A stretch of 38,098 nt of DNA from Cytophagia bacterium (GTDB lineage Bacteria > Bacteroidota > Bacteroidia > Cytophagales > Microscillaceae), in assembly GCA_004294005.1 (NCBI GenBank), contig RDZP01000011.1, positions 1 through 38,098 on the forward strand. The letters run 5' to 3'. Both the position numbers and the translations under genes were made by a program. This document shows positions 1 to 38,098 of the stretch, piece by piece. Below the pieces are notes generated by a model, which saw only the letters and a program-made list of their open reading frames with translations, did no database searches and had not been told where the DNA came from. Each line of letters opens with the position of its first letter. Within the stretch, counting starts at the first letter, position 1.

Positions 1-196
1 AACTACAAAAATAAACTTTTGCAACAATATATCCAAAAAAATAGTCATAATTTAGTGATTTTCAATGAATTGTGGCTATTTTAATAATTACAATTTAATT
101 ACAGGTGAGGTAATTCGATTGGATAAAATTGTAAGTGTGGGTGGAGTTTTTCAGCCCAAGTATGCACATATTCAAGATTTTAGTTGTGATTGTTAA
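1..196 (+). pseudogene. 3' end of an unidentified gene, possibly frameshifted
   Basis: Frame 1 is open from the first base to a TAA at 82-84 (28 residues, ending NELWLF). Frame 2 then gives a 43-codon reading from an ATG at 65 to a TAA at 194-196 (ending HIQDFSCDC). The frame-2 tail reads like ordinary protein and its stop lies 15 nt before a strong terminator, where a gene end is expected. One base gained or lost in the TTTT run at 79-82 would join the two frames. This could be a real frameshift, a sequencing error, or two unrelated reading frames. I do not recognise the product. Confidence 0.35.
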
Positions 197-210
197 AAAA
201 TATTATATGA

Positions 211-246
211 AAAAAGAGTACTAAAATAGATTTTAGTACTCTTTTT
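211..246. terminator. two-way intrinsic terminator
   Basis: A perfect 17-bp inverted repeat (211-227 with 230-246) is flanked by A5 on one side and T5 on the other. It can therefore end both the rightward gene tail and the leftward nqrF transcript, whose stop is at 271. Confidence 0.9.
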
Positions 247-270
247 ATTTTTATGTATTGAAGGAAGAAA

Positions 271-1572
271 TTATCCACCAAAATCATCAAAACGGACATT
301 TTCTTTTGGAACGCCCATATCATCAAGCATTTTCAAAACAGCCGCATTCATCATAGGAGGACCACACAAGTAGTATTCAATATCTTCAGGCTCAGCATGT
401 TTACTCAAATAATTTTCAAACAAAACTTGATGAATAAAACCTTTGTAACCATCACTTTCTCTGTCATTCAAATCTTTTTTAATTACCCAATTATCTTCTG
501 CTAAAGGTTCTGATAAAGCAATGTTATATTGAAAATTAGGAAAATCTTTTTCTATATTTCTAAAATGTTCGGTATAAAATAATTCTCTACGAGAACGACC
601 ACCATACCAATAAGATACTTTGCGATTTGATTTCTCAGTGTGAAACAAATGGAAAATATGAGAGCGTAAAGGAGCCATACCTGCACCACCACCAATATAT
701 ATCATTTCTCTTTGTGTAGGATTGATATGAAACTCTCCATAAGGGCCTGAAATTGTAACCTTATCACCCGGTACACGTGAAAACACATAAGAAGAACAAA
801 TACCCGGATTTACTTTCATCCAAGTTTTATTCGCTCTATCCCAAGGTGGAGTAGCAATACGAATGTTCAACATAATAATATTACCTTCAGCAGGGTGATT
901 CGCCATTGAGTAAGCTCTAAATAAAGGCTCAGGATTTTTCATTTTTAACGCCCACAAATTAAAACTATCCCAATCAGGCTTAAACTTATCAGCACCTATT
1001 GGGTCAGAAGGATGAGGTTTGATATCCATTTTGCTGAAATCTACCTCACAAGCAGGCACATCAATTTGAATATAACCACCTGATTCAAAATGCAAACTTT
1101 CACCTTCAGGTAATTTTACTACAAACTCTTTGATAAAAGTGGCTACATTATAATTAGAAACCACTTCTGTTTCCCATTTTTTAATACCAAAAATTTCATC
1201 AGGAATTTTGATATTCATATTATTTTTTACTTTTACTTGACAAGCCAAACGTACATTATCTTTTCGTTCTTGTCTTGAAAGATGTCCTACTTCGGTAGGC
1301 AGTACATCGCCGCCTCCGTCTGTAATAATACATTTACACATCGCACAAGTACCGCCACCACCACAGGCAGAAGGTAAAAATGTGCTTTGGTTTGCCAAAG
1401 TGGTTAATAGAGAAGAACCTGCAGAAACTGTAACTTGTTTTTCTCCGTTGATAGTAATTACAACGGGACCGCTTTGTACTAATTGTTTTTGAGCAAATAA
1501 CAACAATAACACTAATAATAAAATGAGTGCTGTAAAAATAGCCGCTCCTGCAATGATGGTTACTGGATCCAT
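271..1572 (-). CDS. nqrF: Na+-translocating NADH:quinone reductase subunit F
   Basis: NqrF is the electron-entry subunit of the Na+-pumping NADH:quinone reductase: it oxidises NADH and passes electrons through FAD and a 2Fe-2S centre. The 433-aa product has one N-terminal membrane helix (about residues 5-27). A ferredoxin domain follows, with cluster cysteines C70, C76, C79 and C111, the same numbering as known for Vibrio NqrF. The FAD motif RAYSMANHP, the NADH site [19 protein letters not shown] and the family C-terminus FDDFGG are all visible. Length is normal and nothing essential is missing. NqrA-E are not in the window: the gene upstream is a TerD homologue, although nqrF normally closes an nqrABCDEF operon. 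An apbE gene, whose product flavinylates NqrB and NqrC, lies 7 kb away. Confidence 0.97.
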
Positions 1573-1642
1573 ATATGTTTTAAGTTTAAGATATTAAATA
1601 ATAACTTTTTTGTTTTATAACAAGGTGTTTTTAAAAATGTTA

Positions 1643-1651
1643 GCAAAAGTA
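1643..1651 (-). promoter_or_regulatory. probable nqrF -7 box
   Basis: On the minus strand this reads TACTTTTGC, a match to the Bacteroidota TAnnTTTGC box, 71 nt before the nqrF ATG. No good -33 TTTG is present. It implies that nqrF is transcribed separately from the terD-like gene upstream. Confidence 0.45.
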
Positions 1652-1708
1652 AGAATGATTTTTTAATTATTTATAAAAAAACTATTTTTTTTTATAATTT
1701 TTATAATT

Positions 1709-2344
1709 TTATAAATATTTTTCTTTGATATATGCTATTGTTTCATTGATACCACGTGTTTCAATAGGTTCTCCAATAGCAATAAATTCCCAGTTATCAT
1801 TTTCTTTTCTAATAAGTTTGCCCATTATCATAGACACAAAACCTTTAAAAGAACTATCACCTGAAAGATTTAAAGTTGCAAAAGTAGAATCTACTCGAGT
1901 TGGAGTTCCTTCAAATATTTTTATTTTTGAATAAGGAATATCAGCAAAATCTTGTTCTTTGTAAGAATTAAGATAAAATATGATTGTTTGCACACTTGTA
2001 TGCACTTTTTTGAGATCGATTTGTATTACTTCATTGTCTAAATCGTCATAAGATTTTACATCTCCAACTCTATCATCTCCACTATGAATTACTGAGCCGT
2101 CATCAGATTTAAGATGATGGTAATACACTGTGTCATAAGTTGTTTTGTCTGCATAAAACATTGTAACACTTCCGTCTAAATCAACTGTTTCTTTTTCTTT
2201 GAATAGTCCAAAGAACGTTTTTTTCTCAATAGCACCCCAATTTAAGCCAATACAAATACGCTCTAATTTCTTACCTTCTTTTTCTAAAGAAATTTTACTA
2301 CCTTTACTAAGATTGATACCGCTTTTTTTTTGTTCTCCTGCCAT
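1709..2344 (-). CDS. TerD-family protein
   Basis: This 211-aa protein has the TerD fold. Family landmarks are the start GINLSKGSKISL, the strand LERICIGLNWG, the acidic LDGSV segment, the HSGDDRVGD segment and the late acidic pattern around SYDDLDNEVIQID. TerD proteins are cytosolic and bind Ca2+ through such acidic loops; they occur in tellurite-resistance and stress gene clusters. No other ter gene is nearby, so the role here is unknown. An ATG 60 nt further upstream is in frame, but it lies next to the predicted -7 box and before the likely transcription start, so MAGEQKKSG at 2344 is preferred. Confidence 0.85.
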   Translation of the reverse strand: MAGEQKKSGINLSKGSKISLEKEGKKLERICIGLNWGAIEKKTFFGLFKEKETVDLDGSVTMFYADKTTYDTVYYHHLKSDDGSVIHSGDDRVGDVKSYDDLDNEVIQIDLKKVHTSVQTIIFYLNSYKEQDFADIPYSKIKIFEGTPTRVDSTFATLNLSGDSSFKGFVSMIMGKLIRKENDNWEFIAIGEPIETRGINETIAYIKEKYL

Positions 2345-2400
2345 TTTATTTTGAATGTAATTGTTTTTTTTGATGAGATAATTGAATCTCATTTTTTTTT

Positions 2401-2433
2401 GCAAATATAATTATTATTTTAGAATAATTCAAA
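2401..2433 (-). promoter_or_regulatory. promoter of the terD-like gene
   Basis: Minus strand: TTTG (2430-2433), 20-nt spacer, TATATTTGC (2401-2409). This is a full Bacteroidota sigma-A promoter. It leaves a leader of about 50 nt before the ATG at 2344 and rules out the longer start. Confidence 0.75.
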
Positions 2434-2892
2434 AAATAGAATGAAAAATTACTTAAAAAACTTCTTTTATTTTTTATTTTAAAATTATTAAAAAATATAT
2501 TGTAAAATTCAATTTGTGCTTTATCTTTGCTGATATAAATAGAGATTTTACAATAACCAGCTGCCAATAATTGATATGTTAGAGATGATTTCATACATTA
2601 ATAACTTTTTCAACAACATATCATAGAAGATATTGTCAGTAGATGAAATAAAACAAATTAGAAAAGAAATAAAATAAAATAATTTTCTTTTTTTTGTATT
2701 TTGCGATAGTGATAGAAGCAGACTTGCAGAGACAAAAAGAGAGAAAAACGAAGGCTTCCGTAGTTTTTTCTCTCTTTTTTGGCTCTGTGCTTTGCACGAT
2801 AGCACGTAATCGCCCAAAATATTAACTATAAAAATAGTATTGTTTTTGTGAATGATTTTTTGTAATAAAATCAACTATTTTAGCGTATCAAT
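2405..2892. other. 488-nt intergenic region
   Basis: This stretch holds the terD promoter at its left end and an imperfect inverted-repeat element at 2699-2818. The rest is AT-rich DNA with homopolymers. Open frames on the minus strand here are low-complexity, lack homology I can recognise, and cross the inverted repeat; I do not call them genes. Confidence 0.6.
2699..2818. repeat. imperfect inverted-repeat element, about 120 bp
   Basis: The two halves pair around GAAGGCTTC near 2749-2758. The core arms (about 2726-2749 and 2762-2788) are A-rich GAGAGAAAAA against TTTTTCTCTC with a few mismatches. Both outer ends carry GCGAT when read inward. It could be a transcribed hairpin acting as the lpxB terminator, or a decayed miniature element. 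No coding content is visible. Confidence 0.5.
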
Positions 2893-4008
2893 CTACTTTT
2901 TGACAAATTCCCAAATGCTTTCTGCTGCTTTTTGAGAAGCACCTGCTTTGCCCATCTTTTCTAAAAGTTGTTCATAATCTTTTTTGATTTGGTCGTGTTG
3001 CGTGTTTCCTTTGAGTAGAGGTGCTAAATAATTGGCAATATTAGAAGGTGTGGCATAAAATTGTAGTAATTCTGGCACTATTATTTTTTCCGCTACCCAA
3101 TTCAAAAGACTTACATACGGTAATTTAACAATTCTATGGGCAATTTCAAAAGTGATTTTACTCATTTTATAGATGACTACTTGTGGCACTTGAAAAAAGC
3201 CTGTTTCCAAAGTTGCAGTACCCGAAGCAACAATAGCCCCTTCTGCAATACTTAATAATTGATAAGTTTCGTCTGTAACTATTTTGATAGATGGATATTT
3301 TTCTGTGATTGTATTGATATAAGTGCTTAAATTACTCACACCTGCGACTACAAATTGATTATCAGGGAAATATTGAGCCGTTTCTAACATCACAGGAAGG
3401 TTATGTTTTATTTCTTGTTTGCGACTGCCCGGTAAGAGTGCGATAATTTTTTTTCCTCTGAGTTGATGTTTTTCTATAAAATGACTATCAGGTTCAAATT
3501 TTTTGAGTTCATCTAACAACGGATTACCTACATATTTTACTTTACAATCATATTGCCGATAAAATTTTTCTTCAAATGGGAGAATAACTAACATCAAATC
3601 AATTACTTTTTTTATTTTGAATACTCTTTTTGTATTCCAAGCCCAAATTTTGGGAGAGATATAAAAAATAATTTTAATTGTTGGATTTGTTTTTTTGATG
3701 TAGGAGGCAATTCTAAGGTTAAAACCTGCATAATCAGTGAGAATAAGTACATCAGGTTCGAAATTGATGATATCTTTTTTACATTCTTTTAAAAAACGGC
3801 TTATTTTTCTGATATTTTTTAAGACTTCAACAAAACCCATAAAAGCCATTTCTTTATAATGTTTTACTTGTTTACCTCCAACTTTTAGCATTTCATCGCC
3901 GCCCCAAAATCTAAATATTGTACTTTTATCTTTTTTTTGAAGTTCACGCATAAGATTGGCTGTGTGCATATCACCTGAACGTTCTCCTGCGACTAAATAA
4001 TATTTCAT
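2893..4008 (-). CDS. lpxB: lipid-A-disaccharide synthase
   Basis: LpxB joins UDP-2,3-diacylglucosamine and lipid X to form the lipid A disaccharide, at the inner face of the cytoplasmic membrane. The 371-aa GT19-type protein has the N-terminal GERSGDMHTANLM motif (residues 8-20), the nucleotide-binding LLPGSRKQEI segment near 190, the GTATLETG loop near 262, and the tail region PYVSLLNWVAEKIIVPELLQ. Length is normal. It starts 13 nt after the stop of the upstream glycosyltransferase on the same strand, so the two are very likely co-transcribed. Confidence 0.97.
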   Translation of the reverse strand: MKYYLVAGERSGDMHTANLMRELQKKDKSTIFRFWGGDEMLKVGGKQVKHYKEMAFMGFVEVLKNIRKISRFLKECKKDIINFEPDVLILTDYAGFNLRIASYIKKTNPTIKIIFYISPKIWAWNTKRVFKIKKVIDLMLVILPFEEKFYRQYDCKVKYVGNPLLDELKKFEPDSHFIEKHQLRGKKIIALLPGSRKQEIKHNLPVMLETAQYFPDNQFVVAGVSNLSTYINTITEKYPSIKIVTDETYQLLSIAEGAIVASGTATLETGFFQVPQVVIYKMSKITFEIAHRIVKLPYVSLLNWVAEKIIVPELLQFYATPSNIANYLAPLLKGNTQHDQIKKDYEQLLEKMGKAGASQKAAESIWEFVKK

Positions 4009-4021
4009 ATTGGTTTGATTT

Positions 4022-5200
4022 TTACATGCCCAACCACCACATTCCTGCGCGATGAATTTTGACTTGATTTGTTTTTTTTAGTTTTCTTTTTTGTAAGATT
4101 TCGTAAGATTTTACGATATTAAGGTATTTATTGATAACAATTTTTTCATCAAATTCATTTTCTACTTTTTTACGGCTTGCTTCTCCCATTTTTTGTAGTT
4201 GTTCATTGTTGAGTGCGTAGATTTTTTTCATCTTATCCGCTAAATCTTCTGCATTTTTGACTTCACACAAATAGCCATTAATGCCATCATCAACTGTTTG
4301 CCTACAACCTACAACATCAGTAGTGATGATTGGTTTTGCCATTGCACAGGCTTCGAGAATAGAACGAGGCGTGCCTTCACGATAGGAAGGCAAGACAACG
4401 CAATCTGCTTTTTTGATAATTTCTGCTACATTATCGCTTGTGCCAAGATATTCGATATAATTATTTTTTTCCCATTCTTCCACTTCTTCTCTATTTACTC
4501 CTAATTTGGCACTTGTATCTATACTTCCTAATACTTGACATTTTACTTTTAGTCCTAAACTTTTTAGATTTTTGGCGGCTTCTACATATTCAATAATTCC
4601 TTTATCATACAAAAGCCTTCCAATCATCAAAAAATTAAAAGTATCATTACGATGAAAATTTTGTGCTTCAAACTTATTCAAACAAACGCCTGAACCCGGT
4701 AAAATATCAGTTGTTTTTTCTTTGACAAGATTTTCTTCCACAAATAATTGCAAGTCCTCTTCATTCTGAAAGAAAACTCTTTTAGGAAATTTGAATGAGA
4801 ATTTATATAAAAATTTTGCAATTTTTGAAGAAAGGTTATTGTGTAAAAATACTGTTCCCAATCCTGAAACGTTATTGACTACTAATTTTCGCAAAGGAAG
4901 AGAAGCCAAAGTGCCATAGATATTAGGTTTGATGGTGAATTGTAAGATAACATCTATTTTTGCTTTTTTATAAATTTTGTATAATTGATAGGTATAGTGT
5001 AAATCCTTTAAAGGATTTGTTCCTTTATTTTGCATTTTGACAGCATAAAATTCACACCCCATTTTTATAAGGTTTTCAGAATATTTATCTTCTGGTGCAA
5101 TAGCAACTACTTGATGACCTTCATCTAAAAGTGCTTCTACTAATCCATGTCTAAAATTATAAATATTCCAAGAAGTGTTTAAGACGATTGCTATGCGCAT
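4022..5200 (-). CDS. GT4-family glycosyltransferase
   Basis: This 392-aa GT-B enzyme resembles family 4 sugar transferases that extend lipid-linked or LPS glycans (the PglA / WcaL-like group). Visible features are the N-terminal Rossmann start MRIAIVLNTSW, NVSGLGTVF near 107, the donor-domain opening IGRLLYDKG near 190, and the E-x7-E catalytic pattern in YREGTPRSILEAC near 272-284. No membrane helix is seen. Its place directly before lpxB suggests a surface-glycan role. Donor and acceptor cannot be read from the sequence. The last 15-20 residues are basic and look like a lineage-specific tail. Confidence 0.88.
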   Translation of the reverse strand: MRIAIVLNTSWNIYNFRHGLVEALLDEGHQVVAIAPEDKYSENLIKMGCEFYAVKMQNKGTNPLKDLHYTYQLYKIYKKAKIDVILQFTIKPNIYGTLASLPLRKLVVNNVSGLGTVFLHNNLSSKIAKFLYKFSFKFPKRVFFQNEEDLQLFVEENLVKEKTTDILPGSGVCLNKFEAQNFHRNDTFNFLMIGRLLYDKGIIEYVEAAKNLKSLGLKVKCQVLGSIDTSAKLGVNREEVEEWEKNNYIEYLGTSDNVAEIIKKADCVVLPSYREGTPRSILEACAMAKPIITTDVVGCRQTVDDGINGYLCEVKNAEDLADKMKKIYALNNEQLQKMGEASRKKVENEFDEKIVINKYLNIVKSYEILQKRKLKKTNQVKIHRAGMWWLGM

Positions 5201-5394
5201 AAATCAAAATTTTTAAATGAGAAAACTTTTTGTAGATTGAGAAGTAATATGTAAAGTTACGAAACTTTTAAAAAAAGGTTGTTTTTTTTTCGTTTTTTTT
5301 CATAAATAGTTGATTTTTGTTCATTTTTTATGTTTTTTATTTACTAAAATCATCTATTTATCTAAAAGTAAATCATTTTTTTAAGTCGATTGAT

Positions 5395-5403
5395 TATTTT
5401 TGC
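5395..5403 (+). promoter_or_regulatory. probable -7 box of the glycine-rich T9SS gene
   Basis: TATTTTTGC matches TAnnTTTGC 49 nt before the ATG at 5452. No convincing TTTG lies at the expected -33 position. Confidence 0.5.
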
Positions 5404-5451
5404 AAGATTTTTGACTGATTATATATGTTATCTCGAAAAAAACATTTAAAT

Positions 5452-7332
5452 ATGAAAAAAAATATCTTACTTTCTCTGATTTTCTTTTTTTACTTTCAAC
5501 AAATATACATCAATGCACAAACAATAAATGGTTATGCACAGGTAACCAATATCAATGCAAGAGTAATTACATTAGGTGCTGTTGATGAAGCAAATGGTAC
5601 TTTTGAGAATGGAAATGATATTATTTTGATGCAAATGCAAGGTAATATCTTGGGTAACACCACCAATACAGCCAACTTTGGAGATATTTCGACCATTTCA
5701 TCAACAGGGATATATGAAGTCTGTACTATCTTATCGCAGACAGAAACAGCAGGTATACCCACAAGTATTACAGTAGTGAGTAATCTCAAAAACACCTATA
5801 CAATCAATTCAAATAGTTCCATACAGGTAATAACTTTTCCCAAATTGGGAAATCCAAACTTTACAACTACTTCTAATATGTCTGCAAAAAATTGGGATGG
5901 GACAACAGGTGGAGTAGTTGCTTTACAAGTTGCTGGTACTTTAACTTTGGCACACAATATTACCGCTAATGGAGCAGGTTTTAGAGGAGGTAATCGTTCT
6001 AATAATTTTTATCCTGGTGGAACAACTTGTGATGCCGCTTCTTTTATTGTTACTTCTAATCATACAAATAATGGACAAAAAGGAGAAAGTATTTATAAAA
6101 CATCAAATAATGATTATCTATATGCAAGAGGCAAAATTTTGAATGGCGGCGGCGGCGGAAATGCACTTGTTAATGGCGGTGGTGGTGGCGGCGGGAATTA
6201 TACTGCAGGTGGGCAGGGTGGACGAGGTTGGAATGCTACAGCAAGCGGTTGTAGCCCTTCTATTAGCGGTTTAGGAGGAATGGCGTTAGGAACATACATA
6301 AGTGGTAGCCGAGTATTTATGGGTGGTGGCGGAGGAGGAGGACAACAAAATGACACACAAGGGACTAATGGTGGTAATGGTGGTGGGATTATATTGCTGA
6401 AAGCAAATAGAGTTGTTACAACAGGTACTTGTAGGATTAACATCAGTGCTAATGGAAACTCAGTCCCAAATGGAAATAACGACGGACAAGGTGGAGGTGG
6501 TGCAGGTGGTTCAGTGGTAGTACAAGTAGCTTCTTGGGCAGTTGTTTCAAGTTGTCCAATTACAGTGGCAGCCAATGGAGGTAATGGTGGATCTGTCAAT
6601 AGTGATATACATGGTGGTGGTGGTGGTGGTGGACAAGGATTGATTATGTATTCTTTGGCTGTACCTACTGCTAATACAATCAATCAAACCAATAATGGAG
6701 TAGGGGGGTGTGATAATACGGCTTGTACTTTTCGAGGAAGTAATGGGAGTGGAACAAGTGGAAGCGGTTTGATTGGAAACACCTCTACTAATTTACCTAT
6801 TACATTGGTTTATTTTAATGTATCACCACAAAAAAAAGACGCTTTGGTAAAATGGGGAGTAGCTAACCAACTCAATAACCAATTTTTTGAAATAGAGAGG
6901 TCAAAAGATGCAATCAATTGGGCAAAGATAATAACCTTAGACGGTGCAGGCACTACTTCACAATATTTAGAATATCAATATTTGGATAAAAATACTTTGA
7001 GAGGGACTTCTTATTATAGATTAAAACAAATTGATTTTAATGGTGAATTTTCTTATTCTTCTATTGTTGCTATTAATATCAAAGACGAAATAAATATCTA
7101 TCCTAATCCTGCTAAAGATTTTGTAAACATAACAATAGATGATAATTCAAAACCTTATTATATCAAAATTATTGATAATGTAGGAAAAGAATGCACCATA
7201 AAAGAAGTACAAAAACAAGATAATATATTGACTATCAATATCAATCATTTGCCTAATGGTATTTATTATGTTCAATGGATAAGTGATGCAACAATTACAA
7301 CTAAAAAAATGGTTGTAATGAATGAGAATTAA
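5452..7332 (+). CDS. glycine-rich secreted protein with T9SS type A sorting domain
   Basis: This 626-aa precursor begins with a signal peptide (residues 1-23, ending YINAQ), continues with a region very rich in glycine and asparagine (about 220-430, with runs of four to eight Gly), and ends with a T9SS sorting domain (INIYPNPAKDF near residue 546, then the NGIYYVQW and KKMVV strands). A segment starting PITLVYFNVSPQKKDALVKW, before the sorting domain, is the linker usual in such cargo. It should cross the outer membrane by type IX secretion and be released or anchored at the surface. The Gly-rich part suggests an adhesin or matrix role, which is inference. The MKKN start is chosen because the signal peptide begins there; an ATG nine codons earlier adds only basic residues. 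Confidence 0.88.
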   Translation: MKKNILLSLIFFFYFQQIYINAQTINGYAQVTNINARVITLGAVDEANGTFENGNDIILMQMQGNILGNTTNTANFGDISTISSTGIYEVCTILSQTETAGIPTSITVVSNLKNTYTINSNSSIQVITFPKLGNPNFTTTSNMSAKNWDGTTGGVVALQVAGTLTLAHNITANGAGFRGGNRSNNFYPGGTTCDAASFIVTSNHTNNGQKGESIYKTSNNDYLYARGKILNGGGGGNALVNGGGGGGGNYTAGGQGGRGWNATASGCSPSISGLGGMALGTYISGSRVFMGGGGGGGQQNDTQGTNGGNGGGIILLKANRVVTTGTCRINISANGNSVPNGNNDGQGGGGAGGSVVVQVASWAVVSSCPITVAANGGNGGSVNSDIHGGGGGGGQGLIMYSLAVPTANTINQTNNGVGGCDNTACTFRGSNGSGTSGSGLIGNTSTNLPITLVYFNVSPQKKDALVKWGVANQLNNQFFEIERSKDAINWAKIITLDGAGTTSQYLEYQYLDKNTLRGTSYYRLKQIDFNGEFSYSSIVAINIKDEINIYPNPAKDFVNITIDDNSKPYYIKIIDNVGKECTIKEVQKQDNILTININHLPNGIYYVQWISDATITTKKMVVMNEN

Positions 7333-7391
7333 AAAAATTATTAGACAAACTCAAATGTAGAAAATGCAATAAAAAACGAATAAAACAAGGA

Positions 7392-8165
7392 TTATTTTTC
7401 TCTTTGAAACAAATTTTTAGGCATAATATCTTCGATATTGATTGCAAAACCATTCAAAACAGAAGATTGAATAATGCCTTGTTTTTTTGCTTTTGCAATG
7501 ATTTTATATTTTTGGTTTTCTAATATTTCGACGATAATTTCACGTTTTTTTGGAAAAATTGTCCAATATTCTTTTACGCCTTTTTTTTCATACAAATCGT
7601 GTTTTTCATCTCTTTCTTTTTTTTTGTTGGCAGGCGACATAATTTCGACAATCAAATCAGGCGCACCATCGATAAAATTTTTAGTAATAATATCAAGTCT
7701 TGTGATAGCAATAAACAAAATATCAGGTTGTTCGAGGTTGTCATCATCAAATTTTGTATCCATTGGAGCATTATAAATTTTTCCTAATTTATTTTTTTTG
7801 ACAAAACTTGTCATTAAAAAAGATAAGTCATTTGATATTTCTTGATGAATTGTACTTGGAGAAGCCATAATAATAATTTTGTTATTGAGTATTTCAACTT
7901 TATGCTGTAGATTTTTTGGAAAATATTTGATGATATCTTGAAATTTCCATTTTTTATCTTTTGGAAATTTTTTGACAATTTTTTTCAAATCTGCTAAACT
8001 ATAACAACTTTTTTCTTCAAAATATTTTTTTTTGTTTTTCTTTTTATTATCATCATTGTATTTTTTTTTCAAATGCAATAAATTTTTTAGCACAGCCGCA
8101 TCATCTATTGCGCCAATCCATTGTATTAAATCGTTTTGTAATGCTTTTATGGTAATATTTGACAT
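7392..8165 (-). CDS. Uma2-family (DUF820) nuclease-like protein with N-terminal helical extension
   Basis: The C-terminal part (about residues 75-245 of 257) is a Uma2/DUF820 domain of the PD-(D/E)XK superfamily. It shows PDILF, then GAPDLIVEIMSPANKKKERD, and the Lys-containing KGVKEYWTIFPKKREI strand, so the Asp, Glu and Lys expected for the active site are in place. The function of Uma2 proteins is largely unknown. The first 35 residues resemble the short helical opening of small Bacteroidota antitoxin-like proteins (a pattern like LKNDLxxxIxxxxDxxxL), followed by a Lys-rich linker. That makes the protein longer than the usual 190 residues or so. It converges with the T9SS gene. Confidence 0.8.
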   Translation of the reverse strand: MSNITIKALQNDLIQWIGAIDDAAVLKNLLHLKKKYNDDNKKKNKKKYFEEKSCYSLADLKKIVKKFPKDKKWKFQDIIKYFPKNLQHKVEILNNKIIIMASPSTIHQEISNDLSFLMTSFVKKNKLGKIYNAPMDTKFDDDNLEQPDILFIAITRLDIITKNFIDGAPDLIVEIMSPANKKKERDEKHDLYEKKGVKEYWTIFPKKREIIVEILENQKYKIIAKAKKQGIIQSSVLNGFAINIEDIMPKNLFQREK

Positions 8166-8189
8166 ATTTTTATTGATTATTTAAAAAAA

Positions 8190-9218
8190 TTATTGTTTTA
8201 CATATTTTTTAATTCCTTCACTCATAAAGGTTTCAATTTCATCTTTTTCATTTTTAAACATCAAAATAACTTCTAATTCTTTGTGTTTTTCTAAGATTTC
8301 TTTTGTTTTTTTGATGCCTAAAACCATAAACGCCGTTGCATATCCATCTGCAATCATACAAGTTTTAGCAAAAACGGTAGCACTTAACATTTCATTATTT
8401 TCAGGATAACCTGTTTTTGGGTTAATTGTATGTGAATATTTTTTTCCATCTTTGATATAAAAATTTTCATAGTTGCCTGATGTGTTCATAGCACGATTAT
8501 CGACTTCAACAATATAAGAAAGTTGCGGTTGATTTTTTTGTTTGTAAAATGGATTTTTGATGCCTAATCGCCATAATTTATCTTCATTTGTTTTTCCTTT
8601 ACAGACCAATTCACCACCAATTTCGACCATATAATTATCAATCTTTTTTCCATTCAAAAAATCTACCACAATGTCCACCGCATAACCACCTGCAATCCCG
8701 CCAAAATCCAACATTACATTTTTATTTTTTTTACGAACAGATTTACTATCAAATTCAATTTTATCAAAGCCAGTTATTTTTCTTAATTCATTTATTTTTG
8801 TTGAATCAGGTAATTGCTGTTTTTTAAATCCAAATCCCCACGCATTCACCAAAGGAGCAACTGTAACATCAAAAGCCCCTTCTGTATTTTGATAAACTTC
8901 TTTTGAAGCATTTAAAACCTTTAAAAAATGAGGTGATTGAAAAACAAAAGTACTATCTTGATTAAACCTTGATATTTCAGAATCAGGAATATAAGTAGAA
9001 AGTGCATCATTAAAATTTTTTAAAATACCATCAATTTCATTTTTAAAATTTCTATTATTTTTATCAATGTATTTAATGTTATATTTTACAACGCCCATCG
9101 TAATTCCTTCTATATAAATCATTTCAGGTACAGCAGTCCATTGTCTGTAATAATAAATCATCATAAAAACAATGAGTAAAAACAAAGAATAACGCGCATT
9201 TTTATTCAAATTCGACAT
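8190..9218 (-). CDS. apbE: FAD:protein FMN transferase
   Basis: ApbE moves FMN from FAD onto Thr/Ser of partner proteins such as NqrB, NqrC and RnfG, on the outer side of the cytoplasmic membrane. The 342-aa protein has an N-terminal membrane anchor (about residues 10-28), TVAPLVNAWGFG near 119, the GGIAGGYAVD segment near 172, EIGGE, HTINPKTGYP near 264 and the metal/flavin-site IADGYATAFM near 291. No lipobox cysteine is evident. A start 72 nt upstream is in frame but lies before the predicted promoter, so MSNLNKN is preferred. nqrF in the same window gives an obvious client complex. Confidence 0.95.
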   Translation of the reverse strand: MSNLNKNARYSLFLLIVFMMIYYYRQWTAVPEMIYIEGITMGVVKYNIKYIDKNNRNFKNEIDGILKNFNDALSTYIPDSEISRFNQDSTFVFQSPHFLKVLNASKEVYQNTEGAFDVTVAPLVNAWGFGFKKQQLPDSTKINELRKITGFDKIEFDSKSVRKKNKNVMLDFGGIAGGYAVDIVVDFLNGKKIDNYMVEIGGELVCKGKTNEDKLWRLGIKNPFYKQKNQPQLSYIVEVDNRAMNTSGNYENFYIKDGKKYSHTINPKTGYPENNEMLSATVFAKTCMIADGYATAFMVLGIKKTKEILEKHKELEVILMFKNEKDEIETFMSEGIKKYVKQ

Positions 9219-9253
9219 AATTATTAGTGCTAAGAAGATAAAGTAAAGTTTTT

Positions 9254-9286
9254 GCAAAGATAAAAAAATAATAATAAAAATACAAA
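9254..9286 (-). promoter_or_regulatory. apbE promoter
   Basis: Minus strand: TTTG (9283-9286), 20-nt spacer, TATCTTTGC (9254-9262). This is a full consensus match 36 nt before the apbE ATG. Confidence 0.78.
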
Positions 9287-9404
9287 TCATTTTTTTTAAT
9301 AATGAGTGATGAATAATAAAACTATACTGTTAAAAATAGATTTTCGTTTTTATTTGTTTTAATACATTCAATTTGTATTGTCTGTGTTCCTGATAATTGA
9401 TAAC

Positions 9405-9440
9405 TTTGTTTTTTTATTTGTCTATTTTTTATATCTTTGC
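9405..9440 (+). promoter_or_regulatory. promoter of the 9460 outer-membrane gene
   Basis: TTTG (9405-9408), 23-nt spacer, TATCTTTGC (9432-9440). The -7 box is perfect and lies 19 nt before the ATG; the spacer is at the long end of the range. It supports the ATG at 9460 over the upstream TTG. Confidence 0.6.
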
Positions 9441-9459
9441 ATTTCTTAAAACAAAGCGT

Positions 9460-10596
9460 ATGAAATATTTATTACTACTTCTTTTTTTATTACAATATCA
9501 TTTTTTGTTTGCTCAATTACCTAACCAATCTTTGATAGAAAAATTGCCTGAAATAGATAGTACTCAAAAAGACAAAGTTTACTTTTCTTGTTTTACAAAA
9601 AGTTATTTTAGAAATAATGAATATTTTAGCCCTGTTTTATTAGGTGAAACAATATTTGGCTACTACCTTACGCCCTCATTTATTTATTATCCACACCAAA
9701 ATTTTTCGATTGAAATAGGAGCGAATATACAAAAAGATTTTGGAAATACTGATTTTACACAAGTACAACCCCGTTTTCGTATGCGATATAGAAAAGCATT
9801 TTTGAAAGATAGTTTAGAAATTATCGCAGGAAATTTGCACGCTAATTTTGCTCATCAACTCATCGAACCTTTGTATGCTTTTGAGCAAGGTTATAAAAGA
9901 CCTTTTGAAAATGGCTTACAAATTAGATACCAAAGAAAGAAATTAAATACAGAAGTTTGGATAGATTGGCAGAAACAATTAGCACAAAAACCACCTATAC
10001 AAGAGGTTTTTTGGGCAGGTTTGCAACTCAACTACGCATTGATTCAAAACAAAAAATTGAATCTGTCTTTGATAAATCAAAATACTTTTTTTCATCAAGG
10101 CGGGCAAGATATTCGTGGAAATACACCACCTGCAACTACACAAATGGTAGTTAGTTTAGGCTTAAAAGCACAACTTAACCAAAAAATAACTGCTTCAATT
10201 TATGGTTTATATTCTCAAAAAGAAGTGTTTCCTGATTCTACTCTCATAAGTTTTACAGAAACAACAGGCAATGGAATTTATACAAATTTACAATGGGATA
10301 CAAAAGTAGGTAGTTTTTTGCTCAATTATCTATACACTAATAATTTCAGACCTACCAATATGGGTGGTGCTTTGTATGGTTCTATTTCAGCAGCACAAAC
10401 AGGAAATGAACGTTTTTTTAGATTTAGAGAATTGTTTTTTTTGCGCTGGTGCAAAGACTTTAAAATTAGCAAGGAACTTACTTTTACTTTAAGATTAGAG
10501 CCTTATTATGATAGTAGACTACAATTATTCGAATATAGTTATGGCTTTTATATGACTTTTCAACCTTCTTTTTTATTGAAGAAAATTAGTTTTTAG
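9460..10596 (+). CDS. secreted outer-membrane beta-barrel-like protein, unknown role
   Basis: The 378-aa precursor has a clean signal peptide (residues 1-19, ending LFAQ) and then alternating amphipathic segments rich in Tyr, Phe, Asn and Gln, ending in an aromatic Phe, as outer-membrane barrels do. Strand-like stretches include PRFRMRYRKAFL, NGLQIRYQRKKLNTEVWIDW, KLNLSLINQNTFF and LTFTLRLEPYYDSRL. I recognise no specific family, transporter motif or catalytic site. It is divergent from apbE and followed by a strong terminator, so it is probably a single-gene unit. Confidence 0.7.
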   Translation: MKYLLLLLFLLQYHFLFAQLPNQSLIEKLPEIDSTQKDKVYFSCFTKSYFRNNEYFSPVLLGETIFGYYLTPSFIYYPHQNFSIEIGANIQKDFGNTDFTQVQPRFRMRYRKAFLKDSLEIIAGNLHANFAHQLIEPLYAFEQGYKRPFENGLQIRYQRKKLNTEVWIDWQKQLAQKPPIQEVFWAGLQLNYALIQNKKLNLSLINQNTFFHQGGQDIRGNTPPATTQMVVSLGLKAQLNQKITASIYGLYSQKEVFPDSTLISFTETTGNGIYTNLQWDTKVGSFLLNYLYTNNFRPTNMGGALYGSISAAQTGNERFFRFRELFFLRWCKDFKISKELTFTLRLEPYYDSRLQLFEYSYGFYMTFQPSFLLKKISF

Positions 10597-10632
10597 TCAG
10601 TTATTTTTAGTGATTATTTTGAACGATAAATA

Positions 10633-10671
10633 AAAAAAATCTAACATCTTTTGTGAATGTTAGATTTTTTT
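10633..10671. terminator. two-way intrinsic terminator
   Basis: A perfect 15-bp stem (10633-10647 with 10657-10671) has a 9-nt loop, A7 on the left and T7 on the right. It lies between the convergent ends at 10596 and 10704. Confidence 0.92.
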
Positions 10672-10703
10672 GTCTTATAAATTGATACAATCGAAATTAA
10701 ATT

Positions 10704-13700
10704 TTAATTTTCTTTGACAAATCTTTTAGTAAAAGATGCTTTACCCGTCTGAATTTTAAGCGCATAAACACCTGTTGATAATCCTTTCAAATCTAATTCA
10801 TAACGACCAAATTGTGTGAGTTTGATAGTATCAAAATCTTTTATCAAACTGCCTTTCATATCATACATCATTATTTTTAATTTGGTTGTACTTACTGCAC
10901 CTTCAAGGTTAATCAATATTTTTTCATCGGAAGATGATAAAAGAGGATTAGGATACAAAAGTACTTGGGTTTCTGTTGGAGTTTTAGCATCTTTTAGACT
11001 GATACTAAAAGTAGCAGCATTTGACTCAGCATTCTGACTATCAACAGCAGAAAATTGAAATAAATCGTCTAATTCTGTATTTCTATTGTTTGGATAATAA
11101 GCAATTCTATTATTTAACAAATCATCTCTCGAAAAAATTTGATTAACTGCCATATTTACGCCATTCAATTTTAAAGTCCCAGATGAAGTTAATGACCTTA
11201 ATTTGAACCTAAGATTATAACCTGGTAATAGTGCATCTTCAGGGTCATCACCTTTCATCATTTCATTCTCAATGACATAAGATTCGATGTCTTGTGGATA
11301 ACTCATTAGGTTACTATTGATAGCGGTTGGTGCAGAATTACAACCATTTTCATCAGCCACCGTAAATGTAAAAGAATTAGTTATTGTTCCTATACTATTT
11401 GTAGCAGCTATTGTAAAAGAAATACTATTACCAATTGTAGCTGCTGCTGTTGCTTTTACATTCAAATTCACTATTCCATTACTACTAATAGTGGCTTGGT
11501 CTAATACAGCCGTAATTCCCGCAGGCATTACAGCAGGAGAAGTAATAGAAAGATTGATAGGACTATTACAACCACTCACACCCGAAAGAGTAATCACATG
11601 GTTTTTTCCTATTGGGTTTAATCTACAAACACTATTAGTGCTAGCAGAACTCATAGTAAATTGCGAAGGAATTACTGATTGAATTGTAAAATTTGTATTT
11701 GAAATATCAAAAAAGAAATTACCAACTGCTTCCACTCTTATTCTTGCTTGCGAAGTATTGATATTGGGTACGGTTATATCAGCACTTCCATCATTAGGCG
11801 TGCTTGCCAATAAAGTAGTAGGATAAGTGAAACCACCATCAGTAGAAAGTAAAATTTTTACATTCGCACAATTGATACTGTTTGCCGTTGTTCCTGCTAC
11901 ATTCCAAGTAACGGTTTGTGTGCTACAACCTTGCCAATTCACTGATGTATTAGGGACAATAACAGCAAAAGCCTGCCCTGTATTGACTACTTCTACCAAA
12001 TAAGCACCATATCTCACACCTGAAACATTTTTATTATCCCTTACTGTAACTCTAAAAGTCATATTACGACTTGTAGCAGGGAGAGATTCTCCCATTACCG
12101 TTGTATTATTAACAAGGTTAGATAGTCTTGGAAATGTTCTTATCGGATTAGTAGTAGGTACAAAAGAACGAAATATAGGTCCTGTGAATGCTGTGGTAAG
12201 TGTTCCTGCAGGCGTAGGATCACTTGCCACTCCTAAATCAAATTGTTCCCAACAATACGTCAATACATCTCCTGCATCTGCATCAGTTGCATCTGCTCCC
12301 AAGAAAAATGGCGTGCTTGCAGGAATTTTAAAACCTGAAGGTGGAATATTTAAACCTGATATTCTGTTTAAGTTAATAGTTGGAATATTATTGACTACCC
12401 CAGTAGGAACTATGCAATTTCTTGCTTCGATAACATCTAAAATCTCATCATAATTTTTTGTGTGAAAATAAGCAGGATTATTATCTGTATTGTTTTGTAA
12501 ATTATTCACAGCACCACAAATGCCTGCATACGCCATAATTGTGCTACCACTACCTGGCTCATAAGCCGCATTAGATTCTCTTGTTCCATTGCTACAAGTA
12601 CCTTGTCCACCTGTAATACTATTAAAGGTATGATTTCCTCCAAATTGATGACCAATCTCATGAGCAACATAATCAATATCGAATGGGTCACCTGTTGGGT
12701 TGCTAAGACCCGTTACACCACCATATTTAGTGTTAGTACACAAAGAGCCTCGATAAGCAACACCACCACCACCAGTGCTAAAAACGTGTCCTATGTCATA
12801 ATTATTAAAACCTATTAGACCACCACCACCTGATCTGCCTAATACATCTCCGTTTTCTTCTAACATATCTCCACCATCATCATTAGTGTAAGGGTCAGTA
12901 GCACCATTGGTATATACCACAGCCGCATTATTGACCAATGTAAAACTACAAGCTACTTCTTTTTCATATACACCTCTTACCCTATTGATACTTGTAACAA
13001 TCGCATTTTGGGCTGATGCCACAGTGCCACCTCTTACTTGTGTGTACTCACCCGTTGCTGCTACTACTAATCTATAAGTACGTAATTGTGAGCCTGAAGG
13101 TCTAAAAGAAATGTTACCATTGGCACCATCTTTTTCACGTGGAGCGTCATTTTTTTTATCTTTTTTATCGTGTTGATGGTCTTTGTCTGTTTCTTTGTAA
13201 CCACAAGATTTTGTTTGATTTATTTTTTCTTGAGAAGGTTTATAATCTTTTTTATAATAAACCACATAATAACTGGTTTCTCCAAAACTATAAGGGTCAA
13301 TAAAAATAGTACCATTGACTGCACTCAAAACCATTGCATGAAAGCCATGAGGTGTGTAATCCATTACCAAAGTGGCAGTTTTATCATCAATACCATAACC
13401 TGAAAATGTTTTGATGTCAGGGCGAGCAGCCGCAAAATCAACACTTAATAAAGGTGATTCTACAATTTTAAATCGTTGAGAAGTACCATCAGGCATAGGT
13501 AAATCAAAAACAAAAGAAGAAGTAGGCGCATCAGAAGATAGTCCTTTGGGTGCAGTATTCAAGTATTGTTTTAATGAAGAGAAATCAACTTGAATGGTTT
13601 GGTATTTTTGAGGCACGATTTCACGTTTGCCTATGTATTTAATTTGTCGTTCGTCTTTTATCTCGCTCCAATATTTATTTTGGGCTTTTGCAATAGGAGA

Positions 13701-13742
13701 GAAAAATAAAAAGGCAATTAAAAAGTAAAAAATATTTTTCAT
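10704..13742 (-). CDS. T9SS-secreted metzincin (reprolysin-like) metalloprotease
   Basis: The 1012-aa precursor has a signal peptide (1-21, ending IAKAQ) and a propeptide-like N-terminal region to about 200. The catalytic domain has the zinc motif HEIGHQFGGNH near residue 360 and the Met-turn STIMAYAG near 399, which together define a metzincin of the M12B/reprolysin-like kind. Glu in HE is the general base. Beta-sandwich (Ig/cadherin-like) repeats follow (about 420-900), then a T9SS type A sorting domain (VLLYPNPLL near 930; STGVYALKIQT). It should act outside the cell on proteins. An ATG 42 nt upstream sits on the -7 box, so MKNIFYF is the start. Confidence 0.93.
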   Translation of the reverse strand: MKNIFYFLIAFLFFSPIAKAQNKYWSEIKDERQIKYIGKREIVPQKYQTIQVDFSSLKQYLNTAPKGLSSDAPTSSFVFDLPMPDGTSQRFKIVESPLLSVDFAAARPDIKTFSGYGIDDKTATLVMDYTPHGFHAMVLSAVNGTIFIDPYSFGETSYYVVYYKKDYKPSQEKINQTKSCGYKETDKDHQHDKKDKKNDAPREKDGANGNISFRPSGSQLRTYRLVVAATGEYTQVRGGTVASAQNAIVTSINRVRGVYEKEVACSFTLVNNAAVVYTNGATDPYTNDDGGDMLEENGDVLGRSGGGGLIGFNNYDIGHVFSTGGGGVAYRGSLCTNTKYGGVTGLSNPTGDPFDIDYVAHEIGHQFGGNHTFNSITGGQGTCSNGTRESNAAYEPGSGSTIMAYAGICGAVNNLQNNTDNNPAYFHTKNYDEILDVIEARNCIVPTGVVNNIPTINLNRISGLNIPPSGFKIPASTPFFLGADATDADAGDVLTYCWEQFDLGVASDPTPAGTLTTAFTGPIFRSFVPTTNPIRTFPRLSNLVNNTTVMGESLPATSRNMTFRVTVRDNKNVSGVRYGAYLVEVVNTGQAFAVIVPNTSVNWQGCSTQTVTWNVAGTTANSINCANVKILLSTDGGFTYPTTLLASTPNDGSADITVPNINTSQARIRVEAVGNFFFDISNTNFTIQSVIPSQFTMSSASTNSVCRLNPIGKNHVITLSGVSGCNSPINLSITSPAVMPAGITAVLDQATISSNGIVNLNVKATAAATIGNSISFTIAATNSIGTITNSFTFTVADENGCNSAPTAINSNLMSYPQDIESYVIENEMMKGDDPEDALLPGYNLRFKLRSLTSSGTLKLNGVNMAVNQIFSRDDLLNNRIAYYPNNRNTELDDLFQFSAVDSQNAESNAATFSISLKDAKTPTETQVLLYPNPLLSSSDEKILINLEGAVSTTKLKIMMYDMKGSLIKDFDTIKLTQFGRYELDLKGLSTGVYALKIQTGKASFTKRFVKEN

Positions 13743-13781
13743 AAAAGAATGTTTTTTTTTAGTTATTTTAAAAATTTTACA

Positions 13782-13812
13782 CAAATATAGTCTAAAAAAA
13801 TAAAATTACAAA
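13782..13812 (-). promoter_or_regulatory. promoter of the metalloprotease gene
   Basis: Minus strand: TTTG (13809-13812), 19-nt spacer, TATATTTG (13782-13789), 40 nt before the ATG at 13742. Confidence 0.7.
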
Positions 13813-13827
13813 AAAATATCATTTTTT

Positions 13828-13859
13828 TTTGTTTTTTTATGATTTTTTCGTTACTTTTG
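13828..13859 (+). promoter_or_regulatory. promoter of the 1194-aa T9SS gene
   Basis: TTTG (13828-13831), 20-nt spacer, TACTTTTG (13852-13859). It leaves a leader of about 100 nt before the ATG at 13969. It is back-to-back with the metalloprotease promoter only 15 nt away. Confidence 0.65.
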
Positions 13860-13968
13860 TTATCGAATTGTAATTAAAGTATAAACAAATTATTTATTTA
13901 AAACGTTATCTACAAGACTATTAAAAAACAATATTTTTTTACCCTTTTTATAAAACAATTTTTTTATT

Positions 13969-16900
13969 ATGACAGATTTATTTATTTATTCAAAGCAACC
14001 ATTCAAAAAATTTATTGGGCTTTGTTGTTTTCTTTTTTTATTTGCTTTTGTTACATCTGCTCAAAATGCAATAGTTGGGACTGGTTTCTCGTCAGGATGG
14101 GGAGGTGGAAGTTGTCCTACAGGTAATTTAAATTTTAAGCCTATGGCTGCCAACATAAGTACAACTTATAGCGTAACTTCACAAGCAAATGGTACAGGTA
14201 ATCAATTTTGGCGATTTGGTATTGATTGGAGTACAACAACTGCACAGAGAACAAATAACATTGGTAGTGATGTAGATGTAGTAGTAGGCACTAAATACAC
14301 ATTAAATAGTAGTTGTACTACAAGTGGGAGCTTGAGATATAACGTGCCAAACGCTTCTTACAACTATGTTTTTAAAACATTAGATGCTGGTACTAATCCA
14401 ACGGGTGCTTGGGTGTTTTTTGAGGTACAAGGAGATGTGCGAACGGTACTTACAGTAAATCAAAGTTTATCTGTTGTGTATAGAAATCAAAGTCCTGTGA
14501 TTACTGCTAATTTATCAGGTAATCTTAATACAGGTCAAAGTGTTTATCTTCGTTACACAACCAATACTTTTCCAACTTCATCAACAGTAGTAGAAATGTC
14601 AGGAACTGGGTTAACAAGAACGGCTAATATTCCTGCTTTTTCAGGTGGAACCAATGTACAATATTATATTTTCACATCAGGGAGTGGATTACAAACTTAC
14701 TTGGCAGCCAATCCAACTGATTCTGATCTTTATACAATTAATCATAATAATAATGGAGGCTCAAATTATTCATACACCGTAAATAATAGTATCGTAAGTA
14801 CTACAGATGGGAACTGGTCAGACGCAAGTATATGGGTTGGCGGCGTTGTACCTATATCTACTGATAATGTGACTATCGCCAACAACGTAACCCTCAATCA
14901 AAATGCTTCTGTTTCGAATATAACTATTAATGTAGGTAGAACACTTACAAGTCAAGCATCAAGTGCAAGGGTATTGACTGTATCAGGTGTTTTTACTAAC
15001 AATGGTACTCCAGGTTCATCTTTTATTGCCAATGATGGAAAGGTTGTGTTTGCAGCAGGTAGTTCGATTTCAGGTAGTGACATAGGATTTAATAATGTAG
15101 ATGTAAATGCAATTAACATGAATTTTAGTAACCAAAATGTATATGGAGTCTTGACCATTAATACAGGAGGAAGTATATCAAATGCTCCTATTTATGGTGC
15201 TGCTTCTACTTTGGCTTATAGTACTGGTTTATATACAGTAGGTAATGAATGGAGTCAAAATGAAACATCAGGTGTAGGAATTCCTAATGATGTTCTTATC
15301 AATGCAGGTAGTATTAATTTTGGTGCAACAACACAATTTAGATATTTGAGTGGTAATCTAACAATAAGTGGTAGCACATCACTCACCTTATCAAGTAATT
15401 CAGGTGGAGATTTAAGAATTGAAGGTAACTTTACTAATAATGGTACTTTTAATGCAAATGGAAGAGCTGTATTTTTTGTAGGAAGTGGTGCAGACCAAAC
15501 TATTACAGGAGTAACGACTTTTCCATTTATGATTATTGATAAAGTAAACAGCAATGTTGTTTTGAATGATAATATTTCTGTAAGCAATACAATGACACTT
15601 ACAAATGGTGGTTTAGATTTGAACGGAAAAAACCTAACTTTTTCTGGAAGTAGTATTGTCTTTGATGGTACAGCTACTAAATCTATTACAAGTACCACCG
15701 CCTCAATTTTTGATATAAACACTTCTAATACTGCTATTACTCGTTCCACAGGTTCGAATAAAATTGCCTTTGGTTCGAATATAACACTTAGAACGAACAG
15801 AGGAGTAAATTTTGGTAGTGGTTTGACAGACATCAATGGGATTTTTCAAATAGAATCAGGTGGTTTTGCGAACACCAATACACCTAATTATCAATCAGGT
15901 TCTACATTGCGTTATAACTCAGGAACGGTTTATGGTAGAAGTGTAGAATGGAGTACAAACTCACCTTTTAATGTTGAATTGGCAAATAACACTACGTTAG
16001 ATTTGGGTGCAAATGGTGGTACAGGAACTGCAAGGACAGTAGTCAACACATTGACAGTAGGCTTAGGAAGTACTTTTTCAATGAATCAGGCAGGTAATCA
16101 AATGACCGCTACACTTACTGTAGGGAGTTTAGTTAATAATGGTACATTTTTGATGTCAGGTGTTGCTACTAATAATAATGATTTAGTTTGTCAAGGAAAT
16201 ATTACAAATACTGGAACATTTACTACAAATAATCAAAATATCAGTATTCAAGGAAACTGGACAAATGATGGAACATTCAACGCAGGCATAGACCCCAATG
16301 CTTTTGATATGATTACATTCGCAAGAGTAAGTTTTAATAATGCTGCAACTTTACAAACCATAGGTGGTTTATCTACAACTAATTTTTATGATTTAACAGT
16401 CAATAAAACAGCAGGAAAAGTAAGATTGCTTCGAAATATTGGTGTTACATTCTTAGTAAATATGTTAGCCCTTGCTAACGTTGCATTATTAGATTTGAAT
16501 GGTAATAATATTGATTGTGGTTCAACAGGCAATGTTGTAGAAAGTCCTTCACTTGCTCAAAGTTATGTTACAGATGAATCAGCAGCTGGCGAATCAGCGA
16601 GAGGTGGTGCAATTATTATGTCAGGAAGAACAATCAATACAGGTGCTACGGTAATAGGAGGGATTAGTTTAGCACGTACAGCGGGAACTGATTATACAGT
16701 AACTGTTACACGCAGGCATTACAGAGGTGCAGGAATAGGTTTAAAAAGAATATTTCAAGTCGATGTTACATCTGGCAATGCATCAGGCACAAATACAACA
16801 GTAGTTTATGGTTATTCTGATGGGGATTTATCAGGCTTGACAGAAAGTACATTGTTACAAGGAAAATGGAGTACAGGCATTGGCTGGGTTACTTATCCTG

Positions 16901-17553
16901 CGGGTATGGGTGCTTTAGAAAGTAACTTAAATGTAACTAATAATACTATCACTGTTTTAGGTTATGATTCGTTTTCATCTGTTACAGGTACATCTTCTAA
17001 TAATGCAGCACTACCCGTATCCCTCACAAAATTTGAAGGACAATCTATCAACAAAACGCAAGCAAGATTAACTTGGCAGACGGCTACCGAAATCAACAAC
17101 AAACAATTTGAAGTTGAAAAAAGTATTGATGGAGTAAGTTTTGAAAAAATCGCTACTATTGATGGCAATGGCAATTCGAGTGTTATTAGAAATTATCAAA
17201 CAATAGATAATAATTTTATAGCAAGTGCGTATTATCGTTTGCGTCAAATAGATTTTAATGGTACGGAAAGTATGAGCCAAGTGATATTTATCAAAAATAA
17301 CAATGATAAAATATTGGTTTATCCTAATCCAACAAGTGGTGAAATTTTTATTCAAAGCAATGAAAACAAACAAAGTAATCTAAATTGGAAATTGATTGAT
17401 GCACAAGGAAAAGTAATTTTAAATGGCAATGATACTTTAGAAAATGTTGAAAAAGCATTAAGCAATCAATTAAGAAATCAAAATAAAGGTATGTATATGA
17501 TTGAAATTCAAGGAAGTAAAGAAATTTATCGCCAAAAATTAGTCGTAGAATAA
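13969..17553 (+). CDS. large beta-rich secreted protein with T9SS type A sorting domain
   Basis: The 1194-aa precursor starts with a signal peptide (about 1-31, ending VTSAQ). A first domain (to about 270) is followed by the segment DGNWSDASIWVGGVVP, typical of repetitive surface proteins of Bacteroidota. A long Asn/Thr/Ser-rich beta-helix-like region comes next, with recurring NNGTF / NTGTF / NDGTF turns (about residues 345, 490, 725, 750 and 770). The end holds the PVSLTKFEGQSINKTQARLTW linker and a sorting domain (ILVYPNPTSGEIF near 1115; NKGMYMIEIQG). This points to export by T9SS and a surface or extracellular adhesin-like role; no enzyme motif is visible. A strong terminator follows. 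Confidence 0.87.
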   Translation: MTDLFIYSKQPFKKFIGLCCFLFLFAFVTSAQNAIVGTGFSSGWGGGSCPTGNLNFKPMAANISTTYSVTSQANGTGNQFWRFGIDWSTTTAQRTNNIGSDVDVVVGTKYTLNSSCTTSGSLRYNVPNASYNYVFKTLDAGTNPTGAWVFFEVQGDVRTVLTVNQSLSVVYRNQSPVITANLSGNLNTGQSVYLRYTTNTFPTSSTVVEMSGTGLTRTANIPAFSGGTNVQYYIFTSGSGLQTYLAANPTDSDLYTINHNNNGGSNYSYTVNNSIVSTTDGNWSDASIWVGGVVPISTDNVTIANNVTLNQNASVSNITINVGRTLTSQASSARVLTVSGVFTNNGTPGSSFIANDGKVVFAAGSSISGSDIGFNNVDVNAINMNFSNQNVYGVLTINTGGSISNAPIYGAASTLAYSTGLYTVGNEWSQNETSGVGIPNDVLINAGSINFGATTQFRYLSGNLTISGSTSLTLSSNSGGDLRIEGNFTNNGTFNANGRAVFFVGSGADQTITGVTTFPFMIIDKVNSNVVLNDNISVSNTMTLTNGGLDLNGKNLTFSGSSIVFDGTATKSITSTTASIFDINTSNTAITRSTGSNKIAFGSNITLRTNRGVNFGSGLTDINGIFQIESGGFANTNTPNYQSGSTLRYNSGTVYGRSVEWSTNSPFNVELANNTTLDLGANGGTGTARTVVNTLTVGLGSTFSMNQAGNQMTATLTVGSLVNNGTFLMSGVATNNNDLVCQGNITNTGTFTTNNQNISIQGNWTNDGTFNAGIDPNAFDMITFARVSFNNAATLQTIGGLSTTNFYDLTVNKTAGKVRLLRNIGVTFLVNMLALANVALLDLNGNNIDCGSTGNVVESPSLAQSYVTDESAAGESARGGAIIMSGRTINTGATVIGGISLARTAGTDYTVTVTRRHYRGAGIGLKRIFQVDVTSGNASGTNTTVVYGYSDGDLSGLTESTLLQGKWSTGIGWVTYPAGMGALESNLNVTNNTITVLGYDSFSSVTGTSSNNAALPVSLTKFEGQSINKTQARLTWQTATEINNKQFEVEKSIDGVSFEKIATIDGNGNSSVIRNYQTIDNNFIASAYYRLRQIDFNGTESMSQVIFIKNNNDKILVYPNPTSGEIFIQSNENKQSNLNWKLIDAQGKVILNGNDTLENVEKALSNQLRNQNKGMYMIEIQGSKEIYRQKLVVE

Positions 17554-17581
17554 CCTTTTGATTCTTTTATTTTGATACAAT

Positions 17582-17628
17582 AAAAAAATGGTCTGTACTT
17601 TCATCAATGAAAGACTGACCATTTTTTA
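17582..17628 (+). terminator. intrinsic terminator after the 1194-aa T9SS gene
   Basis: AAAAAATGGTC (17583-17593) pairs with GACCATTTTTT (17617-17627), and an inner CTTTCAT/ATGAAAG stem closes the loop. It separates the T9SS gene from trmB. Confidence 0.88.
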
Positions 17629-17669
17629 TCATCAAATTTTTTCTTTTATTCATCTAAAAAAATAAAAAA

Positions 17670-18335
17670 ATGGCAAGAAAAAAACTCATTCGTTTTGCCG
17701 ATAATGAAATAGCAAAAAATGTGATAGAATCTAATAAACCAATTTATTCGACTATCAAAGGCAATTGGAACAAAGAATTTTTTAAAAATGACAATCCTAT
17801 TACGCTTGAGCTCGCTTGTGGGCGAGGCGAATATTCTGTTGGTTTAGCAAAACAATATCCTGATAGCAATTTTGTAGGAATTGATGTAAAAGGAGATAGG
17901 TTTTGGGTGGGAAGCAATGAAGCGAATGAAAATAAATTAGAAAATGTGGGTTTTTTGAGAACTTACATTCAAAATTTAGAACAATTTTTTGCACCCAATG
18001 AAGTCAATCGTATTTGGATTGTGTTTCCTGACCCACGTCCAAAAGAAGGGGATAGAAAAAGGCGATTAACTTCGATGCGTTTTTTGAGTATGTATCAAAG
18101 ATTGATGCCTCAAGGTGGTTGGATTCATTTCAAAACAGATAATGAACCTTTATTTGATTTTTCATTGCAACAAATCGCTAAATATCCAACCGAAAATTTA
18201 GAATATACAAGAGATTTGTATCGTTCTCATTTGGCAGATGAGCATTTTGGAATAATAACCAAGTATGAAAAAATATTTGAAAATCAAGGTTTTAAAATCA
18301 ATTATCTTAAATTCTTTCTCTCAAAAAGTAATTAA
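17670..18335 (+). CDS. trmB: tRNA (guanine-N7-)-methyltransferase
   Basis: TrmB uses S-adenosylmethionine to methylate N7 of G46 in tRNA. The 221-aa protein shows the SAM-binding ELACGRGEYSVGLA (about 49-62), GIDVKGDRFWVG (about 72-83), the family motif VFPDPRPKEGDRKRRL (about 117-132) and HFKTDNEPLF (about 154-163). Length is normal. No clear promoter is seen between the upstream terminator and the ATG, and there is no Shine-Dalgarno sequence. It is followed by a large inverted repeat rather than a poly-T terminator. Confidence 0.96.
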   Translation: MARKKLIRFADNEIAKNVIESNKPIYSTIKGNWNKEFFKNDNPITLELACGRGEYSVGLAKQYPDSNFVGIDVKGDRFWVGSNEANENKLENVGFLRTYIQNLEQFFAPNEVNRIWIVFPDPRPKEGDRKRRLTSMRFLSMYQRLMPQGGWIHFKTDNEPLFDFSLQQIAKYPTENLEYTRDLYRSHLADEHFGIITKYEKIFENQGFKINYLKFFLSKSN

Positions 18336-18345
18336 ATGCGAAACG

Positions 18346-18412
18346 TACCAACGGACTTTAGTCTGTTGTTTTGTAATTATTTTTTGAAACAACAGACTAA
18401 AGTCCGTTGCTA
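18346..18412. repeat. REP-like inverted repeat
   Basis: Perfect 23-bp arms (18349-18371 and 18387-18409) flank a 15-nt T-rich loop, and the pairing extends 3 bp beyond one mismatch. The arm core CGGACTTTAGTCTG is itself nearly palindromic. A short relative, CGAACTTTAGTTCG, is at 32619-32632. This looks like a dispersed extragenic repeat (REP/BIME type). It may also work as the trmB transcript end. Confidence 0.85.
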
Positions 18413-18477
18413 CAATCATTAAAAGCACTTCAATAATTATAAAAAACTAAATTTTTTAAAATAAAAATGACTAATTT

Positions 18478-18510
18478 TTTGTATTTTGTTGATTTTATTT
18501 TTAACTTTGC
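18478..18510 (+). promoter_or_regulatory. greA leader promoter
   Basis: TTTG (18478-18481), 20-nt spacer, TAACTTTGC (18502-18510): a full Bacteroidota consensus. Transcription should begin near 18516, giving a leader of about 210 nt, unusually long for this window. Confidence 0.8.
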
Positions 18511-18585
18511 AAACTTTTACAGACGAATATTCGTTTGCATATAGATAGAGTTGATTGAACTTTCTTTTTATTTTCTATAAAAACT

Positions 18586-18615
18586 AAAGCCTACACTTGT
18601 GAAAGGCTTTTTTTT
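18586..18615 (+). terminator. intrinsic terminator 1 in greA leader
   Basis: AAAGCCT (18586-18592) pairs with AGGCTTT (18604-18610) and is followed directly by an eight-T tract (18608-18615). Confidence 0.75.
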
Positions 18616-18621
18616 AACATC

Positions 18622-18652
18622 AGAGAATAAAAAGGCGTTCTCTCTTTTTTTT
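18622..18652 (+). terminator. intrinsic terminator 2 in greA leader
   Basis: AGAGAA (18622-18627) pairs with TTCTCT (18638-18643), then C and eight T. A third hairpin without a clear T-tract, TACACAC/GTGTGTA at 18666-18687, follows 37 nt before the greA ATG. Confidence 0.7.
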
Positions 18653-18724
18653 GTATTCTAATTTCTACACACCTAAAAAAGTGTGTATTTATTTTCTATT
18701 TTAAACCCCTCAATACATAAGATT

Positions 18725-19195
18725 ATGGGAAATATAACACAAGAAGGACTAAATAAATTAAAAAGCCAATTACACGAACTTAAAACAAAAGGACGTTCAG
18801 AAATGGCAAAACAAATTGCTGAGGCACGCGATAAAGGTGATTTGAGTGAAAATGCAGAATATGATGCTGCAAAAGAAGCACAAGGATTAATGGAAATGAA
18901 AATTGCAAAATTGGAAAATACTATCGCACAAGCAAGGGTTTTAGATGAGTCGCAGATTGATACAACAAAAGTATCGATTATGACCATTATCAAAATAAGA
19001 AATTCGAAGACAAAAAAGGAGTTTACTTATACATTGGTAGCAGAAGAAGAAGCAGATTTGGCAAATGGTAGATTATCAGTTTTGTCGCCTATTGGGAAAG
19101 GACTTTTAGGAAAAAGCATTGGAGAAAATGCTGATATTCAAGTTCCTTCAGGTATTGTTAATTTTGAAGTCTTAGATATTAAACCTTCTTGGTAA
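18725..19195 (+). CDS. greA: transcription elongation factor GreA
   Basis: GreA enters the RNA polymerase secondary channel and stimulates cleavage of backtracked RNA. The 156-aa protein has an N-terminal coiled coil whose tip carries the conserved acidic GDLSENAEYDAAKEAQ segment (acidic residues D39 and E42), then the FKBP-like C-terminal domain (about 82-156) with SPIGKGLLGK. Length matches the family. The ATG at 18725 begins MGNITQEGL as usual; an upstream TTG frame would run through leader hairpin 3 and is rejected. The leader hairpins suggest control by attenuation. Confidence 0.96.
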   Translation: MGNITQEGLNKLKSQLHELKTKGRSEMAKQIAEARDKGDLSENAEYDAAKEAQGLMEMKIAKLENTIAQARVLDESQIDTTKVSIMTIIKIRNSKTKKEFTYTLVAEEEADLANGRLSVLSPIGKGLLGKSIGENADIQVPSGIVNFEVLDIKPSW

Positions 19196-19197
19196 AA

Positions 19198-19250
19198 CTC
19201 AAAAGTTCCATATTTCTTTTTTTGAAAGAAAATGGAACTTTTGGGTTTTT
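19198..19250. terminator. terminator between greA and the acyl-CoA reductase gene
   Basis: AAAAGTTCCAT (19201-19211) pairs with ATGGAACTTTT (19232-19242), with an inner TTCTTT/AAAGAA stem and T5 at 19246-19250. It lies between convergent genes. Confidence 0.88.
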
Positions 19251-19275
19251 AGGGTTTTTCTATTCAAAAAATACA

Positions 19276-20274
19276 TTACAAATTACTCAAAAAAGCAAGC
19301 GTATCAATATTATCAGCATAATCAAACAAAGAAGGCGTTTGTGCTGTTCCAAAAGGTAAGCTATTTCGAAATGTACCTTCTTTTGAAACAATTACTTGAA
19401 TTTTATCTTCCCATTTTTTTATTTCATTTTCCAAATCAGTACTATTTTTATAATATTGATAGTAAATAACGCCTGTTGGTGCAACTAATTGTTCATTTTC
19501 TCTTAGCAGTATAAAATTATTGTCAAAATGTTTTATCATATTGACCAAATAGACGGCTCTTTGGTATTCATAATTGTTATAATATTTATGATGATTAGCA
19601 ACTTCTTGTTGTATAAAAATTCCCTCAAAAAAATATTTCAAATCATAGTTCTCAGGGATGTATAACTTACAAACATTCCTACAACCCAAGCCAAAATAAG
19701 TAAAAATATCATTGCTTAAATCTTCAAAATCTTGTTGCGTTTCCTTTCCTGTAATGATTGCCAATGAATGTCTATTTTGGCGAATAATAGTAGGTTTGTG
19801 TCCAAAATATTCTTTAAAATAACGGGCTGAATTGTCACTTCCTGTGGCTATGTACGCATCACAATCTTTCAAACGCAAATCAAAATGAATAGTGTTTTCT
19901 AATTCAGGTGCAATTTTGAATAGTATTTTTGCAATCTCAGGAATCAAAACTTCATCTTGTGTGCTTAATTTTATATGCAGATGATGACCACTCACCAAAA
20001 CTGCCAAAAAATCAGCCCAACCCACCGCAGGAATATTACCTGCCATAATAATTCCAATTTTTTTAGGTGAATTAACAGGTAAAGATGGATATTTTTGAAG
20101 CCACTTTTCTATATTTTTTTTTTCTAAACTTTGGATAATTTGTTCAAAAGCAAATTGAAGGTTTTTGGGAGTAAACCAACGATTTTTTTCATAAGCCCAA
20201 GTGAAAGGCTGCCATTCATCACGTTGAATTTCTTTTAATTTTTGACCTAATTGAATGAGATAATTGGTAATCAT
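19276..20274 (-). CDS. acyl-CoA reductase, LuxC-like
   Basis: The 332-aa protein belongs to the LuxC-like acyl-CoA reductase family (aldehyde-dehydrogenase superfamily), which reduces fatty acyl-CoA to aldehyde with NAD(P)H. Visible signs are GIIMAGNIPAVGWADF (about 75-90), SDNSARYFKEYF, and a likely catalytic cysteine in GLGCRNVCKLYIP (about 193). PFGTAQTPSLFDYAD near the C-terminus is shared by Bacteroidota members. It is common in this phylum next to housekeeping genes and its real substrate is not known. The start MITNYLIQL is chosen; a frame 39 nt longer crosses a -7-like box at 20300-20308. Confidence 0.82.
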   Translation of the reverse strand: MITNYLIQLGQKLKEIQRDEWQPFTWAYEKNRWFTPKNLQFAFEQIIQSLEKKNIEKWLQKYPSLPVNSPKKIGIIMAGNIPAVGWADFLAVLVSGHHLHIKLSTQDEVLIPEIAKILFKIAPELENTIHFDLRLKDCDAYIATGSDNSARYFKEYFGHKPTIIRQNRHSLAIITGKETQQDFEDLSNDIFTYFGLGCRNVCKLYIPENYDLKYFFEGIFIQQEVANHHKYYNNYEYQRAVYLVNMIKHFDNNFILLRENEQLVAPTGVIYYQYYKNSTDLENEIKKWEDKIQVIVSKEGTFRNSLPFGTAQTPSLFDYADNIDTLAFLSNL

Positions 20275-20299
20275 TTTTTTATTTTTTATAAAATACGTT

Positions 20300-20308
20300 G
20301 CAAATCTA
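20300..20308 (-). promoter_or_regulatory. probable -7 box of the acyl-CoA reductase gene
   Basis: Minus strand TAGATTTGC, with a second match TATTTTTGC at 20310-20318. No TTTG lies at a good distance. The position 26 nt before the ATG fits a short leader. Confidence 0.45.
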
Positions 20309-20392
20309 AGCAAAAATATCTAAAATAACGTTAAATCTGTGTTAAAACACTATAATTATTGTGAAATATCAAATTAGAAAAATATCTTTGTG

Positions 20393-20400
20393 TATAAAAT
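20393..20400 (+). promoter_or_regulatory. probable -7 box of the thioredoxin-like gene
   Basis: TATCTTTG, 26 nt before the ATG at 20427. The -33 element is not clear. It shows that the in-frame GTG at 20361 lies upstream of transcription. Confidence 0.5.
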
Positions 20401-20426
20401 TAAACTTTAAAAAAATCATATCAACA

Positions 20427-21023
20427 ATGAAAAAATACATTTTTGTCTTTTTATTCTTATTTTCGCTTGCTTTATTATCAATGAAAAATACAGGTTATCA
20501 AGTAGGAGATACTGCTATTGATTTTAAACTCAAAAACGTAAACGATAAAAAAGTATCTTTGAAAGATTATAAAAAAGCCAAAGGCTTTATTGTGATATTC
20601 ACTTGTAATCATTGCCCATTTTCTGTTGCTAACGAAGATAGAATTATCGCATTGCACAAAAAATATGAGTCACAAGGCTATCCTGTTGTTGCTATCAACC
20701 CTAATGATGTAACTGCCTATCCTGATGATTCTTTTGAAAATATGAAAGTAAGAGCAAAAGAAAAAGGTTTTACTTTTGCTTATTTATATGATGAAACGCA
20801 AGCAATCGCTAAAACGTATGGTGCTACAAAAACACCTCATATATTTGTATTGGATAAAAAATTGACCGTAAAATACATCGGTGCTATTGATGATGCTGCT
20901 AAAGATGAATCAAAAGTAAGTGAAAAATTTTTGGAAAATGCTTTAGATGCATTGATTGCAGGCAAAAATATTGAAAAAACATCTACCAAAGCCGTTGGTT
21001 GTGGTATTAAATGGAAAAAATAA
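20427..21023 (+). CDS. exported thioredoxin-like (AhpC/TSA-type) protein
   Basis: The 198-aa precursor has a hydrophobic signal segment (about 1-20), then a thioredoxin fold: AIDFKLKNVNDKKVSLKDYK, the redox motif TCNHCPFS (CxxC), VVAINPND, and the cis-Pro strand TKTPHIFVLDK. It fits the periplasmic redoxin family seen widely in Bacteroidota, probably acting in thiol-disulfide exchange or peroxide reduction. Its partner is unknown. A second, non-CxxC cysteine lies in the C-terminal VGCGIKWKK tail. Confidence 0.85.
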   Translation: MKKYIFVFLFLFSLALLSMKNTGYQVGDTAIDFKLKNVNDKKVSLKDYKKAKGFIVIFTCNHCPFSVANEDRIIALHKKYESQGYPVVAINPNDVTAYPDDSFENMKVRAKEKGFTFAYLYDETQAIAKTYGATKTPHIFVLDKKLTVKYIGAIDDAAKDESKVSEKFLENALDALIAGKNIEKTSTKAVGCGIKWKK

Positions 21024-21065
21024 AAATTAGACAATAAAATAACTTGGTTTCATAGATTAGTATCA

Positions 21066-21099
21066 AAAAGTCCACTTCTATCGTTGAGGTGGATTTTTT
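21066..21099. terminator. terminator between convergent genes
   Basis: AAAAAGTCCACTT pairs with AGGTGGATTTTTT (one bulge, one G-T pair) around the loop CTATCGTTG. Confidence 0.8.
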
Positions 21100-22402
21100 A
21101 TTTGTATTGTTTCAATAGTGTTTTAAAATCTTCATCATCATAAAAAGTATCAAAATCTTTGTCTTCATCTTTGGAGGCAAGTGGGTAATAATCTTCATAA
21201 TCTAAATCAAATGATTTTTTAAGATGGTTTAACATTTCTGTTTTTAAATTCAGTTTCGAATAGGCACATGCTTTGTTGTACCAAGCACCGGCATAATTAC
21301 TCAATTTGATGCTTTTATCGTTACAAACCAACGATTTTTGATAATCTTTAAGCCAGAAGTAAGCCAATCCTTTAATAAACCAAGCATCAGATTGCATATC
21401 TTGTTTCTCTTTCGAGTAATTTTGGATGTTATTGAGATAGTCATCACAAATCTGTAGTGCTTCCTCACATTTTCTAAAATGACAAGCAACCTCTGCCAAT
21501 TTGATAGTAGCAAAAGCATTGTCTTTTTCTATTGCTAATGATTTCAAAAAACCAATTTCAGACAAACCATGATCATCTGTAATTCTATGAATTTCACCAT
21601 ACCAATGCCAAAAAAGTGCTGAATGAGGATAGATTTTAACGCATTTTTGTATTTTTTTACTACTTAATTTATACCTATTTCCCCAATAGTTATCTTTTGC
21701 TTCTTTGTATAGATTAGTTGCTACTAAAAGAGGGATTTTTTTTTTCAATAAATGATTAAAAGTTCTATTTTTTTTGAGGGCTGTTTTGTTATATGAAAAA
21801 GATTTTAAACTTTTCATTTCAAAAAATTCAGGTGGCATTTCCTCTATTGCTGAGTTGTCAATGGTAATAGATTCTAAACCATCCAACAAAAATAATTCTT
21901 TTGGTAAAATTGTCAAAGTAGAATAATCTAAGGAGATTTTATCATCTACTATCATCTTTTGTAGTATTTTTTTTGTGTTAATATTTTCCTTTTTAATAAA
22001 ATAATCACAAATATCCATTCTATCTATTAGTTTTGGAAAAACCCATTCCACAATATCGTCCCAAGTAAACAAACGATTATTTTTATCACACAATTCTTCA
22101 AAAATTGATACCAAGTTGGTAGCACTTATATCATATAGGTCATATAAATTGCTCGCGAAAATGGTTTTTGTAATATGCTCAGGTAATATTTTTGTAATAT
22201 TTTTTTTAATTTTAGTTTGTATTTTTTTCTCTGCTTCATAGTAATTTATCCACAAAGGTAATACAAAAATGGCTACCATTCCTCCGCCATCTATGAGTTG
22301 CAATGCTAATTCTATATTGACTTGTTCGTTAGTGGCTAACAAATCTAATAGATTTTTTTGCATTGACAAGGCTTCCTCTGTAGTATTTTGTAGATATGAC
22401 AT
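21098..22402 (-). CDS. leucine-rich and TPR repeat protein, unknown function
   Basis: This 434-aa cytosolic protein has no signal peptide. Residues about 155-205 form a short leucine-rich-repeat block (LTILPKELFLLDGLESI, then AIEEMPPEFFEMKSLKSF). Residues about 240-415 show TPR-like helix pairs (ALFWHWYGEIHRI, AFATIKLAEVACHF, DAWFIKGLAYFWLKDY, GAWYNKACAYSKLN). The very C-terminus is acidic (DEDKDFDTFYDDEDF). Such proteins usually mediate protein contacts, but the partner is unknown. It stands alone between convergent and divergent neighbours. Confidence 0.75.
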   Translation of the reverse strand: MSYLQNTTEEALSMQKNLLDLLATNEQVNIELALQLIDGGGMVAIFVLPLWINYYEAEKKIQTKIKKNITKILPEHITKTIFASNLYDLYDISATNLVSIFEELCDKNNRLFTWDDIVEWVFPKLIDRMDICDYFIKKENINTKKILQKMIVDDKISLDYSTLTILPKELFLLDGLESITIDNSAIEEMPPEFFEMKSLKSFSYNKTALKKNRTFNHLLKKKIPLLVATNLYKEAKDNYWGNRYKLSSKKIQKCVKIYPHSALFWHWYGEIHRITDDHGLSEIGFLKSLAIEKDNAFATIKLAEVACHFRKCEEALQICDDYLNNIQNYSKEKQDMQSDAWFIKGLAYFWLKDYQKSLVCNDKSIKLSNYAGAWYNKACAYSKLNLKTEMLNHLKKSFDLDYEDYYPLASKDEDKDFDTFYDDEDFKTLLKQYK

Positions 22403-22513
22403 TTGTATTTTGTTTATAAAAAAATATTTATTATGATAACTATTTTAAAATGATTTTGTTAATGTATTAAAGAATTATTTTCAAAATAACCTATCCAATA
22501 CAAAAACAAAAAT

Positions 22514-22987
22514 ATGGTCGGAATTATTATGGGAAGTCAATCAGATTGGGAATTGATGAAACCTGCAGCAGATTTTTTAACAGAAATGAACATTGCTTTT
22601 AAAGCAGAAGTTGTTTCAGCGCACCGTACACCTTTGCGTATGGTTGAATATGCACAAAAAAGCCTTGAAAATGGTCTAAAAGTAATTATTGCAGGGGCAG
22701 GAGGGGCGGCACATTTGCCGGGAATGATTGCTTCATTGACGATTTTACCTGTAATAGGTGTGCCTATCAAATCACACAACTCGATAGATGGTTGGGATTC
22801 AATGTTGTCTATTTTGCAAATGCCTAATGGTGTACCTGTCGCAACAGTGGCTTTGAATGCTTCCCAAAATGCAGGAATTTTAGCGGCACAAATTTTAGCC
22901 ATTTATCAACCTGATTTGCGAGAAAAATTGTTGCTATTCAAACAAAAATTAAAAGAAAAAGTAGAAAAAAATGCTATTTTGATGTAA
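22514..22987 (+). CDS. purE: N5-carboxyaminoimidazole ribonucleotide mutase
   Basis: PurE converts N5-CAIR to CAIR in purine synthesis. The 157-aa protein has the class I pattern: GSQSDWELMKPA (7-18), SAHRTP (about 36-41, with the catalytic His), and GAGGAAHLPGM (about 61-71). Length is normal. purK, the usual partner that makes N5-CAIR, is not adjacent here. A strong terminator follows. Confidence 0.96.
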   Translation: MVGIIMGSQSDWELMKPAADFLTEMNIAFKAEVVSAHRTPLRMVEYAQKSLENGLKVIIAGAGGAAHLPGMIASLTILPVIGVPIKSHNSIDGWDSMLSILQMPNGVPVATVALNASQNAGILAAQILAIYQPDLREKLLLFKQKLKEKVEKNAILM

Positions 22988-23021
22988 TCTTTTCATTTTG
23001 TACTGATTATTCACAAAAAAT

Positions 23022-23057
23022 AAAAAAAGGTCAAAACATTAGATTTGACCTTTTTTT
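23022..23057. terminator. two-way terminator between purE and the bactofilin gene
   Basis: A 14-bp perfect stem (23022-23035 with 23044-23057) has A7 on one side and T7 on the other. The bactofilin stop is at 23064. Confidence 0.9.
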
Positions 23058-23063
23058 ATTTTT

Positions 23064-23522
23064 TTATTTTTTAATTTCATCAAATACTAAATCAGATTTT
23101 TCATTTTTTGGTATATTGATAGGCTTGTTAGTAAGTTGAGGAACAGCACCCATTTGGCATTTGCCATTGAAACTTGCACCTGCTTCTACAACTAATTTTC
23201 CACAAATCAAATCACCAATTACTTGTGCAGTCGCTTTTAAAGTCAATGTGTCAGAAATTTCGATAATTCCTTTTACGCTCCCCGCAATGTCTGCTACTTG
23301 TGCTTGGATATTTCCTTCTACCACACCTGAATCTCCCAAACTGATTTTTCCTTTTCCTTTCACGTTACCAAACACAGTGCCTTCTATGCGTAATGTACCT
23401 TGTATTTCGATATCACCTCTAAAACTTGCACCTTTTGCGACATGTGTATTTGCATTGCTTAAATCTTGTGTATTCCCAGTAGAAAAATTTTCTTTTTCTT
23501 TGTTATTTCCAAATATAGCCAT
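23064..23522 (-). CDS. bactofilin (polymer-forming cytoskeletal protein)
   Basis: The 152-aa protein has the central bactofilin (DUF583) beta-helix (about 28-130) with short repeating turns: GDIEIQGTLRIEGTVFGNVKGKGKISLGDSG and so on, each with regular Gly/Ile/Val positions. Ends are short and polar. Bactofilins polymerise without nucleotide and place cell-wall enzymes. It lies 45 nt after an M23 peptidase gene on the same strand, a pairing known from other bacteria (CcmA with M23 peptidases; BacA-LmdC), which suggests a cell-shape or wall-remodelling module. Confidence 0.92.
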   Translation of the reverse strand: MAIFGNNKEKENFSTGNTQDLSNANTHVAKGASFRGDIEIQGTLRIEGTVFGNVKGKGKISLGDSGVVEGNIQAQVADIAGSVKGIIEISDTLTLKATAQVIGDLICGKLVVEAGASFNGKCQMGAVPQLTNKPINIPKNEKSDLVFDEIKK

Positions 23523-23567
23523 AATAATATTGAGTAAATGAATTTAAAACTCGTTTTTTTTATTTTT

Positions 23568-24437
23568 TTAAAAATTTATTAATTTTTCTGCATTAATAGG
23601 ATTGCCTTCATACCACATTTCAAAATGTAAATGTGGACCAGAAGTGAGTTCTCCTGTATTGCCAATAATTGCTAAAATCTCACCTGCTTGTATAAAATCG
23701 CCTGTTTTTTTTAATAATACAGAACAATGTTTATAAACAGAAATTAGTTTTGAAGGATGTTGCACCATCATTACATAACCTGTATCGTCAGTCCATGAAG
23801 CCATTATCACAGTTCCTTCTGCAATAGATTTAATTGGAGCATCTTTTTCGGCTACTATGTCAGTTCCAAAATGTTTTTCTTTCGGATTATATTTTTCTGT
23901 AACTAATCCTTTGAGTGGTTGAAAAAAAATCATTTCTTTTAATTCTATGCTTGCTCCACCTGACAAACCAACTAAATTTCGGTCAGTTTGTTCAATTTCT
24001 TTTCTTAGTTTTTTATCTGCTTCACTGATTTTTCCCAAATCAATCGTATCACTTCCTTTTTTTTTATTCTCTTTTTCATTCGTGCCAAAGTCATTTTTAA
24101 GATAATTTTGGTCTACTTCTAATAATTTTTGAATGTTTTGAATGTATTTGTCTCTTGTTTGTAAAACTATTGCCAAAGAATCCACAGTTTGATTCATTAG
24201 TATTAATTTTCGGGTTGTTTCATCTTTTCCAATTAAATTTTTGGGACTAAAAAACCAAGCAGCAAATAACATACATAATAAAAAGATAAAAAAGACCAGA
24301 ATACTTATTACTAAGGTTACACTCAAACGAGAATAAGGTAATTGCCAAACTTCTTCTAAGGTTTGACGATTACGAACAGTCATAACAAATGGTTCTTTCC
24401 ACCACGCGCTATTTCTCCAATTTAATTCGTTTTTCAA
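23568..24437 (-). CDS. membrane-anchored M23-family metallopeptidase
   Basis: The 289-aa protein has a short basic cytosolic part, one membrane helix (about 36-66), a coiled-coil linker (about 75-150) and an M23/LytM domain (about 165-285). Zinc ligands are visible in HFGTDIV and GPHLHFEMW, so the enzyme should be active, cutting peptidoglycan cross-bridges in the periplasm. The start is TTG: the residues before the first internal ATG (KEPFVMTVRNRQTLEEV) match the conserved opening of Bacteroidota relatives, so the longer form is kept. It is the first gene of a likely operon with the downstream bactofilin. Confidence 0.9.
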   Translation of the reverse strand: MKNELNWRNSAWWKEPFVMTVRNRQTLEEVWQLPYSRLSVTLVISILVFFIFLLCMLFAAWFFSPKNLIGKDETTRKLILMNQTVDSLAIVLQTRDKYIQNIQKLLEVDQNYLKNDFGTNEKENKKKGSDTIDLGKISEADKKLRKEIEQTDRNLVGLSGGASIELKEMIFFQPLKGLVTEKYNPKEKHFGTDIVAEKDAPIKSIAEGTVIMASWTDDTGYVMMVQHPSKLISVYKHCSVLLKKTGDFIQAGEILAIIGNTGELTSGPHLHFEMWYEGNPINAEKLINF

Positions 24438-24458
24438 AATATCTTTTTTTTATTTTAC

Positions 24459-24488
24459 GCAAAGATAAAGTTTTTTTTTCAATTCAAA
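24459..24488 (-). promoter_or_regulatory. promoter of the M23-bactofilin operon
   Basis: Minus strand: TTTG (24485-24488), 17-nt spacer, TATCTTTGC (24459-24467). The -7 box is perfect; the spacer is short. It leaves a leader of about 17 nt before the TTG start. Confidence 0.6.
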
Positions 24489-24586
24489 AAAAATATTTTA
24501 TATTTTATATTTTTTTTCAATTCATTTCATTTTATTTGCATCATTTTTTAGATTTGAGAGTAAAATAAAGTAGTATAAACTAAATA

Positions 24587-24802
24587 ACTGATGTTATAAA
24601 AGGATAATTTTAAATTTCATAAAATTGTCTGTACCGTAGTAAAACGGAGGTCTGACAACTTTATAAATTTAAAATTAAAATGTTTTTTGGTAGCAATAAA
24701 AAGCATTTTCAGCAAAAAGTCTTTGATTTAATTTTTGAATGGTCAGACCTCCGTTTCATTATGGTGCAGACCGTTCAAAAAATTAAATTCCGTAACATCA
24801 GT
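24587..24802. repeat. 216-bp inverted-repeat element (MITE-like)
   Basis: The outer ends are a perfect 10-bp inverted pair, ACTGATGTTA and TAACATCAGT (24587-24596 and 24793-24802). Inner 30-nt arms (24627-24656 and 24742-24771) share ACGGAGGTCTGAC and differ at about five of 30 sites. About 85 nt of AT-rich DNA lies inside. No transposase or coding frame is present. It may be a non-autonomous mobile element or a large RNA/DNA hairpin. Confidence 0.75.
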
Positions 24803-24962
24803 AAATAATTTGAATTACATTGGTCGTTCTTATTTTTCGTTACATACTATTTGTATTTGTTGAATAGAGCCACATACTATTAGTTAATTTTAAGAAATGA
24901 ATAACTTGTAGTAAAAAAATAAAATACACCAAAAAATATTTCTTCACAGAATAGTTTTTAAT

Positions 24963-25502
24963 CTATTCTAAGCCTATCCAATCAATCAATAATTTGAAAT
25001 CTTCTTCTTCTTTGTTGGCAATTAAAAAACTCACTTGTGCGATATTTGAAAAATTGAAATTAGGAATATTTAATTGTTGCCCTCTAAATTGAGGATAAAA
25101 TTCACCGATAGGTAATTTGAGCATCTGCCATTCGCCTGATGTAGCAAATTGATAGACATAAGACTCATATTGTGAAGATTTTCCTTTCAAACGAAGTTCG
25201 TAGCCTTTGCCATCTCCTTTGATACGCAAAACAACAAATTTATCTTCTTCTGTTAATTTTATTTTTGTATCTAATTGTATAGAGGCAAATCCTCCATTGT
25301 TTTCTAATGAAACATGCCCTGAAAATTGTCCATTTCCAGATTCAGTAAGTACCAAAGAACTTTTAGATATGCCACCCATTACACCATCATTGACAATTCG
25401 CCATTCTTTGATGTTAGTTTGAGTTGAAAAAGTATAAATTTCTTTCATATTTAATTGGGTAAAAAAACAGAATGTTATCAAAGTTATGATGTACTTTATC
25501 AT
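24963..25502 (-). CDS. CIA30-family protein, probably exported
   Basis: The 179-aa product has a weak signal-like N-terminus (about 1-17) and a CIA30 beta-sandwich: WRIVNDGVMGGISKSSL (about 34-50), SLENNGGFASIQLD, the VVLRIKGDGKGYELRLK strand, and the C-terminal IAQVSFLIANKEEEDFKLLIDWIGLE. Mitochondrial CIA30 helps complex I assembly; bacterial members have no proven role and may bind carbohydrate. No respiratory genes are adjacent. Confidence 0.85.
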   Translation of the reverse strand: MIKYIITLITFCFFTQLNMKEIYTFSTQTNIKEWRIVNDGVMGGISKSSLVLTESGNGQFSGHVSLENNGGFASIQLDTKIKLTEEDKFVVLRIKGDGKGYELRLKGKSSQYESYVYQFATSGEWQMLKLPIGEFYPQFRGQQLNIPNFNFSNIAQVSFLIANKEEEDFKLLIDWIGLE

Positions 25503-25641
25503 TTTTTATTTTTATTAATATTTATAATGAACACATCTTTTATACCATAAATATAAATAAAATGTTTTGAATTTCGAAAAAATTATTAATAGAGTTTTTA
25601 AAATAAATCTTGAAAATCATATCAATATTGGTATATTTTTG

Positions 25642-25650
25642 TATATTTGC
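25642..25650 (+). promoter_or_regulatory. probable -7 box of the 25665 gene
   Basis: TATATTTGC is a perfect -7 box only 14 nt before the ATG, implying a very short leader. It lies on top of an upstream in-frame TTG, so that longer start is rejected. Confidence 0.55.
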
Positions 25651-25664
25651 ATAAAAAAAGTAGT

Positions 25665-26267
25665 ATGGGATATAGCAATTTTAAAAGTTTAAAACTTACC
25701 TTAGAAAAATTAAATTTAGAAGAAACAGATGAAATTCTTTTTCCTCAAATCGACCTTGTAGCACCATCTGAATGGCTCTTACAAACTTTACTTTTTGCTA
25801 AAAGATTGCCACTTACGAATGAAAAAAGTAAATCGGAGCGTGTTATTTCACCTATTTTAGCAGAAGTTGCCTTGTATTTTGAAAAACAATTTACAATGTT
25901 TTCGGGTGAGGACTTGACCGTTGATAGCAGTAAAGATTTATCAGGTGAGTGTGATTTTTTCTTTGCCCAACACCCACGAAAAAGCGTAATGCAAGCACCT
26001 GTTGTAACTTTTGTAGAAGCAAAAGATGAAGATTTTGAATATGGACAAGCACAATGTACTGCTCAAATGTATGCTTCTATGCTTTATAACGAGCAGAAAG
26101 GCAAACCTGTGCCATACATTTATGGTTGTGCGGTTACGGGTGATGTGTGGAAGTTTTTAAAATTAGAAAAAGGGAAAATAACCTTAGATACTGAAAATTA
26201 CTATTTGATAGAGTTACCAAAAATATTAGGTATTTTTCATCAAATATTGAATAGTTTTTTGAGATAA
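25665..26267 (+). CDS. PD-(D/E)XK-like protein of unknown role
   Basis: The 200-aa soluble protein carries a nuclease-fold-like core: an early Glu-containing helix (ISPILAEVALYFEKQF), then SGECDFFF and VTFVEAKDEDFEYGQAQ, where D and the E-x-K pair fit a PD-(D/E)XK active site. The helix with Gln that follows (QAQCTAQMYAS) is also typical. Similar stand-alone proteins are scattered in Bacteroidota and cyanobacteria and have no known function; many are mobile. No toxin or methylase partner is beside it. Confidence 0.65.
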   Translation: MGYSNFKSLKLTLEKLNLEETDEILFPQIDLVAPSEWLLQTLLFAKRLPLTNEKSKSERVISPILAEVALYFEKQFTMFSGEDLTVDSSKDLSGECDFFFAQHPRKSVMQAPVVTFVEAKDEDFEYGQAQCTAQMYASMLYNEQKGKPVPYIYGCAVTGDVWKFLKLEKGKITLDTENYYLIELPKILGIFHQILNSFLR

Positions 26268-26377
26268 TTTGCCTATTATTTTGCTAATAAGTTGTTTGTA
26301 AAAACACAAAAAACAGCAAAAACACATTAGAAGTGTGTCCTACATTTTTTTGACTAAAAAAAAATATAAAATTTTTA

Positions 26378-26391
26378 TGCAAACGTTTGCA
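26378..26391. promoter_or_regulatory. 14-bp palindrome, LacI-family-type operator candidate
   Basis: TGCAAACGTTTGCA is a perfect palindrome that overlaps the TTTG of the promoter at 26386-26418. Its core GCAAACGTTTGC is identical to the core of operators bound by LacI-family repressors such as PurR of E. coli. Binding here would block the promoter. No regulator gene is in the window. Confidence 0.5.
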
Positions 26392-26418
26392 AAATTAAAA
26401 ATAAAGATTTATCTTTGC
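26386..26418 (+). promoter_or_regulatory. promoter of a putative small RNA
   Basis: TTTG (26386-26389), 20-nt spacer, TATCTTTGC (26410-26418): full consensus, with no large gene before the next terminator. Confidence 0.78.
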
Positions 26419-26423
26419 ACTGT

Positions 26424-26567
26424 GAAATATAAAAGAGAGTGGAGGTAAAGAAGTAAATGTATTTCATAATTTTAGGTTTTAAGTTTTTCATAGAAAAATT
26501 GTAAGGTAAATAATGTGTTTTTATTGTTCGTCAGAAACGGTCAAATAATTTATTTGACTGTTTTTTT
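26424..26567 (+). ncRNA. putative small RNA, about 144 nt
   Basis: The unit runs from a consensus promoter to an intrinsic terminator. A 5' stem can form (TGAAATA with TATTTCA near 26422-26467), enclosing a purine-rich GGAGG loop; a middle TTTTTC/GAAAAA hairpin and the terminator follow. A 15-codon frame from ATG 26457 (preceded by GGAGG) to TAA 26504 is present, but it lies within these structures, so a leader-peptide or small-protein role is less likely though possible. I cannot assign it to a known RNA family by eye. Confidence 0.5.
26535..26567 (+). terminator. intrinsic terminator of the putative small RNA
   Basis: A 13-bp stem (26535-26547 with 26551-26563, one G-T pair) has the loop ATT and is followed by a T7 tract. 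Confidence 0.85.
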
Positions 26568-26579
26568 GTTTTTACTTTC

Positions 26580-26610
26580 TTTGTTTTTTTAAATATTTGG
26601 TTTACCTTTG
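26580..26610 (+). promoter_or_regulatory. promoter of the GSCFA gene
   Basis: TTTG (26580-26583), 19-nt spacer, TACCTTTG (26603-26610), 41 nt before the ATG. Confidence 0.65.
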
Positions 26611-26651
26611 TAGATGAAAAGCATTTTTTTTTCATTCAATTATTTTTATAA

Positions 26652-27620
26652 ATGAAATTTAGAACAGAAATTAGTATTCAAAAGCCTTCTTTTTTCTTGA
26701 ATCATCAGCACAAAATATTGAGTATTGGCTCTTGCTTTGCTGATACAATAGCAGAAAAATTAAAGCACAATAAATTTCAATTATTAAAAAATCCTTTTGG
26801 AAACTTATTTCACCCGCTTGCTATTACCAAAATAATAAAATTTGGTATCGATGTTCAACAAAAAGGGTATGAAAATGCTTTTATAGAAACAAATCATACT
26901 TGGCTAAATTATTATTTTCATTCAGCTATTTGGGATATTACAAAAAATAATCTACAAAAAAAAATTGAAGAAAAGATAAGTATTTTACATCAATTTATCC
27001 AAAAAATAGATATTCTGATGCTTACCTTTGGTACGGCTTTTATTTATGAAAAAAATGATAATCAACAAATTGTGAGTAATTGTCATCAACAAAATCCGAA
27101 CATATTTACAAAAAAATTACTTACAATAGAAACAATTATTGATGATTTTGAAACGATTTATCAATCATTGAAAATAATCAATCCATCTATTAAAATTATT
27201 TTAACTGTCAGTCCCGTTAGACATTCGAAAGAAGATTTGGCAAACGACCATTTGAGTAAATCTATTTTGAGAGTTGCCACTCATATTTTAGCAGAAAAAT
27301 ACAAAGATAACATTTATTATTTTCCCGCTTTTGAAATATTGAATGATGATTTGAGGGACTATAGATTTTACAAAGAAGATTTAATTCACCCTACTTTGCA
27401 AGCCGAAAATTATGTTTGGCAAAAGTTTTCATCTATTTTTTTTGATACCTCAACACAAAAAATAATCAGTGATTGGAACAAAATTTATCATCATTTACAA
27501 CATCAACCCAAAAATAAAAATAATCCTGACTATATTTTATTGTTAGAAAAAACAAAAAAAGATTTGACCACAATTAGTCAATATATTGATGTAAAAAATG
27601 AAATAGAATTTTTCTTATAG
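26652..27620 (+). CDS. GSCFA domain protein
   Basis: The 322-aa protein carries the name-giving motif in SIGSCFADTIAEKL (about 25-38), followed by NPFGNLFHPLAI, LTFGTAFIY, VSPVRH and the late DLIHPT, a pattern related to SGNH/GDSL hydrolases with Ser in GSCFA and Asp/His near the C-terminus. GSCFA proteins are common in Bacteroidota and alphaproteobacteria; their substrate is not known, though acyl-ester cleavage or transfer is plausible. No signal peptide, so probably cytosolic. Confidence 0.9.
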   Translation: MKFRTEISIQKPSFFLNHQHKILSIGSCFADTIAEKLKHNKFQLLKNPFGNLFHPLAITKIIKFGIDVQQKGYENAFIETNHTWLNYYFHSAIWDITKNNLQKKIEEKISILHQFIQKIDILMLTFGTAFIYEKNDNQQIVSNCHQQNPNIFTKKLLTIETIIDDFETIYQSLKIINPSIKIILTVSPVRHSKEDLANDHLSKSILRVATHILAEKYKDNIYYFPAFEILNDDLRDYRFYKEDLIHPTLQAENYVWQKFSSIFFDTSTQKIISDWNKIYHHLQHQPKNKNNPDYILLLEKTKKDLTTISQYIDVKNEIEFFL

Positions 27621-27674
27621 TTTTTCGTTGTTATGATATAAAAATATTTTCATTCATTTATTTGTTTATTTAAT

Positions 27675-28382
27675 ATGGCAGACAAAAACAAAAAAATTGT
27701 AGTTTTGACAGGAGCAGGTATCAGTGCAGAAAGTGGTATCAAAACATTTAGAGATTCTGATGGATTGTGGGAAAATTACCATATACAAGATGTGGCTACA
27801 CCTGAAGCATGGAAAAAAGACAAGGCTTTGGTTACAAAATTTTATAATCAAAGACGTTCACAACTTGCAGAGGTAAAACCTAATTTGGGACATTTGGCAT
27901 TAGTAGAATTGGAAAAATATTTTGATGTAACGATTATTACGCAAAATGTTGATGATTTACACGAACGTGCAGGTTCTAAAAATGTACTGCATTTGCATGG
28001 AGAACTTACCAAAGTCAGAAGTACATTAGACCCTACTTTGGTTTACCATTGGGGATATAAAGAAGTGAAAATTGGTGATCATTGTGAAAGAGGTTCACAA
28101 TTACGTCCACATATTGTATGGTTTGGTGAATCTGTTCCTAAAATGCAAGAAGCAACCAATATTACAGAAGATTGCGATATTTTTGTGGTTGTTGGTACTT
28201 CGATGGTCGTTTATCCTGCCGCAGGATTGATTGATGAAGTAAAACCCAATAATCCAAAATATGTTATTGACCCTCAAAAACCTGCTATTCATTTGGATAA
28301 ATCTACCACTTTTATGGCAGAACCTGCCACGATTGGCGTTCCTAATTTGGTAAAAGAATTAATTGAAAAATATGTAAATTAA
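27675..28382 (+). CDS. cobB: NAD-dependent protein deacylase (sirtuin), reduced zinc site
   Basis: SIR2 enzymes remove acyl groups from lysine using NAD+. The 235-aa protein has GAGISAESGIKTFRD (13-27), TQNVDDLHERAG (89-100), the catalytic His in HLHGEL (H108), and VVGTSMVVYPAAGL. Y57 and R60 (FYNQRR) form the YxxR pair that marks sirtuins able to remove succinyl or malonyl groups. The four zinc cysteines of classic sirtuins are not present: only C137 remains in the loop between 110 and 145. It is followed 10 nt later by hisG, so the two are probably co-transcribed. Confidence 0.93.
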   Translation: MADKNKKIVVLTGAGISAESGIKTFRDSDGLWENYHIQDVATPEAWKKDKALVTKFYNQRRSQLAEVKPNLGHLALVELEKYFDVTIITQNVDDLHERAGSKNVLHLHGELTKVRSTLDPTLVYHWGYKEVKIGDHCERGSQLRPHIVWFGESVPKMQEATNITEDCDIFVVVGTSMVVYPAAGLIDEVKPNNPKYVIDPQKPAIHLDKSTTFMAEPATIGVPNLVKELIEKYVN

Positions 28383-28392
28383 AAAAAAGAAA

Positions 28393-29253
28393 ATGGAAAA
28401 TACACTACGATTAGCCATTCAAAAATCAGGAAGATTAAGCGAAGATAGCTTAAAATTGATAAAAGAATGTGGTATAAGTTTTAGTCAAGGCATCGGAAAG
28501 TTAAAATGTGAAGCATTTAATTTTCCTCTCGAATTTTTGTTTTTACGTGATGATGATATTCCACAATATGTGAGCAGTGGCATTGCTGACATTGGAATTG
28601 TAGGTGAAAATGTGTTATTAGAAACAGGCGAGGAAGTAAAAGTTATTCAACAATTAGGTTTTTCAAAATGTCGTCTATCTTTGGCAGTTGCCAATGATTT
28701 TAAGTTTGAAGATATTAGAAGTTTAGAAGGAAAGAATATTGCTACTTCTTATCCTGTTATCTTGCAAAAATACTTAGATGAAAAAAAAATAAAAGCAGCA
28801 ATTCACGTCATTAGTGGTTCGGTTGAAATAGCACCAAGTATTGGTTTAGCAGAGGCAATTTGTGATTTAGTAAGTTCAGGAAGTACATTATTGAGCAATG
28901 GATTGAGAGAAGTAGAAGTGGTTTTGAAATCAGAGGCGGTTTTGATTGGTCATCCGCAAATGAACGATAACAAACAAAAAACACTTTCAGAACTATTATT
29001 CAGAATTGCAGCGGTTCAAAAGGCAAAAGATAATAAATATATTTTAATGAATGTACCTAATGATGCTATTGATACAATTAGTAAAATTTTGCCTGTAATG
29101 AAAAGCCCAACCATTATGCCTTTGACAATTAAAGGATGGAGTTCTTTGCATTCTGTTGTAAAAGAAGATGATTTTTGGAGAATTATTAGCGAACTCAAAC
29201 AAGCAGGAGCAGAAGGTATTTTGGTTATTCCAATTGAAAAAATGATATCTTAA
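28393..29253 (+). CDS. hisG: ATP phosphoribosyltransferase, long form
   Basis: HisG joins ATP and PRPP in the first step of histidine synthesis. The 286-aa length and a C-terminal regulatory domain (about 210-285) place it in the long form, which does not need HisZ and is inhibited by histidine. Visible: LRLAIQKSGRLSEDSLKLI (5-23), the RDDDIPQYVSSGIADIGIVG segment (about 52-71), and the PRPP-site stretch CDLVSSGSTLLSNGL (about 157-171). It begins 10 nt after cobB and is closed by a terminator. The other his genes, which normally follow hisG in Bacteroidota, are absent here. Confidence 0.96.
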   Translation: MENTLRLAIQKSGRLSEDSLKLIKECGISFSQGIGKLKCEAFNFPLEFLFLRDDDIPQYVSSGIADIGIVGENVLLETGEEVKVIQQLGFSKCRLSLAVANDFKFEDIRSLEGKNIATSYPVILQKYLDEKKIKAAIHVISGSVEIAPSIGLAEAICDLVSSGSTLLSNGLREVEVVLKSEAVLIGHPQMNDNKQKTLSELLFRIAAVQKAKDNKYILMNVPNDAIDTISKILPVMKSPTIMPLTIKGWSSLHSVVKEDDFWRIISELKQAGAEGILVIPIEKMIS

Positions 29254-29271
29254 CAATCTTTTTTTGATTTT

Positions 29272-29305
29272 AACCTTTTTAAACTCGTTTTGAAAAGGTT
29301 TTTTT
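29272..29305 (+). terminator. hisG terminator
   Basis: AACCTTTT (29272-29279) pairs with AAAAGGTT (29293-29300), followed by T5. It comes 18 nt after the hisG stop. Confidence 0.82.
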
Positions 29306-29348
29306 GTTAAAAAATTCAAAATCCAATCATTATTCGTTATAAATTTCA

Positions 29349-29357
29349 TATTTTTGC
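29349..29357 (+). promoter_or_regulatory. probable -7 box of the small-peptide/symporter operon
   Basis: TATTTTTGC, 17 nt before the ATG at 29375. The -33 region is not clear. Confidence 0.5.
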
Positions 29358-29374
29358 TACTTGAATTACACACA

Positions 29375-29500
29375 ATGAAAAAAAATATTGAAAATAACGA
29401 CAATCCTCCCAATCTAAAATTTTTGTATTGGTTTACTTATGTCTATTTATTTATTTTTATTAGTTTTTTAGTTTGGTTTGCGTATGCTTTTAATAAATAA
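29375..29500 (+). CDS. 41-aa single-pass membrane peptide
   Basis: ATG 29375 to TAA 29498-29500. The peptide has a polar, acidic, Pro-containing N-terminus (KKNIENNDNPPN) and one membrane helix (about residues 15-38) with aromatic edges (LYWFTYVYLF and VWFAYAF). It lies 21 nt before the symporter gene and just after a -7 box, so it is positioned as the first gene of that operon. Small membrane subunits next to sodium:solute symporters are known (DUF4212-type; YhdT with PanF), but this one is shorter and I do not recognise its family. Confidence 0.6.
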   Translation: MKKNIENNDNPPNLKFLYWFTYVYLFIFISFLVWFAYAFNK

Positions 29501-29521
29501 ATTAAGTAAGTAATTTTTTTT

Positions 29522-31240
29522 ATGCAATTATTAGATTGGATAGTGCTTTGTGGTACTACATTATTTATCATTATTTATGGACTTTGGAAAAACAAAAAAG
29601 AAGAAGAGGACATCACTACTTATTTGCGTTCAGGTCATACACTTTCTTGGTTTACGATTGCCCTTTCCGTTATTTCCACACAAGCAAGTGCCGTTACCTT
29701 TTTATCTGTACCGGGACAAGCCTATACAGATGGAATGCGTTTTGTCTTATTTTATTTAGGAATGCCTCTGGCAATGGTTTTTATTTGTGTATTTATCTTA
29801 CCTGTCTATTATCGATTGAATATTGTTACAGCCTATCAATTTTTAGAAACCAAATTTGATGCAAAAGTAAGAGTTTTAGTTGCCCTTTTTTTTCTTATTC
29901 AAAGAAGTTTAGCGGCAGGTATTAGTTTGGCTGCTCCTTCGATTGTTCTTTCTGTTATTTTAGGTTGGAATTTTTACTATACTAATATTGTGGTAGGAAG
30001 TTTGGTGGTGCTTTATACTGTCTTGGGCGGTTCTGATGCAATTAGTCAAACACAAAAACTACAAATGATTATTATTTTACTTGGAATGGTATCTGCAGGT
30101 TGTTTAGTAGTTTATTTATTACCCAAAGAAGTTAGTTTTGTGGAGGCACTACAAGTGGCAGGCACAAGCGGAAAACTTAACACGATAGATTGGAGTTTTG
30201 ATTGGCATAATAAATATACGATTTGGTCAGGCTTGATAGGTGGTTTTTTCTTGCAAATGGCTTATTTTGGCACCGACCAATCACAAGTTGGGAGATATTT
30301 GGGCGGAAGCACCATCACACAAAGTAGAATGGGTTTGTTGTTCAATGGAATGTTTAAATTACCGATGCAATTTGGAATCTTATTAATTGGCGTTTTGTTG
30401 TTTGTTTTTTATCAATATGAGCAACCTCCTATTTCTTTTGACAAAGTAGAACTACAAAAAATTGCTAAAAGTGATTATGCAGCAGACTTTGCAAAAGTAG
30501 AAAATAAATATGATAATGCTTTTGTTGAAAGAAAAAAAGCAAGTCAAAACTTAGTAGAATCATTCAAGAAAAACGATAAAAAAGAAATTGAAAAGGCTGA
30601 AAAAATATTTTTAGAGAAAGAACAACAATTTCAAAATATAAAAAAAGAAGCCAACGTCATTATGAAAAAAAATGACAAACAAGCAAACACCAATGATGCT
30701 AATTACATATTTTTAACATTTGTTACTAATCATATTCCCGTTGGAATGGTAGGACTTTTGATTACTGTTATTTTATTTGCTTCTATGTCCACTACTGCTT
30801 CTGAACTCAACGCCTTGACTTCTACGGGTATGGTGGATATGTATAAACGACTTTTTTGGGACAATGCTTCTGATAAACATTATATTTTGGTTTCAAAGAT
30901 AATGACAATTTTATGGGGTACTTTAGCAATATTTATTGCTCAATTATCATTGCATTTAGGTACATTGGTTGAGGTGGTTAATATGTTAGGTTCTTGGTTT
31001 TATGGTACAATTTTGGGTGTGTTTTTGTTGGCATTTTTTAGTAAAAACTTAAAAAGTGATGCTGTATTTATAGCCACAATTATCACCGAAATTTTAATTA
31101 TTTTGATAGATTTTGATGTTTTTCCTTATGTTGATATTGCTTATTTATGGTTGAATGTGGTAGGAACATTTTTTGTTATTGTTTTATCTTATTTGTTTAA
31201 TTTTATCTATCTTATTGTCAAAAAATCACGAATTTCGTAA
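29522..31240 (+). CDS. sodium:solute symporter (SSS family)
   Basis: The 572-aa protein is an SSS/SLC5-type secondary transporter in the cytoplasmic membrane that uses the Na+ gradient to import a solute, not identifiable here. It shows about 13 hydrophobic segments and family motifs such as LSVISTQASAVTFLSVPG (about 47-64), QFLETKFDAKVRVL, LGGSDAISQTQKLQM (about 173-187), AYFGTDQSQVGRYLGG (about 249-264) and SMSTTASELNALTS (about 422-435). A charged, coiled-coil-like soluble insert of about 95 residues (about 297-390) separates two membrane blocks. The Na+ pump Nqr could supply the gradient. Confidence 0.92.
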   Translation: MQLLDWIVLCGTTLFIIIYGLWKNKKEEEDITTYLRSGHTLSWFTIALSVISTQASAVTFLSVPGQAYTDGMRFVLFYLGMPLAMVFICVFILPVYYRLNIVTAYQFLETKFDAKVRVLVALFFLIQRSLAAGISLAAPSIVLSVILGWNFYYTNIVVGSLVVLYTVLGGSDAISQTQKLQMIIILLGMVSAGCLVVYLLPKEVSFVEALQVAGTSGKLNTIDWSFDWHNKYTIWSGLIGGFFLQMAYFGTDQSQVGRYLGGSTITQSRMGLLFNGMFKLPMQFGILLIGVLLFVFYQYEQPPISFDKVELQKIAKSDYAADFAKVENKYDNAFVERKKASQNLVESFKKNDKKEIEKAEKIFLEKEQQFQNIKKEANVIMKKNDKQANTNDANYIFLTFVTNHIPVGMVGLLITVILFASMSTTASELNALTSTGMVDMYKRLFWDNASDKHYILVSKIMTILWGTLAIFIAQLSLHLGTLVEVVNMLGSWFYGTILGVFLLAFFSKNLKSDAVFIATIITEILIILIDFDVFPYVDIAYLWLNVVGTFFVIVLSYLFNFIYLIVKKSRIS

Positions 31241-31277
31241 AAAATTTATACTCATTAGTAATTCATAATTTAAGTAT

Positions 31278-32357
31278 ATGCCTACAAAATTTCCTTTTTC
31301 TGTTACTTTTACAGCCACATTATTAGGCATTTTTTTATTCTTTGGTGGTTTAATTATTGCCGCTGATTTATTAATACCTTTGGCTTTTGCATTTATCTTT
31401 TCTTTGACTTTGTATCCATTGGTTGTCAAATTAGAAAGAGCAGGAGTTTCTCGTTTTTTGAGTGTAATGATTGGTTTATTAGTGGTATTATTAATTTTAG
31501 GTGTTATTTTTTTGATTATTTATCAAAATATTCTTACTTTTTCATCTGATTTGCCTGAGATGAAAAAAAGAAGTTTGTTATTGATAGAAAAAACACAAAC
31601 AAGCATCGAAAAAGCCTTGAATATGCCTGCTGAAAGTCAGTTGAATTGGTTAAAACAAAATTCAAATAGTTTTTTGAGTTTTATTGGTAAATTTATCAAT
31701 AATTTGATTGCTTCTACTGCTAACTTTGTTTCTCAAACGGTGATAGTTTTGTTGTATATTTATTTTATGTTGTATTATAGGCACGTTTTCAAAGGCTTTA
31801 TTGTGCGTGTTGTGAGTGCTGCCCATAGACGCAAAGCCATTAAGATAGAATTGCAAATCATAGAAGTTACTCAAAAATATTTAGTAGGTTTATTGACAGT
31901 GATGTTGGTTGTAGCAATTTTGAATGTATCAGGACTTTTGATTTTAGGTATTCCACATGCAGTTTTTTTTGGTACATTTGCGGCATTATTGATTGTAATT
32001 CCATTTATTGGTGTTTTTATTGGCTCATCTTTACCGATTTTATTTGCTTTGATTATGACTGATAGCCTTTTTTATCCTTTGGCAATTTTGATTTGGTTTC
32101 AAATTGTTCAGGCATTAGAAGGTAATATTATTACGCCTAATATTGTAGGTTCTCAAATTAGCCTTAATCCTTTGGTAGCGATACTGGCTTTGTTAGTGGG
32201 TGCGTCAGTATGGGGCATTGCGGGTATGGTTTTATTTACTCCTTTTACTGCAATGGCAAAGGTTATTTTTGATAATATTCCGTCTTTAAATCCTTATGGT
32301 TATTTATTGGGGCAAGGTGAACCACAATTTCATAGGAAAGGAAAAATCAAAAAATAA
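31278..32357 (+). CDS. AI-2E / PerM-family transporter
   Basis: The 359-aa membrane protein has the UPF0118 (AI-2E exporter/PerM) layout: two N-terminal helices (about 8-45), one at about 60-85, a soluble loop (about 90-150), and four to five C-terminal helices with the signature PFIGVFIGSSLPILFAL and the EGNIITPNIVGSQISLNPLVAILALLVG region (about 275-305). Members export autoinducer-2 or exchange Na+/H+; which applies is not known. It starts 37 nt after the symporter stop, same strand, so it may share its transcript. Confidence 0.9.
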   Translation: MPTKFPFSVTFTATLLGIFLFFGGLIIAADLLIPLAFAFIFSLTLYPLVVKLERAGVSRFLSVMIGLLVVLLILGVIFLIIYQNILTFSSDLPEMKKRSLLLIEKTQTSIEKALNMPAESQLNWLKQNSNSFLSFIGKFINNLIASTANFVSQTVIVLLYIYFMLYYRHVFKGFIVRVVSAAHRRKAIKIELQIIEVTQKYLVGLLTVMLVVAILNVSGLLILGIPHAVFFGTFAALLIVIPFIGVFIGSSLPILFALIMTDSLFYPLAILIWFQIVQALEGNIITPNIVGSQISLNPLVAILALLVGASVWGIAGMVLFTPFTAMAKVIFDNIPSLNPYGYLLGQGEPQFHRKGKIKK

Positions 32358-32420
32358 AAACCTAAAAAAGTAATTGATGTTACTTTTACACTTTTGATAC
32401 AATTTCTTTTTTTTTCACAA

Positions 32421-32460
32421 GCAAAAGTATTTTTTCGAAAAAAATACTTTTTTATTTTGC
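32421..32460. terminator. strong two-way hairpin after the PerM-like gene
   Basis: AAAAGTATTTTTT (32423-32435) pairs with AAAAAAATACTTTT (32438-32451) around a CG-centred loop; outer GCAAAA/TTTTGC adds further pairing. It insulates the operon that follows. Confidence 0.78.
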
Positions 32461-32618
32461 CATGTAAAAATTACTTTGTAAGTTTGTGAAGTTTTTAGAA
32501 ATAACGCAGTTTTGGGACTAAATCATACAATTTATCATACCCAACATAACAAGCCGTATAAAATTTTAACTTGTGTATAGTTTTTCTAATCACTTTTAAA
32601 TCAAATTTTTAAAAAATG

Positions 32619-32632
32619 CGAACTTTAGTTCG
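32619..32632. repeat. short REP-like palindrome
   Basis: CGAACTTTAGTTCG is a 14-nt palindrome sharing the ACTTTAGT centre with the inverted repeat at 18346-18412. It lies 53 nt before the jetC-like gene. Confidence 0.5.
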
Positions 32633-32684
32633 TATAAGTAATAGTTGGCTGTCATTTTAGAAACCACCAAAACAAAAACTCCAA

Positions 32685-35456
32685 ATGCTCACAAAATTAG
32701 CCATATTTAATTCAGAAAAATATGCCAAAGTTATCATTAAACTTGATGATGTTTCAAGTGTTCAGGCTTTGGGTTCAAACGGAGTAGGAAAAACAAGCCT
32801 CATAGGTATTCTAAATTTCTTGTATATTGTGGGAAGTGATATGATATTTCCTACAGGAAAAGAGGGGAATTTTTATGATTATAAAAAAAGTGTTCATTAT
32901 TACTTCCCAACTCCTAATCAAAGTTTTATTGTTTTTGAGTGCCTTAAAAACAAGGCAAATGGTTATTTTTGTATTTTGGTAAAAAGAAAAAATACTGAAG
33001 ATGATGTAGAATATTTCAAAATTGATAAACCTTTTAACGAAAATGATTATATTGATACAGCAAGCGGTTTAAAAAAATTTGATGATATAAGAAAAGATTT
33101 TACACTTCATAATGTTATTGAGCCTTTGAAAGATAAAAGTGATTTTTTTCAATGGGTATATAGTAAAGACACCAACAGAAATGCTTTTTTGTGGGTAAAT
33201 GAAAAAGTAAAACGCAAAGGTCAATCCTTAGAAAATAGTCTTACCAAAATCTATCGTTTTTTGCTCAATGCAAATGCTATTAATGACATCGCATTGCGTG
33301 AAGCATTGATTATTGCTGATAATCGTCAAGGCAGACCTTTAGACGTTTTTTCAAGCAAAAGCAGAATTGAAACTATTGAAGATCTAAAAAAACAAAGTGC
33401 TTATATTATTAAATTAGATGCTCTCAAAAAGGAATTTGAGGATTTTAAATTATTGGTAAATACTACGGAAAGTAAGAAAAAATTAGTTACAGAATATCTA
33501 TATAGTTTTGACGAATTGCTTAAAAGAGAACTTGAAAGCCTAAAATTACAAATTGAGCAAACAAAAACGCAAATTAATTTATATAAAGAAGAAGAAAGTA
33601 TCATTAAACCCAAGCAAACAGAATTAGCCAAAGAAATAGGCAGTTTAAATACAAATATTGGTAATTTGCAAAAAGAAAAAATAATTCCAAAGGAAGAAAT
33701 TTTAAAAGAAATCAATAAGATTTTACGAGAAGCAAACCCACTTCATACTACTGTAGAAACCTTGACAGACTTTTTGGAAACACAACAAAATTCCTATCAA
33801 AAACAATTTAACGAAGTTTCAGCCACTTTGCAGTCTATTACACAGTACAACACTACTCAAAAGGAAACAGAAAATAAAATTAAATCATTCACAGAAAAAC
33901 AAACACAATTACAAAATAAAATAAGCAAATTTCAGGATTTGCTTATTCATAATATTTCTGAAAATAAGGAAGTTAGAGAAAAACTAAATGCGTTTTTTTC
34001 GCAAGAAGTAATTGCTACATTTACCAAAAATGATATTGTCCATAAAATACAATCTTTTGAAAATATTTTGACTATCAACGAGGGTAAAATAGAAGGTTTG
34101 GATAAAATAAAGCCTAAACCCTTAGAAAATATTGTAGAACTAAACGAGCAGTTAGAAACTGTTGAAAAAGATTTGAAACAACAAAAAGATATTTTAGACA
34201 CGATTAAAAATAGGACTGAAAAAGAAAAAGAAAAAAATAAGTTTGAAAATGAAATAAAAACTATTGAGGCTAAAATCAACAAAATTAGCCAAAAAGATAG
34301 TATAGAAAATGAACTTGCTCAACTCAGAAATGAATTAGAAAAATTTAAAAAAGACCTTACTGAAAAAGAGCAAAAGCACGGAAAAATATCAGAAGAACTT
34401 ACAAAACTTGATAACTTAATTAGACAAGAAGAACGAAAAAAAGAAGGTGCAGAGAATAAAATTAAAACATACCAAAATGAATGGTATCCTGAATTTGAAG
34501 AGGACATTAAGAATTTACTATTTCAAAAAATAGAAATAGTAGAAACATCTTCTATTGAAGAATTAAGAAGAAAACTTAGAAGTGAAAAAAGTAAATTAAA
34601 AGGTTTGCTTTCCGACAAACAAACTAAATTTTCAGAATTGCAAAGAATAACAGAAAATTATACAGCCAACGAAATAGATTTTATTTCCCAAATTGGGCAA
34701 GATATATTTACCTTAAAAGACAAGGAAAAAAGCATTGAAATACTCTTAGAACAAGTTTCTAATGACATTACAGTTCCTATTAAAACCTTTTTAGATGCTT
34801 ATAAGCATTTTAAAGGTTTTATAACAAAATTTAATGGATATATTTCAAAGTTTAATATTTCTTCGTACACGAATCTAGCCATAATTATAAACGAAAATGG
34901 CACAATAAACAAAGATTTAGAGAAAATGGCTAACATTATAAGTGTTGCTGACTTTAAAGCAGATTTGTTTAATAGCCTAAATAGCAGTGAGCAAAAAGAA
35001 TATTTAAAGATTTTAGAAAGTTATATAGAACGAAAAGTTAAAGTAGATTTCAAATCTCTTTTTGATATTTCTTTATCAGCAAAAGAGAATAACGAAACTA
35101 TTAAAATAAACCTAAATACAGGCGAAGGGGCAAGTACAGGCACTTATAAAATGATTATTCTTATTCTTTTCTTATCTGTAATCAGTTATTTTAAAGTAGA
35201 AGATGAGGAAAATAAATTGATTTTTCCCATAGATGAGGACACTATTTCAGACGATAATTTGGATACTTTACTTGCATTTTGCAAAGAAAAAGGGTTTATC
35301 TGTATTTTTGCTTCCAAGAAACAAATTACAGGTGTTGAAAAATTTTATATATTTAAAGACTTTGTTAGAATAGGCACTAAGGATAAACTTATGGTTACAG
35401 AAATTCACGCTAAATTAGCCCAAAAGAAAAAAAATGATGACAATAACGGATTATAA
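32685..35456 (+). CDS. SMC-like ATPase of a Wadjet-type system (JetC/MksB-like)
   Basis: The 923-aa protein has an N-terminal ATPase half with Walker A GSNGVGKTS (30-38), a very long Lys/Glu/Gln-rich coiled coil (about 230-720), and a C-terminal ATPase half with a signature-like GEGASTGT (813-820) and Walker B LIFPIDE (845-851), followed by an IFASKK switch segment. This is SMC/MukB architecture; in Wadjet, JetC dimers extrude DNA loops to sense small circular DNA. It is shorter than usual JetC (about 1,100 aa), mainly in the coil. It is the first gene of four that overlap: the next gene starts 23 nt before this one stops. By sequence alone an unrelated Rad50/RecN-like ATPase is possible; the neighbours decide. 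Confidence 0.8.
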   Translation: MLTKLAIFNSEKYAKVIIKLDDVSSVQALGSNGVGKTSLIGILNFLYIVGSDMIFPTGKEGNFYDYKKSVHYYFPTPNQSFIVFECLKNKANGYFCILVKRKNTEDDVEYFKIDKPFNENDYIDTASGLKKFDDIRKDFTLHNVIEPLKDKSDFFQWVYSKDTNRNAFLWVNEKVKRKGQSLENSLTKIYRFLLNANAINDIALREALIIADNRQGRPLDVFSSKSRIETIEDLKKQSAYIIKLDALKKEFEDFKLLVNTTESKKKLVTEYLYSFDELLKRELESLKLQIEQTKTQINLYKEEESIIKPKQTELAKEIGSLNTNIGNLQKEKIIPKEEILKEINKILREANPLHTTVETLTDFLETQQNSYQKQFNEVSATLQSITQYNTTQKETENKIKSFTEKQTQLQNKISKFQDLLIHNISENKEVREKLNAFFSQEVIATFTKNDIVHKIQSFENILTINEGKIEGLDKIKPKPLENIVELNEQLETVEKDLKQQKDILDTIKNRTEKEKEKNKFENEIKTIEAKINKISQKDSIENELAQLRNELEKFKKDLTEKEQKHGKISEELTKLDNLIRQEERKKEGAENKIKTYQNEWYPEFEEDIKNLLFQKIEIVETSSIEELRRKLRSEKSKLKGLLSDKQTKFSELQRITENYTANEIDFISQIGQDIFTLKDKEKSIEILLEQVSNDITVPIKTFLDAYKHFKGFITKFNGYISKFNISSYTNLAIIINENGTINKDLEKMANIISVADFKADLFNSLNSSEQKEYLKILESYIERKVKVDFKSLFDISLSAKENNETIKINLNTGEGASTGTYKMIILILFLSVISYFKVEDEENKLIFPIDEDTISDDNLDTLLAFCKEKGFICIFASKKQITGVEKFYIFKDFVRIGTKDKLMVTEIHAKLAQKKKNDDNNGL

Positions 35457-36249
35457 TTTCTTGCAAAAACTCAAGACAGAAAAAATTAGTTGTTCAGTTG
35501 TGCCTGTAACAGTTAAAAATTCTGTTTATTTTCAAAATTTGTTAAGCACAAATGTTATTCTTTTAGAAGGTAATTGGAAACGAGGTTCAATAAAATTGAA
35601 TGAAAATGAAAAAGATTATTTTAATACTTTTTTGAAAAATAATTTTCCAAGTGAAATAACCCAACAAATAGATAGAGCAACTAATATTAAATCACTTCGG
35701 AATAGCAAAAGCAGAAAAACAGAAAGTAATATTATTGTATTTTTACGTGGAAATCAACAAATAAAAATCAATGGAATTGAAGTAGATTTGGCACTTCACA
35801 CACATAATTTTGGGCTTTTTTCTACAGTTTTAGAAAGTTTAGTTTGTGATAAAATTTGTTTTGTGGAAAATTTGTATAGTTTCTTAAATGTAGAAAAACT
35901 AATTACAGACGATTATATTTTTGTGCATACTTACGGTAGATTAGGCGAGAAATTATTAGATAAAATACAAACAAATGAAGTTTTAGTTTTTTCAGATTAT
36001 GATTTTGTAGGGTTGAATGAATATTTAAAATTTAAAGAAAAGTTTACAAAAACAACCTTTTTTGTGCCTGAAAATTATCATTTTCTTTTTCAAACATATA
36101 GCAGACCTTTGAAAGACACCCAAAAAGAAACTTCACAAAAACCATCAGAAAGAGTACAAAACTCTACTGATGAAGTAGCCATAAAAATACGAAATCAAAT
36201 ATTTGAAACGCAACATTTTTTAGAACAAGAAATTTTGACAAGTTTATGA
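35434..36249 (+). CDS. Toprim-domain protein, JetD/MksG-like nuclease
   Basis: The 271-aa protein ends in a DUF2220-like Toprim fold: E145 in CFVENLYSFL, a Gly turn in YGRLGEKLL (167-175), and the acidic pair D188/D190 in VFSDYDFVGLNEYL, then the C-terminal HFLEQEIL (261-268). This Glu, DxD and LEQE order is that of JetD, the topoisomerase-VI-like nuclease that cuts plasmid DNA in Wadjet. The N-terminal part (about 1-115) is shorter than in known JetD (about 400 aa in total). The start codon overlaps the jetC-like gene by 23 nt; a second ATG follows directly, so either may be used. The next gene overlaps its stop as ATGA. Confidence 0.72.
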   Translation: MMTITDYNFLQKLKTEKISCSVVPVTVKNSVYFQNLLSTNVILLEGNWKRGSIKLNENEKDYFNTFLKNNFPSEITQQIDRATNIKSLRNSKSRKTESNIIVFLRGNQQIKINGIEVDLALHTHNFGLFSTVLESLVCDKICFVENLYSFLNVEKLITDDYIFVHTYGRLGEKLLDKIQTNEVLVFSDYDFVGLNEYLKFKEKFTKTTFFVPENYHFLFQTYSRPLKDTQKETSQKPSERVQNSTDEVAIKIRNQIFETQHFLEQEILTSL

Positions 36250-37478
36250 GGGCAAGTGGACAAACAATAGTCAATTATTTTGCAGAAAACTTTGCTTTTT
36301 TAGAAGAATTATTCAATTTTTCTAAAAAAGATAATTTTTTCATTGATAATGAAGTACTAATTAACCGTTGTATTGCTAAAAATATAAATGTTAAAAAATT
36401 AGAGGAATATAAAATAGCCAAACCCTTAGCAGGTGGAAATTATGAATTGAATAAAAGATTTACTGATTTTATTGCGTTTTTGATAGATGATTTTCGTTTA
36501 GATCTGCCTGAAAGTATCAAAAAATATCAAAATTCCATTGAAGAAATTTATGCACAAATTACCTTAGATAATCTTACTTTAAACAGGCAAAAAACAACTA
36601 ATCAAATCATAGAATTAAGCAATGGTTTGATGAATGAAATACAAGAATTTGGTTTGCAAATAGAGGCAAATACTAATCAACTTTTTGTAGAAACTACAAA
36701 AATATCCGAAAATAAAAACAAACTTGATTATGCAGGTAGAATAAGCAAAGCAACTTATTTGATAGAAAACTATATCAAACCTTTGAATGATATTTTGAGT
36801 AAAGAGCATAGCAATTCATTTATTAAACAGTTAGGGCGTATTAGTGATTTTGCTAATTTACAAAGGCACGAACAAACAGACATAGGTTTGAATAGTCAAT
36901 TTCAAAGACTTTATCAACGTATTTTGAATATTAGTGAGAATATTCTCAAAAATTCGTCCATTATGGCAAAAGATGTTACGCCTTTAATAGACCGTTTAAG
37001 AACTGAAAATGAAATAATGAAAGGCATTGAAACTTTTTTACTTAACGCCAAACGAGGAAAAATTGAGCAAAAAGTTTGCTTATCAGAATTGAAAAGTAGG
37101 CATAAGACATACGCAAAAAATTTTGAATTAAGTGCTAAAAATATACTTGAAATGTTGAAAAAACAAGAGCCTATAAATTTTGATAATAATCAAGTTATCA
37201 AACAACAAGATTTATGGGTTTTTGATAAAGAAACATATAAAGAAAAGTTATTACAAGACTTACCTATTAACAATTTTTTTAATTGGTGTTATCAAACCTT
37301 AGATAACGAAGACAAAGAAAATATTAACAGCGAAAAATTTTATTATATTTCCTCTCTATTGTTTGAGAAAGAAATACAAGAAGAGTTTTTGCTTGCTGAC
37401 AAGTTTGAAATAGATTTAACAGACTATATTTTGAAAGTTCCACATATTAAAATCAATCTTGCAAAAAATGAAAATTGA
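36246..37478 (+). CDS. MukF/JetA-like kleisin subunit (probable)
   Basis: This 410-aa, almost wholly alpha-helical protein has a winged-helix-like start (about 1-105: FLEELFNFSKKDNFFIDNE, then YELNKRFTDFIAFLIDDFR), a middle helical bundle (about 110-330, with DYAGRISKATYLIENYIKPLN) and a compact C-terminal part (about 340-405). That order suits MukF/JetA kleisins, which bridge the two SMC heads. No enzymatic motif is seen. Sequence support alone is modest; size, fold type and place between the JetD-like and MukE-like genes carry the call. Its ATG overlaps the previous stop by four bases. Confidence 0.6.
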   Translation: MRASGQTIVNYFAENFAFLEELFNFSKKDNFFIDNEVLINRCIAKNINVKKLEEYKIAKPLAGGNYELNKRFTDFIAFLIDDFRLDLPESIKKYQNSIEEIYAQITLDNLTLNRQKTTNQIIELSNGLMNEIQEFGLQIEANTNQLFVETTKISENKNKLDYAGRISKATYLIENYIKPLNDILSKEHSNSFIKQLGRISDFANLQRHEQTDIGLNSQFQRLYQRILNISENILKNSSIMAKDVTPLIDRLRTENEIMKGIETFLLNAKRGKIEQKVCLSELKSRHKTYAKNFELSAKNILEMLKKQEPINFDNNQVIKQQDLWVFDKETYKEKLLQDLPINNFFNWCYQTLDNEDKENINSEKFYYISSLLFEKEIQEEFLLADKFEIDLTDYILKVPHIKINLAKNEN

Positions 37479-38001
37479 TTATCCTGCACAGCACCAACAA
37501 ATAGTAAACGACCTTCTGGAAGGCAAATTTTTGCTTTATACAGATTTTCAAAAATTTCAATCATTGAAAGACAATGACAATTTTTATACTGATTTTTTCA
37601 AAAAAAGTTTTGGTTATGAACTCAGAATAAGAAACGAATTTGCTTACTTGATTTCAGATAAAACAGACGAAAAAATATCGCGAAATTTTACTATCTTTTT
37701 GGCTATTTTGTGCTACGAAATTAACCAAAAAACAACGGATTTTAAAAACCGAATAGAAAATGATATATTTTCGTATCAAGAAACTGAAAATTATCTAAAA
37801 AGTAAAAATTTTGAAGAAGTTGTAAATGAAATTGGTATAGACAATTTGAGTAGTTTTCTAAGAACATTAGCCAAAAGAAATATTATTGAGTTTATGAGTA
37901 AAAATGAAGATAACTTTAAATTTACCAGAGCAATAAACTTGTTTTTTGAATTTGCTATAGACTTATCGAAACAAGAAGCAGAAAATAAAAACGAGCCATA
38001 A
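37468..38001 (+). CDS. MukE/JetB-like subunit
   Basis: The 177-aa protein has the MukE/JetB (DUF4194) pattern: VNDLLEGKFLLYTDFQKF (about 11-28), FFKKSFGYELRIRNEFAYLIS (about 42-62), SRNFTIFLAILCYEI (about 70-84), and a C-terminal winged helix (LSSFLRTLAKRNIIEFM, then FKFTRAINLFFEFAI). MukE-like proteins clamp the kleisin and DNA near the SMC heads. The ATG at 37468 is preferred over an in-frame TTG three codons upstream; it overlaps the kleisin-like gene by 11 nt. A terminator follows, so it is the last gene. Confidence 0.68.
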   Translation: MKIDYPAQHQQIVNDLLEGKFLLYTDFQKFQSLKDNDNFYTDFFKKSFGYELRIRNEFAYLISDKTDEKISRNFTIFLAILCYEINQKTTDFKNRIENDIFSYQETENYLKSKNFEEVVNEIGIDNLSSFLRTLAKRNIIEFMSKNEDNFKFTRAINLFFEFAIDLSKQEAENKNEP

Positions 38002-38032
38002 CATTGTATCAAACCCATTAAGTTAAGAAAAT

Positions 38033-38068
38033 AAGGTGGCACAAGGCTTGCTTCGTGCTACTTTTTTT
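38033..38068 (+). terminator. terminator of the condensin-like operon
   Basis: GTGGCAC (about 38036-38042) pairs with GTGCTAC (one G-T pair) over a 12-nt loop, followed by T8. It lies about 32 nt after the last stop. Confidence 0.8.
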
Positions 38069-38098
38069 TAAAATAAATCAAAAAAAAGAATGAAAAAA

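What the first reader, a model, noticed from the sequence alone, without database searches (positions are those of the whole stretch)
32685..38001. Compact Wadjet-like condensin operon in permuted order C-D-A-B
Four genes overlap by 23, 4 and 11 nt. They combine an SMC-like ATPase (Walker A and B at the two ends of a long coiled coil), a Toprim protein with the JetD motif set, a MukF-like helical protein and a MukE-like protein. Published Wadjet operons are usually JetA-B-C-D, with a JetC of about 1,100 aa and a JetD of about 400 aa. Here the ATPase and nuclease come first and are shortened (923 and 271 aa). This may be a divergent branch of the plasmid-restricting SMC systems.
Basis: partly seen in the sequence, partly recalled or inferred. 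Interest (0 to 1): 0.85.

Follow-up and report, generated by a model that had tools for sequence, protein, structure and literature searches.

The report
Compact Wadjet-like plasmid-restriction operon
Four overlapping genes encode a small DNA-looping motor with a DNA-cutting subunit, a divergent relative of the Wadjet/Mks systems that destroy plasmids, with the genes in an unusual order and an unusually short motor arm; it is a rare inherited branch of Bacteroidota rather than a one-off rearrangement.

Summary
At 32685-38001 there are four co-directional genes of 923, 271, 410 and 177 aa (ATG start), overlapping by 23, 4 and 11 nt. They encode an SMC ATPase of the MukB/JetC kind, a JetD/MksG-type Toprim nuclease with its catalytic residues intact, a MukF-like kleisin and an MksE. 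The order C-D-A-B was found in all 20 distinct loci (window included; 19 Bacteroidota, one Campylobacterales MAG), whose SMC is 880-929 aa. The other Mks/Wadjet operons fetched from Bacteroidota that could be read in full are A-B-C-D. SMC-head and Toprim trees both make the C-D-A-B loci one clade; on the head tree its nearest kin are two A-B-C-D systems with an almost equally short SMC, then ordinary Bacteroidota Mks. PADLOC types I-III do not recognise it. One correction: a short D is not peculiar to it, since Bacteroidota Mks also has a D of about 285 aa. Most likely it restricts small circular DNA by loop extrusion followed by double-strand cutting; that is inferred, not shown. New are the branch, its order, and a Walker A-to-signature span of about 757 residues against about 970 in type I: a natural test of recent claims about SMC arms and hinges.

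The parts
32685..35456 (+). C: SMC/MukB/JetC-type ATPase, 923 aa: N-head, short coiled-coil arm, small central (hinge-like) region about 415-510, return arm, C-head
   Evidence: Walker A, STGT signature, Walker B DE; AF2 model with Foldseek top hits MukB and JetC, E 3e-11 to 4e-8; profile match to Bacteroidota Mks SMC 6.5e-19
35434..36249 (+). D: compact JetD/MksG-like Toprim nuclease, 271 aa
   Evidence: Toprim residues E145, D188, D190 and FLEQE; JetD_C matched by 14 of 18 members, over cut-off in L030; profile match to Mks D 6e-15
36246..37478 (+). A: kleisin of MukF/JetA layout, 410 aa (N winged helix, long helical bundle, disordered linker 273-321, C winged helix)
   Evidence: AF2 model pLDDT 76; Foldseek ranks 1-3 MukF, MukF, JetA; VIA-align MukF Z 13.6, over 1-405 with 7nz2
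37468..38001 (+). B: KITE subunit MksE/MukE-like, 177 aa (ATG; TTG alternative at 37459)
   Evidence: Pfam PF21980 MksE E 3.9e-19, 70 bits against cut-off 27
38033..38068 (+). possible intrinsic terminator: hairpin then T8 just after the operon
   Evidence: sequence and RNA fold; the consensus scanner lists this hairpin only for the minus strand, so tentative

Best explanation
A complete, compact SMC-nuclease restriction system of the Wadjet/MksBEFG kind. C dimers with kleisin A and KITE B form an ATP-driven DNA loop extruder. On a small circular molecule (plasmid) it reels in the whole circle and stalls, and the stalled complex lets the D Toprim dimer make a double-strand cut; the long chromosome never gives that stalled state. 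The subunits, catalytic residues and operon coupling are shown by sequence and models; extrusion, circle sensing and cutting are inferred from studied Wadjets. The C-D-A-B order and short SMC arms define a horizontally moving clade.
For: All four subunits identified. Catalytic motifs kept across the clade. Order and overlaps kept in 20 loci. SMC-head and D trees both recover the C-D-A-B clade and agree on most inner groupings, so the cassette moves as a unit. Patchy: 7 of 341 genomes of the order carry this clade; none found in the two congeners or 12 further family members. Two Algoriphagus genomes carry operons only about 32% alike at the same place next to a 94%-identical topA, where relatives have none. 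Some relatives sit beside Eco57I-type restriction enzymes or a SIR2-domain protein. The genome also carries ScpA, so this is probably not its only condensin. ecJET lacking the whole elbow-to-hinge segment still cuts plasmid (PMC12647877), so short arms need not stop the mechanism.
Against: No functional data. A has no significant family match and only its fold supports the call. N-head confidence in the C model is low. No complex model was possible. The full smc gene was not found in this 80%-complete draft. No plasmid or phage record carries a relative of D, so there is no direct tie to mobile elements.
Confidence: 0.82

Rival explanations
1. It acts mainly against phages (or both phages and plasmids), sensing replicating or circularised phage DNA rather than plasmids.
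For: Some relatives lie beside restriction and SIR2 genes, as in defence islands. Lamassu, another SMC-like system, acts on phages and plasmids (PMC10586767). Weak LmuB hits to C, strongest 8e-9 in L021.
Against: The subunit set is kleisin-KITE-Toprim, as in Wadjet, not LmuA/LmuC. LmuB hits are weak and lie largely in the coiled coil.
Confidence: 0.1
2. An accessory chromosome-organising condensin (MksBEF-like), with D in a repair or decatenation role.
For: MukBEF-like fold and subunits; MukBEF and MksBEF are condensins (own knowledge of the families).
Against: Always has D with intact catalytic residues; patchy distribution and site exchange; ScpA already present.
Confidence: 0.05
3. A decayed or passenger operon with no current activity.
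For: In relatives L020 and L028 the first Walker A glycine is replaced.
Against: All four window frames open, overlaps conserved, all motifs intact in the window.
Confidence: 0.03

Closest known systems
MksBEFG / Wadjet type I (JetABCD)
   Same: SMC + kleisin + KITE + Toprim nuclease in one operon; MukF/JetA and MukB/JetC folds; same Toprim residues
   Different: Order C-D-A-B, not A-B-C-D (mksFEBG, PMC10123090); C 880-929 aa against 1124-1137; D 263-271 against about 380-397; SxGT signature instead of SGGQ/E; no PADLOC model fits well
Bacteroidota Mks (DUF3584 SMC about 1214-1228 aa, DUF7281 nuclease about 285 aa; L011, L094-L100)
   Same: MksE in B; short D; SxGT signature; profile matches C 6.5e-19, D 6e-15
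   Different: A-B-C-D order; SMC about 300 aa longer; kleisins not detectably alike (hhalign probability 3.9%)
Compact A-B-C-D systems L063 and L064 (family f55, same phylum)
   Same: SMC 939-962 aa; nearest on the SMC-head tree (87% SH-aLRT); profile matches C 2e-44, D 1e-21, A 2.6e-10, B 9e-6
   Different: Normal gene order
Wadjet type II and type III
   Same: Same subunit logic
   Different: Two type II-like operons (L062, L068) lie far off on both trees; PADLOC JetC3 models are 1068-1473 aa and match only in the coil, E 0.003 or worse; no type III locus was obtained to compare

Membership tests
Wadjet/MksBEFG (broad sense) | SMC ATPase of MukB/JetC kind | tested here: met
   Walker A/B and signature; Foldseek ranks 1-11 all MukB or JetC
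Wadjet/MksBEFG (broad sense) | kleisin JetA/MksF/MukF | tested here: met
   AF2 layout wHD-helical-linker-wHD; MukF tops Foldseek and VIA-align, Z 13.6, little above unrelated helical rows at 12.8; no sequence match
Wadjet/MksBEFG (broad sense) | KITE JetB/MksE | tested here: met
   PF21980 3.9e-19, over cut-off
Wadjet/MksBEFG (broad sense) | Toprim nuclease JetD/MksG with catalytic E and D residues | tested here: met
   Motifs; JetD_C 0.0058 in the window protein (below cut-off), over cut-off in L030; hhalign to Mks D 6e-15
Wadjet/MksBEFG (broad sense) | cuts small circular DNA / restricts plasmids | not testable with these tools
   needs bench work
Wadjet type I, II or III as defined by PADLOC models | matches to JetA-D models of one type | tested here: not met
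   A none; B JetB2 8e-4 over 53 residues; C coil-only hits; D JetD1 8e-5, partial
Wadjet type I operon | order A-B-C-D | tested here: not met
   C-D-A-B in 20 of 20 loci
Bacteroidota Mks (PF12128 SMC) | DUF3584 match of the SMC | tested here: not met
   absent in the window C, 9e-66 in L011
MukBEF | no Toprim subunit in the operon; long SMC arms | tested here: not met
   D present; Walker A-signature span 787 against 1332 in E. coli MukB
Lamassu/Rad50 | zinc-hook CxxC at the coil apex (Rad50), LmuA effector (Lamassu) | tested here: not met
   no CxxC in any of 18 C proteins; kleisin, KITE and JetD partners instead

The most novel reading that the evidence does not exclude
A separate Wadjet/Mks type: a clade of loop-extruding plasmid nucleases with naturally minimised SMC arms and possibly a small, channel-less hinge. 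It would break the proposed rule that channel-less hinges go with long arms, and so be a natural extrusion core with poor obstacle bypass or a different bypass route.
Probability: 0.3. Interest if true: 0.75.

Novelty: new variant of a known kind. Interest (0 to 1): 0.55.

Why it matters
Recent work on Wadjet-I holds that the SMC heads and proximal arms extrude DNA while the elbow-to-hinge part serves only obstacle bypass, and that channel-less hinges tend to come with longer arms, a few Wadjet-III cases excepted (PMC12647877). This clade has the shortest SMC of the kind seen here, made by evolution rather than by deletion, so it lets that idea be tested directly. It also widens the Wadjet catalogue with a branch that the PADLOC models miss.

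Tried and rejected
Relatives in viral contigs by C and by D: none. D in plasmid and phage records: none. PDB sequence searches with the D, C, A and B profiles gave only chance hits, so folds had to be used. Type III references via PADLOC JetD3 in 296 phylum genomes: nothing, and nothing in the controls either, so type III could not be placed. A wider look in the Campylobacterota could not be centred on L030. Considered and dropped: Rad50/SbcC (no zinc hook, no Mre11 partner in the operon), MukBEF (has a Toprim subunit), Lamassu (no LmuA). IFDR-type JetD-docking motif in B: not seen in the ten compact B proteins checked; not decisive. The MksE survey missed the window's own B, which hmmscan scores at 70 bits, so its counts are floors. 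Petrushenko 2011 and Doron 2018 were not in the library.

Full report
Observation. Four + strand genes at 32685-38001 overlap by 23, 4 and 11 nt. C is 923 aa, D 271, A 410, B 177 from its ATG (a TTG at 37459 would give 180). The window is one whole contig, which ends 97 nt after B, so nothing downstream can be read. Upstream are an AI-2E transporter, a sodium:solute symporter and genes that look like hisG and a sirtuin (my reading); no defence gene was recognised there.

Identity of the parts. B is MksE (PF21980, 3.9e-19, above cut-off). D matches JetD_C weakly alone (0.0058), but 14 of 18 family members match it and one exceeds the cut-off. Its E145, D188, D190 and FLEQE motif line up with Mks and type I nucleases; in C. 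glutamicum MksG, the E236A and D279A mutants had drastically impaired nuclease activity (PMC10123090). A has no significant sequence relative outside its own kin, but its AF2 model (pLDDT 76) has the MukF layout, and MukF and JetA chains lead Foldseek and MukF leads VIA-align (Z 13.6); unrelated helical bundles reach 12.8, so the full-length layout is the better evidence. C has Walker A, an STGT signature and Walker B; its AF2 model's best matches are MukB and JetC, types I and II. N-head confidence is low.

A clade with fixed order. A D-alignment scan of about 85,000 species genomes gave 17 loci, and a scan of the order added two more distinct ones. With the window that is 20 loci, all C-D-A-B, nearly all junctions overlapping, mostly by 1-23 nt. 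C is cut by a contig end in one (L015). All are Bacteroidota except a Campylobacterales MAG contig (L030). Loci were sought through D, so relatives with another D may be missed, and the count is a floor because the scan used peptide patterns.

Comparison. Of the other Mks/Wadjet operons fetched from Bacteroidota (L011, L061-L074, L094-L100), those that could be read in full run A-B-C-D. The published mksFEBG order is the same (PMC10123090). The SMC-head tree makes C-D-A-B one clade (94% SH-aLRT), with the short-SMC A-B-C-D pair L063/L064 next (87%), then Bacteroidota Mks, away from type I, type II and MukB. The D tree also recovers the clade (85%) but does not resolve its sister. It is natural to suppose that the short SMC came before the change of order, but the root is not inferred and L063/L064 are only two loci. 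Walker A-to-signature spans: C-D-A-B median 757 (window 787), compact A-B-C-D 793, type II 923, type I 970, Mks 1087, MukB 1332.

The short D is shared with ordinary Bacteroidota Mks (282-293 aa). What sets this branch apart is the SMC length together with the gene order.

Mobility. The clade was found in 7 of 341 genomes of the order and not in the two congeners or 12 further family members. In Algoriphagus and its genus, L028 and L093 carry operons only about 32% alike in C at the same spot beside a topA 94% identical between them; L093's C is 66% identical to Flavobacteriaceae ones. Six relatives have no such operon there. This is what exchange of an accessory defence cassette looks like.

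Mechanism. By analogy with Wadjet: ATP-driven loop extrusion, stalling on a fully extruded small circle, then a double-strand cut by the Toprim dimer. Shown here: subunits, catalytic residues, coupling. Inferred: everything dynamic. ecJET without its elbow-to-hinge segment still cuts plasmid but cannot pass obstacles (PMC12647877), so short arms fit the mechanism and give a clear prediction. Whether the small central region of C (about 415-510) forms a channelled or channel-less hinge could not be told from a low-confidence monomer model.

Novelty. PADLOC 2023 models do not call it, and no paper found in the library describes it; the founding Wadjet and Mks papers were not readable here, and type III could not be compared directly. 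Verdict: a new variant of a known kind.

Noticed in passing
L028 and L093 beside topA; L107-L112: The side of topA in Algoriphagus and its genus is an exchange site: two unlike compact operons, each after a ~1400-aa gene of unknown family (54% alike) that lies elsewhere in other species; four relatives have a sirtuin-like gene near there.
   Followed up: partly
L016:10692-14471, L017:11513-14947: Two relatives have an Eco57I-type restriction-methylase with DUF7149 and DUF7814 downstream of the operon.
   Followed up: no
L020 and L028 C proteins, N-terminus: Walker A lacks its first glycine (AENNVGKS, ADSNVGKS) while GKS is kept; the two are sisters on the trees.
   Followed up: partly
L011, L061, L094-L100: SMC signature SxGT is shared by Bacteroidota Mks and the compact clade, against SGGQ/E in type I and STGE in MukB.
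   Followed up: partly
L065, L066 and other genomes of family f37: Most MksE hits of the phylum survey fall in one family (f37), which may carry a type I-like operon almost as a core trait.
   Followed up: no
window 5425-7332, 10704-13784, 13969-17553: Three large proteins with Por secretion tails, one a reprolysin-like metallopeptidase.
   Followed up: no
L030: The only member outside Bacteroidota, on a Campylobacterales MAG contig; long branch, either transfer or mis-binning.
   Followed up: no
G000 (own genome), MksE survey: The family search gave no match in the window's own genome although B scores 70 bits by hmmscan; the survey's first look evidently misses some true members.
   Followed up: no
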